DNA of 64,000 nucleotides from Haloterrigena salina JCM 13891 (GTDB taxonomy: Archaea > Halobacteriota > Halobacteria > Halobacteriales > Natrialbaceae). The translations under genes were made by a program, and so were the position numbers. Within the stretch, counting starts at the first letter, position 1; every line of letters starts with the position of its first letter. Below are positions 1 to 64,000 of this stretch, piece by piece. Where the stretch lies: positions 1 to 64,000 of the forward strand of contig NZ_AOIS01000063.1 of the NCBI RefSeq assembly GCF_000337495.1, in the 5' to 3' direction. Under the pieces are notes generated by a model. That model had not been told where the DNA came from, did not search any database, and saw only the letters and a list, made by a program, of their open reading frames with translations.

Positions 1-237
1 GTGGGCCTTGCCGCACTCGCTGCAGCGGTATTTGAGGTCGGTCTTCTTGGTAGGCTTTTCGCCGACCGGCACCTTCGAGAAGCGACCGGAGTTACCGATG
101 CTCGAGGTGGTTCGCCGGGTTCGGCGAGCGTCCCACTTGAGACCACTCGAGCGGCCCGTTCGGGACTTTTCGACTTCGTGTTCGTGGTGTTCGTTGCAGT
201 GCGGACAGTACGTATTGAATCGGCGTGGCATCTGCAT
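1..237 (-). CDS. rpl44e: 50S ribosomal protein L44e (partial, C-terminus beyond window edge)
   Basis: Large-subunit ribosomal protein of archaea and eukaryotes. The reverse strand from the ATG at 237 reads [14 protein letters not shown], and the visible 79 residues contain the first zinc-ribbon half (CPHC) and the second (CSEC), with the family hallmark [18 protein letters not shown] before the latter. The full protein is normally about 92 residues, so only the last dozen or so residues lie outside the window. A second ATG lies two codons in (231), but MQMPRRF is the usual start. A TATA-like TTTTAAAC on the reverse strand near 271-279 lies about 35-40 bases upstream. In archaea this gene is commonly followed by rps27e, which would be outside the window. 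Confidence 0.96.
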
Positions 238-415
238 GGTTATCTCACTTGGCGTGGGCTAAGGCAGCGCTGTTTAAAACCCGTTTGGTTCGTCGCCGTC
301 AGTCGATCGGACGCGGAAACTATCACCCGGAAATAAGTGACCGGCGACTGACGTCTATATGCTTACCTCGTTGTTTGGAAACAGATAGCACAGCAACGGA
401 GTGTGACAGCACGCG
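238..415. promoter_or_regulatory. Divergent promoter region between rpl44e and the NO reductase gene
   Basis: This spacer serves two divergent genes. For rpl44e there is an A/T-rich TATA-like element at about 271-279 (reverse strand). For the NO reductase there is TATATGC near 356-363, about 55 bases before its ATG, which would leave a short leader. A 12-base palindrome TGTTTGGAAACA (372-383) lies just downstream of that TATA element, near the expected transcription start. This is a plausible operator position, but the binding protein is unknown. Confidence 0.4.
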
Positions 416-3400
416 ATGGGTTTCAGCAATCTCCTTCCAGATTCCGGGCGTCTCGGGACGGACAGCCGCCGGGAAGCGACCGACTCCGTGACGGATCGAC
501 TCGAGTCGAGCGCCGAAGCGGTCGGCGAACTGTCGACACGGGTTCGCGACGCGGCGAGCCGGCGGGCGACCGACGTCGCCGAGCGCGCCGTCGACGAACT
601 CCTCGAGCACGTGCTCGACCGAAGCGCCGACGACTTGCTCGCGGCGTCGGAACTCGACGGCGGTAACGGCGCCGCCGAGTTCGGATCGGATGACCCGCTC
701 GATCGGGCGCTCGAGAACTTCCTGCGGCGCTACGGCCTCAACGAGGATCGGCTGGACGAGCGCACGCTGGACGCGATCCGGACCCGCCTGTCGGTCGCCG
801 GCACCGACGCGGACGCGGACGCCGAAGCACTGCTCGAGGAGGTTCTGAGCGACCGATCGGCATCGGGAGCCGAGTCGGCCGACGGGACGGACCTCCCGAC
901 CGACGATCCGCTCGCCGAGGCGTGTTCGCGACTCCGTGCGCGACTGGACGGGACCGCGGAGCGCCCCGTCGACCGCTTGCTCGCGGATCTGCTCGAACGC
1001 GACGCCGTGGTCGTCGGCCACGAACTCGAGCGCGCGCTCGCCGAGGAACTGCCGGCGCTCGTGGCGGACCTGGAGGCGGAACTGGCGCAGACGGCGTCGA
1101 GCGGTTCGACGCCCTCGAGAGCGAGGACGCTCGACGCGGGCTTGAACGACGGCCTCGGCGAGGGGCCCGCGGGTCGCGGTCGGTCGATGAGCGCTCGATC
1201 GGCCATCACGATGGCCGTCGCGGCGACGACGCTGTGTTCCGACGGCGACGGCGTCGATCCCGCGGTCGGGGAGCTGGCGACGAGCCTGTTGCAGGTCGGC
1301 GACGGGGACGTTCTGATCGACCGCGTGCTCACCGAACTGGTCCCGTTACTGGTGCGAACGGGGGCGGAGCGCGATCTCGGCCTCGATGCGCTCCGTTCGA
1401 ACTCGACCGGGTCGCTGGCGCTCGTGGGGCTGTTCGTCGCCAATCTCGCCGCGATGACGCTCGGGGCCTACGTCTCTCGAGAGCGGGCCCCGCCGATCCC
1501 CGACGAGATCCGCGGCCCGAACGGGGAGACCGTCGTGACCGCCAAGCAAGTCCGGACGGGGAAGAAGGCGTTTCAGGCCAACGGGCTCATGAATCAGGGG
1601 TCGATCCTGGGCAACGGCTCGTACTTCGGGGTCGATCTGACGGCCGACGCGCTCGAGTCGAAAGCCGAGTACATGCGGGAGTACTACGCGCGCCAGCGCG
1701 GGAGCGACTCCTTTGCATCCCTTCCGGAGGGCAACCGGGCGGCCGTCGAACGGCGCGTGAAGCGGGAACTCGACGCCGACGCGCCCGAGGGCGACGTCGC
1801 TCGCTACTCGGCGGCGGAGGGTTACGCCCACCGGCGACTCCGCGAGGCGTACGTCGACCGCTACTACGGGGGCGCTCCCGAGCGGGGGATTCCGCAGGGC
1901 TACGTCGACTCGCCCGAGGAGGCCGCCCGCATCGCCGACTTCGCCTGCTGGACGGCGTGGATGGCCCACACAAACCGTCCCGATTCCGACCACTCCTACA
2001 CGAACGATTGGCCGTACGTGCCCGCGACCGGGAACCGGCCGACCGGCCAGGTCGTCGTCTGGAGCGCGATCAGCGTCGTCCTGCTGATCGCCGGCGGCGG
2101 GTTCGGCGTCTGGGCCTACCACTCCTTCGACGTCGCCGAGCCGACGACCGAACTCGTCGACGTCCCCTCGCCCGACTCGGTGTCGGTTACGCCGGCCCAG
2201 TACGCCGCCGCGCGGTACGTCCCCGTCGCGGGCGCGCTGTTCGTCGCCCAGGCCCTCGTCGGTGCCTATCTGGCCCACTACTACGTCGAACGCACCGGCT
2301 TCTACGGCATCGGCGAGGCGTTAGGGATCGACCTCGTCTCCTTGCTGCCGTTCTCCGTGGGACGCGCCTGGCACGTAAACCTCGGCATTCTCTGGATCAC
2401 GACGCTGTGGCTCGCAGGCGGGCTCTTCCTGCCGGGCCTGTTCACCGAACAGGATCCGCCGTGGCAGGCCGAGGGCGCGACCGCGCTGCTGGGCGTGCTC
2501 GTGACCGCCACCGTCGGCGCGTTCGCGGGCGTCTGGCTCGGGACGCGGGGCTACTTCGGCTCGCCCGGAACGAGCGGCGACGACGGCGACCTCTGGTGGT
2601 GGCTCGGCAGCGAGGGTCTCGAGTACCTCGAGGTCGGCCGCGTCTGGAAGCTGGGCCTGCTCGCCGGGTTCGTCGCCTGGACGGGACTGGTGCTTCGCGG
2701 CGTGCGCCAACTGGACGAACCCGCGACGGGACTGGGCCACTTCGTGACCTATGCGGGCGGCTCCATCGCGCTGCTGTTCGCCGCGAGCATGCTCTACACG
2801 CCCGAGACGAACGTGGCCGTGACGGAGTTCTGGCGCTGGTGGGTCGTCCACATGTGGGTCGAGGGCGTCTTCGAGTTCTTCGTCACCGCCGTCATCTCCG
2901 CCGCGCTGGTCTCGATGGACCTGATCGAGAAGGCCGACGCCGAGCGGGCGATCCTCTTCGAGGTGTTCGCGATCATGGCCGCCGGCATCGTCGGCGTCTC
3001 CCACCACTACTGGTGGGTCGGCCTCCCCGATATCTGGGTCCCCATCGGCACCACGTTCTCGACGCTCGAGTTCGTTCCCCTCGTCTTCGTCCTCTACCGG
3101 AGTCTCGGCGAGTACCGCTCGCTGCGGGCCCGCGGCGAGGAGTTCCCCTACACGCTGCCGCTGCTCTTTATCCTCGGTTCCTCCGTCTGGAACTTCGTCG
3201 GCGGCGGCGTGCTCGGTTTCTTCGTCAACCTGCCGCTGATCAACTACTACGAGCACGGCACCTACCTGACCGTCGCCCACGCCCACACGGCGACGTTCGG
3301 CGCCTTCGGCCTGCTCGCGCTCGGACTGGGGACGTACATCCTGCGCGTGGTGACCCCCGAATCGGCCTGGAACCCCGCGTGGTTCCGCGGCGCGTTCTGG

Positions 3401-3655
3401 CTGACCAACATCGGACTCACCGTCATGACCGTCGCCTCGCTGCTCCCCGTGGGCTTCCTGCAGCTCCAGGCGTCCTACCAGGACGGCTACGCCGCCGCGC
3501 GTAGCCTCGAGTTCTACGACCGGGACCACGTCCAGACGCTGCTGTGGGCGCGAACGCTCGGCGACACGCCGATGATCCTCGGCGCGCTCGCCTTTACCGC
3601 GGCGTCGATACGTCATCTCCGGGACGCCCGAAAGCGGCGGCTCGAGGCGGCGTAG
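416..3655 (+). CDS. Quinol-type nitric oxide reductase with long N-terminal extension
   Basis: Residues from about 337 to 1079 are a single-subunit quinol-dependent nitric oxide reductase (qNOR/NorZ family of the haem-copper oxidases), which reduces 2 NO to N2O in the membrane. After a first membrane helix comes the RAPPIPDEI start of the periplasmic-type domain, then about twelve helices. The haem and FeB ligands expected for the family are all present: H653 (low-spin haem), H812 with E816 (HMWVEGVFE), H863-H864 (SHHYWW), and H955 and H957 (AHAHTATFG). The family is usually about 750 residues. Here an additional ~335 hydrophilic, acidic, helix-rich residues precede the first helix in the same uninterrupted frame, with haloarchaeal codon usage. 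The only internal start near the domain border is GTG at 1424, which would cut into the first helix, so the long form is kept. The extension was not recognised. Confidence 0.9.
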   Translation: MGFSNLLPDSGRLGTDSRREATDSVTDRLESSAEAVGELSTRVRDAASRRATDVAERAVDELLEHVLDRSADDLLAASELDGGNGAAEFGSDDPLDRALENFLRRYGLNEDRLDERTLDAIRTRLSVAGTDADADAEALLEEVLSDRSASGAESADGTDLPTDDPLAEACSRLRARLDGTAERPVDRLLADLLERDAVVVGHELERALAEELPALVADLEAELAQTASSGSTPSRARTLDAGLNDGLGEGPAGRGRSMSARSAITMAVAATTLCSDGDGVDPAVGELATSLLQVGDGDVLIDRVLTELVPLLVRTGAERDLGLDALRSNSTGSLALVGLFVANLAAMTLGAYVSRERAPPIPDEIRGPNGETVVTAKQVRTGKKAFQANGLMNQGSILGNGSYFGVDLTADALESKAEYMREYYARQRGSDSFASLPEGNRAAVERRVKRELDADAPEGDVARYSAAEGYAHRRLREAYVDRYYGGAPERGIPQGYVDSPEEAARIADFACWTAWMAHTNRPDSDHSYTNDWPYVPATGNRPTGQVVVWSAISVVLLIAGGGFGVWAYHSFDVAEPTTELVDVPSPDSVSVTPAQYAAARYVPVAGALFVAQALVGAYLAHYYVERTGFYGIGEALGIDLVSLLPFSVGRAWHVNLGILWITTLWLAGGLFLPGLFTEQDPPWQAEGATALLGVLVTATVGAFAGVWLGTRGYFGSPGTSGDDGDLWWWLGSEGLEYLEVGRVWKLGLLAGFVAWTGLVLRGVRQLDEPATGLGHFVTYAGGSIALLFAASMLYTPETNVAVTEFWRWWVVHMWVEGVFEFFVTAVISAALVSMDLIEKADAERAILFEVFAIMAAGIVGVSHHYWWVGLPDIWVPIGTTFSTLEFVPLVFVLYRSLGEYRSLRARGEEFPYTLPLLFILGSSVWNFVGGGVLGFFVNLPLINYYEHGTYLTVAHAHTATFGAFGLLALGLGTYILRVVTPESAWNPAWFRGAFWLTNIGLTVMTVASLLPVGFLQLQASYQDGYAAARSLEFYDRDHVQTLLWARTLGDTPMILGALAFTAASIRHLRDARKRRLEAA

Positions 3656-3805
3656 CTTCGACCCGAACGACGGGTATCGGTGACTCGAGGCGCATCGAAG
3701 CGGTTTGACGGTTCGGCGTCCCCACTCTCGCCGTCGAGTGACGCGAGAACACGACTAACGCCGAAAGACAGAAGGCTTAATCCACTCTCGCGAGAAGTCG
3801 CCGAT

Positions 3806-4072
3806 ATGAAGCGGCTCATCATCCACGGCGATCCCGGGATTCGGAAGGGGGCCATCGTCGATTACGACGGAACGGAACTGGTCTGCTTCGGGATCAACCG
3901 CAACGGCGAGTGGCACGGTCCCGAGGAGGTCCAGCTGTGGTGTACCGTCGGCACCGAAGACGAGTACGAGGACTACGAGAAGCGCAACTACACGCCCCAC
4001 TTCCTCGATGTCGACCGCGTCGACGCCGAAGACGTCGACGTCATCCGAGCGAAGGCCGACCTCGCGGTCTGA
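3806..4072 (+). CDS. HAH_0734 family small haloarchaeal protein
   Basis: An 88-residue soluble protein beginning MKRLIIHGDPGIRKGAIVDY. It matches my memory of the haloarchaea-restricted HAH_0734 family; its function is unknown. The ATG at 3806 is preferred over an upstream in-frame start at 3680 because a TATA-like GGCTTAA at 3773-3780 lies about 27 bases before it, the spacing of a leaderless haloarchaeal transcript, and because family members begin MKRL. The protein is acidic with one Cys in the middle (LVCFG) and one in the LWCTVG segment. It stands alone between the NO reductase and a GtrA-like gene. Confidence 0.75.
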   Translation: MKRLIIHGDPGIRKGAIVDYDGTELVCFGINRNGEWHGPEEVQLWCTVGTEDEYEDYEKRNYTPHFLDVDRVDAEDVDVIRAKADLAV

Positions 4073-4271
4073 ACCGCCCGCCGGTTCGGCACGGGCGCCG
4101 AGTCTCTCCGAAATCTTTTGTGTGCGCGGTCGATACTGTCGCGACCACGGACAGATGCGTCTCTGCCGGATCTCCAGGGATCGAAAATCCGAAACCGATG
4201 CTCCGGTCAATGATCGATAGAGCCGTGTTCATCGACCGAGACCACCGGCCGAGCCACCGACGGTGTCCACG

Positions 4272-4718
4272 ATGAGCGATTCGCTCGCGGAGGCCGTTCG
4301 GACCCGGCTTCGCGCATTGCTCTCGACGGCGCGGTTTAGCCAGTTCGCCGGCGTCGGGATCGTCGGTGCGACGGTCGATATCGTCGGCCTCGCCCTGCTG
4401 GTCGACGTGTTCGAACTCTGGTATCTAGGGGCGAAGACGATCTCGTGGGAGCTGTCGATCGTCGTCATCTTCGCGATCAACGAACACTGGACGTTCGCCA
4501 CCTACGGCGATATGACGCCTCGAGCGCTGGTCCGGCGGTTCCTGCGCTCGAACGCGGTGCGCTTTGCCGGCTTCCTGGTCACGTTGACGGTCTACGGCGT
4601 GCTGGTCGATCGGTTCGGCGTCTGGTATCTGGCGGCGAACGTCGTCGGCATCGTGGTCGGCTTCTTCGTCAACTACACCTGCGAAAGCCTCTACACGTGG
4701 AAAGTCCATCACGACTGA
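4272..4718 (+). CDS. GtrA-like family membrane protein
   Basis: A protein of about 148 residues with four hydrophobic segments: FAGVGIVGATVDIVGLALLV, a second ending SIVVIFAINEHWTF, then FLVTLTVYGVLV, and finally NVVGIVVGFFVNYTCESLYTW. This is the layout of the GtrA/DPMS-flippase family (PF04138), whose members help move polyprenyl-phosphate-linked sugars across the membrane during cell-surface glycosylation. The NEHWTF and NYxxxSxxxW motifs are typical. A GTG three codons upstream (4263) is an alternative start. No glycosyltransferase partner lies next to it, so the substrate is open. Confidence 0.85.
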   Translation: MSDSLAEAVRTRLRALLSTARFSQFAGVGIVGATVDIVGLALLVDVFELWYLGAKTISWELSIVVIFAINEHWTFATYGDMTPRALVRRFLRSNAVRFAGFLVTLTVYGVLVDRFGVWYLAANVVGIVVGFFVNYTCESLYTWKVHHD

Positions 4719-4784
4719 CGGTAGAAATCCCCATACGGCGCCCGAATCATAACCCTTAACTAGTGCACTCGGGTATGATGTAGT

Positions 4785-4859
4785 AGCGGGATGGGATAGC
4801 CAGGAGATTCCGGCGGGCTCATAACCCGCAGACCGGTAGTTCAAATCTACCTCCCGCTA
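4785..4859 (+). tRNA. Initiator tRNA-Met (CAT)
   Basis: A 75-base tRNA. The acceptor stem AGCGGGA (4785-4791) pairs with TCCCGCT (4852-4858), discriminator A at 4859. The anticodon loop is CTCATAA with CAT anticodon, flanked by the three G:C pairs that mark initiator tRNAs. The A1:U72 end and the body sequence match archaeal initiator tRNA-Met as I know it. No CCA is encoded. The last 21 bases recur twice more downstream. Confidence 0.95.
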
Positions 4860-5158
4860 CTTTTCGAGACGAACACTAACGCCAAGCACGGCGAGGCGTT
4901 TCATGAGTCTCGAAAATAGCCAAGTAGATTTGAAGCAGGGAGCAGCTTCGCTGCGACCGTGGTTCAAATCTACCTCCCGCTATACTTCTGCCGCGAGCAA
5001 ATTCGCGAGCGGCAGGTATAGCACGGGGTCGTTTGAACCAGACAGCGCTCGAGCGAAGCGAGAGTGCTGGCGTGGTTCAAATCTACCTCCCGCTACGTTT
5101 CGAGACGAACACTAACGCCGAGCAAAGCGAGGAGTGGCGCGGTTCAACTCCCTCGAGC
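4839..5158 (+). repeat. Repeated copies of the initiator tRNA 3' end with hairpins
   Basis: The tRNA 3' end GTTCAAATCTACCTCCCGCTA (4839-4859) occurs again exactly at 4962-4982 and 5075-5095. The similarity between the first and third copies runs on for about 56 bases (4839-4894 versus 5075-5130), including CGAGACGAACACTAACGCC. A weaker form, GGTTCAACTCCCTCGAGCC, is at 5140-5158. Before the second and third copies there are short inverted partial copies (GTAGATTTGAA at 4924-4934; TTTGAACCA at 5032-5040), and hairpins occupy the gaps, for example 4981-5022. No copy has a 5' tRNA half, so none is a second tRNA gene. The pattern is what serial site-specific integration at a tRNA gene leaves, but no integrase is present. 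The rest of the spacer to 5361 holds only an A/T-rich promoter (TTGTTATATTTG, 5322-5334) for the next gene. Confidence 0.8.
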
Positions 5159-5361
5159 CATCGATAGCATGGCGGTCGTTTAACCGGTTGGCGTCCGAAC
5201 AGAGGAAGGATACAAACGCGATCGGCATTTCGCACCGATCAGTGCTCACGACGGCGTCTCGTACCGCTCGCTCCGGTGTGCGTCTCGGACGACGGTAAAT
5301 ATCACAGCACCGGTTCGCAAAATTGTTATATTTGAAACGCAGACTCAACTAGTAGCCCTGG

Positions 5362-7137
5362 ATGACCTTCCCGTCGGATCGGTCTGACGACCGAGTAAGT
5401 AGACGTGCCGTGCTCGCCGCTGGAAGTACTGGAATCGCCGGTTCCGTAGCCGGCTGTATGGACCGCATTCAGCGACTCATCACCGGCGCCGCCAGCGATC
5501 AACTCTCGATAACCATCTTAACGCTACCCACGGACAACGACCGACAGGCGATCAAGATCGCCCGCCAACTCGAGGAGAACCTCAAGGCGGTCGGTATCAA
5601 CGTCCGGATCGAGCCCCGCGCCGACGCCGAGTTGCTGCAGACCGTCTTGCTCGAGCACGACTTCGATTGTTACATCAGTCGCCACCCGGGCGGATACGAC
5701 CCCGACTTTCTGTACGAGACGTTTCACTCGAAGTTCGCCCCTGAAGCCGGTTGGCAAAACCCCTACGGGTTCGTGGACACCGAGCTCGACAAGTTACTCG
5801 AGCGACAGCGCTCGACGACGGGGTCGGAACGGGAGGAAGCGATCGGCGAAGCGCTCGACCGATTGGCGCAAACGCATCCGATCGTGCCGATCTGCGTTCC
5901 CGACGAGCGGCGGCTCGTCAGAACGGATCGGTTCGCCGGTTGGAACGATCACCACCTCGGGACCCGACTCGGCTATCTCGGTCTCGAGCCCGACGAGAAC
6001 GACTTCGAGGACGAGGTCGTCCTGAACGCGGTGATCACCGACTCGAGCCCCTCGAGAAACATCAATCCCCTCGCCGCGGCGTACCGCTATCGGGGTCCGT
6101 TCGTCGATCTGCTCTACGACTCGGTAGCGACCCGGGACGACGACGAGCTCCGGCCGTGGCTCGCCGAGTCCTGGGAGTGGGACGAGTCGGTCGCGACGAT
6201 CACGCTCCGATCGAACTGCCTGTTCCACGACGGCGAGCCGGTGACCGCCGACGACGTCAAGTTTACGTACGATCTCCTGGACGACACCTCGCTCGGCGAC
6301 CGCGACGGGCAGTCGCCGGCGCCGAGATACCGCGGGGTGGGCGACGCCGTCGAATCGGTGACGGCCGTCGACGACCGAACCGTTCGGATGCGATTCGGGA
6401 CGAGCGACGAGGTCGGTGAACTGGCCTTTACCGTCCCGATTCTCCCGAAACACATCTGGAAGACGGCGGTCGAAGACCGCCTCGAGAACGGCGCAGAGCC
6501 TATCCAGGGGACGTGGGATCTCGTGACCACCGAAGAGATTCCGCCGATCGGCAGCGGTCCGTTCGCGCTCACCGAGCAGGAGCCGCGCTCGCACCTTCGT
6601 TTCGAGCGCTTCGACGACCACTTCACCCGCCGCGGCTACGTCGACCTGCCAGAGCCCCGCGTCGACGAGATCGCCTTTCACGTCGAACCGAACAGTAGCG
6701 CGGCCGTCGACCAGCTCGAGGCGGGGAACGCCGACGTGACGGGCACTATCCTCGGCTCGGAGACGGTCGGAGACGTGCCGGACGGCCTCGAACTCGTCGA
6801 GTCCGAGTCGTGGACGTTCTACCACATCGGGTTCAACGTCAGGAACTCGCCGTTCAGCAACCTCCACTTCCGGCGAAACGTCGCGCGATTGATCGACAGG
6901 GAGTCGCTCGTGGCGGACGTCTTCAACGAGCAGGCGAGCCCGACCGTCACGCCGGTTACGGGGGAGTGGGTTCCGGACGACCTCGAGTGGGACGGTTCGG
7001 CACCATACGCGCCCTTTTTCCGTGACGAAACAAACAGTGGGGATACGGGAGAACTGGACATAGAACGAGCGAAGCGCGAATTCGAACGACACGGGTTCCA
7101 GTACGACGAAGACGGAGAATACATCGTGAGGTCCTAA
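5362..7137 (+). CDS. ABC substrate-binding lipoprotein, family 5, circularly permuted
   Basis: A 591-residue exported protein. It has a twin-arginine signal (RVSRRAVLAAG, R14-R15) and a lipobox with Cys32 (SVAGC), so it should be a Tat-exported lipoprotein. It belongs to the peptide/nickel-binding SBP_bac_5 family, but the order is unusual. Residues about 45-215 resemble the C-terminal part of a normal member (ITILTLPTDNDRQAIKIARQ, then LKAVGINVRIE and YDPDFLYETFHS). Residues from about 217 resemble the normal N-terminal and middle parts (LRSNCLFHDGEPVTADDVKF near 282-301; FHVEPNSSAAVDQLEAGNAD). The protein ends at AKREFERHGFQYDEDG, exactly where the N-terminal segment would normally follow. 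No permease or ATPase adjoins it; its only partner is the PAP2 gene, whose ATG overlaps the stop (TAATG). The ligand is unknown. Confidence 0.85.
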   Translation: MTFPSDRSDDRVSRRAVLAAGSTGIAGSVAGCMDRIQRLITGAASDQLSITILTLPTDNDRQAIKIARQLEENLKAVGINVRIEPRADAELLQTVLLEHDFDCYISRHPGGYDPDFLYETFHSKFAPEAGWQNPYGFVDTELDKLLERQRSTTGSEREEAIGEALDRLAQTHPIVPICVPDERRLVRTDRFAGWNDHHLGTRLGYLGLEPDENDFEDEVVLNAVITDSSPSRNINPLAAAYRYRGPFVDLLYDSVATRDDDELRPWLAESWEWDESVATITLRSNCLFHDGEPVTADDVKFTYDLLDDTSLGDRDGQSPAPRYRGVGDAVESVTAVDDRTVRMRFGTSDEVGELAFTVPILPKHIWKTAVEDRLENGAEPIQGTWDLVTTEEIPPIGSGPFALTEQEPRSHLRFERFDDHFTRRGYVDLPEPRVDEIAFHVEPNSSAAVDQLEAGNADVTGTILGSETVGDVPDGLELVESESWTFYHIGFNVRNSPFSNLHFRRNVARLIDRESLVADVFNEQASPTVTPVTGEWVPDDLEWDGSAPYAPFFRDETNSGDTGELDIERAKREFERHGFQYDEDGEYIVRS

Positions 7138-8102
7138 TGCTCGCCGAGCTGTTGACGCAGGTAACGGCCATCATCGTCGTCCTGCTCGTCGGGTTCGTCC
7201 CCGTCTGTATCGGCCGACGCCGGTTGCGGGCGACCCGCCGCGAGTGGCGGGACCGAATGCGAGAGGCCGCGCCCGTCGCGGGCGTGGTGCTCGTCGTGTT
7301 ACTCGCGAACCGATTCACTCGACAGCGCCTGCCCGACATCTCCTGGGCGATCGACTGGAACCTGACGCCGACGTTTTACGCCATCGAAGGGGAGGCGATC
7401 ATCTGGTTTCAGCAGTTCGCCAGCCCGCTGGTAACCCAGTACTTTTCGTTCGTCTACATCTACGGCTACGTCTTCATTCTGGTCTTCCCCGTGATCGCGT
7501 ACTTCGCGCTGTCGGATACGCGCCCGCTCCGGGAGCTGCTGTCCGCGTACGCGCTGAACTACCTGATCGGACTGTTCCTCTATCTCCTGGTGATCGCCTA
7601 CGGGCCGCGAAACATCATGCCCACCGCGATCGAGACCGTGCTGTACGATTTCCGCCCGCAGTATCAGTACCTGACACAGGAGGTCAACCACAACACCAAC
7701 GTTTTCCCGTCGCTGCACACCTCGCTGTCGGCGACGATCGCGATCTTCGCCTACCGAACCAGAGACGAGTACCCGATCTGGTTCGCCGTCGCGGTGCCGC
7801 TGGCGGCGAGTATCGCGGTGTCGACGATGTACCTGGGGATCCACTGGGCGATCGACGTCGTCGCGGGCATCGCGCTCGCGGTCGGGACGGTGTACGCCGC
7901 CGACCGATTCGTTGGCCGCTGGTCGCTCTCGGAGGACTTCGGCATCGAGATCGACGAGTATGTGGACCGAATCCGTCGAACCGCCGGAATGCGTACGCCG
8001 GCCGATCCCTCCCCGTCCGCCGACGACGAGTACGGCGAGGCCGACGGGACCGACGTCGAGGACCCCTCGAGCGACGAGCCGTCGACGGGTCAACGGTCGT
8101 AA
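7137..8102 (+). CDS. PAP2-family membrane phosphatase
   Basis: A 321-residue protein with about six membrane helices and an acidic C-terminal tail of about 50 residues. It carries the lipid-phosphatase signature of the PAP2 superfamily: YGPRNIMP as the first motif, PSLHTSL as the second, and STMYLGIHWAIDV with the catalytic His and Asp as the third. The PSLH variant is typical of the Aur1/inositolphosphorylceramide-synthase-like branch. It may therefore be a phosphatidyl-group phosphatase or transferase acting at the outer membrane face. It is translationally coupled to the preceding binding protein by a one-base overlap, an unusual pairing, and it is convergent with the ABC operon that ends at 8153. 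Confidence 0.85.
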   Translation: MLAELLTQVTAIIVVLLVGFVPVCIGRRRLRATRREWRDRMREAAPVAGVVLVVLLANRFTRQRLPDISWAIDWNLTPTFYAIEGEAIIWFQQFASPLVTQYFSFVYIYGYVFILVFPVIAYFALSDTRPLRELLSAYALNYLIGLFLYLLVIAYGPRNIMPTAIETVLYDFRPQYQYLTQEVNHNTNVFPSLHTSLSATIAIFAYRTRDEYPIWFAVAVPLAASIAVSTMYLGIHWAIDVVAGIALAVGTVYAADRFVGRWSLSEDFGIEIDEYVDRIRRTAGMRTPADPSPSADDEYGEADGTDVEDPSSDEPSTGQRS

Positions 8103-8152
8103 CGGGACGCGACCGGTTCCCTCGACATATCCGACGGGTTCGCGCTCGAGGC

Positions 8153-8683
8153 TCACTCCCGGATTTCGATCTCGGTCGCGGCGACGAGACCGCGGTCGGC
8201 CGCGTCGTCTCGATTGACCCGCGCCGTGAGCGCGTAGCGTCCGGGATCGACGGGTTCCCACTCGTCCTCGGCGATCCGGATGCGCTGGGACCACTCGCGA
8301 CTGAACCGCTTGCGCTCGCCGCGGGCGAAGGAAAACGCGTCGGGACGGTCGGGAACCGGGCGCTCGAGCCGCGAGGCGGCCGTCGCTCCGTCGACGGCCC
8401 AGACCCACCGCTCCGGGGAGTCGGTCCGCAGCCGGATCGGAAACGGGAGCCGGTTGCGGAACTCGACGCGGACGGCGACGGGGTCGCTGCGCTCGTAGAC
8501 GTCGCGGTCGGTCGCGATCGAGACTTCGACGGCCCGCGTGCGGAGCGCGACGGGCACGAACGCGTGGCTGAACGCGTCCCAGTTGATCGTCCGACCGGTC
8601 CTGTCCGCGGTCGCCGCGGGCGCGAACGGATCCTCTCCGTCCCGCTCGAGCGCGTTCGAGTCGTCGACTCGTTTTCGTGTCAT
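8153..8683 (-). CDS. BsuPI-related putative proteinase-inhibitor-like protein
   Basis: A 176-residue soluble protein. Residues about 50-175 look like the BsuPI/intracellular proteinase inhibitor beta-sandwich (PF12690): DPVAVRVEFRNRLPFPIRL, then RWVWAVDG, the FARGERKRFSREWSQ strand and PGRYALTARVN near the end. Its ATG at 8683 overlaps the stop of the preceding ATPase gene (ATGA), making it the sixth cistron of the peptide transporter operon. It has no signal peptide, so it should act in the cytoplasm. A role beside a peptide importer, for example restraining peptidases or acting on the ATPases, is inference. The family name reflects a fold and not a shown activity. Confidence 0.7.
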   Translation of the reverse strand: MTRKRVDDSNALERDGEDPFAPAATADRTGRTINWDAFSHAFVPVALRTRAVEVSIATDRDVYERSDPVAVRVEFRNRLPFPIRLRTDSPERWVWAVDGATAASRLERPVPDRPDAFSFARGERKRFSREWSQRIRIAEDEWEPVDPGRYALTARVNRDDAADRGLVAATEIEIRE

Positions 8684-9990
8684 CGTTCGGACGTCCTCGT
8701 TTCGGAGTCGTTCGGCAGGTGGTCCGCGTACGCGTCGTCGAACCGGTGACAGGCGATCGAACGGTCGCCGTCGCCGCCGACCGGCTCGAGTCGCGGTCGA
8801 TCGGTCTCGCACGGCGTCGCGAAGGCCGACGCGAGTCGCGCCCGACCGTCGTCGATCTCGCCGGTCGCGACGGACTCGAGGGCGTCCGCGAGGACGCGTT
8901 CGGCGTCGTCGTCCTCGAGTTCGGGCGGGATATCGAATTCGTCGCGGATCGCCGCGGGAACGTTTTCGTCGGTCGTCGGAGCGGCGAGTACCGACTCGAG
9001 GCCGTTCCCGGCGTCGGCGAGCCGTTTCCGTAGCCGACGGATCGCCCGGACCGTGTCGGACGCGAGGTCGTATTCGGCGGGCGAGAGCACTCTCGGACAG
9101 CGCGTGTGGAACCGACAGCCCGACGGGCAGTCGCTGGGCGCGGGGACGGTGCCCTCGAGAACGATCCGGTCGCCCTCCCAGCGCGGGTCTGGTTCGGGGA
9201 TCGCCGAGCGGAGGGCCGCCGTGTAGGGGTGTGACGGGTCGTCGAAAACCGCCTCGGTCGGGCCGACGTCGACGATCTTCCCGAGGTACATCACGGCGAC
9301 TCGTTCCGCGACGTGGGCGACGACCGAGAGGTCGTGGGCGATGAAGAGGTAGGAGAGCCCGAACTCGTCCTGCAGATCGGCCAGCAGGTTGAGTATCTGG
9401 GCCTGGACCGAGACGTCCAGCGACGACACCGGTTCGTCCCAGACGACGAACTCGGGCTCGACGGCCAGCGCGCGGGCGATGGCGAGACGCTGTTGCTGGC
9501 CGCCGGAGAACTCGTGGGGGTACCGCTCGGCGTGGCCCGGCGCGAGCCCGACGGTCTCGAGTAAGTCCCGGACGCGGGCGTCGCGCTCCGACGGCGGGAC
9601 GACGTCGTGCACCTCGAGGGGTTCGCCGACGATGTCGCGGACGGTCAGCCGCGGGTTCAGGCTCGCGCCGGGATTCTGCGGGACGTACTGGACGTTCGTC
9701 CGCACCGCTCGGAGTTCGGATCGCGAGAGGGCGGTCAGGTCGGTGCCGCGGTAGGACACCGTGCCGGCGGTCGGCTCGGTGAGCCGGAGCAGCGAGCGGG
9801 CCAGCGAACTCTTGCCACAGCCGCTCTCGCCGACCAGTCCGAGCGTCTCCCCCTCGCGGACCTCGAGGTCGACGCCGTCGACGGCCGTGACCGTGCGCCC
9901 GGAGCCGAATAGGCGGTCGAGGAGGCCGTCGGCTGCCGCGTACTCCTTCTCGAGGCCCTCGACGCGGAGCAGCGGTTCGTCGTCGCTCAC
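8680..9990 (-). CDS. Dipeptide/oligopeptide ABC transporter ATPase (DppF/OppF type)
   Basis: A 436-residue ATPase. It shows Walker A GESGCGKSS, Q-loop QNPGASLNP, signature SGGQQQR, Walker B VVWDEP and H-loop IAHDLSVV. It is the second of two ATPases that power the DppB/DppC channel. The C-terminal oligopeptide region holds CPSGCRFHTRC and a distant ACHRF, whose cysteines form an iron-sulfur site in characterised relatives. Between them about 90 acidic residues are inserted, including DIPPELEDDDAERVLADAL, which makes the protein longer than usual. The gene overlaps its neighbours on both sides by four bases. Confidence 0.93.
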   Translation of the reverse strand: MSDDEPLLRVEGLEKEYAAADGLLDRLFGSGRTVTAVDGVDLEVREGETLGLVGESGCGKSSLARSLLRLTEPTAGTVSYRGTDLTALSRSELRAVRTNVQYVPQNPGASLNPRLTVRDIVGEPLEVHDVVPPSERDARVRDLLETVGLAPGHAERYPHEFSGGQQQRLAIARALAVEPEFVVWDEPVSSLDVSVQAQILNLLADLQDEFGLSYLFIAHDLSVVAHVAERVAVMYLGKIVDVGPTEAVFDDPSHPYTAALRSAIPEPDPRWEGDRIVLEGTVPAPSDCPSGCRFHTRCPRVLSPAEYDLASDTVRAIRRLRKRLADAGNGLESVLAAPTTDENVPAAIRDEFDIPPELEDDDAERVLADALESVATGEIDDGRARLASAFATPCETDRPRLEPVGGDGDRSIACHRFDDAYADHLPNDSETRTSER

Positions 9991-11054
9991 TCGGACTCAC
10001 CCCGACCCTCGTCCTCGCCGCTGACGACGACGTCGTAGTCCAGCCCGTCCTCGAGGGCACCGGTGTACTCGTGGCAGGCGGCGAGATGGGCGGTAGGGGC
10101 GGCCTCGAGCGGCGTCGCAGTCGTCCCGGTCTCCGCGTCGACGAGCGACGGCTCGCGGGTCGCACAGCAGGACTCGGCGTACGGACAGCGCGGGTGGAAC
10201 CGACAGCCCGTGGGGGGATCGATCAGGTCGGGTGCGGCGCCGGGAATCGTCGGCAGCCGATCGCGGTCGGCGCCGAGGCGGGGGATCGACGCCATCAGCC
10301 CGACCGTGTAGGGGTGTTTGGGATCATAGTACAGGTCGTCGACGGACGCGCGCTCGACGACCTGCCCGGCGTAGACGACGAGCACGCGATCGCAGCGTTC
10401 GGCGACGACCCCGAGGTCGTGGGAGACGAACTGGATCGCCGTCTCGAACTCCTCGACGAGTTCCTCGAGTAACTCGAGAATCTGGGCTTCGACCGTGACG
10501 TCGAGCGCCGTGGTGGGCTCGTCACAGATCAGCAGGTCGGGCTCGCAGGACAGCGCCATCGCGATGACGATCCGCTGTTGCTGGCCGCCGGAGAACTCGT
10601 GAGGGTAGTCCGCGTAGCGGTGCTCGGCGTCGGAAACGCCGACACGCTCCAGGAGTTCGACCGTCCGTCGGCGGGCCTGCTCGTCGGTGACGTCCCTATG
10701 AGCGCGGATCGCCTCGGCGATCTGTTCGCCGACGGAGTAGACGGGGTTGAGCGCCGTTTCGGGGTCCTGAAACACCATCGCGATCTCGTTTCCGCGGAGC
10801 GATCGCAGCTCCGAATCGGAGCACTCCAAGATGTTCCGCCCCCGAAAGCGGATCTCGCCGCCGACGATCTCGCCGGGGTCCTCGATCAACCCCAGTAGGG
10901 CAAGGCTGGTGACGGTCTTGCCGGCGCCGCTCTCGCCGACGAGCGCGAGGTGCTCGCCGCGTTCGATCTCGTAACTAATCCCGTCGACCGCGCGGACGAC
11001 GCCGTCCTCGGTGTAGAACTGGACGACGAGGTCCTCGACTTCGAGCAGCGCCAC
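9987..11054 (-). CDS. Dipeptide/oligopeptide ABC transporter ATPase (DppD/OppD type)
   Basis: A 355-residue ATPase with Walker A GESGAGKT, Q-loop QDPETALNP, signature SGGQQQR, Walker B LLICDEPTTALD and H-loop VSHDLGVV. The C-terminal cysteine-rich oligo_HPY segment (GCRFHPRCPYAESCC, with ACHEY further on) is intact and of normal length, unlike its partner. The start is GTG at 11054, one base after the stop of the permease gene. It energises peptide uptake together with the downstream ATPase. Confidence 0.94.
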   Translation of the reverse strand: MALLEVEDLVVQFYTEDGVVRAVDGISYEIERGEHLALVGESGAGKTVTSLALLGLIEDPGEIVGGEIRFRGRNILECSDSELRSLRGNEIAMVFQDPETALNPVYSVGEQIAEAIRAHRDVTDEQARRRTVELLERVGVSDAEHRYADYPHEFSGGQQQRIVIAMALSCEPDLLICDEPTTALDVTVEAQILELLEELVEEFETAIQFVSHDLGVVAERCDRVLVVYAGQVVERASVDDLYYDPKHPYTVGLMASIPRLGADRDRLPTIPGAAPDLIDPPTGCRFHPRCPYAESCCATREPSLVDAETGTTATPLEAAPTAHLAACHEYTGALEDGLDYDVVVSGEDEGRGESE

Positions 11055-11055
11055 G

Positions 11056-12111
11056 CTACCGACGCCTCCGTTCGGCGGTCTCGCCCTGCGGATCGAGCGC
11101 GTCGTTGATCCCGTCGCCGACGAGGTTGATCGCCATCACGAACAGGAAGATCGCCAGCCCGGGGAAGGCGGTGCGGTGCCAGTGGCCGGCGGCGATCGAA
11201 TCGCGGCTGTTCGCGAGCATCGATCCCCACTCGGCGGTGCTCGGCTCGAGGCCGAGGCCCAGGAATCCCAGCGCCGCGGCCGTCAGGACGACCGTCCCGA
11301 CGTTCAGCGTCGCCTGGACGACGACGGGGGCGACGGCGTTCGGAACGACGTGTCTGGCGATGATGGTCCGGTCCGGCGTCCCGAGGACCCTCGCGGCGGT
11401 GACGTACTCGCGTTCTTTCACCGAGAGGATCTCTCCCCGCAGCAGGCGGGCGTAGCCGATCCAGCCGGTCAGCGCGAGCGCGGCGACGATGTTCCAGTAG
11501 CCGCGACCGACGACCGCCACGACGGCGATCGCGAGCACCAGAAACGGGAACGCGTAGAGGATGTCGACGACCCGCATGACGAGTTCGTCGATCCAGCCGC
11601 CGAAGTAGCCGGCGATCGCGCCCAGGGGAATCCCGACGACCAGCGCGAGCGCGACGGCGACGACCCCGATGCTGAGGCTGAACCGCCCGCCGACGAGGAC
11701 CCGTGAGAACAGGTCCCGGCCCGCCCAGTCGGTTCCGAAGGGGTGGGCCGCCGACGGCCCGGCGTTGGGCGGCCCGACGTACATCTCGGCGGGATCGTAC
11801 GGCGCCAGCGAGAACGGCTGGATCGTGATCGTGTACTCGGCCGTCGAGAACGCGATCGGGCGGGCGAAGATCGCGACGACCGAGAGCGCCGCGATGATCG
11901 CGAGGCCGAGCACGGCCGTTCGGTTCGATCGAAAGCGGCGCCAGGCGTCCTCGAAACGGCCTCGAGACGGGGTCTCAGCGTCGTTCGTCCGTCCGTCGGC
12001 CCAGCGATCGACGGCGTCGTCGTCGCGGTCGGCCGCGACCGCCTCGTCGAACCCCTCGATGCGAATCCGGCCGCGGTCGGTCGTCGATCGATCTCGTGTC
12101 TCTCGTGTCAT
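11056..12111 (-). CDS. Dipeptide ABC transporter permease (DppC type)
   Basis: A 351-residue inner-membrane permease. A charged N-terminal stretch of about 60 residues precedes the first helix (AVLGLAIIAALSVVAIFA). About five further helices follow, with the BPD_transp_1 coupling (EAA) loop at REYVTAARVLGTPDRTIIAR. The PFGTDWAGRDLFSR segment before the second helix is a hallmark of DppC/OppC. It pairs with DppB (10-base gap) to form the channel. The C-terminus ends NDALDPQGETAERRRR. Confidence 0.93.
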   Translation of the reverse strand: MTRETRDRSTTDRGRIRIEGFDEAVAADRDDDAVDRWADGRTNDAETPSRGRFEDAWRRFRSNRTAVLGLAIIAALSVVAIFARPIAFSTAEYTITIQPFSLAPYDPAEMYVGPPNAGPSAAHPFGTDWAGRDLFSRVLVGGRFSLSIGVVAVALALVVGIPLGAIAGYFGGWIDELVMRVVDILYAFPFLVLAIAVVAVVGRGYWNIVAALALTGWIGYARLLRGEILSVKEREYVTAARVLGTPDRTIIARHVVPNAVAPVVVQATLNVGTVVLTAAALGFLGLGLEPSTAEWGSMLANSRDSIAAGHWHRTAFPGLAIFLFVMAINLVGDGINDALDPQGETAERRRR

Positions 12112-12121
12112 GGGTCGTGTG

Positions 12122-13075
12122 TCACCGTTCGTCTCTGATCCGCGGGTCGAGTACGGCGTAGGCGATATCGACGAGCAGGTTCGCGAGGACGACCGAGACG
12201 GCGACGACCAGCACCGTCGCCTGGACGGTCGGGAGGTCGCGCTGTCCGATCGCGCCGACCAGGAGCCGCCCCATGCCGGGCCAGGAGAACACCTGCTCGA
12301 CGACGACCGCGCCGTCGACGAGGAGGGTCAACTGGAGGCCGGCGACGGTGACGACGGCGATCAGGGAGTTGCGCAGGACGTGTTTGCAGATCACCGTCCG
12401 CTCGGGCAGCCCCTTCGCGCGGGCGGTCCGGACGTACGACGCGTTCAGTTCCCGGAGCATCGACGAGCGCAGCAGGCGCGCGACGAGCGCGGCCGAGGCC
12501 GTCCCCAGCGTGATCGTCGGCAGGATCAGAAACCGTAGCGTCGCGGGACTCAAAAGCGGCGCGTCGGGCGGAATGACTCGAAACCAGCCGAGGCGGACGC
12601 TGAAGACGAACAGGAGGACCAGCCCCAGCCAGAAGTTCGGCGTCGCGATACCGGCCAGCGCCGCGATGCGGCTGACCTCGTCGGCGGGTTCGCCCCGCTT
12701 GACGGCCGCGACGACCCCCGCCGGAATCCCGATTAGGAGCGAACAGAGCCACGCCGCGCCCCCGAGCACGAGTGTGTAGGGTAGCCGATCGGCGATCGTC
12801 GCTCCGACGTCGCGACCCGTGATCGGCGACCGGCCGAACTCGAGGACGAGCGCGTCGCGCAGCCAGAACAGATACTGCTCCCAGACCGGGCGGTCGAGGT
12901 TGTACTCGGCTTTCAGCGATTCCCGGACGTCCGGGTCGACCTCCTGAAAGCCGAGTACGGCGTCGACCGGATCCCCCGGCGTCAGGTGGAGCAGCGAAAA
13001 CGTCAGGGCCGTCACACCCAGCAGTACCGGGATCGAAACCAGCACCCGCTTTCGGACGTAGGTGGCCAGCGTCAT
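12122..13075 (-). CDS. Dipeptide ABC transporter permease (DppB type)
   Basis: A 317-residue permease with the DppB/OppB N-terminus (RKRVLVSIPVLLGVTALTF, then HLTPGDPVD). About six helices follow, with the EAA loop NASYVRTARAKGLPERTVI and the family ending VVLANLLVDIAYAVLDPRIR. It starts 24 bases after the binding-protein gene. Together with DppC it forms the membrane channel for the substrate presented by the lipoprotein at 13100-14743. Confidence 0.94.
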   Translation of the reverse strand: MTLATYVRKRVLVSIPVLLGVTALTFSLLHLTPGDPVDAVLGFQEVDPDVRESLKAEYNLDRPVWEQYLFWLRDALVLEFGRSPITGRDVGATIADRLPYTLVLGGAAWLCSLLIGIPAGVVAAVKRGEPADEVSRIAALAGIATPNFWLGLVLLFVFSVRLGWFRVIPPDAPLLSPATLRFLILPTITLGTASAALVARLLRSSMLRELNASYVRTARAKGLPERTVICKHVLRNSLIAVVTVAGLQLTLLVDGAVVVEQVFSWPGMGRLLVGAIGQRDLPTVQATVLVVAVSVVLANLLVDIAYAVLDPRIRDER

Positions 13076-13099
13076 TTGGAACCGAGTTGCGAGCGGCGG

Positions 13100-14743
13100 T
13101 TAGCCGAAGTACTCGTCGACGATGCGCGCTTCGAACTCCGGATCGACGAAGGTCTCGTGGGTCGGGGAGATCGGCGTGTAGGCTACGGTGCCGGCGCCGT
13201 TGAACACGTCCTCGATGATTCGCTGGCGCGGAATGAGCCGCCCGATCCCGCGCCGGACCTTCGGATTGGAGAAGGGCTCGCGGTAGCTCGGATAGCCCAG
13301 GAAGTCGACGGCCGCGCCGGTCGTCCGGTCGACGACGAACCCGTCGTCGTCCTCGAACGCGTCGAGGCTCTCGTTCGGGAGGCCCGTGGTCAGGTGGATA
13401 TCGCCCGTCTCGAGAGCGCCGCGGCGGGCCGACGATTCGGTGATGATCCGCATCGTCACAGTCTCGATCGGCGGCGTCTCGGGGACGCCGTTGCTCCCAT
13501 CGTGCCAGTGATCTTCGTTGGCGACCAGCCGCCAGAGCCGGGCGGGCTCGTGCTCCTCGAACGCGTACGGACCGGTTCCGACCGGTCGCTCGGAGATGTC
13601 GTGCGTGCCGTCCGCGACGGCTTTCGGGACGATCGGCACCTGCGCGATCGCCGTTTCCAGCGGCCCATACGGCCGCCGGAGCGTGATCTCGATCTCGTGG
13701 TCGCCGAGGACGTCCGCGCTCTCGTACCAGGTGTAGACGTCCCGTTCGCTGGGCGACCCCTCGTAGCGCTCGAGGGTCGCTTTGACGTCCGCGGCGGTAA
13801 ACGGTTCGCCGGTGTGGAATCGGACGCCCTCTCGCAACTCGAACCGCCAGGTCCGTTTGTCGATCCGGTGCCAGTCGGTCGCGAGCAGCGGTTGCGCGCT
13901 CCCGTCGAAGTCGATCTCGAGGAGCTGTTCGTAGAGCAGGCCGGTGGCCATGTACGAGACGTCGTCGGCCGCCCGGACCGGATCGTAGCTGTCGATCTTC
14001 GTCCCCGCGTCGCCGACGAGCTCGGTCTCGTCGGTGGCGAGGTCCGTGTAGACGCCGAGCGTCGGCGCGTAGATCGACTTGTACTCGTCGCCGGGGACCG
14101 GATACGTCCGGAACCCGTCGACGGCGTCGGCGCGGTAGGTGACGATCTCTTCGGGCGCGCGAACGAACGACAGCGGCGATTCCTCGACGAGGAGTTCCTG
14201 TAACTCCTCGTAGATCGCGACGCGCTCGTCCTCGTCGACGGTCGTGACGCCCTCGTCGATGAGCTCGTCGACCCGCTCGTTCTCGTAGTGGTTGATGTTG
14301 AGGCCGGTCGGAGTGAAACTGTCGGAGTGAAAGCCCGGATAGACGTACTGGTGTGGGTCCCAGCCGCCGATAAATCCCAGACAGACGAGCGCGTTCTCCT
14401 CGTTGGCGGCCATGTTGTTGACCAGATCGATGTAGGAGGTCCACTCGAGGGTCTCGAACGAGACGTCGAACAGATCGGTGTCGTCCAGTTCGTGTTGGAC
14501 CAGCTGCGCCCACCGCTTTCGTCCCTCGTTCTCGGCGTTCGAGTACATCGTCGTCTCGACGGGCGGTTCGACGCCCGCCTCCTGAAAGCCCTCGAAGATG
14601 AGTTCCTCCACGTCGCTCTCGAGTTCGACCCCGGGGTTAGTGCTGATACAGCCGGCCGCGCCGGCGACGCCGAACCCCCCCAGTCCGGCGAGCACCGATC
14701 GACGAGGGAATCGATCGGTATCTCCCTCACCAGTGTGTGCCAT
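13100..14743 (-). CDS. ABC peptide-binding lipoprotein, family 5, circularly permuted
   Basis: A 547-residue binding protein, first gene of the transporter operon. It has a Tat signal (RFPRRSVLAGLGG, R14-R15) and lipobox Cys32 (GAAGC). Residues about 40-200 (EELIFEGFQEAGV, QLVQHELDDTDLFDVSFETL, LGFIGGWDPHQYVYPGFHSD) correspond to the C-terminal end of ordinary SBP_bac_5 proteins. The usual N-terminal and central motifs come later (FELREGVRFHTGEPFTAADV at about 300-320; LIPRQRIIEDVFNGAGTVAY near the end). As in the lipoprotein at 5362, the family order is therefore permuted. The shared arrangement in two divergent proteins argues against an assembly artefact. The substrate is probably peptides, by operon context. 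Confidence 0.9.
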   Translation of the reverse strand: MAHTGEGDTDRFPRRSVLAGLGGFGVAGAAGCISTNPGVELESDVEELIFEGFQEAGVEPPVETTMYSNAENEGRKRWAQLVQHELDDTDLFDVSFETLEWTSYIDLVNNMAANEENALVCLGFIGGWDPHQYVYPGFHSDSFTPTGLNINHYENERVDELIDEGVTTVDEDERVAIYEELQELLVEESPLSFVRAPEEIVTYRADAVDGFRTYPVPGDEYKSIYAPTLGVYTDLATDETELVGDAGTKIDSYDPVRAADDVSYMATGLLYEQLLEIDFDGSAQPLLATDWHRIDKRTWRFELREGVRFHTGEPFTAADVKATLERYEGSPSERDVYTWYESADVLGDHEIEITLRRPYGPLETAIAQVPIVPKAVADGTHDISERPVGTGPYAFEEHEPARLWRLVANEDHWHDGSNGVPETPPIETVTMRIITESSARRGALETGDIHLTTGLPNESLDAFEDDDGFVVDRTTGAAVDFLGYPSYREPFSNPKVRRGIGRLIPRQRIIEDVFNGAGTVAYTPISPTHETFVDPEFEARIVDEYFG

Positions 14744-14863
14744 TGGTGACGGATACCCAGTCCGCTACTATATTCCTTGTTACCGAGCGCTCAGCTGCCC
14801 GTTCAGTAACTACTAGTGATATCTAATCGATTCGAAACGACGGACTCGCCGGATGCGCGACGC

Positions 14864-15433
14864 CTACGAGTCGCCGTCCTCGTCGACGATGACGACCTCG
14901 CCGTCGACGACGTCGACGTTGATCAGCGTCTTGACGTCGTGGCCGGCGTCCGCGGCCTTGTTCTCGCCGCCGACCTTCTTGATGACCGCGACCGTGTCGA
15001 TGACCTCGGCGCCGATCTCGTCGAGGGCGTCGAGGACGGCCGCGAGCGTGCCGCCCGTCGAGAGGACGTCGTCGAGGACGAGCACCTTCTCGCCCTCGCG
15101 GACGTCGTTGATGTACATCTCGTTCTCCGAGTAGCCGGTCTGCTGGGAGATGGCGACCTCGTCGTCGAGGCCGTACTGGCGCTTCCGGATGACGGTCAGC
15201 GGGATGTCGGTCATCAGCGAGACCGCGGTCGAAATGTGGATCCCCATCGCCGCCGGCGTGACGATACGATCGACGTCCTCGAGCTCCGCCTTCCGAATGA
15301 TTCGGATGACGATCTCCCGGAGCAGGCCGGGGTCGAGTTTCGGCACGCCGTCGCTGATCGGGTGGACGAAGTAGTGGTAACCGTTTTTCTCGATAATCGG
15401 CGCCTCGAGAAGCGACCGCTTCAACTGATCCAT
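14864..15433 (-). CDS. hpt: Hypoxanthine/guanine phosphoribosyltransferase-like protein
   Basis: A 189-residue phosphoribosyltransferase for purine salvage, converting hypoxanthine or guanine plus PRPP to IMP or GMP. The PRPP-binding loop [13 protein letters not shown] is at residues 117-129, with the usual two acidic residues before it. The N-terminus [20 protein letters not shown] is conserved in haloarchaeal members of this HGPRTase-like family. This fixes the ATG at 15433 over a longer open frame, and a TATA-like TTTTAC lies about 30 bases upstream (reverse strand, about 15461-15467), which suits a leaderless transcript. It is a single gene. Confidence 0.92.
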
Positions 15434-15538
15434 GTCGTGGGTCGGACGGTAGCGGAGTAAAAGTTGACGATCCGCTCGAGCCGTGTGTCGGACCCCCACC
15501 GCGGGTCGCCGCGCCGCCGGCGCGCCGGCGAGCGCTAC

Positions 15539-16159
15539 TTATCTGTAACTGAGTTCGGGCGGCTGATCGCCGTGGCCGAGCCGCATGTTCCGCTCGTGGT
15601 AGATGTGGGCGACCGCCGCCAGCGTGACCGTCACGGCGATGATCCCGGCCCACGTCAGATTGGACAGGAGCGTCAGCGGATAGATCTCGAGCCACAGCGC
15701 GGCCACCAGCGCGGAACTGATCGCCCCCAGCGAGAGGTACAGTTCCCGCCAGGCGAACTCGCGGCCGGGGACGATCTCCAGGTAGACGCTGATGTCCCGC
15801 GTTCGGTCGGTCGCCTCGATGACGCCCGTCTCAGAGTCAAAGACGAGGATCCCGGACTTGTCCATCTTCGGGAGATGGGTCTGCTGGAGGGTCGTGTAGA
15901 CGCGCTTTCGCTGTTCGGGCGTCACCTTCTCGGGGATCGTGTCGTACTCCCAGGCGGCGACCTGCTGGGCGAGGTCGCCGAGCGCGACGGGTCGACCGTC
16001 CTGTTTCAGGTACTGCAACACGTAGCGTCGCCGCTGGTTGCGCAGCACTTCGAAGATTTCGCCCTTCGAAAGCGGATCGCTCTCCTCGGTGTCCGCCGGT
16101 TCGTCAGTCACGTCCGTACCGTCGGTTTCGTCGGGCCGCCGGTGTTGTTGTTGGGGCAC
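15539..16159 (-). CDS. Winged-helix (DUF7344-like) membrane-anchored protein
   Basis: A 206-residue protein. After an acidic leader, residues about 30-120 form a predicted winged helix (LSKGEIFEVLRNQRRRYVLQ, TPEQRKRVYTTLQQTHLPKM, GILVFDSETGVIEAT). This type is very common in haloarchaea and is annotated there as DUF7344. Two membrane helices follow (about 140-160 and 165-185). It is likely a membrane-tethered transcription factor of unknown target. The start is GTG at 16159, decided by a strong Shine-Dalgarno site next to it. A TATA-like TTATATA on the reverse strand near 16289-16296 lies about 130 bases upstream, so this gene has a leader, unlike many neighbours. Confidence 0.8.
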   Translation of the reverse strand: MPQQQHRRPDETDGTDVTDEPADTEESDPLSKGEIFEVLRNQRRRYVLQYLKQDGRPVALGDLAQQVAAWEYDTIPEKVTPEQRKRVYTTLQQTHLPKMDKSGILVFDSETGVIEATDRTRDISVYLEIVPGREFAWRELYLSLGAISSALVAALWLEIYPLTLLSNLTWAGIIAVTVTLAAVAHIYHERNMRLGHGDQPPELSYR

Positions 16160-16163
16160 GTCG

Positions 16164-16173
16164 AATCACCTCG
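16164..16173 (-). promoter_or_regulatory. Strong ribosome binding site for the GTG start at 16159
   Basis: The reverse strand reads CGAGGTGATT, an extended match to the archaeal 16S 3' end complement, placed four bases before the GTG. It decides the non-ATG start of the winged-helix membrane protein. Confidence 0.75.
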
Positions 16174-16340
16174 TGGTGCCAACCGGGTACCGCTCGGCGC
16201 CGTCGGGGGCGACGACGGCGTTCCATCCCGCACTCGAATCACCAATTGAGACTGTTCGCATAGCTGTTACGTCGTCGCACGAACGCCTCGTATATAATTC
16301 TCTTGCCCCGCTTTGCCCGGTTTCGTAAACGTCAATTCGG

Positions 16341-17561
16341 TTATAACGAGTTGTTTCCGACGACCGCCGCGATCGAGTCGGCGATTTCGCCGCCCAGTCC
16401 CGCCTTCGTTCCCTCGTAGCGGGCGGCGTCGGCGTCGTGGACCAGCAGCGCCGCGGTCCGATCCGATCCCATCACGCCCGCGTCGTTGGCGACGACGAAG
16501 GCCAGGCCCGCGCGCTCGAGCGTCTCGCGGGCCTTCTCGATCATCGCCGCCTCGTCGCCGGAGGTCTCGGTCTTGAAGCCGACGATCGGCAGGTCGGGTC
16601 GCGCCTCGCGGACCTCGTCGATGAGTTTCGGCGTCGGCTCGAGGTCGAGCGAGAGCTGCTGGCCGGAGCGGATCTTCTCGTCGCTGCCCTCGACGGTGTA
16701 GTCGCCGATCGCGGCCGCCGAAACCAGCGCGTCCGCGTCCGCACAGGCGTCGCGGGTCGCCGCGAGCATCTCGCTCGCGCTCTCGACGTGCCGGACGGCG
16801 GCGTAGGGGAGGTTCCCGTCGCCGTCGGTTTCCGACGGTCCGTCGCCGTCCCCGATCGGTCGCGGGCCGACGACGCCGTGGACCAGCGCCACGTCCGCGC
16901 CGCGAGCGTAGCAGGCCCTCGCGACCGCACGCCCCATCTTCCCCGACGATCGGTTCGTGATCACGCGCACGGGATCGATCGACTCGGCGGTCGCGCCGCT
17001 GGTGACGACGACGCGCTCGCCCTCGAGCGATCGCTCGCCGGCCGCGCGGGCCACGTCGCAGACGATCGCCTCCTCGCTGGCGATCTTGGCCTTCCCCTCC
17101 TCGAGGCGCGGATCGACGAAGTCGACGCCCCACTCGGCGACGGTGTCGATGGCCTCGAGGACGCCGGGGTGGTCGTACATCGGTTCGTGCATCGCGGGGG
17201 CGAGGACGACCGGCGTGTCGGCGCCGAGCGCGGTCGTCGCGCACGTGGTCACGGGCGTGTCGTCGACCGCGCTGGCGATCTTGCCGACCGTGTTCGCCGT
17301 CGCCGGGGCGATCAGGAACACGTCGGCCCAGCCGTCGTTACCGCAGAGCTCGACGTGCTCGACGCTGCCGGTGATCTCGGTGACGACCTCGTTGTCGGTG
17401 GCGAACTCCACGGCCCAGGGATGGATGATCCCCTGCGCACTGCCGGTCATGACGCCGCGCACCTCGGCCCCCTGTCGTCGCAACTCGTGGGCCAGTTCGA
17501 CCGTCTTCACGGCCGCGATCGACCCCGTCACTCCGAGCGCGACGTTGACTCCCTCGAGCAT
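16341..17561 (-). CDS. coaBC: Bifunctional phosphopantothenoylcysteine decarboxylase / phosphopantothenate-cysteine ligase
   Basis: A 406-residue coenzyme A biosynthesis enzyme that joins 4'-phosphopantothenate to cysteine and decarboxylates the product. The N-terminal CoaC flavoprotein domain (about 1-185) has GVTGSIAAVKTVELAHELRR, the APATANTVGKIA flavin loop and the archaeal PAMHEPMY form of the PxMNxxMW motif. The C-terminal CoaB domain (about 187-406) has VVVTSGATAESIDPVRVI, NRSSGKMG, a conserved lysine-rich substrate segment (GSDEKIRSG) and GFKTET. The length is normal. Confidence 0.96.
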   Translation of the reverse strand: MLEGVNVALGVTGSIAAVKTVELAHELRRQGAEVRGVMTGSAQGIIHPWAVEFATDNEVVTEITGSVEHVELCGNDGWADVFLIAPATANTVGKIASAVDDTPVTTCATTALGADTPVVLAPAMHEPMYDHPGVLEAIDTVAEWGVDFVDPRLEEGKAKIASEEAIVCDVARAAGERSLEGERVVVTSGATAESIDPVRVITNRSSGKMGRAVARACYARGADVALVHGVVGPRPIGDGDGPSETDGDGNLPYAAVRHVESASEMLAATRDACADADALVSAAAIGDYTVEGSDEKIRSGQQLSLDLEPTPKLIDEVREARPDLPIVGFKTETSGDEAAMIEKARETLERAGLAFVVANDAGVMGSDRTAALLVHDADAARYEGTKAGLGGEIADSIAAVVGNNSL

Positions 17562-17614
17562 TCGTCTGCTATTCTCTCTCGATGCGTGTTAAGCGTAGCG
17601 AGGCGGTTCCGGAG

Positions 17615-18349
17615 CTACGCTTCCGGGACGAGGTCGACCCGGTCGGCGAGCCACTCGAGGGCTCGATCGACGGTTTCGGAATCGGTACCGGTCACCTTCA
17701 AGCGGTTTCGCCGCTCCGTGTCCGGATAGCTGCCGATCGTCACGTCGAAGCGCTCGCGAGCGTCGGCGATCGCGTCGACGACCGATGCCTCCGGCTGTGG
17801 CGTGTAGACGGTCCTCGAGACGGCGTCGCCGCTAAATTCCCTGCCGACCCGCTCGAACAGCGCTTTCAGCTCTGCGGGCACGCCCGGGAAGGCGTACACG
17901 TTCTCGAGGACGCAGCCGGGACAGAGCCCCTCCGGATTGAGCAGCGGTCGGCTCCCGGCGGGCAGCGCCGCCCAGGCGTCGACGTCGAAGTCGAGTTCCT
18001 CGGGCGCGACCGACTCGGGATCGAGATCGCGGTACTCCGCGACGGTCTCGTGGACGTCTCGGCGGACGGACTCGTCGACGACGAGCTCGCGGTCGAACGC
18101 GTCCGCGAGGGAATCGGCGGTGACGTCGTCGTGAGTACCGCCGAGCCCGCCGGTCACGATCACGGCGTCGAGGGGGTCCGTCCACTCCCGAATCGTCGCC
18201 GCGATGCGGTCGCGGTCGTCGGGGAGAGTGAGAATCCGATCGACGGTCGCGCCGCTGTCGGTCAGGCGGCTCGCGAGCCACTTCGCGTTCGTATTCGCGA
18301 TGTCGCCGGCGAGCACTTCGTCGCCGACGGTGAGAATGGCGACCTCCAT
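17615..18349 (-). CDS. CinA-like molybdopterin-binding domain protein
   Basis: A 244-residue protein of the MoCF/CinA N-terminal family: VAILTVGDEVLAGDIANTNA, the VTGGLGGTHDDVT glycine loop, and the AFPGVPAELKALFERV segment. It lacks the C-terminal deamidase domain of bacterial CinA, as archaeal members do. The closest known activities in the family are nucleotide or ADP-ribose pyrophosphatase reactions; the role here is not certain. The ATG at 18349 (MEVAILTVGDE) is chosen over a start nine codons upstream because the family begins directly with this strand. Confidence 0.85.
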   Translation of the reverse strand: MEVAILTVGDEVLAGDIANTNAKWLASRLTDSGATVDRILTLPDDRDRIAATIREWTDPLDAVIVTGGLGGTHDDVTADSLADAFDRELVVDESVRRDVHETVAEYRDLDPESVAPEELDFDVDAWAALPAGSRPLLNPEGLCPGCVLENVYAFPGVPAELKALFERVGREFSGDAVSRTVYTPQPEASVVDAIADARERFDVTIGSYPDTERRNRLKVTGTDSETVDRALEWLADRVDLVPEA

Positions 18350-18400
18350 CGAGTGAATCGATGCGGAGAACGGCAAAAAGGGTGGCGTCGCGGCGGTTCG

Positions 18401-18535
18401 CTACCGGTTGGATGGAGACAGCGGATTCGACACCTCGCTCGTGACGTACTCGTGGCGTTTGCCCCGTAGTCGCATCGCCGTCAGCGCCTTGTGCGTCGCC
18501 GGCTCGTCGAACAGTCCGCGTCCGTCGCGTCGCAT
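18401..18535 (-). pseudogene. 3'-end fragment of a siderophore synthetase gene (duplicated iucA/iucC tail)
   Basis: The reverse strand from 18535 to the TAG at 18401 reads 44 codons, including DEPATHKALTAMRLRGKRHE then YVTSEVSNPLSPSNR. This is the C-terminus of the NIS synthetase encoded at 19771-21927, which has YVTNEVSNPLSQSDR at the same place. By eye about 121 of 135 bases match, with an uninterrupted identical run of 67 (18444-18510 versus 19814-19880). Nothing upstream of 18535 continues the homology. It is therefore a gene remnant or recombination scar. Confidence 0.85.
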
Positions 18536-18596
18536 TCTATCGGAACCACAGACTGTACCCACAAAGTGTTAGTCACTGTAATTGAAACTACGACCG

Positions 18597-19595
18597 ATGC
18601 GGATACGTCAGCTTCAGTGGGGAGACCGCGGCATCTCGATCGTCATCGGGACGGTGCTGCTCGTCGGAATCGTGACCATAACGATGGCGATCCTCGCGAC
18701 GGCGATCCTCGGTACCGATCTCATCGACCGGTCGCCGGAGGCCGATATCGTCTACGAAGAGGACCAGAACGGGACGGTACTGATCGCGTTGGCCGACGCT
18801 CGAGGCCTGTCCGCCGGGAACACCGAACTCCAACTACGGGGCGAGGGGAGTTGCGGCTCCTGGGACGGCGACGGGACGCTCGGAAAGGGATCGATCACGC
18901 TTCTCGAGGGCAGCGACTGTCCGGACTCGCTCGAGGAGGGCGACGTGATTCAGGTGATCGGCTCTGATACTCTCATCGACACCTATGAACTTCGGGGCCC
19001 GTTCGCTGATTTCGGCTGCGAAGCCTACGAAAGCGAACTGAAAAACGGCGATCCAATCATCATCGAGGACGGCGATACCGTTGCGTGTGACTTCACAGAT
19101 GACGGGAGTCGACTTCCGAACGATATTCGCGTCAGAGACGGTGGCACGTTAATCGGAAATATCAACACGAGCGGAGTACTCGAAATCACGGACGCTACCG
19201 TTGATGGTAACGTAGACAGTCTAGACGGGTTCGACTTGAAGGTGGGTTCGGTCGTCGATGGAGATGTCACTGCTGATGTGAAAAACGTCTATCTCCGAGA
19301 CGGTTCGGACGTCGAAGGGTCGATTGAGAGTCTAGATAGCGGGAAAGACGTCTACTTGGAAGTCGGATCCACGGAATCGAGCACTATCGGTGGGGACGTT
19401 ATGAGCGAGCGGCACGTGATTATCAAGGACAGTAATACTGTCGAAGGAAACGTCATCGCCGACGACGAAGTACAGTTGAAGAAAAACGCCATCGTCGAGG
19501 GAGACGTGCTAGAGGGAGAGATCACGGAATGCGGAAGCGGTGCCGAAATCAACGGCGAGCCCTGCCACGAGCACGAGAACTACACCGGTAGCTAA
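18597..19595 (+). CDS. Type IV pilin-like protein fused to a bactofilin-like beta-helix
   Basis: A 332-residue exported protein. Residues about 10-40 (DRGISIVIGTVLLVGIVTIT and on) are an archaeal type IV pilin N-terminus (PF07790-like): a charged leader, the R-G/I-S processing zone for prepilin peptidase, then one hydrophobic helix. Residues about 45-140 resemble haloarchaeal pilin bodies (SGDV-like EEGDVIQVIGSDTLIDTYEL). From about 175 to 320 there are turns of a VxGNV/VxGDV pattern (ATVDGNVDSL, VVDGDVTAD, DVEGSIESL, TIGGDVMS, TVEGNVIAD, IVEGDVLEG), spaced about 17-22 residues apart, as in polymer-forming bactofilin or DUF342-like beta-helices. The distal half (from about 19020) is clearly less GC-rich than its neighbours. 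ATG 18597 is preferred to TTG 18582. The role may be a surface filament or adhesin; this is inference. Confidence 0.75.
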   Translation: MRIRQLQWGDRGISIVIGTVLLVGIVTITMAILATAILGTDLIDRSPEADIVYEEDQNGTVLIALADARGLSAGNTELQLRGEGSCGSWDGDGTLGKGSITLLEGSDCPDSLEEGDVIQVIGSDTLIDTYELRGPFADFGCEAYESELKNGDPIIIEDGDTVACDFTDDGSRLPNDIRVRDGGTLIGNINTSGVLEITDATVDGNVDSLDGFDLKVGSVVDGDVTADVKNVYLRDGSDVEGSIESLDSGKDVYLEVGSTESSTIGGDVMSERHVIIKDSNTVEGNVIADDEVQLKKNAIVEGDVLEGEITECGSGAEINGEPCHEHENYTGS

Positions 19596-19770
19596 CTCGA
19601 TTCGAAAGACTGCCGTTCACCGCTCGATGACCGAGGTCGCTATCGGCCGATCTCCTATAATACCCCGCGCATCACCGAGACCTTCGACTGACATATAGAC
19701 CGGTTCCTCACGGTGTCGTGAGCCCGTGTAGCTGTCCACTTGTTTAGCCGGCTTACCGGACGATCTTCCG

Positions 19771-19905
19771 TTACCGGTCGGACTGAGACAACGGATTCGA
19801 TACCTCGTTCGTAACGTACTCGTGGCGTTTGCCCCGTAGTCGCATCGCCGTCAGCGCCTTGTGCGTCGCCGGCTCGTCGAGCAGCGCGCGTTCGTCGCGC
19901 CGGAT
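19771..19905 (-). repeat. Second copy of the 135-bp siderophore-synthetase tail repeat
   Basis: The genuine 3' end of the NIS synthetase gene, matching 18401-18535 in direct orientation at an offset of 1,370 bases. The two copies bracket the pilin-like gene and its flanks (18536-19770). Both copies keep an intact stop codon at the equivalent position (TAG and TAA). Confidence 0.85.
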
Positions 19906-21927
19906 GCGATCCTCCGGAACGTCCCCGTCGGCGCGAAGTTCCGCGAACGCTCGCTCGCACTGCTCGCGGATCCGCGTCCAGCACGCGCGCTCGTCGACCG
20001 CGAGTTCGTAGTCGACCGTCGCGACGAGCTCGGCGAGGTGGTTCTGGAAGAGCGCGTAGTACAGCTTCCGGTGTAGGGCCGCCTCGCCGTCGGCCGCGAG
20101 GTCCGAATCCGGATACGGCTCGAGCGAGAGTCCGCGGGCCTCGAGCCGTCGGCCGTGAACCCGAATGCCGCCGAGGTCCCGGACCAGCGTCGCCGTCGGG
20201 GACGCGTCCGCGGCGTCGAAGACGACCAGGCTGTTCTGGAGGTGGCTCTCCAGAGCGATCCCGTACGCCGAGGAGAGCCGCAACTGGTCGGGGACGACGA
20301 CCGCGGCGTAGCGCTCGAGGAACTCGAGGGCGGCGTCCGCGGGGTCCGAACGACCGCGCGCCGTCGCGTACTGTTCGATCAGGTCGCAGACGAGCGGGCG
20401 GCCGGAGGCCGGCGAGTCGGCGACGAGGCTCGAGGCGACGACCGGTATCATGTCGTCCGGACTGTTCCGGACGAGCGGGTGCGCTTCGGGATTCGTTCGC
20501 AGCAGTCCCGACAGGTGCCGAGCGTCGTCGTACGCCTCGCCGCACGGATGGGGGCCGCCGGGCGCGTGGTAGCAGGTCGCCGCGGGTTCGGCCAGCAGCC
20601 CCAGCGACTCGACGGGCTCTCGCTCCGCGATCGTCGAAACGATGTCGGTAACTCGCGGCCCGTTAGCCACGGCCTGGGGCGACAGCGTCCGCACGACGTT
20701 GGTCGTCTGGACGGGGATCGCCAGTTTGAGGTGGGGTAGCGGGCCATCGACGTGATCCGTTCGGTCGGTGTCGTACGGAACGATCGTGCGGAGATTCAGC
20801 TGCGGCGTCGCCGGGTGTGCGTAGTCGGGAATCGGAACGACGCGACCGTCGTCGATTCGGTCGGCGTAGCGGTCCGGAATCGTCCGGTGATACTGGAGGG
20901 GGTGGACGGGAACGACGGCGTACGCGTCGGGGTCGCGGCCCGTCGGCAGCGCTCGCTCGAGGGCGCCCTCGAGGCCGTCGAACGTCGCGAACAGCCGATC
21001 GGTCAGGCGTTCTCCGGCCTCGGCGACGCTTCGCTCGCCGCCATCCGATCGGTCGCCGACGCTCGTCTCGAGGGCGTACTCGCGGTCGATCGCGACGACC
21101 CGGAGATCGATCCGGTCGGTGAACTCGGGCGCGTAGGCCAGCCCCTCCGCCGGGGTCATTCCACGTCGGATCTTGCCGCTCGGATGGAATGGGTGGCCGT
21201 CAGTGACGATCCGCTCGAACGCGGCGGCGTCGTCGGCCGCCGGAACGCCGTCCGCGACGGCCTCGAGCGGCGCTCGGTCCGCACTGGCGTCGCGAACGAC
21301 GGTCCGCGCGTGAGCGTCGCCGGCCAGTCGCGCGAGCGCGAGGTTAGCGACGCTCTCGGCCACCTCACCGCGGATCCGCTCGGCCTGCTCGGCGTCGCTG
21401 AACGCCCCCTCGCACTCGAGGAGCGGAACGAGGTCCGCGGGGTGAGTCAGTTCCGCGAGGGTCCCCTCGGTCCATCGATAGAGCGCTCCGACCGGTCGGA
21501 ACCGGTCGTAGCCGTGTCGCCGCGCGATCGGGACGAACAGAACGGTCCCGGAGTCGGAACACGGAACGACGGCGAGTCGACGACAGGATTCGGGAACCGC
21601 CGCGACGACGTCATCGACGACCGATTCGAGAGGGTCGCCTCCGAGCATCGAACCCGCCGCCGAAATTCGGTCCGCGTCCGCCGAGACCGTCTCGAGGTCG
21701 ACGAACCGAGCCGCGGGAAACCCGGCCAGATCGCCGCGGAGTATTCCGCGAGCGAATCGATGGCAGATCTCGCGTCGGGCGCCCTCGAGAGCCTCGAGGT
21801 AGGCGTCCCCGGCCGGTCGCGAGAGGTCGTGCGTCCGAGCGTATCTGGCGGCGGCGCCGACGGTCGCCCGTTCGGCCGCCGTGCGGAGAGTGGGGTAGTC
21901 GCGATCCCCGCGATTCGTCCCGGTCAT
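19771..21927 (-). CDS. IucA/IucC-type NIS siderophore synthetase
   Basis: A 718-residue enzyme of the NRPS-independent siderophore synthetase family, which adenylates a carboxylic acid such as citrate and condenses it with an amine or alcohol. The ATP-binding signature HPFHPSGKIRRGMTP is present. So are VVPVHPLQYHR, the LKLAIPVQTTNVVRTLSPQ segment, and GIALESHLQNSLV with VRDLGGIRVHG, all typical of IucA/IucC. The C-terminal FhuF-like or extended part ends at NEVSNPLSQSDR. The ATG at 21927 is used; an upstream start would add 10 residues. The family normally sits in operons with a second synthetase, a monooxygenase and an acyltransferase. None is here, only the remnant tail 1.4 kb away. Confidence 0.9.
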   Translation of the reverse strand: MTGTNRGDRDYPTLRTAAERATVGAAARYARTHDLSRPAGDAYLEALEGARREICHRFARGILRGDLAGFPAARFVDLETVSADADRISAAGSMLGGDPLESVVDDVVAAVPESCRRLAVVPCSDSGTVLFVPIARRHGYDRFRPVGALYRWTEGTLAELTHPADLVPLLECEGAFSDAEQAERIRGEVAESVANLALARLAGDAHARTVVRDASADRAPLEAVADGVPAADDAAAFERIVTDGHPFHPSGKIRRGMTPAEGLAYAPEFTDRIDLRVVAIDREYALETSVGDRSDGGERSVAEAGERLTDRLFATFDGLEGALERALPTGRDPDAYAVVPVHPLQYHRTIPDRYADRIDDGRVVPIPDYAHPATPQLNLRTIVPYDTDRTDHVDGPLPHLKLAIPVQTTNVVRTLSPQAVANGPRVTDIVSTIAEREPVESLGLLAEPAATCYHAPGGPHPCGEAYDDARHLSGLLRTNPEAHPLVRNSPDDMIPVVASSLVADSPASGRPLVCDLIEQYATARGRSDPADAALEFLERYAAVVVPDQLRLSSAYGIALESHLQNSLVVFDAADASPTATLVRDLGGIRVHGRRLEARGLSLEPYPDSDLAADGEAALHRKLYYALFQNHLAELVATVDYELAVDERACWTRIREQCERAFAELRADGDVPEDRIRRDERALLDEPATHKALTAMRLRGKRHEYVTNEVSNPLSQSDR

Positions 21928-22023
21928 AGTAGAGCCACGACGAACCGGTCCTTCCACGCGCCCCGCTGTTAACTCACCGGGTGGCGATACACTGGTCGCG
22001 ACCGCGTTGCCGTCCGATCGCCG

Positions 22024-22767
22024 TCAGTCCTCGCCGTCGTCGACGCTCGGGTGCATCGTCGGCTGTTCGTCGAGCGGTTCGGCGAAGGCCTCGTGCATCG
22101 TCTCGCGGGCCCGCTCGTCGCGCTCGAGTCGTTCCTCGTCGTCGATCTCCTCGCAGCCCGGCGGCACGTCGCGGTCGCGGCCGGTGAAGTAGCCCTCGGG
22201 CGTGACCCAGTCCTGGTAGAAGGCGACGTCGGCGTCGTAGATGACCGCGAGGGCGACTTTCGCTCCGTGGCCGGCCGCGACGACGGCCTGATGGGGTTCG
22301 TCGGCGATTCGGCCCGCGGCGTAGACGCCGTCGACGGCCGTCCGTCCGCCCTCGTCGACGCTCACGAAGTGCTTGTTGCCCCGTTGCATCCGCCCGACGT
22401 CCAGCGGCTCGAGGTAGTCGCTGTTCGGCCACGAGGCCGCGATCACCCGCCGCGCCTCGAGGGGGTCGCCGCCCTCGGTCTCGAGGACGAACCCGTCCTC
22501 GAGTTCGCCTTCGGTGACCGGTTCGGCGTGGGTCACGTGCCCGAGTTCGAATTCGGCACCCGCGTTCCGCGCCTGGTCGCGGCTCAGTTGCAGGTATCGG
22601 CGGGCGTCGACGCCGTCCGGGAAACCAGGGTAGTTCTCGAGGCTGGCGTTTCGCGCGAGGATGGATTCGCCCCCGTCGATGACGAGGGTGTCCAGACCCG
22701 CTCGAGCGGTGAAGATCGACGCGGCGAGGCCGGCGACGCCGCCGCCGACGATACAGACGTCTCGCAT
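22024..22767 (-). CDS. Short FAD-dependent oxidoreductase, thioredoxin-reductase-like
   Basis: A 247-residue flavoprotein with the FAD-binding GGGVAGLAASIFTARAG at the N-terminus and the closing motif DGVYAAGRIADEPHQAVVAAG. It resembles thioredoxin reductases but runs directly from one half of the FAD domain to the other, without the NADPH-binding insert. It also has no CxxC redox pair; the only cysteines are C5 and the one in PPGCEE. It may take electrons from another donor, or act as a non-reductase flavoprotein. It lies 96 bases downstream of the siderophore synthetase start on the same strand, and is probably independent. Confidence 0.8.
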   Translation of the reverse strand: MRDVCIVGGGVAGLAASIFTARAGLDTLVIDGGESILARNASLENYPGFPDGVDARRYLQLSRDQARNAGAEFELGHVTHAEPVTEGELEDGFVLETEGGDPLEARRVIAASWPNSDYLEPLDVGRMQRGNKHFVSVDEGGRTAVDGVYAAGRIADEPHQAVVAAGHGAKVALAVIYDADVAFYQDWVTPEGYFTGRDRDVPPGCEEIDDEERLERDERARETMHEAFAEPLDEQPTMHPSVDDGED

Positions 22768-22875
22768 GGGGATCCGTTGCCCGGCGGCGGTATAGAAGGT
22801 TGCCGTCTCGGGTTCGGAGCGGGACGAAGACGGAGCGAAAACGAGTTCCCGAACCGCGGGACCGTCGGGCGACCG

Positions 22876-25800
22876 TCAGTCGTCGGCCACGCCGGGCCCG
22901 CTGCTGGCGCCGACGTCCGGCGTCTGCAGCACCGTCACGTCGGTGTCTCGGCCGAGCGGCTCGAGGCGGACGCTCGAGATCTTGTACTCGGGGATGCCGG
23001 CCTGCGGGTCGAACGTCTCCTGGGTGAGTTTGTTGACTGCGCCGGCCGCGAAGTGCATCGGGATGAACAGCGTCCCGTCACCGACGCGGTCGGTGACCTG
23101 CGCCTTGACGACGATCTCGCCACGGCGAGACTCGACCCGAACGTACTCGCCGTCGGCGACGCCGAGTTCGTCGGCCGTCGAGGGGTTGATCTCGACGAAG
23201 CTCTCGCCGACGTGGCTCATCAGGCCCTCGACGCGGCGGGTGATCTGGCCGGTGTGCCAGTGGTAGAGCACCCGGCCGGAGGTGAGCGTGAGCGGGTAAT
23301 CCTCGTCGGGGAGTTCCCCGGGGTGGCCCCCGTCGGCGGGGACGAACCGCGCCTTGCCGTCGGGGAAGTTGAACTCGCCCTCCTCGTAGTCGTAGAGGTA
23401 CGGCGTTCCGGGGTGGTCCTCGTCGGGGACCGGCCACTGGAGGCCGTGCTCGTCGCCCTCCTCGAGTCGCTCGTAGCTGACCCCGCCGTAGATTGGCGTG
23501 AGGTCGCTGATCTCGTCCATGATCTCGCGCGGGTGGTCGTAGTTCCACCCGTAGCCGAGGCGGCGCGCCAGTGCCTGCGTTATCTGCCAGTCCTGGCGGG
23601 CCTCGCCCGGCGGCTCCGCCGTGGGGCGGACCCGCTGGATCCGGCGCTCGGTGTTGGTGAACGTGCCGTGTTTCTCCGGCGAGGTTGCCGCCGGCAGGAT
23701 CACGTCGGCGTGCTCGGCGGTCTCGGTCATGAAGATGTCCTGGACGACGAGGAACTCGAGGTCCGCGAGCGCCTCGCCGGCGTGTTCGACGTCGGGTTCG
23801 GAAAGCGCCGGGTTCTCGCCGACGACGTACAGTCCCTCGAGGTTGCCCTCGTGGGCCTCCGCGAGCATCTCGGGCACCGTGAGGCCGGGCTCCTCGGGCG
23901 GTCGCTCGCCCCACTCCGCTTCGAACTTCTCGGCGACGTCCTCGTCGGACGGGTCCTGGTAGCCGGGCAGGCTGCCGGGGAGCGTCCCCATGTCGCCGCC
24001 GCCGCCCTGGACGTTGTTCTGGCCGCGGAACGGCGAGAGGCCGGCGCCGGGCTTCCCTAACTGGCCGAGCACCAGCGCGAGGTCGGCCATCGCGAGCAGG
24101 TTCTCGGTGCCGGTGCTCTGCTGGGTCATGCCCATCGCCCAGCCGAAGACGACCGAGTCGGCCTCGGCGAGGGTCTCGGCGGCCTCGGCGAGGTCGTCCG
24201 GCGAGACGCCGGCCAGTTCCTCGACCTTTTCGGGGGTGAAGGCCTGGACCTTCTCCTTCAGTTCCTCGAAGTTCTTCGTGTTGCGTTCGATGAACGCCTC
24301 GTCGTGGAGGTCGTGCTCGATGGTGTAGCGGATGAGCCCGTTGAGCCACGTCACGTCGTAGCCGGGGTTGGTCCGCACGTAGTGGTCGGCGTGTTCGGCG
24401 ATGTCGACCTTTCGCGGGTCGAAGACGACGAGGTCGGAGCCCTCTCGGACGTTCTGCTTGATCCGCGTCGCGAGAACGGGGTGGGACTCCGTGGTGTTCG
24501 AGCCGCTGATGAGGTAGGCGTCGGCCTCACCGACGTCCTCGTTGATGCGGTTGGTCATCGCGCCGAAGCCGACCGTCTGCTGGAGCGCCGCGACCGTCGA
24601 GGAGTGACAGAGCCGTGCGCAGTTGTCGATATTCTTCGTCCCCAGCACCTGTCGGGCGAACTTCTGGACGAGGTAGGCCTCCTCGTTGCTGCCCTTCGAG
24701 GAGGCGAGACAGCCGACCGCGTCGATACCGCGCTCGTCCTGGATGTCGGTCAGCCGCTCGGCGACCAGATCGAGGGCCTCGTCCCAGGAAGCCTCCTCGA
24801 GTTCGCCGTCGTCGTTACGGATCAGCGGACTGGTCAGCCGGTTCTCGCTGTTGGCGAACTCGTGGCCGAACTTGCCCTTCACGCAGGTCGAGAAGTCGTT
24901 GGCGGGGGCGTCCGCGGGGTCGTCGACCGGTTCGACGCCGAGCGTGTCGCCGTCCTCGCCCCACATCTCGAACCGACAGCCGACGGCGCAGAAGCCGCAG
25001 GTCGTCTCTTCTTTTTCGATCTTGTCGAGCTGGTGGTTGCCGACCGCCTCGGCGATATCGAACATGTACCGCTCGGGGAGCACGTTCGCGGCGATCCCTT
25101 CGGCGGTGTGTTCGGCCGCGAGGAACGCCTGCCTCCCGTACTCGCTGGCGGCGTCGGCGGCCTTCTCCTTGGCTCGCTCCATGAACCCGGCGATACCGCG
25201 CTTCTCGTTGTTCATGGTCGCAGTGGTGCCAACCGAGACGTCGCCCCCGGGATTCGGCGACCGGTTCGGCGCGGTCGTGTCGTCGAGCGTCTCGGCGTCC
25301 TCGCCGTCGAGGACCGTCCCGATCGAGTTGCGCTGGGTGAACCCGGGAAGCGGAAGCGTTGCAGCGCCACCGATGCCCTTCTCGGTCAGCGCGCCGGTCG
25401 GACAGACCGTCGCGCAGTGCCCGCAAGAGACGCACTCGGAGTCGGCCATCGTCTCGGCGTCGGACTGGAAGCCGATGCGGGTGTCCTCGCCGTGGCCCTC
25501 GATGCGGAGGACGCCCTCGACCTGCACGTCGTTACAGCCCTCGACGCAGCGGTTACAGAGGATGCACTTGTTGCGGTCGATCTGGATGAACGACGAGGTG
25601 TCGTCGAGGGGTTCGTACTGATTGCGGTCGTCGAAGACGCCGTACCGCGGGTGGTCGACGCCCTCGCTGATCGCCGTCGCCTGCAGTTCGCAGCGGCCGT
25701 TGCCGTTGCAGGTCGTACAGCGGAGGTTGTGGTTCGAGAGCAGCAGGTCGAGGTTGACGCTGCGGCTCTCTTCGGCGTCTGGGGTGTCCGTCTCCACGGT

Positions 25801-26244
25801 GAGCCCGTCCTCGGCCGGGAACGAGCAGGACGGGACGAGCCCGTGCTCGTCGGTCTCGACCATGCAGGTCCGACACTCGCTGCGCGGCCCGATCTCGTCG
25901 CCGCAGTCGCTGTCGCGGTCGTAGTGACAGAGCGCGGGGACGTCGGTGTCGTCTTCGTCGTCGATGCCGTCGACGCCGGAGCCGACGCTGACGACGTCGT
26001 CGTCGACGGCCTCCATCGCGTCGATGACCGTCGAGCCCGGCGGGACGGTCACCCGCTCGCCGTCGACCGTTACGGTCGTCGGCTCGTCACCGCGGGTGCC
26101 GGCCTCGGGGTCGTTCGCGGTCCCGGTCTCGAACTCGGCCGTGACCGGCGTCTCCGCTCGCGGGTCGCTGAGATCCGGAACGCCCGGAAGCGCCTCGTTC
26201 GCGTCCGTGTCTGTGTTCGCGTCGGTGTTCAGGTTCGTACTCAT
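22876..26244 (-). CDS. fdhF: Formate dehydrogenase alpha subunit-like molybdopterin oxidoreductase (NuoG/FdhF type)
   Basis: A 1122-residue catalytic subunit proposed to oxidise formate to CO2. After a 55-residue acidic leader comes a NuoG-like N-terminus: a [2Fe-2S] region (C106, C114, C124, C127, C140), a His-Cys3 cluster (H172, C176, C179, C185), and two [4Fe-4S] ferredoxin motifs (C227-C230-C233-C237 and C271-C274-C277-C281). An acidic linker (about 300-410) leads to the molybdopterin-bis-MGD domain, with its own [4Fe-4S] cysteines C416, C419, C423 and C454. The active-site metal ligand is C546 in CARLCHSS; it is a cysteine and not selenocysteine. The C-terminal dinucleotide-binding domain includes SGRVLYHWHTGQITRR. 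The ATG overlaps the stop of the NuoF-like gene (ATGA), so the two are one operon. No signal peptide was seen, so it should be cytoplasmic. Confidence 0.9.
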   Translation of the reverse strand: MSTNLNTDANTDTDANEALPGVPDLSDPRAETPVTAEFETGTANDPEAGTRGDEPTTVTVDGERVTVPPGSTVIDAMEAVDDDVVSVGSGVDGIDDEDDTDVPALCHYDRDSDCGDEIGPRSECRTCMVETDEHGLVPSCSFPAEDGLTVETDTPDAEESRSVNLDLLLSNHNLRCTTCNGNGRCELQATAISEGVDHPRYGVFDDRNQYEPLDDTSSFIQIDRNKCILCNRCVEGCNDVQVEGVLRIEGHGEDTRIGFQSDAETMADSECVSCGHCATVCPTGALTEKGIGGAATLPLPGFTQRNSIGTVLDGEDAETLDDTTAPNRSPNPGGDVSVGTTATMNNEKRGIAGFMERAKEKAADAASEYGRQAFLAAEHTAEGIAANVLPERYMFDIAEAVGNHQLDKIEKEETTCGFCAVGCRFEMWGEDGDTLGVEPVDDPADAPANDFSTCVKGKFGHEFANSENRLTSPLIRNDDGELEEASWDEALDLVAERLTDIQDERGIDAVGCLASSKGSNEEAYLVQKFARQVLGTKNIDNCARLCHSSTVAALQQTVGFGAMTNRINEDVGEADAYLISGSNTTESHPVLATRIKQNVREGSDLVVFDPRKVDIAEHADHYVRTNPGYDVTWLNGLIRYTIEHDLHDEAFIERNTKNFEELKEKVQAFTPEKVEELAGVSPDDLAEAAETLAEADSVVFGWAMGMTQQSTGTENLLAMADLALVLGQLGKPGAGLSPFRGQNNVQGGGGDMGTLPGSLPGYQDPSDEDVAEKFEAEWGERPPEEPGLTVPEMLAEAHEGNLEGLYVVGENPALSEPDVEHAGEALADLEFLVVQDIFMTETAEHADVILPAATSPEKHGTFTNTERRIQRVRPTAEPPGEARQDWQITQALARRLGYGWNYDHPREIMDEISDLTPIYGGVSYERLEEGDEHGLQWPVPDEDHPGTPYLYDYEEGEFNFPDGKARFVPADGGHPGELPDEDYPLTLTSGRVLYHWHTGQITRRVEGLMSHVGESFVEINPSTADELGVADGEYVRVESRRGEIVVKAQVTDRVGDGTLFIPMHFAAGAVNKLTQETFDPQAGIPEYKISSVRLEPLGRDTDVTVLQTPDVGASSGPGVADD

Positions 26245-27770
26245 AGGTTCTCGGTGCAGGTGCCGCTCGGACAGCGGCCGTCAGTGTGCGCGCGGAACTC
26301 CGGTTCGAACGCGTCCATCGCCGTGAGCACCGGCCGCGGCGCGCGGGCGCCGATCCGGCAGTTGCTCGTCCGCGACATGACGCGTCCGAGCTCGCGGATC
26401 GCGTCGCTCTCGAGCGAGTCGTCGTAGACGGCCCGCAGGAGTTCCGTCAGCTGTTTCGTTCCCTCGCGGCCGGGGACGCACCGGCCGCTGTTCTCGGCGG
26501 CGGCGAACCGCGCCCGCTCGCCGGCGGTCGCGACTGCACACCGCTGGTCGTTCAGCAGTTCGATCGCGCCCTCCGTCCCGAGGTCGGCCGCGGTCAGCGC
26601 GTCGGCCGTCGCGGGCACGTCCAGCGACTCGGTGAGTCCGCCGAGGACGCCGCCGACGCAGGCCATCTTGAACGAGCCCTCCAGGTCGACGGCCTCGCGA
26701 GCCGCCCCGAGGGCGTCCTCGGGCCCGAGTTCGACGGTCGCCGGCGACGCCACGTCGCCGGTGACGGTGAACAGGCGGGTCCCGGGGTCGCGGCCGGTCT
26801 CGTCGGCGGTGGACGCGCCGTCCGTCTCGTCCGTCAGCAGTCGCCGAACCTGCAGCACCGTCCGGACGGAGTGGATCGCCGTCGGGCGGCCGTACAACCC
26901 GTGGACCGCCGGCGACGGCGGCTGCCGCCGCGGTTCGATTCGGTCGTTGCCCTCGAGGGCCTCGAGTGCCGCGGTCGGCGCGCCGGCGCGGTACTCGTCC
27001 GGGCCGGCGACCAGCTGCGGCACGACGGGAAGCACGTCGGCCGCCGCGTCGATGGCGGCCGTCAGGTGGCGGTGGAGGTCGGGGTCGGTCTCGTCGACGA
27101 ACAGCACCGCGTCCTCGGCGCCGACGTGTTCGGCGATCGACGCGAGTCCGTCGAGGACAGCGATCGGCGCGGCCGCGAGCAGCGTCCGATCGACGCGCTG
27201 GCGGTCGTCGGCGTCGTTGGCGTTGACGACGACGATCGGGTCGCCGTCGGTCTCGCGGACCGTCGCCCACGTCTCGCCGACGTCCTCGTTCGCCGCTGCA
27301 TCGCCGCGACCGCGGCCGAGCAGTCCGGCGTCGGCGACGCCCCCCGCGTCCCGGTCGGTCGAGACGAGGTCGTAGTCCTCGGGGACCAGCGGATTCACCC
27401 ACCCGCACGGACCGAGGACATCGCGGCGGCCGACGGACAGCGGGCCGCGCTCGGGGGCGGGAAGCGACCTCGTTTCCGGGTCGTGTTCGACGACCGCGGT
27501 GGCGTCGTCGGGCAGGAGGTCGCCGTCCTCGAGGGCGGCGACGACGTCCGCGACCGTCGATCGGTCCGGATCGGGGTGGAACGCCGTCCGGCCGTCGACG
27601 GTAGCGAGCACCAGCGGCTCGACCGCATCGATTCCGGTCGGTCCGGTCCGGACGACCGGAACGGCGTCGGCTGTGCTACGGGCCGTCTCGTACGCGGTCT
27701 CGCGGTCGGCGGTCGGGTCGGTCGCGACCCGGAGAACCGTCGATCGCTCGACCGCGCGCGTATCAGTCAT
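26241..27770 (-). CDS. Degenerate NuoF-like (51-kDa) partner of formate dehydrogenase
   Basis: About 509 residues. The middle and C-terminal parts follow the NADH-binding NuoF/FdhB order: DEYRAGAPTAALEALEGN where NuoF has its GEETAL loop, then SPAVHGLYGRPTAIHSVRTV, and a terminal GRCVPGREGTKQLTELL with SNCRIG. The FMN loop normally reading GRGGAGFPTGxKW is reduced to GLLGRGRGDAAANEDVGETW. The N3-type [4Fe-4S] site keeps only two of four cysteines (C431 and C471 from the ATG at 27770), so FMN and cluster binding are doubtful. It may be a structural or regulatory subunit for the FdhF-like protein it overlaps. An ATG three codons upstream (27779) is possible. Confidence 0.75.
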   Translation of the reverse strand: MTDTRAVERSTVLRVATDPTADRETAYETARSTADAVPVVRTGPTGIDAVEPLVLATVDGRTAFHPDPDRSTVADVVAALEDGDLLPDDATAVVEHDPETRSLPAPERGPLSVGRRDVLGPCGWVNPLVPEDYDLVSTDRDAGGVADAGLLGRGRGDAAANEDVGETWATVRETDGDPIVVVNANDADDRQRVDRTLLAAAPIAVLDGLASIAEHVGAEDAVLFVDETDPDLHRHLTAAIDAAADVLPVVPQLVAGPDEYRAGAPTAALEALEGNDRIEPRRQPPSPAVHGLYGRPTAIHSVRTVLQVRRLLTDETDGASTADETGRDPGTRLFTVTGDVASPATVELGPEDALGAAREAVDLEGSFKMACVGGVLGGLTESLDVPATADALTAADLGTEGAIELLNDQRCAVATAGERARFAAAENSGRCVPGREGTKQLTELLRAVYDDSLESDAIRELGRVMSRTSNCRIGARAPRPVLTAMDAFEPEFRAHTDGRCPSGTCTENL

Positions 27771-27948
27771 CGGTACCATTTCTCGTTCGAGTCATTTCAG
27801 TTTCCGTATTCGTGAAGACCGCGACGCGGCCGCGACGGCCGCGTCTACGGTGGTATCGCAGCGATCGTATCGGGGTAGCTCGCGATTCCGTTCGTCACCG
27901 CTCGACGGACGAGGCCGTCTCCGTTCGGACCCCGCGTCGCTCGCGGCG

Positions 27949-29241
27949 TCAGTCCATCGACGGCTGTGCGGCGCTCCCCTCCGTTTGTTCCGCTTTGATG
28001 CTCTCGATATCGAAACGCAGGAGCGCCATGCAGCCGAGGCCGACGAGGAGCGTGGCGGCGACGATATAGAACGACAGCGAGTAGCTCCCGGTCTGCTCGA
28101 CGATCTTGGAGACGAGCGTCGGTCCGGCGACGCCGGCGAGCGCCCACGCGGTGAGCGAGTAGCCGTGAATCGCGCCGAGCTCCTTCGTTCCGAACAGGTC
28201 GCCCAGATACGCGGGGAGGCAGGCGAAGCCGCCGCCGTAGCAGGTGACGATGGCGAACATGAACGCGGCGAAGATCCAGACGTTGGAGATGTTCGGCATC
28301 AGCGCGAACGCCACGATCTGAATGGCGAAGAACCCCGCGTAGGTCGTCGTCCGACCGAGGTAGTCCGAGACGCTCGCCCAGCCGATACGGCCGGCGCCGT
28401 TGAACACGCCGATGACGCCGACGATGGAGGCGGCCAGCGCGGCCGACGCGCCGGTGATCTCCTGGGTCATGTTCGAGGCGACCGACAGGAGCATGATCCC
28501 GGCGGAGATGTTGATGAACAGCGCCGTCCAGACGAGCCAGAACCGCTTGGTCTTGATCGCTTCGTTGGCCGTGAGCTGTGCCAGGTCGCTCGAGACGGTG
28601 ACGCCCTTGCTGTTGGTGTCCTCGAGTTCGTCGGGATCCATCCCTTCGGGGACCCAGTTAGCGGGCGGTTTGGCGAGGTAGTTCGCACCGAGGGCCATCG
28701 CGAGGAAGTAGCCCGTCCCGAGAACGTAGAAGTTCATCGGGATGGAAAGGGACGTCATCAGCCCCTGTGCGACCGGGCCGGTGATGAGCGCGCCGGCACC
28801 GAAGCCCATGACCGCCATCCCGGTGGCCATGCCGCGGCGATCCGGGAACCACTCGACAAGCGTCGAGACGGGGGAAATGTAGCCGAGACCGAGTCCGGCA
28901 CCGCCGAGGACGCCGTAGGTCGCGAGGAAACCGACGTAGCTCCCGACCTGAATCGAGACGCCGGCGAGGATCGTCCCCCCGCCGAACAACACCGCCGCGG
29001 TGAGTCCGGATAGCCGCGGACCGTACTTCTCGACGTACTTGCCGAGGAACGCCGCCGAGATACCGAGGACGAAGATGGCGACGGTAAAGGCGAAGGTGAC
29101 GTCGGAGATGCTCCACCCGTGGAGTTCCTGGAGCGGATTCTGATAGACACTGTACGCGTATATCGAACCGATCGACAGGTGGATCGCAACGGCGGAGAGC
29201 GCGATCATCCATCGATTCTTCTCTGTGTCTGCCCCTGACAT
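27949..29241 (-). CDS. OFA-family MFS transporter (oxalate/formate antiporter type)
   Basis: A 430-residue carrier with twelve hydrophobic segments. The N-terminal helix WMIALSAVAIHLSIGSIYAYSVY, GGAGLGLGYISPVSTLVEWFPDRRG and a central cytoplasmic loop (PANWVPEGMDPDELEDTNSK) are typical of the OFA subfamily (TC 2.A.1.11). It lies upstream of the NuoF-like and FdhF-like genes on the same strand with a gap of about 180 bases. Formate or a related small carboxylate is therefore the natural guess for its substrate, though members also carry other acids. A TATA box sits inside a palindrome upstream. Confidence 0.87.
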   Translation of the reverse strand: MSGADTEKNRWMIALSAVAIHLSIGSIYAYSVYQNPLQELHGWSISDVTFAFTVAIFVLGISAAFLGKYVEKYGPRLSGLTAAVLFGGGTILAGVSIQVGSYVGFLATYGVLGGAGLGLGYISPVSTLVEWFPDRRGMATGMAVMGFGAGALITGPVAQGLMTSLSIPMNFYVLGTGYFLAMALGANYLAKPPANWVPEGMDPDELEDTNSKGVTVSSDLAQLTANEAIKTKRFWLVWTALFINISAGIMLLSVASNMTQEITGASAALAASIVGVIGVFNGAGRIGWASVSDYLGRTTTYAGFFAIQIVAFALMPNISNVWIFAAFMFAIVTCYGGGFACLPAYLGDLFGTKELGAIHGYSLTAWALAGVAGPTLVSKIVEQTGSYSLSFYIVAATLLVGLGCMALLRFDIESIKAEQTEGSAAQPSMD

Positions 29242-29272
29242 ACACCACCGTAATACGACGGGTCATTTTTAT

Positions 29273-29285
29273 CAGTTTATAACTG
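29273..29285 (-). promoter_or_regulatory. TATA box inside a palindrome upstream of the OFA transporter
   Basis: CAGTTTATAACTG is a palindrome with arms CAGTT/AACTG around the TATA core, about 35-40 bases before the ATG at 29241. It is flanked outside by CCACC (29245-29249) and GGTGG. A repressor bound here would block TBP directly. The position is suggestive and the factor is unknown. The remaining spacer up to 29514 is A/T-rich and has no gene I can support. Confidence 0.45.
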
Positions 29286-29514
29286 GTGGGCCTAAACGAT
29301 TAGATTATCACAGGTATAAACGCTAATTAAACTATCTAGCATTCATCGTCGGAGAATACTGTCTCTCGGTTTTCAATTACGGCCGGGTATCAGCCGCACC
29401 GAGCGACCGCGCGGAGTCGCCCGCGATACTCACGTTCGCCGCTCGGACCGACGCCGCTCGAGTCGCGGGCCGCGGACCGTTCCGATTTAGTCCCTCGAGA
29501 ACGGCGTCCGTGAT

Positions 29515-29793
29515 ATGACGAACCCCCAGTTCGAGGAAGTCAAGACGGAAGCGGCCGCAGCGATCACGGGCGACGAGGCGGAGCTCCGTTCGGTGTACGC
29601 CGGTCTCGTCCACGAGGACGGGCGCCACGAGTACTACTTCGGCAACGACACCGAGGAGGCGTCCGAACTCCGCGAGGCCGCGGCGATCCAGCTGGGGATG
29701 CTGACCCGCGTCCTCGCCGACCGCTCCGACAGCTCCGTCGACGAGATCGCGGAACTCGCCGCCGAGCGCGCCGAGGAAATGGAACTGCGGTGA
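29515..29793 (+). CDS. Small conserved-looking haloarchaeal protein of unknown function
   Basis: A 92-residue, strongly acidic, predominantly helical protein without cysteines, signal peptide or membrane helix. The middle part GLVHEDGRHEYYFGNDTEEA looks like a short beta-hairpin between helices. ATG 29515 is the first start in the frame. I do not recognise the family beyond a general resemblance to small haloarchaeal hypothetical proteins. It lies alone, 109 bases before the AOR-like gene on the same strand. Confidence 0.65.
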   Translation: MTNPQFEEVKTEAAAAITGDEAELRSVYAGLVHEDGRHEYYFGNDTEEASELREAAAIQLGMLTRVLADRSDSSVDEIAELAAERAEEMELR

Positions 29794-29902
29794 GCCGGCG
29801 CGGACGGCGTCGCGACGCCTCGGCGTGACGATCGTGACACGGAGTAGACACCGACGAAGGCGGTGATAACGCTTTTTCCGATCCGCGACGTTCCGTGTCG
29901 TA

Positions 29903-31705
29903 GTGACTCCCGATACGCCGGACCGTCTCCTCCGCGTCGACCTCTCGACGAGAACGGTCGAGAGCGTTCCCGTCCCGGAGGCGTGGCTCCGTCGATACGT
30001 CGGCGGGAAGGGGCTGGGCGCCCGGTACCTCTACGAGGAACTCGAGGCCGGCGTCGATCCGCTCGGTCCGTCGAACGCCCTGCTCTTCATGCTCGGGCCG
30101 CTCTCGGGACGCCTGCCCGGCGAGTCGCGGTACGCCGCCGTCACGAAGTCGCCGCTGACCGGCGGGTTCCTCGACTCCTACGCGGGCGGCTCGTTCCCGG
30201 ACGCGCTCGTCGGCGCGCTCGGGCCCAACGCGGGGCTGCTCGTCACCGGCCAAGCGGACGAACCCGTCCGCGTCGTCGTCGAGGACGGCGCGGCGACCGT
30301 CGAACCGACCGACGCGTGGGGCGAGGACACCATCGAAACGGCGGCGGCTCATCCCGACGCGGCGGTGGCCTGCATCGGCCCGGCGGGCGAACGGGAGGTC
30401 GCCTACGCGACGATCGCCTCCGACGAGGGCGACCACCACGCGGGCCGAGGCGGCGCCGGTGCCGTGATGGGATCGAAGCGCCTGAAGGCCGTCGTCGCGA
30501 GGGGCGAACCGCCCGCCCTCGAAGACGAGCGCCTGACGGCCCTGCGCGAGGCCTTCGCCGAGCGGTACCGCGACGACGAGACCGGCCGCTGGCTGCGAGC
30601 GAGCGAGACGGTCGAGAGCGTCGACTTCGCCAACGAGGTCGGCGCACTCTCGACCCGCGGCTGGGCGGACGGCCGATTCGAGGACGCCGACGCGATCGGC
30701 GTCGGCGCGGTCAGGGAGCGGGCGACCGGACGGGAGAACGAGAGCGCGGACGCCGACACCGACGACCCGGGCGGCTTCCGCGTCGAGACCGACGAGGGCG
30801 ACTACGTCCCGCGCGGGGCCGCGTCGATGTCGCTGGGGGCCGGCCTCGGTATTAACGAGTTCGACGCCGTCGCACAACTGGGCCAGACCTGCGACCGGCT
30901 CGGGGTGGACCTCATCAGCGCCGGCAGCGCCGTCGCGTGGACGATCAAGGCCGCCGACGCGGCCCTGCTCGAGCGCTCGCTCGACTTCGGCGACCCCGAC
31001 GGCGCCCGGCGGCTGCTCGAGGAGATCGCCGCGCGGGAGACGCCGCTGGGCGACGCGCTCGCCGACGGAGTCGACGCGGCCGCCGAGCGGTTCGGCGGGG
31101 ACGACCTCGTCCCGACAGTCAAGGCGATGGCGCTGCCGGCGTACGATCCCCGCGGCGCACAGAGCATGGCGCTGGCATACGCGACCAGCGACCGGGGGGC
31201 CTGTCACCGACGGGCCCGGCCGATCGAGCGCGAGGTGTTCGACGGGGAGTGGAGCCCCGACCGCACGGCCGAGACCGTCGTCGCCGAGCAGGACCGGCGG
31301 TCGATCCTGTGGTGTCTCATCGTCGATGACTTCGTCGGCGAGGCGTTCGACGACCTCGGGGCGGCGTGGCTCGACGCCGTCGGGCTGGAGCCGCTGGGCG
31401 ACCTCGCGACCGTCGGCGAGCGGGTCTGGAACCTGACGCGGCTGTTCAACGTCCGGGAGGGCGTGACTCGCTCCGACGACGTGCTGCCGTCGCCGCTTCG
31501 AGAGCCCCTCGAGTCCGGACCCAACGCCGGGGAGGCCGTCGACCGCGAGCGGTTCGAGGCGACCCTCGACCGGTACTACCGGAAGCGCGGCTGGGGTCCC
31601 GACGGGCGACCGACTCGAGCGACCGTCGAGCGACTGGACCTCGCCGAAGCGGTCGACAACGACTCGCTGCTCGCGTCCTCGACGTCGTCCGTTCCCGAAG
31701 AGTAA
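29903..31705 (+). CDS. Aldehyde ferredoxin oxidoreductase homologue lacking the main cysteine cluster
   Basis: A 600-residue member of the AOR family of tungsten/molybdopterin enzymes, which oxidise aldehydes to acids with ferredoxin. Family landmarks are RYVGGKGLGARYLYEEL (about 31-47), GPLSGRLPGESRYAAVTKSP, GRGGAGAVMGSKRLKAV (181-197), LGINEFDAVAQLGQTCDRLG (315-334), AYDPRGAQSMALAYATSDRG and GACHRRA. Where AORs carry CxxCPxxC (about 270-300), this protein reads RATGRENESADADTDDPGG with no cysteine. Only the distal cluster residue may survive (SILWCLIVDDF). Either the [4Fe-4S] centre is lost, or this is a paralogue with another role. The start is GTG at 29903, about 28 bases after a TATA-like GCTTTTTCC, a leaderless layout. 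Confidence 0.85.
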   Translation: MTPDTPDRLLRVDLSTRTVESVPVPEAWLRRYVGGKGLGARYLYEELEAGVDPLGPSNALLFMLGPLSGRLPGESRYAAVTKSPLTGGFLDSYAGGSFPDALVGALGPNAGLLVTGQADEPVRVVVEDGAATVEPTDAWGEDTIETAAAHPDAAVACIGPAGEREVAYATIASDEGDHHAGRGGAGAVMGSKRLKAVVARGEPPALEDERLTALREAFAERYRDDETGRWLRASETVESVDFANEVGALSTRGWADGRFEDADAIGVGAVRERATGRENESADADTDDPGGFRVETDEGDYVPRGAASMSLGAGLGINEFDAVAQLGQTCDRLGVDLISAGSAVAWTIKAADAALLERSLDFGDPDGARRLLEEIAARETPLGDALADGVDAAAERFGGDDLVPTVKAMALPAYDPRGAQSMALAYATSDRGACHRRARPIEREVFDGEWSPDRTAETVVAEQDRRSILWCLIVDDFVGEAFDDLGAAWLDAVGLEPLGDLATVGERVWNLTRLFNVREGVTRSDDVLPSPLREPLESGPNAGEAVDRERFEATLDRYYRKRGWGPDGRPTRATVERLDLAEAVDNDSLLASSTSSVPEE

Positions 31706-31809
31706 CGCGGACGGAGACGTCCGATCCCGAGCGACCGCGACCCACGACCCGCGATCGCCGACTCGACGCCAAGGGTAATCCTTACTTTCGGACCCATCGT
31801 AGCGCCGCC

Positions 31810-32331
31810 GTGGACAGAATTCTCCTCAGTACGCTCGCCTATCGCCCGCCCGAGGCGGTCTTTCCGTACGTGCGGTCGTTCACCGACTACCCGCGGTACA
31901 CGGAACACCTCAAGGAGGTTCGCGTTCACGGCGACGGCGACGTCGGTTCGATCTACGACCTGAAACTGGCGTGGTGGAAGCTCAGCTACACCGCCCGCTC
32001 GGAGGTCGTCGCCATCGACGCGCCGTCGTCGCTCGAGTGGCGGCTGACCAACGACATCGACGCCCGCGGGGAGTGGCGCGTCGAAGCGGAGCCCGAATCG
32101 GCTCCCGACGGCGAGGAGACTGCGAGTCGGATCTACTTCGAAGCGGTCTACGACCCGCACTCGGCCGACGAGAACACGCTCTCGCTCCCCCGGTTCGTCT
32201 CGCTGGACTGGGTCGTCAAGAAGGTCGAGCCGAAACTCCTCGGCGAGGCGCGAGAGGTCGTCGAACGGCTCGTCGCGGACATCGAGGGCCGATCTCGGGA
32301 TGTCGAACTGACGGTTCACGAGATGCCCTGA
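31810..32331 (+). CDS. SRPBCC/START-like ligand-binding protein
   Basis: A 173-residue soluble protein of the SRPBCC (polyketide cyclase/coenzyme Q-binding) superfamily: VDRILLSTLAYRPPEAVFPY, VRSFTDYPRYTEHLKEVRV, a set of beta strands, and the long C-terminal helix ending LGEAREVVERLVADIEG. These proteins hold hydrophobic ligands in a deep pocket; the ligand here is unknown. The start is GTG at 31810. The open frame continues upstream without an obvious start, but the family begins at this point. It is convergent with the MFS gene at 32390. Confidence 0.8.
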   Translation: MDRILLSTLAYRPPEAVFPYVRSFTDYPRYTEHLKEVRVHGDGDVGSIYDLKLAWWKLSYTARSEVVAIDAPSSLEWRLTNDIDARGEWRVEAEPESAPDGEETASRIYFEAVYDPHSADENTLSLPRFVSLDWVVKKVEPKLLGEAREVVERLVADIEGRSRDVELTVHEMP

Positions 32332-32389
32332 TCGGCGAGGCAGCCGGGTGACGGGTTTCGGCCCGATAATTCGGTTTCGGCCCGGATTC

Positions 32390-33619
32390 TCACGGACGTC
32401 GGCCGACGCTCCGACGACCGATGAGCACCAGGAACAGGACGAACGCGACGACCGTCGTGCACGCGAGCAGCGTCCACGCGTCCTCGTAGCCGCGAGCGTC
32501 GACGAGGTAGCCGAACGCCGGCGGCGCGACAAGCGCGCCCGAATTGAGCGCGAGTTGTCCGCCCGCCGTGGCGCTTCCGATCCCGTCGGTCGGCACGATC
32601 GAGCCGATACACGAGTAGTAGACGCCGGTGAAACCGAGGATGAACGCGCCGAGCAACGCGAACAGTCCCAGGACGACGAGCGGCGGTTCGACGAACGGGA
32701 TCACCGCGAAGAGGATCGCCGAGACGCCGGCCTGAATCGCCAGGAGCACCAGCGTCGAGCGCGTCAGCGATCCGAACCAGTTGTCGGCGATCCAGCCGAA
32801 TCCGATGCGGCCGACGCTCCCGCTGGCCTGGGCGGCAGCGAGGGTCGCCCCGGCGAAGACCGAACTCGCGCCGACGACGTCGGTCACGTAGAGGAGCGTG
32901 TAGCCGACCGTGGTGAACAGCCCGGCGCCGAGGAAGAACCCCGCGGCGACGAGCAGCACGTACTCCGGATCCCCGACGTGCGTCCGGAGGGACGTCCCGG
33001 ACTCGTCGGCGTCGCCGGTTCCGGCGTCGTAGCAGACGCGGAAGGCGACGGTAACGACGGCCGCGACCGCGCCGGCCCCGAGAAACGCGACTTCCCAGCC
33101 GACGCGACTGGCGCTGAGCGGCACCAGTAGCGAGCTGAGGCCGCTCCCGGCGGTCACGCCCATCTGTTTGATTCCCATCGAGACGTTGAGCCGCTCGGCG
33201 GGGATCGCGTTGAAAACGGCCTTGTTCGTCCCGGGGATCGCCGTCGCGTAGAAGGCCCCGAGGACGGCGACGGCGCCCAGCAGAAGGGGATACGTCGAAG
33301 CGGCGGTTACGAGGACGGTCGTCGCGCCGAGGCCGGTCAGGCCGACGACCAGCACTCGAGCCTCGCCGTACCGGTCGATGAGGCGGCCGACGGGCGCGAC
33401 GCAGACCGTGTAACCGAGCATCAGCGCAGTCAACAGGAACCCGATCCGGGTCGTCGAAACGCCGAACTGCGCGCGAACGAACGGCGTGACCGCGTAGACG
33501 GCGTAGAAACAGCCGCTCGCGGCGACCTGCCAGACGAGGATGAGGGCGGTGTACCCCTTCCAGCTCCGCGGCTGTAGATCGAGGGCGGCGCCCGGCGCGG
33601 ACTCGGTCGGCCCGTTCAT
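32390..33619 (-). CDS. MFS transporter, substrate unknown
   Basis: About 409 residues with twelve membrane segments. It shows the MFS motif-A-like loop GRLIDRYGEARVLVVGL and, in the second half, GWIADNWFGSLTRSTLV. ATG 33619 (MNGPTESAPG) is chosen; the longer frame upstream is arginine-rich and looks non-coding. The general pattern resembles the CynX/NNP or sugar-acid branches, but I cannot name the substrate. The 294 bases up to the next gene hold nothing else that I can support. Confidence 0.85.
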   Translation of the reverse strand: MNGPTESAPGAALDLQPRSWKGYTALILVWQVAASGCFYAVYAVTPFVRAQFGVSTTRIGFLLTALMLGYTVCVAPVGRLIDRYGEARVLVVGLTGLGATTVLVTAASTYPLLLGAVAVLGAFYATAIPGTNKAVFNAIPAERLNVSMGIKQMGVTAGSGLSSLLVPLSASRVGWEVAFLGAGAVAAVVTVAFRVCYDAGTGDADESGTSLRTHVGDPEYVLLVAAGFFLGAGLFTTVGYTLLYVTDVVGASSVFAGATLAAAQASGSVGRIGFGWIADNWFGSLTRSTLVLLAIQAGVSAILFAVIPFVEPPLVVLGLFALLGAFILGFTGVYYSCIGSIVPTDGIGSATAGGQLALNSGALVAPPAFGYLVDARGYEDAWTLLACTTVVAFVLFLVLIGRRSVGRRP

Positions 33620-33913
33620 CGGTTCGTCCCTGTCTCCGTCCGTTCGGCGTCGTTTCGGTCGGAGCGGATACGCAGCGCTCTCCGCTCGAGCGCCGCGTTC
33701 GATCCGCGGTCGTTGCTCCTGTAGTGCCGTCGCGCCGACGCGACGGGCGTCGGTTGCTGCGTGTCGATCATCGATCGTGACGGGGAGTTCGTGTGGCTCG
33801 TCGGTCTCGAGGCTCGGTCGGCTGTGCGAGCGATTTCGCACCCGGTTCCACCGAATCCGGTCGCAAGAGCGTCCAACGACGGGCGCCCCTCTCGCGGCGC
33901 CGCGCGGTCGGAC

Positions 33914-35521
33914 TCACCACAGCGTGTGCGGCCAGACGAAGGTAAACAGGAACCAGATGAGTCCGGTCAGCACCGCAGTCATGATGGCGTTCAGGATGAG
34001 TCCCGTTCGCAGCATGTGGCGCTGCTCGATGTAGCCGCTCCCGAACACGATGGCGTTCGGCGGCGTCGCGACCGGGAGCGCGAACGCGAAGCTCGCGGCG
34101 ATCGTGCCGGCCACGGCGAGGAACAGCGACGTCGAGAAGTCGGTGAGGCCGAGGGTCGCCGAGAAGACGCTCCCGAGACTGATCAGGATGGGGACGATGA
34201 TGCTCGTCGTCGCGGCGTTAGACGTCATCTCGGTCAGGAAGATGACCAGCAGGACGACCACGGCGATGATGAGGACGATGGGCGACCCGACGAGCCCCCC
34301 GAAGACCGTTTCAGCGATCCACTCCGTCGCGCCGGTGTCCGCGAGGGCGTTGGCCAGCGAGATGCCGCCGCCGAACAGCAACAGCGTCCCCCAGTCGATA
34401 TCGACCAGTTCGTCCCACTCCATCGTGTCGGCCAGCACGAGCGCGGGCACCGCGGCGACGCCGACCACCACATAGTACAGCAGCCCCTGGTGGCCGTCGA
34501 CGCCGAAGACCGTCGCTCCCTCGCCGCCGAACAGCGACGTCATCCAGACGCTCGAGAGGTACGGCTCGAAGAATTCGCCGAGACCGCCGATCATCCAGAG
34601 GCCGGCCGTCGCGGCGAAGATCGCGGCGACTCGCTTGCCGCGCGTACTGAGTTTTCCCTCCGCAGCGAGTTGCTCCCTGGCGTTCGCTCGGGCCTCGGTG
34701 ACGTCCGGAACCTCAGGCGGGTAGAGGACGTAGGTGAGGAGGAACCAGACCAGCGGCAGCGTCACGACGACGATCGGGAAGCCGACGAGGAACCAGTCGG
34801 CGAAGCCGACTTCGTAGTCCAGGACGGCGTTCAGTTGGCCGACGAGGATCGCGTTCGGCGGCGTGCCGATGATGGTGCCGACGCCGCCGACGCTCGCCGC
34901 GTAAGCGGTCCCCAGCAGCATCGAAATCTGGATGTTCGTGAACTCGACCGGCGTCGATTCGACGGTCCCGCCGTCGGCGGCCGTTTCGCTCGGCTGGTCG
35001 TCGGGGACCGGATCGTCGACCGAGGCGAGATCGTCGCGATCGAGCACCTGCGTGAGGACGCCGACCGCGATCGGCGTCATCATCGCCGTCGTCGCGGTGT
35101 TCGAGACCCACATCGACAACGTGGCGGTCACGACCATGATCGCGAGGATCAGCCGCCGCGGCGAACTCCCCATCTTGGCGATGGTGTACAGCGCGATCCG
35201 CCGGTCGATGTTGTACTTCTGGATCGCGTTCGCGAGCATGAAGCCCGCCAGAAACAGAAAGATGATGTGATCGGCGAACCCCGATAGCGCGACGTCCATG
35301 TCGTCGTAGACGCCGGTGCCGGTCAGCAACAACGGGATCGTCAACGCGGTAACCGCCAGCGGGAAGGTGCCCGTCACCCAGAGGAAGCCCGCGAAGAACA
35401 TCGTCGCGAGCGCGTACTGGCCCGCCATCGAGAGGCCGGTCGGAGACGGTGCGGCCGCGATGGCGATCGTTCCGACAACTGCGATGAGGAATTTGACGAT
35501 CCGCTTGTTAGACTGGCTCAT
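33914..35521 (-). CDS. SLC13/DASS family anion:sodium symporter
   Basis: About 535 residues, a multi-helix carrier of the divalent anion:Na+ symporter family (dicarboxylates, sulfate). Both conserved substrate/sodium loops are visible: SNTATTAMMTPIAVG in the first half and TSNAATTSIIVPIL in the second, each with the SNT/SNA motif. The GTPPNAILVG and ATPPNAIVFGSGYI segments are also characteristic. A hydrophilic acidic loop (about 165-195) and a second one (about 270-300) are cytoplasmic inserts. ATG 35521 (MSQSNKR) is preferred over 35536, because the latter lies inside a palindrome that looks like an operator. Confidence 0.9.
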   Translation of the reverse strand: MSQSNKRIVKFLIAVVGTIAIAAAPSPTGLSMAGQYALATMFFAGFLWVTGTFPLAVTALTIPLLLTGTGVYDDMDVALSGFADHIIFLFLAGFMLANAIQKYNIDRRIALYTIAKMGSSPRRLILAIMVVTATLSMWVSNTATTAMMTPIAVGVLTQVLDRDDLASVDDPVPDDQPSETAADGGTVESTPVEFTNIQISMLLGTAYAASVGGVGTIIGTPPNAILVGQLNAVLDYEVGFADWFLVGFPIVVVTLPLVWFLLTYVLYPPEVPDVTEARANAREQLAAEGKLSTRGKRVAAIFAATAGLWMIGGLGEFFEPYLSSVWMTSLFGGEGATVFGVDGHQGLLYYVVVGVAAVPALVLADTMEWDELVDIDWGTLLLFGGGISLANALADTGATEWIAETVFGGLVGSPIVLIIAVVVLLVIFLTEMTSNAATTSIIVPILISLGSVFSATLGLTDFSTSLFLAVAGTIAASFAFALPVATPPNAIVFGSGYIEQRHMLRTGLILNAIMTAVLTGLIWFLFTFVWPHTLW

Positions 35522-35528
35522 TCGACCG

Positions 35529-35543
35529 TGTATCATTGATACA
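35529..35543. promoter_or_regulatory. Palindromic operator candidate upstream of the SLC13 gene
   Basis: TGTATCATTGATACA is a perfect inverted repeat (seven-base arms, one-base centre) starting eight bases upstream of the ATG at 35521. A TATA-like CTTAAGG on the reverse strand near 35563-35570 puts the probable transcription start at or next to the palindrome. Binding there would block initiation. Confidence 0.55.
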
Positions 35544-35615
35544 GTCGATCATTATCATTATCGTCCTTAAGTCTTGTCATGAGGTCACATCCTACGAAGC
35601 GCCGCCGAACGGCCG

Positions 35616-35867
35616 CTAAAAGTGACGAACGATCGCGCGGATCTGGTCTTCGGTGAGCTCCTCGCTGTAGAGTTCGAGGAGCGTTTGCCGGCGGGATCGG
35701 GAGAGGGACCGATTCCCGTTCTCGAGCATCGAGATGTGGGCCTGCATGAGCTCGGGAACCTCCCGCTCGACCGCCCGCTGCTCGTAGCCGGCCGCCACTC
35801 GAAGCAACCGCCAGCCGAGGGGAGAGATCCGGTCCAGGTCCAGATCCGGAACGTCAGAAGATGTCAT
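35616..35867 (-). CDS. Small XRE-like helix-turn-helix protein
   Basis: An 83-residue DNA-binding protein. LGWRLLRVAAGYEQRAVERE followed by LMQAHISMLENGNRSLSRSR matches the two recognition helices of a Cro/C1-type HTH. The last 25 residues (LLELYSEELTEDQIRAIVRH) are helical. It lies between the SLC13 transporter and an M42 peptidase, all on the same strand. It is a candidate regulator of the SLC13 gene through the palindrome 350 bases away, but this is only a positional guess. Confidence 0.8.
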   Translation of the reverse strand: MTSSDVPDLDLDRISPLGWRLLRVAAGYEQRAVEREVPELMQAHISMLENGNRSLSRSRRQTLLELYSEELTEDQIRAIVRHF

Positions 35868-36032
35868 ACGTAGTCCGAACGAGGAATACCAAAAGGCTCT
35901 GTTGAAATCGTTCGATTCTCGCCACTGTCTTTCCGCCCGACACAGACTGGTAGAAAAAACCGCGGCTGTCGGCGGCCGATCGAGACCGTCTCAGTCGCAG
36001 TCTCGATCGCGGCAGCGGCCTCGGAGTCCATC

Positions 36033-37100
36033 TCAGAGGGTGTAGTCCTCATCGCCGTCCTCGCTCGAGAGGAACGCCTCGAGGAGGTCGATCGTCGCCG
36101 CGACGTCGTCGACGTGGGCGGCCTCGGTCGGCGTGTGGAGGTATCGCGTCGGAATCGAGATCGCGCCGACGGGTTTGGCGCCATTCGAGAGCTGGAAGCC
36201 GGCCGTGTCGGTGCCGCCGGCGGGGAGGATCTCGCGCTGGTAGTCGATCTCCGCCTCGTCGGCGACCGACTGGAGCCGCTCGTGGACCTTCGGATTCGTG
36301 ATGACGCTCCCGTCCTTGAGCTTGATCGCCGCGCCGTCGCCGAGTTCGGTGACGCGGTCGCCGGCCTCGAAGCCGGGGATGTCGTTGGCGACGGTGACGT
36401 CGAGCGCGAGCGCCAGATCGGGGTCGACGTCGACGCCCAGCGCGCGGGCGCCCCGCAGGCCGACCTCCTCCTGGACGGTCGCACAGAAGTGGATCGTCAC
36501 GTCGGGATCCTCGAGCCGGCCGGCCGCCTCGAGCATCGCGAACAGACAGATCCGGTCGTCTAAGGCCTTGCCGGTGACCGTCTCGCCGACGCGCTCGGTC
36601 GTCTGGTCCATCGTCACGAGGTCGCCGGGCGAGACCCGCTCCTCGAGGTCCTCGTAGGGGAGGCCGACGTCCACGACGACGTCCTCGACCTCGGGAGTCT
36701 TCTCGCGGTCCTCGTCGCTCAAGGTGTGTGGCGGCGGCGAGCCGATGACTCCCGGCAGGTCGCCGTCGTCGGTGTGGATCGTCACCCGCTGGGCCTTGAG
36801 GACGCGTGCGTCCCAGCCGCCCAGCGCGTCGAGTTCGACGAAGCCGAAGCCCTCGTTGTCGCCCTTCAGGTGACGAACCATGAAGCCGATCTCGTCCATG
36901 TGCGCGGCGACTGCGACGGAGTAGTCGGAATCGCCCTCGAGCGTTCCCACGACGTTCCCCATCGCGTCGGTTCGGATCCGGTCGACGCGCTCCTCGAACG
37001 CGTCGACGACGAGATCGCGAACGCGGTCCTCGTAGCCTGGGACGCCACTCGTCTCGGTCAGCTCCGCGAGAAACTCGAAATCGAACGGAACGGATGCCAT
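36033..37100 (-). CDS. M42 family metallopeptidase (tetrahedral aminopeptidase type)
   Basis: A 355-residue cytoplasmic aminopeptidase of family M42, which assembles into dodecamers and trims peptides. The two-metal site is visible: AHMDEIGFM (H67, D69), ALDDRICLFAML, VQEEVGLRGARALG with the catalytic Glu pair, ALDVTVANDIPG, and a late His in YLHTPTEAAH. ATG 37100 (MASVPFDFEFL) is used; the upstream frame is not protein-like. It would act after peptide import by the Dpp-type system elsewhere in the window. Confidence 0.93.
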   Translation of the reverse strand: MASVPFDFEFLAELTETSGVPGYEDRVRDLVVDAFEERVDRIRTDAMGNVVGTLEGDSDYSVAVAAHMDEIGFMVRHLKGDNEGFGFVELDALGGWDARVLKAQRVTIHTDDGDLPGVIGSPPPHTLSDEDREKTPEVEDVVVDVGLPYEDLEERVSPGDLVTMDQTTERVGETVTGKALDDRICLFAMLEAAGRLEDPDVTIHFCATVQEEVGLRGARALGVDVDPDLALALDVTVANDIPGFEAGDRVTELGDGAAIKLKDGSVITNPKVHERLQSVADEAEIDYQREILPAGGTDTAGFQLSNGAKPVGAISIPTRYLHTPTEAAHVDDVAATIDLLEAFLSSEDGDEDYTL

Positions 37101-37278
37101 GACCGATCTTGTGATGGGTTCGACTATAAACCCGCGGATGGAGAGCCCTCGGCGAGTTCGGCGGGCGAATTCGTAGGACGGCTCGATCGCGGGCCACGCG
37201 CGTGAATCGCTCGCGACGGCTGGGGGTTTCCATATTAACCGCGGGGTATTAACGCGGTGGTCCGCTAGACGTGTGTAT

Positions 37279-38445
37279 ATGAGTGACGTACGTGTCGCAG
37301 GTGTCGGCCTGACCCCGTTCGGAAACGCGCCCGAGCGGACCAGCCGGGACCTCTTCGCGGAAGCGAGTATCACGGCGTTCGAGGACAGCGGCGTCCCTCG
37401 AGACGACGTGGACGCCCTCCTCTACGGTAACTTCATGGGCGAACTGTCCGAACACCAGGGCCATCACGGGCCCCTCATGGCCGAGGCCGCGGGCGTGCGG
37501 GCGCCGGCGACCCGCTACGAGTCCGCCTGCGCCTCGAGCGGCACGGCCGTCCGGGACGCGGTCATGCGCATCCGCAACGGCGAGGACGACGTGATCCTCG
37601 TCGGCGGCGCCGAGCGGATGACCAACCTCGGCACCGCGGGCGCGACCGAGGCGCTCGCGATCGCCGCCGACGACCTCTGGGAGGTCCGCGCCGGGATGAC
37701 CTTCCCCGGCGCCTACGCGCTGATGGCCCAGGCTTACTTCGACGAGTACGGCGGCGAACACGAGGATCTCGCCCACGTCGCCGTCAAGAACCACGAGAAC
37801 GCCCTGAACAACGAGAAGGCCCAGTACCAGAGCGCGATCGAGGTCAGCGACGTCCTCGAGGCCCCGCAGGTCTCCAGCCCGCTGGGACTGTACGACTCCT
37901 GTCCGATCTCCGACGGCGCGGCCGCCGTGGTCCTCACGAGCGAGGAGTACGCCGAAGAACACGGTCTCGAGGCGCCGGTTTCGATCAGCGGCACCGGGCA
38001 GGGCGGCGACCGGATGGCCCTCCACGATCGCGAGTACCTCGCGCGCTCGCCCGCGGCCCGCGAGGCGAGCGACGAAGCGTACGCCGACGCCGGCGTCGAC
38101 CCCGCGGACGTCGACTTCGCGGAGGTCCACGACTGCTTCACGATCGCCGAAGTGCTCGCGATCGAGTCGCTCGATCTGTTCCCGATCGGCGAGGGGGTCT
38201 CGGCGGCCCGAGACGGCCGAACGACCGCCGACGGCGAGACGCCCATCAACCTCTCGGGCGGGCTGAAGGCGAAGGGCCACCCGGTCGGCGCAACCGGCGC
38301 CTCCCAGATCGCCGAGGTCACGAAACTGCTCTCCGGAAAACACCCCAACAGCGAGTTCGTCGAGGGCGCGACGACCGGCGTCGCCCACAACGCGGGCGGC
38401 ACCGTCGCGAGTGCGACCGTTCACGTCCTGGAGGTGAGCGAGTAA
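37279..38445 (+). CDS. Thiolase family protein (acetyl-CoA C-acyltransferase-like)
   Basis: A 388-residue thiolase of the archaeal SCP2-like group. The nucleophilic Cys is C84 in ESACASSGTA. The second active-site motif is AEVHDCFTIAE and the C-terminal one is GGLKAKGHPVGATGASQ. It ends with HNAGGTVASATVHVLE. It may close beta-oxidation or start acetoacetyl-CoA synthesis. It is coupled to a DUF35 zinc-ribbon protein (TAATG overlap), the arrangement known in archaeal acetoacetyl-CoA thiolase complexes. The start ATG 37279 follows an A/T-rich GTATTAACG promoter element (37247-37255). Confidence 0.92.
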   Translation: MSDVRVAGVGLTPFGNAPERTSRDLFAEASITAFEDSGVPRDDVDALLYGNFMGELSEHQGHHGPLMAEAAGVRAPATRYESACASSGTAVRDAVMRIRNGEDDVILVGGAERMTNLGTAGATEALAIAADDLWEVRAGMTFPGAYALMAQAYFDEYGGEHEDLAHVAVKNHENALNNEKAQYQSAIEVSDVLEAPQVSSPLGLYDSCPISDGAAAVVLTSEEYAEEHGLEAPVSISGTGQGGDRMALHDREYLARSPAAREASDEAYADAGVDPADVDFAEVHDCFTIAEVLAIESLDLFPIGEGVSAARDGRTTADGETPINLSGGLKAKGHPVGATGASQIAEVTKLLSGKHPNSEFVEGATTGVAHNAGGTVASATVHVLEVSE

Positions 38446-38834
38446 TGAGCGACTCCGAAACCCGAGACGCCGGCTTCGACGAGTGGCTCGACGCCGCCGA
38501 GGAGGACCGAGCGTACTACCTCGCGTGTCCGAACGACCACGGCTCCCTGCCGCCCCGTCGGGTCTGTCCCGACTGCGGCGCGACCGAACTCGAGGACCTC
38601 GAGTTACCCGACAGCGGCGAAATCCAGACGTTCACCGTCACGCACGTCCCGACGCCGGCCTTCGAGGAGGACGCCCCCTATGCGACGGCCATCGCGAACT
38701 TCGGACCCGTGCGCATTACGGGACAGGTCGTCGGCATCGACCCCGCGGACGTCGAGACCGGACTCGAGGTCGAGATCGAGGTCACGGTGTCGGAGACGAC
38801 GGGGGAGCGCGTGCTCGGGTTCAGCCCGGTATAG
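38445..38834 (+). CDS. Zinc-ribbon/OB-fold (DUF35) acyl-CoA-binding partner protein
   Basis: A 129-residue protein of the DUF35/ChsH2-like family. The N-terminal helix and rubredoxin-like zinc ribbon carry C28, C41 and C44, with H32 in place of the fourth usual cysteine. The OB-fold follows (IQTFTVTHVPTPAFEEDAPY, ANFGPVRITGQVVG). Such proteins bind the CoA moiety and scaffold thiolase/HMG-CoA-synthase complexes. Here the start codon overlaps the thiolase stop, so the two are almost certainly partners. Confidence 0.9.
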   Translation: MSDSETRDAGFDEWLDAAEEDRAYYLACPNDHGSLPPRRVCPDCGATELEDLELPDSGEIQTFTVTHVPTPAFEEDAPYATAIANFGPVRITGQVVGIDPADVETGLEVEIEVTVSETTGERVLGFSPV

Positions 38835-39199
38835 CGGATCGAATCGCGGTTTGTGGCGCCGTTCGCTCCGCCTTCGCAGACGCGGTTCGCAGACGATTTT
38901 CTCGGACGCGTTTCTCAGTCCGAGACACTCTCTCGACCATCTGTGCGACGCACTCGGATCGATCGTCGCGTCGCTCCTGACGGACGGAGTCTCTTCCGTC
39001 ACGACGTGAGATAAATCGGTGGACAGAAACTGCGAGTACCCCTACCCGCTGTCCACCATCCTACTCGGCGAATCGCACTTCCGCGGAATATGCTTTGTGG
39101 CTCAGCTCGGGACTCGAACGGTGAGTCGTCCGCACCGAACGACGACAGATGGGACGCGTCTCCCGTCGCGGTGCTCGGTCGATCCCCGCCTGACCGTCG
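38835..39199. other. Intergenic region with a stem-loop, no gene recognised
   Basis: 365 bases between a rightward and a leftward gene. The only structure I can point to is GGTGGACAG (39018-39026) pairing with CTGTCCACC (39049-39057) over a 22-base loop. This may be a shared terminator or an RNA element. No protein or RNA gene was supported. Confidence 0.5.
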
Positions 39200-40162
39200 T
39201 TAGTCCCCGATATCGACGTCGACGTGTGGCAGCTCCGCGGTCAGGTACTCGACGAACTTGTCGGGGTGCTCGGCGTGGGGCAGTTGCGTCGCGTAGTCGA
39301 TGACGACGAGGTCGGTGTCGGCGGCCTCGGCGAGGTCCCGCCCCTCGCGCAACGGCACGAGATCGGCGTCGCGACCCCAAACGAGCGTGGTCGGGGTCTC
39401 GAGGCCGGCCAGTTCGGTCTGCAGGTCGAAGTCGGGGTCGAGGGTGCCGCTGCTGAACGAGGCGGACGCGTAGCGGGCGCCGGGCTGGTGGGCGCTCCGC
39501 CACGCGTAGTCGACCGTCTCGTCGTCGATCCGGTCGGAATCGTAGTAGCCGTCGCGGTCGTAGAAGTAGCGAATCGAGGGTTTGCTCGCCAGCAGGTTGT
39601 AGAGCGTCGTCCCGACGACGGGCGCTCGAACGAGGGTCCGAACCCACGGCCGTTCGTCGGCGGTCTCGTCGGTCGGGCAGATCAACACGAGCTGTTCGAA
39701 GTCATCCCGGTCGGAGGATTCGGTCTCCGCGGCGGCCCCGACGGCGAAGGCGCCGGTCAGCGAGGTGGCGACGACGATCGGTTCGTCGGTCACCTCGTCG
39801 GCGAAGTCGCGGAGGAACTCGGCGTAGAGCGTCGCCGAGTAGACCAGCGGCGGTCGCTCGGAGCGGCCGAACCCGGGGAGGTCGACGGCGATCACGTGGT
39901 AATCCTCCGCCAGTCGCTCGACGATCGGCCGGAACTCGTGGCTGCTCGCGCCCGCGTAGATGCCGTGACAGAGGAGCAGATCGGGATCGTTCGGATCGCC
40001 GGCGACGGTGTAGCGCGTCTCGATGCCGCGCCAGCGATACGTCCGCTCGATCCCGACGAGCGGGTTCTCGAGGTCGCCCGCTCGCTTCGTGAGGAGGCGA
40101 TTGCCGAGGACAGCTGCGCCGACGGTGCCGACCGCTGCGCCGAGGACTGTTCGGGCCTTCAT
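39200..40162 (-). CDS. Alpha/beta hydrolase with altered nucleophile elbow
   Basis: A 320-residue alpha/beta-hydrolase fold protein. The N-terminal 20 residues are a hydrophobic helix (VLGAAVGTVGAAVLG), possibly a membrane anchor. Landmarks are LLLCHGIYAGASSHEFRP (oxyanion strand), VDLPGFGRSERPP, the elbow VVATSLTGAFAVG, the acid strand TTLVWGRDADLVP and the catalytic His in YATQLPHAEHPDKF. The elbow reads A-T-S134-L-T where G-x-S-x-G is usual; the serine is kept but both glycines are replaced. The substrate is unknown. Confidence 0.82.
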   Translation of the reverse strand: MKARTVLGAAVGTVGAAVLGNRLLTKRAGDLENPLVGIERTYRWRGIETRYTVAGDPNDPDLLLCHGIYAGASSHEFRPIVERLAEDYHVIAVDLPGFGRSERPPLVYSATLYAEFLRDFADEVTDEPIVVATSLTGAFAVGAAAETESSDRDDFEQLVLICPTDETADERPWVRTLVRAPVVGTTLYNLLASKPSIRYFYDRDGYYDSDRIDDETVDYAWRSAHQPGARYASASFSSGTLDPDFDLQTELAGLETPTTLVWGRDADLVPLREGRDLAEAADTDLVVIDYATQLPHAEHPDKFVEYLTAELPHVDVDIGD

Positions 40163-40252
40163 GACCGATCGGTACGACCGCGAGCGTCTTAGATTTGCGG
40201 TTGGAACGCAGTCGCCGACACCGGGATCGCCGCCGGTATCGCGTCGATTCCG

Positions 40253-41326
40253 TTAGCCGTTATCGATCTCGAGATCGTCGAGACAGGTCTCGACGGGGGC
40301 CAACACGTCGTCGGCGATGGAGTAGGGATCGGTCTCGCCCTGCCGGACCGCTTCGGCGAGGTCCTCGACGCCTCCGGCGGCCGCGAGTCGGTCCTCGAGC
40401 ACGGCGTTGACGTCCTCGCGCAACAGCGTGCGGATCTCCTCGGCGTAGCGACCGCGGACCTGTTCGGCGTGCTCGCCGGAGTCGACGAGGTACTGCCGGT
40501 GGTCGGCGAACGCCTCGAGGAGGTCGTCGACCCCCTCGCCGCGCGTGGCGACGGTCTCGACGATGGGGGTGGACCACGTCTCGGCGTCGGCTTCGTCGAT
40601 GTCGTCCTCGGGATCCCAGTCGTCGTGGGCGTCGATGACCTCCTGGCTGTGGTGGCCGCTTCCGCCGGCCATGCCGCCGCCCTCGTCGAGCTGGATCATA
40701 TCGCGCAGCTCCTGGACGGTTCGGTCGGCGCCGTCGCGGTCGGCCTTGTTGACCACGAAGACGTCCGCGATCTCGAGGATGCCGGCTTTCAGCGTCTGGA
40801 TCTCGTCGCCCGACCCCGGCGGGACGAGGACGGCGACGGTGTCGGCGGTGCGGACGATGTCGATCTCGTTTTGCCCGGCGCCGACGGTCTCGATGATGAT
40901 CTTGTCCTTTCCGAAGGCGTCCATCGCCTTGACGGCGTCCGCGGTGGCGGTCGACAGTCCGCCCAGCGTCCCGCGGGCGCTCATCGAGCGGACGAAGACG
41001 TCCATATCGCCGACGGTCGAGGCCATCCGGATGCGATCACCCAGTACCGCGCCGCCGGTAAACGGCGAGGAGGGGTCGATCGCGATGACGCCGACCGTCT
41101 CGCCGCGGTCGCGGTAGGTCTCCGCGAGTTTGTCGACCAGCGTCGACTTCCCCGCGCCGGGGCTGCCCGTGACGCCGATCACGTCGGCGTCGCCGGTGTG
41201 GGCGTACAGTTCGGAGACGAGATCCCGGTACCCCGGCGACCGGTTCTCGATCTTCGAGATGACTCGAGCCAGCGCGCGGTGTTTGCCCGCGAGCAGGTCC
41301 TCGAGCAACTCCTCGTCGGCGCTCAT
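40253..41326 (-). CDS. meaB: Methylmalonyl-CoA mutase-associated GTPase MeaB
   Basis: A 357-residue G3E-type P-loop GTPase that protects and reloads adenosylcobalamin on methylmalonyl-CoA mutase. Walker A GVTGSPGAGKST is at residues 51-62. IAIDPSSPFTGGAVLGDRIR, the switch region IIETVGAGQNEIDI and the guanine-specificity motif VVNKADRDG follow. A His/Gly-rich acidic insert (EGGGMAGGSGHHSQEV) interrupts the C-terminal part. ATG 41326 overlaps the stop of the mutase small-subunit gene (ATGA). Confidence 0.95.
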   Translation of the reverse strand: MSADEELLEDLLAGKHRALARVISKIENRSPGYRDLVSELYAHTGDADVIGVTGSPGAGKSTLVDKLAETYRDRGETVGVIAIDPSSPFTGGAVLGDRIRMASTVGDMDVFVRSMSARGTLGGLSTATADAVKAMDAFGKDKIIIETVGAGQNEIDIVRTADTVAVLVPPGSGDEIQTLKAGILEIADVFVVNKADRDGADRTVQELRDMIQLDEGGGMAGGSGHHSQEVIDAHDDWDPEDDIDEADAETWSTPIVETVATRGEGVDDLLEAFADHRQYLVDSGEHAEQVRGRYAEEIRTLLREDVNAVLEDRLAAAGGVEDLAEAVRQGETDPYSIADDVLAPVETCLDDLEIDNG

Positions 41327-41739
41327 CGCTGGGGGGCGTTCTCGCGGACGAACTCGATGGTCTCCTCGATCGACGTCCCGGGGCCGAAGACGGCCGCGAC
41401 GCCCTCCGCCATCAGTTCCTCGCGGTCCTCTTCGGGGATGACGCCGCCGGCCAGCACGAGCGTGTCCTCCTTGGCGCCGTACTCCTCGAGCCCGTCCATG
41501 ATCTTCGGGATGAGCGTGTCGTGAGCCCCCGAGAGGATGGAGATTCCGAGCACGTCGACGTCCTCCTGGACGGCCGCCTGAACGATCTCCTCGGGCGCCT
41601 TGTGCAGCCCGGAGTAAATGACCTCGAAGCCGGCGTCGCGGAACGCCCGCGCGATGACGTGAGCTCCCCGATCGTGGCCGTCGAGACCGACTTTGGCGAC
41701 GAGACACCGGATCGACTCCTGTTCCTGTTCGCTGCTCAT
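41323..41739 (-). CDS. Methylmalonyl-CoA mutase cobalamin-binding (small) subunit
   Basis: A 138-residue B12-binding protein. The DxHxxG motif is D20-G-H22-D-R-G25 (KVGLDGHDRGA), the histidine being the lower cobalt ligand. SGLHKAPEEIV and LVLAGGVIPEED complete the Rossmann-like fold. It works with a separate large subunit (not in the window) in (R)-methylmalonyl-CoA to succinyl-CoA isomerisation, and with MeaB encoded next to it. A reverse-strand TATA-like GTTAAAG near 41768-41774 is about 30 bases upstream. Confidence 0.95.
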   Translation of the reverse strand: MSSEQEQESIRCLVAKVGLDGHDRGAHVIARAFRDAGFEVIYSGLHKAPEEIVQAAVQEDVDVLGISILSGAHDTLIPKIMDGLEEYGAKEDTLVLAGGVIPEEDREELMAEGVAAVFGPGTSIEETIEFVRENAPQR

Positions 41740-42055
41740 AGCGGGGGTTCTTCGTCCGACCGTTTGACTTTAACGGAAGACATTAATGGAAGACTATGAT
41801 GGTTAGAAACATCCGTTCTCGAGCGGAAACGGTATCGAGTCGACGATTTGGACCCGTGTCGGTCTCCGCGAACCGGCTCTCACTCGCTGCGTTGAAACTC
41901 GTCGTACAGTAGCTGCTGATGGAACCGAGAACCAAGAGAACCCGTAATTTGTCCGTTCGGACACTCTACGTTGTTACTTGTAACCCCTTGGTCTTTGGGG
42001 TCATAATTGTGCTATTGAACACGGCTTTTCGCTCCGCCGTCGAGGATCGAGACGC
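41740..42055. other. Divergent intergenic region, promoters only
   Basis: 316 bases between the mutase subunit and an unknown gene. It contains the reverse promoter mentioned for the mutase subunit. Near the forward gene is a short hairpin, CCCC (41985-41988) with GGGG (41997-42000). I see no further gene. Confidence 0.5.
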
Positions 42056-42700
42056 ATGCGAGAAATCAGTGAAATACGCTTCAAGACGGTCGGCGAAGCC
42101 GAGAATAGACGGCTCATCGAACGTTACGTCGTCGACGCGATCGACAGGCTCCCGGAGTTGTCCTGCTGTGAGTACGCGGCGTTCATGCCCGTTACGCACG
42201 AGGCGGTCGACGGTAGTAACGTGTGGCTCACGGTCGCCGGCGACAGTGACGCCCTCGTCGAACACGAATCCGAGGCGTGGGACGCGCTCGTCGAAGCGGA
42301 CCTCGTCTCGGAATGGGACGTGACGGAAGTTACGGAGGACTGGTACGAGACCGCCGGCGAACAGGGCGGCGAGTTGCTACTGCAGTGTCACGACGTTGCG
42401 AACCAGCTGACGACCGCCGCGTTCGAGACGTTCGACACTCGGCCCGCGCCGATCGATACGTATCCGAACGAGGATTCGAACCAACCGATCGGGTGGTGGA
42501 TGGTGCTCGAAATCGCGGCGGGACACCAGGAGTACTCCTTCGGTGAACGGGCGGAGCTGTTCCTGTCCGGACTCGAGCATACCTACGAAGATATCGCGGA
42601 GCTTGGATCGCCCGAGACGGCGGCACAACACATCGACGAGGGCATTCGGGCGCTCGAAGCGCTTCGAGACGATCTCACGGGTGAAGCGGACGACGGCTGA
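42056..42700 (+). CDS. Hypothetical haloarchaeal protein
   Basis: A 214-residue acidic soluble protein beginning MREISEIRFKTVGEAENRRL. There are two neighbouring cysteines (LSCCEYAAFMPVTHEAVDGS), a tryptophan-rich middle (WLTVAGD, WDALVEADLVSEWDV, DWYETAGEQGGELLLQCHD) and a helical C-terminus. A GWWMVLEIAAGHQEYSF helix could be packed or membrane-associated. No family was recognised. Codon use is normal for the window, and the flanking genes give no functional clue. Confidence 0.7.
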   Translation: MREISEIRFKTVGEAENRRLIERYVVDAIDRLPELSCCEYAAFMPVTHEAVDGSNVWLTVAGDSDALVEHESEAWDALVEADLVSEWDVTEVTEDWYETAGEQGGELLLQCHDVANQLTTAAFETFDTRPAPIDTYPNEDSNQPIGWWMVLEIAAGHQEYSFGERAELFLSGLEHTYEDIAELGSPETAAQHIDEGIRALEALRDDLTGEADDG

Positions 42701-43251
42701 ATCACCAGCGATCCGGACAGATGGCGCTAATCGCCTACTGAATACGTGGTCATCGTTCGACGCGACCGACCGACGACCCGACGCGAGCCCTCGCGTCGAT
42801 CGACTCGTAAACTGCTACGGTAATCGACTACCTCGGTGACCGCACACGGCGCCGACGCGTCGACCCGGATATTGTCGGCGACGTGATCACAGGCCGTATC
42901 GTTCGTTATCGAGGCAAATTCGCCCTTCGCGGAGTCGTACTACGTCCAGTCCGGCGGGGTGCCACGCGGCTTCCTCAGCGAGTCGGCGGCGGGTTGCCGC
43001 GCGTGACCGTGCCCGTAACGACCGCAACCGCGTTCGGAGGCGCCTTGACGTCTGTTTGGGGTCGTCTCCAGCGTCGTTACGGGTCGGGTGCGAACCGCGA
43101 GCCGACGAGACGAACCGAGTGATATCGGCCGAGCCGATACCGAGAAAACGGCCGTCTCGTGAGAGAAACTCCCCCGAACCAAAGGCTAAAGAACGTAACG
43201 ACCTAACATTCGAGTAATGACTATCGTTCGTTTATTGCGGAGGGATCTCTC
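42701..43251. other. Long intergenic region without a supported gene
   Basis: 551 bases with no frame that looks like a typical acidic haloarchaeal protein. Frames on both strands up to about 80 codons are rich in Arg and lack a promoter. An A/T-rich stretch near 43185-43210 (CTAAAGAACGTAACG) is a likely promoter, and GGAGGG at 43239-43244 is the ribosome site of the HD gene. Confidence 0.5.
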
Positions 43252-43926
43252 GTGGGCGTCGAAATAAAAGAGACCAGGGTATCCGACGCCGAGTTCGAGG
43301 AGATGAAGGGATTCGTCTTCGAGTATCTCGCGGCCAGCGTCGAGAAGGAAGAGGAGGGCGGTCGGATGCGCTGGTACCCGTGGCACTCGGCGGAGTACCG
43401 ACACAATCACATCCTCAACGTGGTCGAACTCGCGACGGATATCGCGCGCGAGGAGGGCGCCGACATCGACGTCACCCGCGTCGCCGCGCTCTTTCACGAC
43501 GTCGCCAAACTCGAGACCGATCAGGAGCTCCACGCCGAGGCCGGCGCGCGCGTCGCCCGGGAGTACCTCGAGTCCCGCGCGGACTACCCCGAATCGTTCA
43601 TCGAGCAGGTCTGTCGGGCCATCGAACACCACTCCTACCAGGGCGACCTGACCGATCTCACGCTCGAGGCCCAGTGTCTCATCGAGGCCGACCTGCTCGA
43701 TAAGGTCGGGGCCAACGGCACCGCCCTGATGCTGTTGCGGATGGGCTACGAGGCGCGGACTCACATGGACTGCGACGAGATGGTCGACCGCGTCTTAGAG
43801 CGCGGCTACGACGCTGCCTCCCGCGTCCAGAGCGACACCGCCGAAGGGATCGCCCACCGCCGGCTCAAGCGCGTGAAGTGGTTCCGGGAGTGGCTCGAGG
43901 ACGAAATCGCCGCGATGGGCGACTAG
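43252..43926 (+). CDS. HD-domain metal-dependent phosphohydrolase
   Basis: A 224-residue HD superfamily protein. The metal-binding set is present: RHNHILNVVELA, LFHDVAKLE with the HD pair, an HH pair in AIEHHSYQGD, and EADLLDKVGANG. These enzymes usually hydrolyse nucleotides or cyclic dinucleotides; the substrate is unknown. The start is GTG at 43252, supported by a clear GGAGG site (43239-43243) eight bases before it. MGVEIKETRVSDAEFEEMKG is typical of the haloarchaeal version. Confidence 0.88.
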   Translation: MGVEIKETRVSDAEFEEMKGFVFEYLAASVEKEEEGGRMRWYPWHSAEYRHNHILNVVELATDIAREEGADIDVTRVAALFHDVAKLETDQELHAEAGARVAREYLESRADYPESFIEQVCRAIEHHSYQGDLTDLTLEAQCLIEADLLDKVGANGTALMLLRMGYEARTHMDCDEMVDRVLERGYDAASRVQSDTAEGIAHRRLKRVKWFREWLEDEIAAMGD

Positions 43927-44200
43927 AGCCGGTCTCATCCCGTTCGACCGGTCGATGAAATACCCTTCTCGAGCGCCCGGTCCCGCCGATATCCCGACGA
44001 GAGCCGTCGATCTCCCCACGAGAATCCCCGCCGCTCGAGAGCGACGCTATCAGTCCCGTCCGGTCGCGGAAGCTGAAACGCTTCGGCGGCCGACCAGTGT
44101 CGATTGAGTCTCGACGGACGAAGGAGGCGTTTCAGACACGAATCATATCGGGTCGAGACGGCCGTTGCGTTCATGACAGTGTAGCCTCGAATCGGTGGTA

Positions 44201-44773
44201 ATGGGACGCGTTCGCCGAACCGGCCTTGTCGTGTGTTGTTGCCTAGCTATACTGACAGTTGGGCCGGTCGTCGGAGCCGCACAGCAGTCGGCGGCCGTCG
44301 TCGACGGATCGCCGGCTGCGAGTCAGACCGAGGTCGACGTCGCCGGGCAGGCGTCGGCTTGCTTCGACGCCGGAGGCTCCGAGTTCGTCATCGGTTCGTC
44401 GGACGGAACGAACATCTGGATTCGCCTCCACGCTGGGCCGCTCACCGATTCCGGCTGGGCGCTCGGCGCCGAAATGATCGGCTCGACCGGGGGGACCTCG
44501 ATCGTCGAGGTCGTCGCCGGGATTCAGTTCGTCGGCGACGGCTTCCTCGATCTCCTCTCGAGTCCCGGTGAGTCGGTCGAACTGATCAGCGGGTTCGACT
44601 TCCAGTTGCCGATGCTCGAGATGGCCTCGAGCGGGCTCGGGGCCGACGAGGCCGCCGGGAGCGACGGCGGCGCCGAAAACGAGAGCGGAGACAGCGCCGC
44701 GAACGGGAGCGACGACGGGCAACGCGGTGGTCAACGGGCCAGCGACAGCCCGTTCGAGATGATTCGGTGCTGA
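44201..44773 (+). CDS. Secreted haloarchaeal protein of unknown function
   Basis: A 190-residue protein with an N-terminal signal sequence (RRTGLVVCCCLAILTVGPVV, cleaved after GAA). The body has one conserved-looking fold segment (ACFDAGGSEFVIGSSDGTNI, then GWALGAEMIGSTGG). The low-complexity acidic linker (AAGSDGGAENESGDSAANGS) precedes a short terminal SPFEMIRC. Two cysteines in the mature part (ACFDAG and the terminal RC) could form a disulfide. The family was not recognised. The stop is four bases from the stop of the convergent LysE-type gene. Confidence 0.7.
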   Translation: MGRVRRTGLVVCCCLAILTVGPVVGAAQQSAAVVDGSPAASQTEVDVAGQASACFDAGGSEFVIGSSDGTNIWIRLHAGPLTDSGWALGAEMIGSTGGTSIVEVVAGIQFVGDGFLDLLSSPGESVELISGFDFQLPMLEMASSGLGADEAAGSDGGAENESGDSAANGSDDGQRGGQRASDSPFEMIRC

Positions 44774-44777
44774 GTCC

Positions 44778-45464
44778 TCAGACGACCCGAAGCGTTCCGA
44801 TCGCGAGGAAGACCAGCCCGAACCCGACGAGGACGACGGCGCTCAACGCCGCGATGACGGGCGCGAAGGCGTCGACGCGGCGGCCGACCGCGTCCAGCGT
44901 TACCGGATAGACGACGATCCAGAGCGCGATCCCCGCGAAGAAGCCGGTCAACAGCGCGGGAGAGCCAGTTTCGACGACCAGCACCCCCTCGAGGGCCGAC
45001 CCGGCGGCGGGGACGTGCGAGAGGATGTCGAGCGTTCCAGGTTGGAGCAGGCCAACGCCGACTGTGAGCCAGAAGCCGATCTGGTAGGGGTTGGTCAGCG
45101 AGAGGACGAACGTCTTGCGAAAGCCCGACGACCCGTCCTCGCGGCCGCCGGTGAAGGTGGTGGCGCTTCTGGCCTCTTCTACCGCACCCACGGCGAAGTA
45201 CAGCATCAGCAGTCCGCCAGCGAAGTAGAGCGCGGGCCGGGCGGCCGGATAGCGGTCGATCACCGCGACGGCGCCGGCCAGCGTCAGGACGAAGAACAGT
45301 GCGTCCGCGCTCATCGCACCCAGTCCGGCTCGGAAGCCGGCGATCCGGCCGCGGATGACGCTCTCTTCGGCGATAATCGCGTTCATCGGTCCCGGTGGCG
45401 CGGCGAGCGCGAGTCCGAAGACCACGCCCGCGAGCGCCGTCGTGAGGACGGTCACGGTTCTCAT
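44778..45464 (-). CDS. LysE/RhtB family amino-acid exporter
   Basis: A 228-residue protein with about six helices. LALAAPPGPMNAIIAEESVI is the conserved first-helix motif of the LysE family (PGPxN), and VLSLTNPYQIGFWLTVGVGL is its second-repeat counterpart (NP motif). Members export lysine, arginine, threonine or homoserine lactones; the substrate cannot be set here. ATG 45464 (MRTVTVLTTALAG) is chosen because the longer frame upstream is Arg/Ser-rich and not protein-like. Confidence 0.87.
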   Translation of the reverse strand: MRTVTVLTTALAGVVFGLALAAPPGPMNAIIAEESVIRGRIAGFRAGLGAMSADALFFVLTLAGAVAVIDRYPAARPALYFAGGLLMLYFAVGAVEEARSATTFTGGREDGSSGFRKTFVLSLTNPYQIGFWLTVGVGLLQPGTLDILSHVPAAGSALEGVLVVETGSPALLTGFFAGIALWIVVYPVTLDAVGRRVDAFAPVIAALSAVVLVGFGLVFLAIGTLRVV

Positions 45465-45585
45465 ACTCGAGTGGGCAACCAGCCGTGAAAAGCACGCTGA
45501 CTTCGATTTCGTATGGGTTCTCGGCCCGTGACAACGACTCGCCCGAGTCGACGGCTTTGATACCCGGGCCGACGAAGGGCGAGCC

Positions 45586-46254
45586 ATGGTCGACGTGCTT
45601 TCGGACGACATCGGTCGCTTCGTTCGTGCGGTCGGACCGAACCCGGACGAAACGTTGCGCGAGATGGGCGACTACGCCCGCGAGGAGGGGTTCCCATACG
45701 TGGGCCCCGAGGTCGGCGCCACTCTCCGCCTGCTCGCCCGCCTGACCGACGCCGAGCGGATCTTCGAGTTCGGTTCCGGCTACGGCTACTCGGCCTACTG
45801 GATGGCCGAGGCCCTCCCCGACGACGGCGAGATCGTCCTCACCGAGGTCGACGAGGACGAACTCGAGATGGCCCGCGAGTACATGCGTGAGGGCGGCTAC
45901 GACGACCGCGCGCGGTACGAACTGGGCGACGCGCTCGAGACGATCGACGACTACGACGGCCCGTTCGACGTCGTCCTGATCGATTGCCAGAAACACCGCT
46001 ACCGCGACGCGTTCGAGGCCGTCCGCGAGAAGCTGTCGCCGGGCGGCGTCGTCGTCGCGGACAACGCGATCACCGCGGCACCGATGGACTTCGAGCAACT
46101 GCTCGCGCTCGTCGAGGGCGAGGAACCCGGCGACGTCGACGAGCACACGCAGGGGATCGCCGACTACCTCGAGCGGGTAACTGACGACCCCGACTTCGAG
46201 ACGATCGCGCTGCCGCTGGGCGAGGGGATCGCGATCAGCTACCGGCTCGAGTGA
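45586..46254 (+). CDS. O-methyltransferase (COMT-like, family 3)
   Basis: A 222-residue SAM-dependent methyltransferase. The SAM-binding motif I is RIFEFGSGYGYSAYWMAEAL, motif II IVLTEVDEDELEMAREYM, and the post-strand motif FDVVLIDCQKHRYRDAFEAV carries the metal-binding Asp. GGVVVADNAI provides the second. It resembles caffeoyl-CoA/catechol O-methyltransferases. The methyl acceptor is unknown. Confidence 0.88.
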   Translation: MVDVLSDDIGRFVRAVGPNPDETLREMGDYAREEGFPYVGPEVGATLRLLARLTDAERIFEFGSGYGYSAYWMAEALPDDGEIVLTEVDEDELEMAREYMREGGYDDRARYELGDALETIDDYDGPFDVVLIDCQKHRYRDAFEAVREKLSPGGVVVADNAITAAPMDFEQLLALVEGEEPGDVDEHTQGIADYLERVTDDPDFETIALPLGEGIAISYRLE

Positions 46255-46390
46255 GGCGCCTCGAGGGAGCCGACGTGCTGTCCTACTAGGATCGGTAGCA
46301 GCGCGACTTATCGTCAGCTTTCCGTCGAAATTCCGACACTTCCACCGAAACTCGAGCGAAGAGTCCGACCAACGGGACCGAAAACGAGCG

Positions 46391-46846
46391 TTACTGCGTC
46401 GAGTAGTCGGAGTCGCCCTCGAGGACCTGTTCCTCGGGCGAATCGGCGCTGGTGGTGGCGCCGTACTCACGGAAGCCGAGGAACGTCGTCGCGGCGACGG
46501 CGGTCAGCAGCGTCGCCCACGTGACCGCGGTCAGCGAGCCGGCGATCGTCGCGTCGCTGCCCGGGACGGTCGCGCCGATGGTCTCGAGGCCGATGCCGTG
46601 GAGCGCGGCGGTCGCGAGAAAACCGAGCCAGAAGGCGGCCGAAAGCCCGGCCAGCGTCCGTCGGGAGACGCGGGTCGCGTACTGGGCCACGCAGTAAACG
46701 CCCGCGATGGCGACCGCGGTCGCTCCGACCGTCGGCACGAGCGCCTCGACAGTACTGGTCGCCATGCCGGCGACGGCGAAGCAGGCGAACGATACGGCCA
46801 GCAACAGCCGATCCGAACGGATGGAGGTCGGAATCACGTCGTGCAC
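46391..46846 (-). CDS. Four-helix membrane protein, paralogue 1
   Basis: A 151-residue protein with four hydrophobic helices (LLLAVSFACFAVAGMATSTV; VGATAVAIAGVYCVAQYA; LSAAFWLGFLATAALHGIGL; TWATLLTAVAATTFLGF) and an acidic tail GATTSADSPEEQVLEGDSDY. The tail motif xYGxxxxxxSPEExVL recurs in the protein at 47141. The two are similar in length, helix number and order, so they look like paralogues. The function is unknown. Confidence 0.7.
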   Translation of the reverse strand: MHDVIPTSIRSDRLLLAVSFACFAVAGMATSTVEALVPTVGATAVAIAGVYCVAQYATRVSRRTLAGLSAAFWLGFLATAALHGIGLETIGATVPGSDATIAGSLTAVTWATLLTAVAATTFLGFREYGATTSADSPEEQVLEGDSDYSTQ

Positions 46847-47140
46847 CGCTTTGCCGGGATGAATAGGCGGTCGGATATATAGCTGTTGGCTCGATTCGTC
46901 GACCGCTGTGAGCGGCGACGATCGGCCGACTGCTGGCGAAATCGACCGCGATCGGTCCGCTCTCGGGTCGCGAACTGCGACCCGGCTGATAGCTCAGTCG
47001 TCGGCGGCCGGCAGCGTCACCGAAAACGTCGATCTTCGCCGGACACGGACTCGAGGAGGATTCGCGGCGGCTCCGGTACACGGCCCTGTTCCGTCGAGCG
47101 GCGCCGGTCTCCGTCACGACCGGTTCGCCGTCGGTTCGCG

Positions 47141-47593
47141 TTAGTCGTCTCCGCCGTCCGCGAGAACGCGTTCCTCGGGCGAGGGTCGGCCGGGGTGGAC
47201 GCCGTAGCTGGCGAAGCCGTACAGCACCGTCACCGCCACCGCACAGCAGACGACCGCACCTGAGATCGACTCGAGGATGAGCGGGATCGGCGGGGCGGCG
47301 AGTCCGTCGGTGACGGCCGCCGCCGAATCGCTTTCAGGGGCCGCGACCAGCGCGTAGGGGAGAAACGCGACGAACGCGACGACCCACCAGCGTTTCGCCG
47401 TCAGGCGGAGTTGAGCGACGCTGTCGTCGCGGACCTGGGTCGCGACGCCGGCGACGCCGAGCGCCATCAGAAGTAGGGACGGGAACAACCGGTACGGCGA
47501 GTCCAACCCGATATTACTCGCGACGCCGACGGCGACGAGCGCGACGGCCCCGACGAGCACCAAACTGGGACGTGACGCGAACGATCGTTTCAT
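47141..47593 (-). CDS. Four-helix membrane protein, paralogue 2
   Basis: A 150-residue protein with four helices (LVLVGAVALVAVGVASNIGL; LFPSLLLMALGVAGVAT; WWVVAFVAFLPYALVA; AVVCCAVAVTVLYGFA) and the tail YGVHPGRPSPEERVLADGGD. It matches the ending of the 46391 protein. ATG 47593 (MKRSFASRPSLVL) is used. The 294 bases between the two paralogues hold no supported gene. Confidence 0.7.
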   Translation of the reverse strand: MKRSFASRPSLVLVGAVALVAVGVASNIGLDSPYRLFPSLLLMALGVAGVATQVRDDSVAQLRLTAKRWWVVAFVAFLPYALVAAPESDSAAAVTDGLAAPPIPLILESISGAVVCCAVAVTVLYGFASYGVHPGRPSPEERVLADGGDD

Positions 47594-47866
47594 AGCTGCA
47601 AAGCGGTAGCGAGTCGTTGTACAAAACTCTCGCGAACCGGCCGCGCTCGACCGCGCGGATCGTGACCACAGTTCGGTCGCGGTCGACAACAAAGAACGTA
47701 TTACCGACGTCGACGAGACGAAGGTGAGAATGATGTGGCCCGAGACGCAACCGAGTGCGAGTCGGACGTCCGTCGGTACGGACCGACGGACGGCGATCCG
47801 CGCGGATCCGTTCCGTCGTTCGCCGAGACCGACCGTTCCCGTTCGGCCGACTCCGGAGGGTGATTC

Positions 47867-48277
47867 GTGCGGTTCGTAACCCGACTCTGGAAACGACACG
47901 TCCGGAAGCGGCCGGACGAGTATCAGGCGTACGTCTCCCTCCCGACGCGCGACGACGACCCGTCGTTCGGCGAGGTGCACGACTGTATCGAACGCCTGGA
48001 ACACGTCTTCGAGGGACGCCTCGACGTGTACGCGCGGACGCGCCGACTCGCGGTCGTTTCCGACCCCGTCTCGGCCGACCGGTTCGACGCCGACGCGTTC
48101 GAGGCCGCCCTCGAGTCGCTCGAGGACTGCTATGAGGCGCGCTCGCTCGCGCGAGTCGAGAAGTGGCGGCCGTCCGACGACCGGCTCGTCAAGTCCCACG
48201 TCGTCGTCCCGGTCAAGCCGCTGTTTCCACCCGATCGAGCGACCGACGAGCAGCGGATCGAGTCAGTCGTCGAGTAA
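47867..48277 (+). CDS. Hypothetical haloarchaeal protein
   Basis: A 136-residue protein with a basic N-terminus (MRFVTRLWKRHVRKRPDEYQ) and a ferredoxin-like alternation of strands and helices (YVSLPTRDDDPSFGEVHDCI, LDVYARTRRLAVVSDPVSAD, SHVVVPVKPLFPPD). No family was recognised. GTG 47867 is supported by GGAGGG at 47855-47860. A 49-codon frame (ATG 47730 to TAA 47879) overlaps this start and could be a coupled leader. Its product is basic and proline-rich, so I do not annotate it as a gene. Confidence 0.65.
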   Translation: MRFVTRLWKRHVRKRPDEYQAYVSLPTRDDDPSFGEVHDCIERLEHVFEGRLDVYARTRRLAVVSDPVSADRFDADAFEAALESLEDCYEARSLARVEKWRPSDDRLVKSHVVVPVKPLFPPDRATDEQRIESVVE

Positions 48278-48316
48278 CGGCGTCCGGCGCGGCGGACGGT
48301 GATCGTCGCGCGGCGA

Positions 48317-49135
48317 TCAGTCGTCGTCGTCGGTCGGTCCGGGCTCGGAGCCAGGGTCCCGATCGGAGCGGCGAGACTGACTGCCGGCGGACCGATCGCT
48401 TCCGGTCGAGCGACCCCCGCTCGAGCCTTCTTCGTCGGGCGTGACGGTGGCGGTGCGTCCCATCCAGCGACCGATGTTCTCGGCGACGTAGTCCTTGCCG
48501 CCCCAGCCGAAGGCGACGCCGGCGCCGATGGCGACCGCCGCGGCGAGGCCCCACGCGAGCGCTCGCGCGAAGACGTAGAGGATGCTGACGTCGATCCCCA
48601 TCGTGTCGAGCCCGATGACGATCGCGGTGAAGTAGAGGAACATGCGGGCGCCGTTGGCGAACCAGTTCCCGTAGACCGTCTCGGCTGCCGCTCGCGTCCG
48701 CTCGATGATGTCACCGACGAAGTCGGCGACGACGAAGCCGATGACGATGACGAGCAGTCCGGCGATGAACGCCGGCAGGTACGAGACGGCCGTCGCGATC
48801 CACTCCGACAGCAACTGGATCGCGAGGGCGTTGGCGGCCGCGAGGATGGCAAGGGCGTAGACGAACCACTTCGCGAGCGAGCCGAAGGCGCTGGAGACGG
48901 CCCGTTCCGTCCCGCCGAGGATGCGCCCCAGCGGCGTCTCGAGGACCATCCTGTCGAGTTCGATCCCGTCGGCGAGGCTTCGAACGGCGCGCGCGGCGAC
49001 GCGGCCGATGATCCAGCCGATGAAGAGGATCACCAGCGCGCCGATCAGCCGCGGAAGGAACGTGACGAGTTCCGCGATCGGATCCTGTAACCAGTCGGGA
49101 ACCTGTCCTTGCTGGGCGAGTTGCGGTTGAACCAT
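48317..49135 (-). CDS. MscS-type conserved transmembrane helix protein
   Basis: A 272-residue membrane protein with two copies of the mechanosensitive-channel conserved helix (PF05552-like): LIGALVILFIGWIIGRVAAR and LPAFIAGLLVIVIGFVVADF, each followed by an amphipathic stretch. A further pair of helices follows, ending AVAIGAGVAFGWGGKDYVAE, similar to the YggB pore-helix region. The beta domain of MscS is missing. The last 55 residues are a Ser/Asp-rich disordered tail. It is probably involved in osmotic or mechanical response. ATG 49135 (MVQPQLAQQG) is chosen over a longer frame. Confidence 0.82.
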   Translation of the reverse strand: MVQPQLAQQGQVPDWLQDPIAELVTFLPRLIGALVILFIGWIIGRVAARAVRSLADGIELDRMVLETPLGRILGGTERAVSSAFGSLAKWFVYALAILAAANALAIQLLSEWIATAVSYLPAFIAGLLVIVIGFVVADFVGDIIERTRAAAETVYGNWFANGARMFLYFTAIVIGLDTMGIDVSILYVFARALAWGLAAAVAIGAGVAFGWGGKDYVAENIGRWMGRTATVTPDEEGSSGGRSTGSDRSAGSQSRRSDRDPGSEPGPTDDDD

Positions 49136-49703
49136 ACACCGACGCGTCGTCCCCGCGGGGTTTCGTAATTGAGTCCCTATCGAAATATAGTGAAACCAAC
49201 CCGTTCGGCCCGGCGATGGCACCGCAATTGAAGTGTCCGTTGTCCCGAATTGCGCGTCGAACGGACGGTAACGGAGCGGTATCGGTTTCGAGCCGTGACG
49301 ACGCGTAGCTCGCCGCTGGTGTCGGAGTTGTCGTCCCGCCGGCGTGCGATAATGAGGGTTTGGCGATCCTGTCGCCGACCCGCCGACAGATCGCGCGACG
49401 GCACCGTCGAATTCGGAGACGAATCTCGGACGGTAACTACCGGGTTTCGTGCATGACGAGACCCGGTACTATCCGCGCTTCGAGACGAGGCTCGAGGTCG
49501 TTTCGATCCACGACTCGGTCCGATTCGCCCACCGATTCGGAGCGGTCGTTCGCGGTCGCTCAGCGAGCGGCCGTTTCGGTGTCTAGCTAACCCGACGGCC
49601 GTAATAGCGGATTAGCGACGACGGCGAATCGGTCCGGCTGCCGAGGGCCGAGCGCGACCGAGATCGGTCCTCCATCGGCAGAACGGAACCGTCAGCGGGG
49701 CAT
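49136..49703. other. Long intergenic region without a supported gene
   Basis: 568 bases. The only regulatory-looking element is an A/T-rich ATCGAAATATAGTG near 49178-49191, suitable as a reverse-strand promoter for the MscS-type gene. Frames in the rest are short, Arg-rich and unlike window proteins. Confidence 0.5.
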
Positions 49704-50504
49704 TCACGCGCCCTCTCGACGGCGATCCGACCGGGGCTCCAGCTGCGGTTCCGGCATGAGCTCCTCGATCGGCCGCTCGTCGAGCCACTCGAGCAGCGCC
49801 ACCAGTTGGTCCGTCGCGGCTTCGAACAGCTCTTCGCCGACCTCGGGGGTCGCGTCGGTCTGGTCGCCGAAGACGCCGTTGGGGCTGTTCTCGATGCAGT
49901 CGTAGAACGTGGTCGCGCCGTGTACTCGCTCGGCGTCGTAGTCGAAGACCGCGCCGCCGTCGCGGGCCTCCTCGAGGCGGTCCTCGCGGACGAGTTCGTT
50001 GGCGATGTGCATGATCATCGCCGTCTCCTTGGGGCCGCCGTGGGGGCCGGGGGTCTCGAAGACCTCCTCGATCAGTTCGGGGATGGACTCGTCCCACATC
50101 CACTCGATGGCGTAGGCGGTGCCGTCGTCGTGGAGCCGCCGGCCGACCTCCCGGAGGTGAGCGACGTTGCCGCCGTGGGCGTTGACGTAGACGATGCGGT
50201 CGATGCCGTGGTAGGTGAGGTTTCGCGAGAGGCTCTCGACGTAGTCCCGAAAGATCGGCGCCTCGACCCACATCGTCCCGTGGAACTGCCGGTGGTGGGA
50301 GCTGACGCCGATCGGAATCGGCGGCGTACAGAGGTACCCGGTACGATCGGTCGCTTCGCGGGCCAGCGCCTCGGCGATCATGTGGTCCGTCCCTTCGGGG
50401 AGGTGCGGGCCGTGCTGCTCGGTCGAGCCCAGCGGGACGACCGCGAGCGACTCGTCCGCGACGTAGTCGCCGAGTTCCGGCCAACTCCGGTTGGCGAGGT
50501 ACAT
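49704..50504 (-). CDS. Creatininase family amidohydrolase
   Basis: A 266-residue protein of the creatininase/ArfB/MftE superfamily. The metal site is visible: GSTEQHGPHLPEGTD (E29, H31, D40), VNAHGGN, and a late Glu in HGGPKETAMIMH. Relatives include creatininase, the archaeal FAPy deformylase ArfB of riboflavin and F420 synthesis, and mycofactocin peptidase. The sequence alone does not decide between these. No riboflavin or F420 gene lies beside it. Confidence 0.87.
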   Translation of the reverse strand: MYLANRSWPELGDYVADESLAVVPLGSTEQHGPHLPEGTDHMIAEALAREATDRTGYLCTPPIPIGVSSHHRQFHGTMWVEAPIFRDYVESLSRNLTYHGIDRIVYVNAHGGNVAHLREVGRRLHDDGTAYAIEWMWDESIPELIEEVFETPGPHGGPKETAMIMHIANELVREDRLEEARDGGAVFDYDAERVHGATTFYDCIENSPNGVFGDQTDATPEVGEELFEAATDQLVALLEWLDERPIEELMPEPQLEPRSDRRREGA

Positions 50505-50689
50505 AGTCGACGCTCTCGGCGAAGCCGGAAAACAGTGGGTGCTGCGGAACCCGTCGCCGCCTCGGTCCGACTCGAGGGCCGCCTCGACGCGGTCCGCCGG
50601 GTCGATCGACCGATTCGATTGCTATTCGAGCCGGTTCCAGACGGACTATTATGATAACTCTTAATAGATCAGTCCCCGGAAGTTATTAT

Positions 50690-51118
50690 ATGGCAGTCGT
50701 CAGCGTCTCGATGCCGGACGAACTCCTCGAGCGACTCGATCAGTTCGCGGACGAACACGGCTACACCGGCCGGAGCGAGGTCGTCCGGGAGGCCTCGCGG
50801 AACCTCCTCGGCGAGTTCGAGGACACCCGTCTCGAGGACCGCGATCTGATGGGAATCGTCACCGTCCTCTTCGACTACGAAACGACCAGCGTCGAGGAAC
50901 AGATGATGCACCTGCGTCACGAACACGAGGACCTCGTCGCCTCGAACTTCCACAGCCACGTCGGCGACCACTACTGTATGGAACTGTTCGTCCTCGAGGG
51001 CGAACTCGAGGATATCTCGACGTTCGTCGGAAAGATCCGCGCGACCAAGGACGCGCTGACGGTCGACTACTCGGTAATTCCCGTCGACGATTTCGATCCG
51101 TTCGCACAGGGTAACTGA
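50690..51118 (+). CDS. nikR: NikR-type nickel-responsive ribbon-helix-helix regulator
   Basis: A 142-residue regulator. Residues 1-45 are a ribbon-helix-helix DNA-binding domain ([36 protein letters not shown]), followed by an ACT-like nickel-binding domain. The nickel ligands of E. coli NikR have counterparts at H77, H88, H90 and C96 ([12 protein letters not shown]) with the same spacings. It should repress nickel uptake genes when nickel is abundant; no nik transporter is in the window. ATG 50690 lies about 27 bases after TTAATAG (50660-50666), a leaderless layout. Confidence 0.9.
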
Positions 51119-51177
51119 CCCCGTCTCGGGTTCGATCGAACGACTAGTTTTACTGTACGGCAGCCTAACACACGGAC

Positions 51178-51555
51178 ATGACCTACCGGAAGGTGAACTA
51201 CGAGGACGTCGAACAGGTCTCGAGCGCGATGCACTTCTTATCGGATCCGCTCGAGACCGAGCAGGTGGGGGTGACGGTCGCTCGCTGCGATCCCGGCTGG
51301 AACAGCAAACCCCACGATCACACGGAGAACGGCCACGAGGAGGTTTACGTGCTGATCGAGGGGAATGCGACGGTCATCATCGACGACGAACCGGTCGCGA
51401 TGGAGACCGGCGACGCGCTGTGGATCCCCCCGTCGTCGACCCGCCAGATCCGCAACGGCGACGCGGAGAGCGCGTTCGTGCTCGTCAGCGCCCCGAGTAT
51501 CGCCGAGGAAGACGGCGACAACGGAGAGTGGTCGCTTTCGGGCTTCGCCGGCTGA
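51178..51555 (+). CDS. Cupin-domain protein
   Basis: A 125-residue single-domain cupin. The first cupin motif, KPHDHTENGHEEVYVLIEGN, holds the metal-binding His/His/Glu set; the second motif is around GDALWIPPSSTRQIRNGD. Its last His is replaced by Arg or Gln, so metal binding may be weakened. Cupins include dioxygenases, isomerases and sensors; no specific activity can be given. ATG 51178 follows GTTTTACTG (51147-51155) at leaderless distance. Confidence 0.85.
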   Translation: MTYRKVNYEDVEQVSSAMHFLSDPLETEQVGVTVARCDPGWNSKPHDHTENGHEEVYVLIEGNATVIIDDEPVAMETGDALWIPPSSTRQIRNGDAESAFVLVSAPSIAEEDGDNGEWSLSGFAG

Positions 51556-51671
51556 GATCGCAGCGTCGCTTCGATCGAACCGCGCCGCGGGGTGTCGCGC
51601 TCGGTCGCGGTCGGCGAGGAATCGAGAGACAGCGGGACGGTTTTGTGCCTCGCCGTGGTTTCGACTCCCAG

Positions 51672-52152
51672 GTGACCGCCGATCTACTCGAAACACCACG
51701 CCGCCATCTCGCTCGTCGCCGCCGGCGTTCTCGCCGCCGTACTGTCGCCGATCAGCGCGCTGGGCGTCGAACTCCCTGCCGTCGCGGTCGTCGTCTACGG
51801 CACCGCCGCCGGCGTGCTCATCGACGTCGATCACTTGCTCATCGCGCGGATCAAGACCGGGAGCTGGGACGCCGTCTGGTTCTGCCTCGCGAATCCGATC
51901 GCGGCCGTCGCCGACCAGGGGCAGATCTTCGAGAACGGCGACGTCGGCGTGCTCTCACGGCTGTTGAGCCACCTCCTCATCATCGGAACCGTCGTCCCGC
52001 TGCTGGCGCTCGCGAGCCGCTCGCTCGCGATCGTGACCGGCGTCGTCCTCTACGTCCACGTCGTCTGTGACGTGGTGTGGGACCGCTGGCGACTCGAGGA
52101 CCACGCGGCCAATTCGGCCTCGGTCAACGACCTCGTTCGGGAGCTTCGATAG
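51672..52152 (+). pseudogene. YdjM-like metal-dependent hydrolase membrane protein, frameshifted or non-standard start
   Basis: From 51676 to the stop at 52152 the frame encodes a protein with HHAAISLVAAGVLAAVLSPI, a second helix ending VYGTAAGVLIDVDHLLIARI, and two more helices (LLSHLLIIGTVVPLLALA; VTGVVLYVHVVCDVVWDRW). The N-terminal His and the DVDH motif are metal ligands of the PF04307 (YdjM/DUF457) family. Between the upstream TGA (51673-51675) and the DVDH there is no ATG, GTG or TTG. A GTG at 51672 in the next frame reads VTADLLE; removing one A of the AAA run at 51691-51693 would join it smoothly to HHAAISL. A TATA-like GGTTTTGTG (51637-51645) sits at leaderless distance from that GTG. 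It is either a one-base frameshift (real or sequencing) or an unusual start. Confidence 0.6.
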
Positions 52153-52282
52153 CAGCGACGGCACTCGACTACCGGCCGTACCGTCTGAGCGACGCTACCG
52201 CCGGTGACGGTACCGTCTCGCAGCGGAAGCGGTGAACGGCGACCCGGCTCCGCCGCTGGGCGATCCAACTGCGCCGTCGGAA

Positions 52283-53308
52283 CTACGAGTTCGCCCCGCT
52301 CTCGTTGTCGTCGTCCGCACTGCCGTCGTCCGTTTCGTTCCCGCCGGAGCCGCCGGTCTCGCCGTCGTTCGCCTCGGCGTCGCCACGGTCGTCGGCGTCC
52401 TCGTCGCTCTCGTCGGATTCGTCGTCGACCTCTTCGACGTCGACGTCCTCGCCCGCGACGCCGCTCTCCGAGATGACGGGCGTCAGGTTGTAGCCGCCGT
52501 TTCCTTTCTTGACCACGTTGATGTCGAACACGAACTCGAGGGGTTCGTCCTCGCGAACCTCGAAGGCGTGGGTGATCTGGAGTTTCTCGCTCGGCACCTT
52601 CACGGGCACCGTCTCGCCGTCGACGACGCCTTCGACGTCCGCGACGTGGAGTTCGATCTTCTCGTAGGTCCCCGCCGAGAGGCCGCCCTCGAAGACCGAG
52701 ACGGCCTTCTCGCCGACGACCTGCGTCAGGTCGACCGTCGCGCCCTCGAGGTCGAGCCAGTAGAATCCGCGGCGTCGCTCGACGCCGGTCTCGCTCGAGT
52801 CGGATTCGTCACCGTCTGCGTCCGATTCGCCGTCGTTCGCGTCCGATTCGTCGCCGGATTCGTCACCCGACGATGTCCCGTCGTCGCCGTCCTCGGACGA
52901 TTCCTCCTCGTCCCCGTCGTCGGCCGCTTCCTCGTCGTCGGTTTCGGCGTCTTCGCCGTCGGTCTCGGACTCGCCACTCTCGCCGTCGTCCGACTCCTCG
53001 CCCCCGCCGTCGAAGATGCGGGCGCTGTCAAAGGACACGTCGAGTCGATCGAAGTTGCCGATGTCGGCGGGCCTGTCGCTGACGAGCAGCCGGAAGTTCG
53101 CCGCGTCGGCGGTCGTCGGCCCGTCGGTCTCCTCGCTGTCAGCCTCGTCGTCCGGCGCGTCGCTCGAGTCCTCAGGCGTCGCATCGCCGGCGCAGCCGGC
53201 CAGCATCGTCGCGCCGACGGTGCCGCCCGCGGCGATGAACGCCCGGCGGTCGATATCGGAGTCGTACGGTTCGTCGTCTCGTTCGTCGTTCGTCGGGTCG
53301 GTCGTCAT
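52283..53308 (-). CDS. DUF4382 lipoprotein with acidic low-complexity insert
   Basis: A 341-residue exported protein. Its Tat signal is IDRRAFIAAGGTVGATMLAG followed by the lipobox cysteine (AGC, about residue 39). The DUF4382 domain is split. The first strands (FRLLVSDRPADIGNFDRLDV, FDSARIF) are followed by an 80-residue run of almost only Asp, Glu, Ser and Gly (about 100-180). The domain then resumes (GFYWLDLEGATVDLTQVVGE, EGGLSAGTYEKIELHV) and ends in another acidic tail. It is anchored outside the cell membrane; the function is unknown. The acidic run probably lies as a solvent-exposed loop. Confidence 0.85.
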   Translation of the reverse strand: MTTDPTNDERDDEPYDSDIDRRAFIAAGGTVGATMLAGCAGDATPEDSSDAPDDEADSEETDGPTTADAANFRLLVSDRPADIGNFDRLDVSFDSARIFDGGGEESDDGESGESETDGEDAETDDEEAADDGDEEESSEDGDDGTSSGDESGDESDANDGESDADGDESDSSETGVERRRGFYWLDLEGATVDLTQVVGEKAVSVFEGGLSAGTYEKIELHVADVEGVVDGETVPVKVPSEKLQITHAFEVREDEPLEFVFDINVVKKGNGGYNLTPVISESGVAGEDVDVEEVDDESDESDEDADDRGDAEANDGETGGSGGNETDDGSADDDNESGANS

Positions 53309-53585
53309 ATGCCGTCCGTCGGATGCGGGTCGCTAAAAGGGTGACAGTCGTTCTGAACGGACAGAACGGTTCACGAACGTTTCGGACGGCGACTTTCTGC
53401 AGGAAGGAACCCGACGGAACCGTCGAGCGCTCCGCAGGACGCCGTTTCGGCGAACACCGATTCGTCTCCTCCCGCGAGCGACAGCGACCGGCGACGCCGA
53501 GGGGACGGCCGCCCCGCCGCATCCCGGTCTGTGGCTTGCAACGGATCACCGCACCTATATTTATCGTGCTGTCCTCTGACACCAT

Positions 53586-54737
53586 ATGGACCTACTCGAC
53601 GACAGCATCGTCCCGGAGCACGCCCGCGATATCAAGGCCGAAGCCCGGGAGTTCGCGCGCGAACACATCGAACCGAACGCCCAGGAGTACTACCAGGCCG
53701 GCGAGTATCCGGAGGAGATCCTCGAGGCGGGTCAGGAGGCGAACCTCGTCGCGCAGGACATTCCCGAGGAGTGGGGCGGCCGGGGGCTCGATCTCCCGCA
53801 ACTGCTTGCGCTGACCGAGGAGTTCTACCGCGCAGACGCGGGGATCGCGCTGACGCTCCAGTTGGCGAGTTTCGGCTGTGAACTCACCTACGAGTACGGC
53901 ACCGACGAGCAGTGCGAGGAGTACATCCGACCGGTCGCCGAGGGCGAGCAGCGCTCGGGGCTTGGCGTCTCCGAACCCGACACCGGCAGCGACCTCGCGG
54001 GGATGGAGACCACGGCGGAGAAGGACGGCGACGAATACGTGATCAACGGCGAGAAGTACTGGATCGGCAACGGCGTCGAGGCCGACTGGATCACCCTCTA
54101 CGCGCGCACCGGCGACGACGAGTCGAACCCCTACGCCAACTACTCGCTCTTTATCGTCCCGACCGACACCGACGGCTACGAGGCCGAACACATCCCCGAG
54201 AAGATGGCGATGCGCGCCTCGAAACAGGCCCATATCGAACTCGAGGACTGCCGGATCCCCGAGGAGAACCTGATCGGCGAGGAGGGCGAGGGGTTCTGGA
54301 TGCTCGCGGACTTCTTCAACCACGGCCGAATCGCCGTCTCCGGCCACGGGATCGGCCTCGCGGCGGCGGCCATCGAGTCCACTTGGGAGTTCGTCCACGA
54401 CCGCGAGCAGTTCGGTCGGACGATCAGCGACTTTCAGGCGGTCCAGCACGGCCTCTCGGACATGCTGATCGAGTTCGAGAGCGCCCGTTCGCTCACCTGG
54501 CGAGCCTGCGAGAAAGTACAAAACGGGGAGAACGAGGGCTACTGGGCGGCGCTGTCGAAGACCAACGCGACCGAGACCGCGACTTCGGTCGCCGAACAGG
54601 GGATGCAGTTCCACGGCGGTCGGTCGATCCTGGACGAGCGACGGATCGCCCGCGTCTACCGCGACGTCCGCATTCCGGTCATCTACGAGGGGGCGAACGA
54701 GATTCAGCGCAACCTGATCTACGGGCAGGCGCCGTAA
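53586..54737 (+). CDS. Acyl-CoA dehydrogenase
   Basis: A 383-residue flavoenzyme that introduces the alpha-beta double bond in acyl-CoA. The FAD and substrate motifs are GLGVSEPDTGSDLAGMETTA, the middle beta domain (EEGEGFWMLADFFNHGRIAV) and the C-terminal signature EQFGRTISDFQAVQHGLSDM, with QFHGGRSILDERRIARVYRD. The catalytic-base region is VIYEGANEIQRNLIYG, with Glu in the expected YEGANE site. ATG 53586 lies about 25-30 bases after CTATATTTATCG (53555-53566). The acyl specificity is unknown. Confidence 0.94.
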   Translation: MDLLDDSIVPEHARDIKAEAREFAREHIEPNAQEYYQAGEYPEEILEAGQEANLVAQDIPEEWGGRGLDLPQLLALTEEFYRADAGIALTLQLASFGCELTYEYGTDEQCEEYIRPVAEGEQRSGLGVSEPDTGSDLAGMETTAEKDGDEYVINGEKYWIGNGVEADWITLYARTGDDESNPYANYSLFIVPTDTDGYEAEHIPEKMAMRASKQAHIELEDCRIPEENLIGEEGEGFWMLADFFNHGRIAVSGHGIGLAAAAIESTWEFVHDREQFGRTISDFQAVQHGLSDMLIEFESARSLTWRACEKVQNGENEGYWAALSKTNATETATSVAEQGMQFHGGRSILDERRIARVYRDVRIPVIYEGANEIQRNLIYGQAP

Positions 54738-54923
54738 CGTCGGGCCGGCGGAACTTCCGCGTTCGTCGACCGTCGACCTCCGGCCAGTCGATGCGTCCGC
54801 GACCGCGTCCGCAGCCGATCGATGGTCCATTGGCGTGACTGACACGCCGAAAGAACAATCCGTTTCGCCCCGGTAGGCAGCGGTATCGACGATCGATACC
54901 GAATCCGAGAGTGACTGAGTGAT

Positions 54924-56885
54924 ATGAGTCGGCCACGCGTCCTCTGTGTCAGCAACGATCGATCCACGCGTGCGTCCGTCACGCTCGCGTTGACCGACGC
55001 GCCGGTCAACGTCGTTATCGCCCAGCGCGCGGCCGAGGCCGTCGACCGACTCGAACGGGGAGCGATCGACGCCGTCGTCATCGACGCGAGTTCGATCCCG
55101 AACGTGCCACAGCTCGTCGACACCGTCGAAGCGGAGGCGCCGTCGACGCCGGCGTTCGTCCACTGGGGCGACGACGAGAGCGACGCGTCCGTCGCCGTCT
55201 TGAGCGAGGTGGTCGCTCGAACCGACGAGACCGGCCGGCCCGATCGCCTCGCCGAGACGATCACCGAACGCGTCGGCGCCGACTCGCGAACCGCGCCCGA
55301 CGATCTCGAGGCGGGCGATACCGACTCCGAAACGGACGACGGCCTCGCGTCGTTGCCCGACGACATCGCGGCGCTCGTCTCCGCGGTCAGGCGGCGGCTG
55401 GTTGACGTCACCTCTCCCGTCGACGTCGAGCGAATCCTCCGCGAGGAGTTTACCGCGACCGACCGCTACGCGTTCGCCTGGGTCGGCGAGTACGATCAGG
55501 GCGAGGGGGAGATCGTCCCCTGGCTGACCGACCCCGACAGCATGGAGTGGCCGATGCAACGCACCTTCGGGATCGGCGACGGCGACCAGCCGCTCCTCGA
55601 GCGGGCGATCCGAACGGACGAGTTCCAGAGCCACCAGCACGTGGCCGACCGGTGCGGCGCGGTTCCGTTCGGCGAGCACGCCGTCGACCGGGGCGTCCGC
55701 GCCGCCGCCGTCGCGCCGCTCGCGTCGGGCGACGAGCGGTACGGGGTGTTCGTCGTCTACGCGCTCGAGACGCTCTCGGAGGCCGAACGGACGGGGATCG
55801 AGATGGTCGCCGGGACGGCCTCTCACGTCCTCGAGACGATCGCGATCCGCGGTCAACTCGAACAACAGGAGCGGACGCTCCAGCGGTACGAGCGCCTCGT
55901 CGAGACGGCCGGCGACGGGATGTACGTCCTCGACGAACAGGGCCACTTCATGACCGTCAACGACGCGCTGACGGCGATGACCGGCTACAGCCGCGAGGGG
56001 CTGCTCGGCGAGCACGCCTCGATCGTCTTCGGCGAGGCCGACGTCGACGCCGGCCGGGAGATGATCCGCTCGCTGCTCTCCAGCGGCGACAGTACGGACA
56101 CGGTCGAACTCTCCCTCGAGACGAAAGCCGGCGAGCGAATCCCCTGCGAGGCCCAGATCGCCGTCCTCGTCCGCGACGAGGCGTTCGTGGGCTCGGTCGG
56201 CGTCGTCCGCGATATCACCGAACGAAAGCGCAGCGAGCGAAAGCTCCGCGAACAGAACGAGCGGCTGGACGCCTTCGCGCGGATCGTCAGCCACGACCTG
56301 CGCAATCCGCTCGGCGTCGCGCAGGGCTATCTCGAGTTGCTCGAGGAGACCGAATCGCTCGAGTACGTCGACAGCGTTCGCGACGGACTCGATCGAATGG
56401 AGGCGATCATCGAAGACGTCCTGGCGATCGCGCGCGACGGGGAGTGGGCGACCGACTCCGAACCCGTCGACCTCGAGTCGGTCGCCGACGACGCCTGGGA
56501 GTACGTTTCGACGGCCGACGCGACGCTTTCGGTCGCGGAGACGATGGCTATCGAGGCCGACCGATCGCGACTGCTGCGCTTACTCGAGAACCTCTTCCGG
56601 AACTCGATCGAGCACGGCGGCAAAGACGTCGCCGTTCGCGTCGGCGCCCTCGAGTCCGAGGGTGGTTCCGATCGCGGCTTTTTCGTCGCGGACGACGGGT
56701 CGGGGTTACCCGACGAGATCAACGACGACCTGTTCGATCCGTCGGTCTCGACCGCCGCCGGGGGGCTCGGGATCGGACTCTGGGTCGTCAGAGAAGTCGC
56801 TACCGGACACGGCTGGTCGGTTACCGCGACCGAAAGCGTCGACGGAGGGGCTCGGTTCGAGTTCGCGTTCGACGAAGGCGATTAG
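54924..56885 (+). CDS. Sensor histidine kinase with REC-like, GAF and PAS domains
   Basis: A 653-residue soluble kinase. Residues about 1-115 look like a receiver domain (VLCVSNDRSTRASVTLAL, DAVVIDASSIPN) but one of the two acidic pocket residues is missing, so phosphorylation is doubtful. A GAF domain follows (about 150-310, RRRLVDVTSPVDVERILREE), then a PAS domain (about 315-430, LVETAGDGMYVLDEQGHFMT). HisKA has the phospho-accepting His in ARIVSHDLRNPLGVAQGYLE. The HATPase domain has LFRNSIEHG, VADDGSGLPDE and GGLGIGLWVV. There are no membrane helices. Its stop overlaps that of a convergent HalX regulator by four bases. Confidence 0.92.
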   Translation: MSRPRVLCVSNDRSTRASVTLALTDAPVNVVIAQRAAEAVDRLERGAIDAVVIDASSIPNVPQLVDTVEAEAPSTPAFVHWGDDESDASVAVLSEVVARTDETGRPDRLAETITERVGADSRTAPDDLEAGDTDSETDDGLASLPDDIAALVSAVRRRLVDVTSPVDVERILREEFTATDRYAFAWVGEYDQGEGEIVPWLTDPDSMEWPMQRTFGIGDGDQPLLERAIRTDEFQSHQHVADRCGAVPFGEHAVDRGVRAAAVAPLASGDERYGVFVVYALETLSEAERTGIEMVAGTASHVLETIAIRGQLEQQERTLQRYERLVETAGDGMYVLDEQGHFMTVNDALTAMTGYSREGLLGEHASIVFGEADVDAGREMIRSLLSSGDSTDTVELSLETKAGERIPCEAQIAVLVRDEAFVGSVGVVRDITERKRSERKLREQNERLDAFARIVSHDLRNPLGVAQGYLELLEETESLEYVDSVRDGLDRMEAIIEDVLAIARDGEWATDSEPVDLESVADDAWEYVSTADATLSVAETMAIEADRSRLLRLLENLFRNSIEHGGKDVAVRVGALESEGGSDRGFFVADDGSGLPDEINDDLFDPSVSTAAGGLGIGLWVVREVATGHGWSVTATESVDGGARFEFAFDEGD

Positions 56886-57454
56886 TGCTCCGATTGAAGG
56901 TCCTGAAACGCGCCGACGAAGTCGTCGTGGGACGACATTCCGGAGACGGTCTCGTCGACGCGGGCCTCGAGTTCCTCGACGCGGTCACAGAGGTCCTGGT
57001 ACTCCTCGTTGTTCGCGAGTTCCCGATCGGCCTTCTCGGACTCCAGCAGCGCCTTCTTCGAGACGAGCGCGTAGTACTCCTGAATATCCGATTCGTACTC
57101 CGTTCGGTCGGCGACGTCGTCGACGATCTCGATCAGCTCGTCCTTCGAGACCGGTTTGACGAGGTAATCGTCGAACCCCATCTCGATGATATCGAAGTCG
57201 GGATCGACCGCCGTCACCATCACCACCCGGGACTCGTAGCCGGCGTCCCTGATTCGCTCGAGCACCTCGTCGCCCGACAGACCCGGCATTCGACGGTCCA
57301 GCAGGACGACTTCGACGGAGTCGGATATCTTCTCGAGGGCCTGTTCGCCGTCGTAGGCCGTGTCGACGGTCCACTCGCTCTGGAGCCACGCGGCGAACAG
57401 ATCCGCGAGGCGCGCCTCGTCGTCGACGACGAGAATCTCGAGGTCGTCACTCAT
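56882..57454 (-). CDS. HalX-domain response regulator
   Basis: A 190-residue regulator. The receiver domain has acidic D11-D12 (ILVVDDEARLADLF), phospho-acceptor D53 (VVLLDRRMPGLSGDEVL) and the conserved Lys in DDYLVKPVSKDEL. The C-terminal HalX domain (about 125-190, TEYESDIQEYYALVSKKALL) is a helical domain known only from haloarchaea; its output is not known. It has no DNA-binding domain. The histidine kinase convergent with it is the obvious partner candidate, but the pair is not co-transcribed. Confidence 0.9.
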   Translation of the reverse strand: MSDDLEILVVDDEARLADLFAAWLQSEWTVDTAYDGEQALEKISDSVEVVLLDRRMPGLSGDEVLERIRDAGYESRVVMVTAVDPDFDIIEMGFDDYLVKPVSKDELIEIVDDVADRTEYESDIQEYYALVSKKALLESEKADRELANNEEYQDLCDRVEELEARVDETVSGMSSHDDFVGAFQDLQSEH

Positions 57455-57756
57455 TGGGAGCCCCCTCCGTTCTCTGCATCGTTACAGCCACGGGTCTCCA
57501 ATGGTACCTCTTCGTGATAAATCTCGCGACCAAATATCAGTGTTCGGACCACTAGACGGATGAATCACGGACGGAAGCGGTCGGATATATCGTGTTCGAA
57601 GCTAGAACCCGGACTCTCCGAACGTGTAAATATACGTAGGGTTACGATTCATTGAACCAATATACTGTCAATATAGTCTCACTACGCCCCTCGCGACTCG
57701 GTACCAGCGACGGGCTCGCGACCGCAGCGAGCCTGTGGCGCTCGGCCGCGATCGGC
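57455..57756. other. A/T-rich intergenic region
   Basis: 302 bases with distinctly lower G+C than the genes (for example 57640-57680), containing several TATA-like stretches (GTGTAAATATACG, CCAATATACTG). The nearest gene start is the HalX regulator on its left (reverse strand). No gene was recognised. Confidence 0.5.
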
Positions 57757-59730
57757 TTACTTCCCTTCGAACTCCGGCTCTTCGTCTTCCATGAAGGCCG
57801 TGATCCCCTCCATGAGGTCGTCAGTCGCCATCAGGTGTCCGAAGGCGGAGGCCTCGTACTCGAGGCCGGACTCGGTGTCGTCGCGGCCGGCGAGCATCGC
57901 GCGCTTAGTGAACCGCTGGGCGATCGGCGGGCCACCCGCGAGGTCGGTCGCCAGTTCGAGCGCGCGCTCGGTGAGGTCGTCGTTGTCGACGACCTCGTTG
58001 ACGAAGCCGTAGTCGGCCATCGTCTCCGCGTCGAACCGCTCGGCGGTGAGGATGATCTCCTTCGCGCGGCCCTCGCCGACGACGTGTTTGAGCCGCTGGG
58101 TGCCGCCCCAGCCGGGGATGAGGCCGAGGTTCAGTTCGGGCTGGCCGAACTCGGAGCGCTCGCTGGCGACCCGGAGGTCGGCGCAGGTGGCCAGCTCCAT
58201 CCCGCCGCCGAGGCAGAAGCCGTCGATGCCGGCGACGACGGGCAGATCGCAGGCCTCGAGCTTCCCGAACGTCCGCTGGCCGAGCCGCGAGAGCTCCTGG
58301 CCCTCGATCGGGTCGGCGCCGCTGCCGGCCATGCTCTGGACGTCCGCGCCCGCGGAGAAGGCCTTCCCGCCCTCGCCGGTGAGCAGAATCGAGCGAACTT
58401 CGTCGTCGTCCTCGAGCAGGTCGACGGCCTCGGAGAGTTCCTCGAGCAGGTCGTCGCTGATCGTGTTCATCCGGTGGGGTCGGTCGAGGACGACGTGGCC
58501 GACCATGTCGCCGGGGTACTCGATTCGGATCGTCTCGAACTCGGTCGCTTCGGCGTCGCCGCCCTGTTCGTAGAACCCGCCCGCTTCGGCGCGTTCCTCG
58601 AGGTAGTCGGCCGGCTCGTAGCGCGGATGGCCGGTCTCCTCGTAGGCCTCCTCGAGGGCCTCGAGGGCGTTCTCGATCCCGAACTCGTCGACCATCTTGA
58701 CGGGGCCGTCCGGGAAGCCGGCGCCGAGCTTGGTCGCCTCGTCGATCGATTCGGGCGGCGCGACGTCGTTGCCGATCAGCTTGGCGGACTCGTTTGCCAG
58801 CGTCGCGATCAGTCGCTTCTCGACGAGTTCGGACTGCTCGTCGGTCGGGATCTGGGCGCCCTCGCCGTCCTCGTAGTCGTAGAACCCCTTGCCAGTCTTC
58901 TTGCCGAGTTCCTCGTCCTCGACCTTCCGCTCGAACAGCGGGCTCGGCTCGTAGGCCTCGCCGAGCACCTCGTTCATGTAGTCGAGCACGTGATAGCCGA
59001 CGTCGATGCCGGTGAGGTCGGCGAGTTCGAAGCTCCCCATCGGCAGCCCCATCCCGTACTTGGTCGTCGAGTCGACCTCGGCGATGGTCGCCTCGTCGTT
59101 GTGGACGAGCCAGCAGGCCTCGTTCATCAGGGGAACGAGCACGCGGTTCACGATGAAACCGGGCGAGTCCTTGTGGACGCGCACGGGCGTCTTGCCGATG
59201 TCCTCGGCCAGCGCCTCGATCGTCTCGAGGGTCTCCTCGGCGGAGTCGGCGCCCGAGATTACCTCGACGAGGTCCATGCGCACCGGCGGGTTGAAGAAGT
59301 GCATCCCGCAGAACCGCTCGGGGCGCTCGGTGACCTCCGCGAGGTCCGTAATCGAGAGGCTCGAGGTGTTGGTCGCGAAGATGGCGTCGTCGTCGGCGAC
59401 CTCCTCGAGTTCGGCGTAGACGTCCTTCTTGATGTCCATCTGCTCGGGGACGGCTTCGATGACAACGTCGGCGTCGCCGCAGGCCTCCGCCATGTCGACC
59501 AGCGGCGTGACGCGCTCGAGGGCGGCCTCGGCTTTGTCCTCGGTGAGCTGGTCGTTCTCGGCGAGCTTGTTCAGCGACCACTCGATCTGCTCGTAGCCGT
59601 TCTGAACGAACTCGTCTTTGATATCCCGCATGTTCACGTCGTAGCCCGCCATCGCGAGTACTTCCGCGATGCCGTGGCCCATATTCCCTGCGCCGAGAAC
59701 TGCGACGGTGTTGATGTCTTCCAGCTCCAT
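57757..59730 (-). CDS. 3-hydroxyacyl-CoA dehydrogenase / enoyl-CoA hydratase fusion
   Basis: A 657-residue bifunctional beta-oxidation enzyme. The N-terminal NAD-binding Rossmann motif is VAVLGAGNMGHGIAEVLAMA (about 8-27). The dehydrogenase continues to about residue 385, with the conserved CGMHFFNPP, VRVHKDSPGFIVNRVL and GMGLPMGSFELADLTGIDVG. The C-terminal crotonase domain (about 405-657) has the oxyanion hole GKAFSAGADVQSM and GFCLGGGMELATCADLRVAS. This dehydrogenase-first order is the archaeal arrangement, opposite to bacterial FadB/FadJ. ATG 59730 (MELEDINTVAVL) is chosen over 59778. It is divergent from an acyl-CoA dehydrogenase; a reverse TATA (AACTATAGTT, 59783-59792) lies between. 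Confidence 0.94.
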   Translation of the reverse strand: MELEDINTVAVLGAGNMGHGIAEVLAMAGYDVNMRDIKDEFVQNGYEQIEWSLNKLAENDQLTEDKAEAALERVTPLVDMAEACGDADVVIEAVPEQMDIKKDVYAELEEVADDDAIFATNTSSLSITDLAEVTERPERFCGMHFFNPPVRMDLVEVISGADSAEETLETIEALAEDIGKTPVRVHKDSPGFIVNRVLVPLMNEACWLVHNDEATIAEVDSTTKYGMGLPMGSFELADLTGIDVGYHVLDYMNEVLGEAYEPSPLFERKVEDEELGKKTGKGFYDYEDGEGAQIPTDEQSELVEKRLIATLANESAKLIGNDVAPPESIDEATKLGAGFPDGPVKMVDEFGIENALEALEEAYEETGHPRYEPADYLEERAEAGGFYEQGGDAEATEFETIRIEYPGDMVGHVVLDRPHRMNTISDDLLEELSEAVDLLEDDDEVRSILLTGEGGKAFSAGADVQSMAGSGADPIEGQELSRLGQRTFGKLEACDLPVVAGIDGFCLGGGMELATCADLRVASERSEFGQPELNLGLIPGWGGTQRLKHVVGEGRAKEIILTAERFDAETMADYGFVNEVVDNDDLTERALELATDLAGGPPIAQRFTKRAMLAGRDDTESGLEYEASAFGHLMATDDLMEGITAFMEDEEPEFEGK

Positions 59731-59845
59731 GGTCACAGTTGCAATGTGCACGTGTTTGAACGTTTCCCTCATTCGCACATGAAACTATAGTTCGGTTTAT
59801 TTCCGGTTACAAACCTCTTTATCGATGGGGTAGGAATACCGTCAC

Positions 59846-60997
59846 ATGGAATTCGGGCTCTCAGAAGAACAGGAACAGATTCGCGACGAAGTCGCGCGGT
59901 TCGCGGAGAACGAAATCGTTCCCCACGCCGAGGAGTACGACACCGAGGAGAAGTTCCCCCACGACATCGTCGACGAGGCTGCCGAGATGGGACTGGTCGG
60001 CGCCTCGATCCCGATCGAGTACGGCGGCGCCGGCTACTCGACCCTCGAGTCGGCGATCATCGCCGAGGAGCTGTTCTCCTACGACCCCGGCATCGCGCTC
60101 TCGATTCTCGCCTGTTCGTTCGGGACCGAGGCCATCCGGGAGTTCGGCAACGAAGACCAGAAGGAGCGCTTCTTAGAGCCCGTCGCGCGGGGCGAGAAGA
60201 TCTCCGGGGCCGCCATCTCGGAACCCGACACCGGGTCGGACGTCTCTTCGGTCTCGACGCGCGCCGAGAAGGACGGCGACGAGTGGGTGATCAACGGCAA
60301 CAAGATGTGGATCACCAACGGCACCGTCGGCGACTTCTTCGTCATGCTCTGTAAGACCGATCCGGACGCCGAGGGCCGCTACGACGGCTTCAGCCAGATC
60401 GTCGTCGAGGCCGACCGCGACGGCTTCACGTCCGAGAAGATCACCGGCAAACTCGGGATCCGCGCCTCCGACACCGCCGAACTCATCCTCGACGACGTCC
60501 GCATCCCCGAGGAGAACCTCATCGGCGACCAGGGCGCCGCCTTCCTCCAGCAGATGCAGTTCTTCGACGCCACCCGAACCGGCGTCGCCGCACAGGGCGT
60601 CGGCATCGCGAAGGGCGCCCTTCGCGCGGCGCTCGACTACGCTCAGGACCGCGAGCAGTTCGGCAAGTCCATCAGCGAGTTCCAGGCCATCCAGCACAAA
60701 CTCGCCGACATGGCGACGAAGACCGAGGCCGCGCGCAACCTGACCTACAAGGCCGCCTGGAACGTCGACCAGGGCAACGACATCACCAAGGGCGCCTCGA
60801 TGGCCAAGGAGTACGCCTCCCGCATCGCTGTCGACGTCGCCAACGAGGCCGTCCAGATCCACGGCGGCTCGGGCTACGTCAACGACTTCCCCGTCGAGCG
60901 CTTCTACCGCGACTCGAAGATCACCCAGATCTACGAGGGCACCTCCGAGATTCAGAAGAACGTCATTGCGCGGGAACTGCTAGATAAAGGGTTCTAG
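59846..60997 (+). CDS. Acyl-CoA dehydrogenase
   Basis: A 383-residue flavoprotein of the short/branched-chain acyl-CoA dehydrogenase type. Its motifs are SGAAISEPDTGSDVSSVSTR, WVINGNKMWITNGTVGDFFV, DREQFGKSISEFQAIQHKLA, VQIHGGSGYVNDFPVERFYR and the catalytic glutamate in IYEGTSEIQKNVIAREL. ATG 59846 lies 31 bases after CTTTATCG (59816-59823). Divergent transcription with the hydratase/dehydrogenase fusion suggests co-regulation of beta-oxidation. It differs from the enzyme at 53586, so the two probably handle different acyl chains. Confidence 0.95.
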   Translation: MEFGLSEEQEQIRDEVARFAENEIVPHAEEYDTEEKFPHDIVDEAAEMGLVGASIPIEYGGAGYSTLESAIIAEELFSYDPGIALSILACSFGTEAIREFGNEDQKERFLEPVARGEKISGAAISEPDTGSDVSSVSTRAEKDGDEWVINGNKMWITNGTVGDFFVMLCKTDPDAEGRYDGFSQIVVEADRDGFTSEKITGKLGIRASDTAELILDDVRIPEENLIGDQGAAFLQQMQFFDATRTGVAAQGVGIAKGALRAALDYAQDREQFGKSISEFQAIQHKLADMATKTEAARNLTYKAAWNVDQGNDITKGASMAKEYASRIAVDVANEAVQIHGGSGYVNDFPVERFYRDSKITQIYEGTSEIQKNVIARELLDKGF

Positions 60998-61554
60998 GAA
61001 CGAACTTTTACTCTGCGTGCGGTCGCTGCGCGACCGCACTCGGTAAAATCTTCAAAAGAGCGCTACGCGCTCTTTTGGACCTCGCGGGAGCTTCGCTCCC
61101 GCTTAGCTTCGATGAAAAGTACCGGAAGACGCTTCGCGTCTTCCGAGCCCTCGTTCACGTCGTTCACGAGAACACTCCACCTTTCCCTCCAGCCGCGTGA
61201 ACGCGGCTTCCGGGTCAGTCGTCGGCCCGCTCGCTCGGCCTTCGGCCTCGCTCACGGCTGCGCCGTTCGCGTATCCGAGGCGGCTTCGCCGCCTCGCTTC
61301 GCTCGCGGTGACTATCGGGTGACTGCCTGCCCTCCCCCGAGTCGCGGACACGGCGAGGTTCGCCGCGTCCGCTCCCGGCCATTAGTTCCCGTCTTCGGCG
61401 TTGGGCGAGTAGCTGTGCCGCCGCTCGAGTCCTACGATAGCTACTCCCGGCGGTATCGCTATCGCTCGAGTGCGACCGATTCGCGCTGCGGGGTGACAAC
61501 TACGGTCGACAGGTTAGAAAGTTATTTGTACACTTTGTAAAGTACACTTTACAC
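60998..61554. repeat. Array of short-loop hairpins in a gene-free region
   Basis: No gene was seen in these 557 bases. Between 61017 and 61372 there are at least seven near-perfect inverted repeats, most with three-base loops: 61017-61039 (stem GTGCGGTCGC, loop TGC), 61053-61077 (CAAAAGAGCGC, loop TAC), 61084-61102 (loop TTC), 61123-61145 (CGGAAGACGC, loop TTC), 61191-61208 (AGCCGCGT, loop GA), 61276-61296 (CGAGGCGGC, loop TTC) and 61344-61372 (13-base arms with one mismatch, loop GGT). The stems differ in sequence, so they are not copies of one element. The first may act as a terminator for the acyl-CoA dehydrogenase gene. Confidence 0.8.
61536..61553. promoter_or_regulatory. Palindromic operator in front of the DUF2178/XRE pair
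   Basis: TGTAAAGTACACTTTACA has perfect eight-base arms around AC and ends two bases before the ATG at 61555. A second, overlapping palindrome ACTTTGTAAAGT occupies 61532-61543, and GTACACTTT occurs twice (61529-61537, 61542-61550). The position over the probable transcription start, and the XRE gene two cistrons on, make autoregulation likely. Confidence 0.65.
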
Positions 61555-61938
61555 ATGATGTCAGAACGTCGATCGGTTGCCAGCGTCGTATTGATGGCCG
61601 TCGGGTTCCTCAGTATGGGTCCGCTCTCGGATATCGTCGGTTCGGGAACGCTCGGGCTCGGGCTGGCCATCGGCGGTGGAGTGGCGTTTCTCGTCGGCGG
61701 CCTGTGGTGGCTGCAGCACCTCGACGACCGAGACGTGACCGACGAGCGATTCCTCCAGATCGGATTCCGTGCCTCGACGCTCTCGTTCTGGGCGCTCCTC
61801 GTGGGTCTGATGACGGTCGGTAACATCGAGAGAAGCGCCGACGTCACCTATCCCGTCTTCAGCCACTACACGTGGCTGCTGCTGGCCGGGTTGGTCGTTT
61901 TCGGAACTACTTGGTCGTGGTATAGCCGACGGATGTAA
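61555..61938 (+). CDS. DUF2178-like membrane protein
   Basis: A 127-residue protein with four hydrophobic helices (SVASVVLMAVGFLSMGPL; LGLGLAIGGGVAFLVGGLWW; ASTLSFWALLVGLMTV; YTWLLLAGLVVFGTTWSWY) and a central charged loop HLDDRDVTDERFLQIGFRAS. The loop and helix pattern matches DUF2178 proteins, which commonly precede a small XRE regulator. ATG 61555 or 61558. The gene is followed after two bases by the regulator. Confidence 0.8.
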   Translation: MMSERRSVASVVLMAVGFLSMGPLSDIVGSGTLGLGLAIGGGVAFLVGGLWWLQHLDDRDVTDERFLQIGFRASTLSFWALLVGLMTVGNIERSADVTYPVFSHYTWLLLAGLVVFGTTWSWYSRRM

Positions 61939-61940
61939 CG

Positions 61941-62144
61941 ATGGAGAACGACCTGAAGGTCTGGCGAGCGAAGCGGGACGTGACGCAGGGCGAATTGGCC
62001 GACGAGGTCGGCGTCTCGAGACAGACCATCAACGCGATCGAGCGCGGGCGATACGACCCGAGCCTCGAGCTCGCGTTCGAGCTGGCGGCGTTCTTCGACT
62101 GTCGGATCGAGGACCTCTTCGACTACGAGGCCGAGAACGAGTGA
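61941..62144 (+). CDS. XRE-family transcriptional regulator
   Basis: A 67-residue Cro/C1-type regulator: LKVWRAKRDVTQGELADEVG, SRQTINAIERGRYDPSLELA, FELAAFFDCRIEDLFDYEAE. The whole protein is the DNA-binding domain, the usual size for the YozG-like family. Transcribed with the membrane protein (two-base gap), it most likely binds the palindrome at 61536-61553. Confidence 0.92.
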   Translation: MENDLKVWRAKRDVTQGELADEVGVSRQTINAIERGRYDPSLELAFELAAFFDCRIEDLFDYEAENE

Positions 62145-62312
62145 GCCGGCAGCCAGACGCGCTGGATCGCCCCGTTCGGTCTCCCGTCGCTCACGAGACG
62201 GCGACCTCCGGCGACAGCGCGACGAACGCCACGCGTGCGAAGACGTGGGCCGGCACGGTCGCCTCGAGTCGCCCCGTCGTCGCCGTTTCCGATCCGGCCT
62301 CCGCCTCGTCCG

Positions 62313-62840
62313 TCAGCTATCGCTGTCTGAGTCGGTATCGCCGTCGTCGCTGTCCGAATCGGTGTCGGTACCGTCGCTGTCCGAATCGGTGTCAGTACCG
62401 TCGCTGTCCGAATCGGTGTCAGTACCGTCGCTGTCCGAATCCGTGTCGCCGTCGTCACTATCGCTGTCAGTGTCACCGTTTCCGAATCGGGGACTCGAGT
62501 TCGTCCTCGAGTCGCCGCCGCTCGAGCGACCAGCGGTCGACCGCCGTTTCGTCGAGTCGACGGTTCGCGCGGTGTGATCCGCGGGACGGCCCTGCTGTGG
62601 AGAGCCGTCGGCGGCACTGGGAACCCGTTCGTCGGCGAGAGTATACAGAGCGACGGGCGGAAGCACGTACGAGCCGATAGCCAGCACCGCGAACCACGGA
62701 TCGAGGAAGATCAGCAGGCCGAATATCGTCAGCGCCGCGGTCGCGGCCGTGTGGATCGTCGTGTCCGTGTAGCGGCGATAGAATGCCCAGAACTGGCTTA
62801 TCTGTCCGCTGACGGTCGAGATCACTACCGGCGTTGGCAT
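62313..62840 (-). CDS. Small membrane protein with tandem Asp/Ser-rich repeats
   Basis: A 175-residue protein. Two adjacent membrane helices (AATAALTIFGLLIFLDPWF; AVLAIGSYVLPPVALYTLA) are followed by a basic/Ser-rich linker. The C-terminal 55 residues are repeats of a nine-residue unit DSDSDGTDT, encoded by a 27-base tandem DNA repeat (TCGCTGTCCGAATCGGTGTC plus seven bases, about 62345-62450, with degenerate flanks to about 62479). The tail is a highly acidic, disordered region probably on the outside. Repeat number may vary between strains. The function is unknown. Confidence 0.75.
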   Translation of the reverse strand: MPTPVVISTVSGQISQFWAFYRRYTDTTIHTAATAALTIFGLLIFLDPWFAVLAIGSYVLPPVALYTLADERVPSAADGSPQQGRPADHTARTVDSTKRRSTAGRSSGGDSRTNSSPRFGNGDTDSDSDDGDTDSDSDGTDTDSDSDGTDTDSDSDGTDTDSDSDDGDTDSDSDS

Positions 62841-62902
62841 TGCGTGACCGTACGCGCTCCAGCGAGAAACCCCTTTGTCGTGTGGCGCCCTACGACTGGG
62901 TA

Positions 62903-63649
62903 ATGAGAGAGTTCGTCTTCGCCCTCGAGTACGAACCGGGCACGAACCCCGTCGCGGACGTCCTCGCCGACTACCCGGACGCGTCGATCCGCTCGCTATC
63001 GTGTCACGTCACTCGGGACAGCCTCTGGCGGGTCGACCACGCCGAGGGGTCGGCCGAGGCGCTCGAGGCCCTCGAGGACGCCTACAAGAACGCGGCCTTC
63101 TTCGCCGACTGTCTGGTGAAGGACGACTGCGGGGCCGACTGCGAGGTCCAGGTGCTGGATCGATCGAACGACACGCTCGTGGTCTACACCTACTGGGACC
63201 GCACGGACGTCTGTACGTCCGTTCCGCACGTCGCCCTCGAGTATCTCGGCGAGGGGCTGCTGTTCGAAACCTACCGCGAGGAGCGGCGCTACCGCTGGCG
63301 GATCGTGCTGGGCAGCGACGCGCCGATTCACGAGTTCTTCGACGCGCTGGGCGACGAGGTCGGCGAGTGTACCGGCATCGAGATGCTGCGGCTGACGGAA
63401 CTCGATCCCGATCGCAACCACATCGAACCCGAGCAGGCGCTCCCGGACGAGCAGCGCGAGGCGCTGCGGGCGGCCGTCGAACGCGGCTACTACGAGACGC
63501 CTCGACGGATCGAACTCGGAGAGCTGGCGGAACAGCTGGAGATTCCACGCTCGACGCTCTCCTACCGACTGCGGCGGGCCGAATCGAGTCTCGCAACGAG
63601 TTTCGTGGAAGCGGACGATTCGCTCGAGACGTTAGCTGCTGGGTTGTGA
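62903..63649 (+). CDS. Bacterio-opsin-activator-type HTH regulator with cysteine cluster
   Basis: A 248-residue transcription factor. The C-terminal HTH_10 domain (about 190-235, ELAEQLEIPRSTLSYRLRRA) is the bacterio-opsin activator type. The N-terminal sensor has cysteines C34, C70, C76, C80 and C104, the middle three in DCLVKDDCGADCEVQ. This resembles the cysteine motif of the haloarchaeal anaerobic activators DmsR and NarO, which are thought to bind an oxygen-sensitive metal centre. It could therefore control anaerobic respiration genes such as the NO reductase in the window; this is inference. ATG 62903 (MREFVFALEYEPG) is used. Confidence 0.85.
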   Translation: MREFVFALEYEPGTNPVADVLADYPDASIRSLSCHVTRDSLWRVDHAEGSAEALEALEDAYKNAAFFADCLVKDDCGADCEVQVLDRSNDTLVVYTYWDRTDVCTSVPHVALEYLGEGLLFETYREERRYRWRIVLGSDAPIHEFFDALGDEVGECTGIEMLRLTELDPDRNHIEPEQALPDEQREALRAAVERGYYETPRRIELGELAEQLEIPRSTLSYRLRRAESSLATSFVEADDSLETLAAGL

Positions 63650-63779
63650 CAGACCAGTTCGATTGGACCCTCTAGACTCCAAATTCGGTATATGAGTAGG
63701 TAGTTATCCAGTCTGGAACGCACATCGTTTTGAATCTTGAAAAGAACTATTATATCTCAGGAATTATATAACTAAATAG

Positions 63780-63929
63780 ATGTCTGTATCGCTTCAGGTA
63801 ATCGCAAGTCCAGCGTTCATACTCATAGCTGTCGTTATTCTGTTACTTATCAGTGTATTCTTCTATGTCGTCTATCGCGTACTACAGTACGTCAATTCGG
63901 CTGATACCACGCCTACCCGTACTGAGTGA
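63780..63929 (+). CDS. 49-residue single-helix membrane protein in an A/T-rich patch
   Basis: A short frame from ATG 63780 to TGA 63927-63929 encodes MSVSLQVIASPAFILIAVVI and on, with one membrane helix (about 8-33) and a short polar tail ADTTPTRTE. It is preceded by A/T-rich promoter-like sequence (GAACTATTATATC at 63743-63755; AATTATATAACT at 63762-63773). Base composition is much lower in G+C than elsewhere in the window. It could be a small membrane protein gene, possibly foreign. The sequence after 63930 to the window end holds nothing I can support. Confidence 0.5.
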   Translation: MSVSLQVIASPAFILIAVVILLLISVFFYVVYRVLQYVNSADTTPTRTE

Positions 63930-64000
63930 GGCGAGTTGTCGGTTGGTGCGTGGTCGGGCTGACACCATCGGTCGAAGTCGATTCTCGGGAGCCGATCCAG

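Follow-up and report, generated by a model that had tools for sequence, protein, structure and literature searches.

A haloarchaeal type IV pilin with a predicted beta-helix tail that appears to have been replaced between sister genomes

The window (the whole 64,000-nt stretch of Haloterrigena salina DNA that was analyzed) contains a gene encoding a pilin head followed by a beta-helix tail. It is flanked on the left by genes that are presumably CinA-like and dfp/CoaBC-like, and on the right by what is presumably an IucA/IucC-like siderophore synthetase gene. The features of the locus are as follows, where G000 is the window genome and G003 is a genome of the same genus.

16341 to 17561, minus strand: dfp/CoaBC-like gene, the neighbor common to the pilin locus in Natrinema
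17615 to 18376, minus strand: CinA-like gene, left neighbor, whose homolog adjoins dfp in 12 Natrinema genomes
18399 to 18541, no strand given: left copy of a 143-nt direct repeat, a duplicate of the 3' end of the IucA/IucC-like gene
18597 to 19595, plus strand: whole gene, pilin head plus beta-helix tail, 332 aa (from the ORF, profiles and model)
18597 to 18632, plus strand: prepilin leader MRIRQLQWGDRG, with PibD predicted to cut ahead of the hydrophobic segment (from sequence and PMC4371748)
18633 to 18998, plus strand: pilin head, a hydrophobic helix plus an Ig-like beta-sandwich (from the model, Foldseek, VIA and phmmer)
18973 to 19787, no strand given: putative replacement island, where G000 and G003 do not align, with flanks that are ~97% (left) and 92% (right) identical
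18999 to 19592, plus strand: predicted beta-helix tail of class A, exchangeable, with some 9 turns of ~18 residues each (from the profile, model and trees)
19769 to 19911, no strand given: right copy of the repeat, with 89% identity, which is the native 3' end of the IucA/IucC-like gene
19771 to 21957, minus strand: IucA/IucC-like siderophore synthetase gene, right neighbor

The reading frame checks out, with an ATG at 18597 and a stop codon at 19593-19595, and an alternative longer TTG start is listed at 18582. The initial annotation had described the product as a pilin joined to a bactofilin-like beta-helix, and this description is borne out by the Pilin_N and Bactofilin profiles and by a structure model (mean pLDDT 77.5) based on an alignment of six rows of related sequences. 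In this model, a hydrophobic helix (aa 15-38) leads into an Ig-like beta-sandwich (aa 48-131), after which come a hinge of low confidence (135-138), one short helix (141-150) and the short strands of a beta-helix (154-312), so that the anticipated beta-helix is indeed predicted. The fold obtained from the single sequence had a mean pLDDT of 58.5 and gave only weak beta-helix matches, and the six-sequence model was used instead. No description of a pilin/beta-helix fusion was found in the literature covered, which was open-access rather than subscription.

The head begins with a charged leader, then a peptidase site and then a hydrophobic helix (MRIRQLQWGDRG followed by ISIVIGTVLLVGIV, by inspection; helix 15-38 in the model), and the predicted cut (DRG/ISIV) is comparable to the RAVS sites in H. 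volcanii PilA (PMC4371748). The Pilin_N profile (PF07790) matches aa 11-65, with an E-value of 1.8e-8 and 35.5 bits vs. a gathering cut-off of 25.2. The model as a whole is matched best in fold by the H. volcanii type IV pilus subunit 8fj5_A (Foldseek E 2.8e-4, prob 1.00), which VIA aligns over 117 residues within the span 12-134 (Z 9.7, rmsd 4.7), and which is also recovered by sequence (phmmer E 0.0028). Since 8fj5 is matched both by fold (residues 12-134) and by sequence, aa 1-134 represent a complete pilin, to which the beta-helix is an addition. On all computable features (profile, leader and fold), the head is predicted to be a Haloferax-type archaeal type IV pilin. It resembles the H. 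volcanii PilA-type adhesion pilins (8fj5; PF07790) in its leader, hydrophobic helix, Ig-like domain and similar head length, but differs from them in the ~200 extra beta-helix residues that follow the complete pilin and that are replaced between sister species. No pilus genes were recognized adjoining the window locus; a prepilin peptidase family gene (PF01478) and several T2SSF/PilC-like genes are located elsewhere in its own genome.

The predicted bactofilin-like beta-helix, a parallel one, spans aa 141-320 with an 18-residue period, and the motif spacing in the tail is mostly 17-19 residues per turn. Bactofilin turns have a similar period, of ~18 residues. The Bactofilin profile (PF04519) matches aa 239-321 of the whole protein (E 1.4e-6, 28.9 bits vs. 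a gathering cut-off of 27.9), and matches better when the tail is used by itself (E 2.2e-7, 31.5 bits); it also exceeds the cut-off in several tails, the best of the others reaching 71.8 bits (6e-20). VIA also gives matches to LpxD-like, pectate-lyase-like and pentapeptide helices. The tail starts with a helix, and most members have cysteines near both tail ends.

The profile matches and the 18-residue period would also suit a bactofilin with a membrane anchor, in which the pilin-like helix does no more than anchor a polymerizing cytoskeletal beta-helix that forms filaments of its own. We consider this very unlikely. The head has an entire pilin fold and is thus more than an anchor, and export of the tail would follow from the pilin leader. 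With its capping helix and with cysteines where the helix begins, the tail looks more like a closed, secreted rod, and the genome retains a separate bactofilin-like gene of the cytoplasmic type. The typical bactofilin context (a cytoplasmic protein whose central helix is bordered by short variable segments) is not what is found here, where the helix follows a complete pilin and a prepilin leader. Thus the window tail is like bactofilins in its profile match and in its turns of ~18 residues, but unlike them it is fused to a pilin, is predicted to be extracellular and has ends that are probably capped. The term "bactofilin" denotes only a resemblance of fold and profile for this tail, and the fold would at most be employed as a rod. 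The initial description of the tail as "polymer-forming" is unsupported as stated, for a tail that is predicted to leave the cell, that begins with a helix and that in most members has cysteines close to either end.

The two parts of the gene also differ in composition. GC content drops from ~0.64 to 0.52-0.53, starting near 18950, and GC3, which is 0.83-0.93 for six neighboring genes, has values of 0.79 for the head and 0.63 for the tail. With amino acids controlled for, and with codon use in the window's own genes as the reference, GC3 falls 23 points short in the tail but only 8 in the head. Among 107 comparable stretches of 198 codons in the window, a single one has a lower corrected GC3 than the tail, and this stretch lies mostly ahead of the MeaB domain in its ORF, which is probably over-extended from a wrong start. 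The corrected GC3 rules out that the GC break is a by-product of amino-acid content. It likewise excludes uniform codon use, and the proposed compositional break at the head/tail border is real; the suggested position of about 19020, however, lies ~20-50 nt past the domain border (18998/18999) and the DNA breakpoint (18973). Two other low-GC3 ORFs in the window, both on the minus strand (31579-32319 and 47144-48199), have no Pfam match, and may be foreign or wrong ORF calls.

Within the window genus, four of six genomes do not have the gene, which is therefore dispensable. In two genomes that lack it (G001 and G004), the CinA-like gene lies immediately next to the IucA/C-like gene and there is a single copy of the 143-nt segment, while G000 and G003 have two copies, one on each side of the pilin. 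The 143-nt segment may have been duplicated when the gene entered, or the gene may have been lost cleanly via the repeat. Apart from the repeat, no insertion element or integrase was recognized at the window locus. Within G003, both copies share changes, as if homogenized. In Natrinema, the pilin gene adjoins the same dfp-like gene in 9 of 29 genomes, and a CinA-like gene is found there in 12 others. N. mahii (G102) has the pilin together with a truncated CinA-like ORF (L086, 8139-8573 of the reverse complement), which is a remnant of the CinA-like gene that is whole next to dfp in other Natrinema. A neighborhood common to different genera fits transfer through homologous recombination in the flanking genes.

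G003 carries the same gene in the same place, and its DNA is 96.9% identical to that of G000 across 6.9 kb up to window position 18973. The alignment stops at this point, near the end of the head, and restarts at 19787 with 92% identity. In windowed comparisons, DNA identity has a median of ~96% outside the tail and is 43-55% within it, and the two proteins are 96% identical in the head and 34% identical in the tail. An assembly artifact is ruled out by G003, in which a 4.3-Mb contig has the same order, the same flanks and the same repeat. The Natrinema pair G109/G110 gives corresponding values (protein identity of 92% for the head and 34% for the tail; DNA identity of 94.7% outside and 57-75% in the tail, with flanks of 92-94%), and G105/G106a is a milder case (81% and 37% for protein; 91% and 33-61% for DNA). 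Between G102 and G105, divergence is already seen from approximately nt 165 of the pilin. Taken as alignments, these comparisons show what is best read as replacement of the tail between sister genomes, on at least two occasions.

Head-only proteins of 132-133 residues, which end at the border, are encoded in N. ejinorense (G100) and N. thermotolerans (G116), and in the latter the gene occupies the same site as the tailed gene in G105. Two more head-only proteins are found in other genera (G026 and G019). The head/tail border is shown to be a natural point where the pilin tolerates a large added domain. Proteins with both head and tail number at least 10 in the window genus plus Natrinema, and are present also in other haloarchaeal families. 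The initial annotation had proposed domain capture by transfer. Transfer of the C-terminal half is upheld by the sister genomes and by conflicting head and tail trees, but the fusion was not a recent one-off capture, since the head-tail combination is widespread and the recent movement was that of one tail for another. The best relatives of the window's own tail are ~40-44% identical, with no close donor in the sample. Scanning genome contigs by alignment yielded five Natrinema records and one short match, and scanning them with a single protein yielded no relative.

In the head tree, G000 and G003 group together (100/100), as do G109 and G110 (100/99). The tail tree instead separates class B (G003, G109, G117 and G106b) from class A, which contains all others (100/100). 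When the tail tree is forced to contain the head pair G000+G003, the AU test gives p = 0.012 (0.002-0.02 for three other alignments without the longest rows), and for the head pair G109+G110 it gives p = 4e-10 (1e-4 to 1e-6 for these other alignments). The weaker values for G000/G003 reflect the long branch of G003 in the tail tree. Given this rejection of the head pairs, the tails were most likely transferred between lineages.

If the tail had not been exchanged, it would have had to evolve very fast in place under positive selection, through point mutations and also through turns of 18 residues being gained, lost and shuffled. Tail length does vary, from 165 to 266 aa in units of ~18-residue turns, and repeats favor slippage and unequal crossing over. 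We regard this route as unlikely, however, as class B has non-repeat features that are common to G003, G109, G117 and G106b across genera, the AU test rejects the in-place tree for both sister pairs, and the break is abrupt and at one point, with adjoining coding DNA that is still 95-97% identical. We therefore describe the tail as an exchangeable module, based on its replacement in sister genomes, on tail classes that cut across the head tree, and on head-only versions that end at the border.

Mobile elements may have contributed to this exchange. In N. versiforme JCM 10478 (contig 49; L085), a class-B gene lies inside a provirus that resembles betapleolipovirus SNJ2 (integrase 82% and Orc1/Cdc6 88% identical), between the homologs of Orc1/Cdc6 (gp08) and gp09, which suggests a vector. 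SNJ2 itself (L174, NC_074646.1) encodes two tandem Pilin_N proteins (5587-6051 and 6072-6545; 4e-16 and 1e-16), of which the first is gp10, annotated as hypothetical, and the second is an ORF without annotation. The second gene of G106 is on an 85-kb contig, where a gp09 homolog and two canonical pilins lie nearby. Judged by gene content, carriage by a mobile element thus appears clear in one case (N. versiforme) and suggestive in one other (G106). This second beta-helix pilin of G106, of class B, occurs as two identical copies on contig C3 (L080), at 4366 and 75826, and encoded near it are an HNH_repeat protein and a protein of 1188 aa that has a Laminin_G_3 domain.

These cases could mean that the beta-helix pilin is mainly cargo of mobile elements, acting in lysogenic conversion or superinfection exclusion by altering host pili, with the chromosomal copies being relics or recombinants. 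Such a role is compatible with a modular pilin, but we find it rather unlikely, as there are no SNJ2-like genes near the window copy or any of the dfp-site copies, and a protein search of viral contigs, phage and plasmid collections gave no match to the fusion. Also doubtful is a reading in which interchangeable tails of at least two old classes were spread both by recombination and by temperate pleolipoviruses with pilin genes of their own, so that the pilus surface would be a switchable identity or receptor determinant, serving in lysogenic conversion, virus evasion or partner choice.

The explanation that we consider likely is that of a modular type IV pilin, with a slow head that evolves along with its genomic surroundings and an exchangeable beta-helix tail that projects as a contact surface. 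PibD would cleave the leader ahead of the hydrophobic helix (by a pathway as in PMC4371748), and the head would pack into the pilus, or remain a minor subunit, via machinery encoded elsewhere in the genome. The rod-like tail would project from the filament or its tip to form the contact surface, and homologous recombination with related DNA would swap the tails by way of the head and the downstream flank, which are both conserved. Diversifying pressure, whether from virus adsorption, partner recognition or substrate adhesion, would maintain the exchanges. From its exchange, we infer that the tail is a selected surface, and its function may be adhesion, partner recognition or virus evasion.

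The nearest evolutionary parallel to the window pilin is VARTIG of the Thermococcales, which is likewise an archaeal protein with a conserved front and a C-terminal region made hypervariable by recombination between species (PMC8416519). VARTIG differs in having Ig domains in a large protein, with no pilin or beta-helix, and its authors' search of other archaea via the Ig domains gave no close counterpart (PMC8416519). Antigenic variation of Neisseria PilE also combines a conserved pilin N-terminus with recombining C-terminal variation, and draws on silent cassettes in the same genome (PMC12871193). Here, in contrast, the exchange is between species and involves a whole added domain, and silent cassettes were not found: there is no second copy of the head or tail in the 71 contigs of the window's own genome, between which small gaps remain, and the other PF04519 matches in this genome are unrelated genes. 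The dual-level diversity of flagellins and archaellins (PMC7018530) is similar in that conserved and extremely diverse parts are present in one filament protein, but the diverse part of the window pilin is a beta-helix added at the C-terminus, which is missing altogether in some relatives.

In Sulfolobus islandicus, pilin deletions confer resistance to SSVs and SIRVs, and pilins are needed for infection (PMC7217056); partner recognition by Sulfolobus UpsA is determined by its variable region, according to work cited in PMC8416519. In the haloarchaeal pilin, the swapped tail domain is probably surface-exposed, and the results suggest that an exposed part of the cell surface is being exchanged rapidly, with viruses or neighboring cells perhaps exerting the pressure. 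Whole-domain swapping beside a constant assembly domain would provide a natural set of alleles for testing selection on haloarchaeal pilus surfaces.
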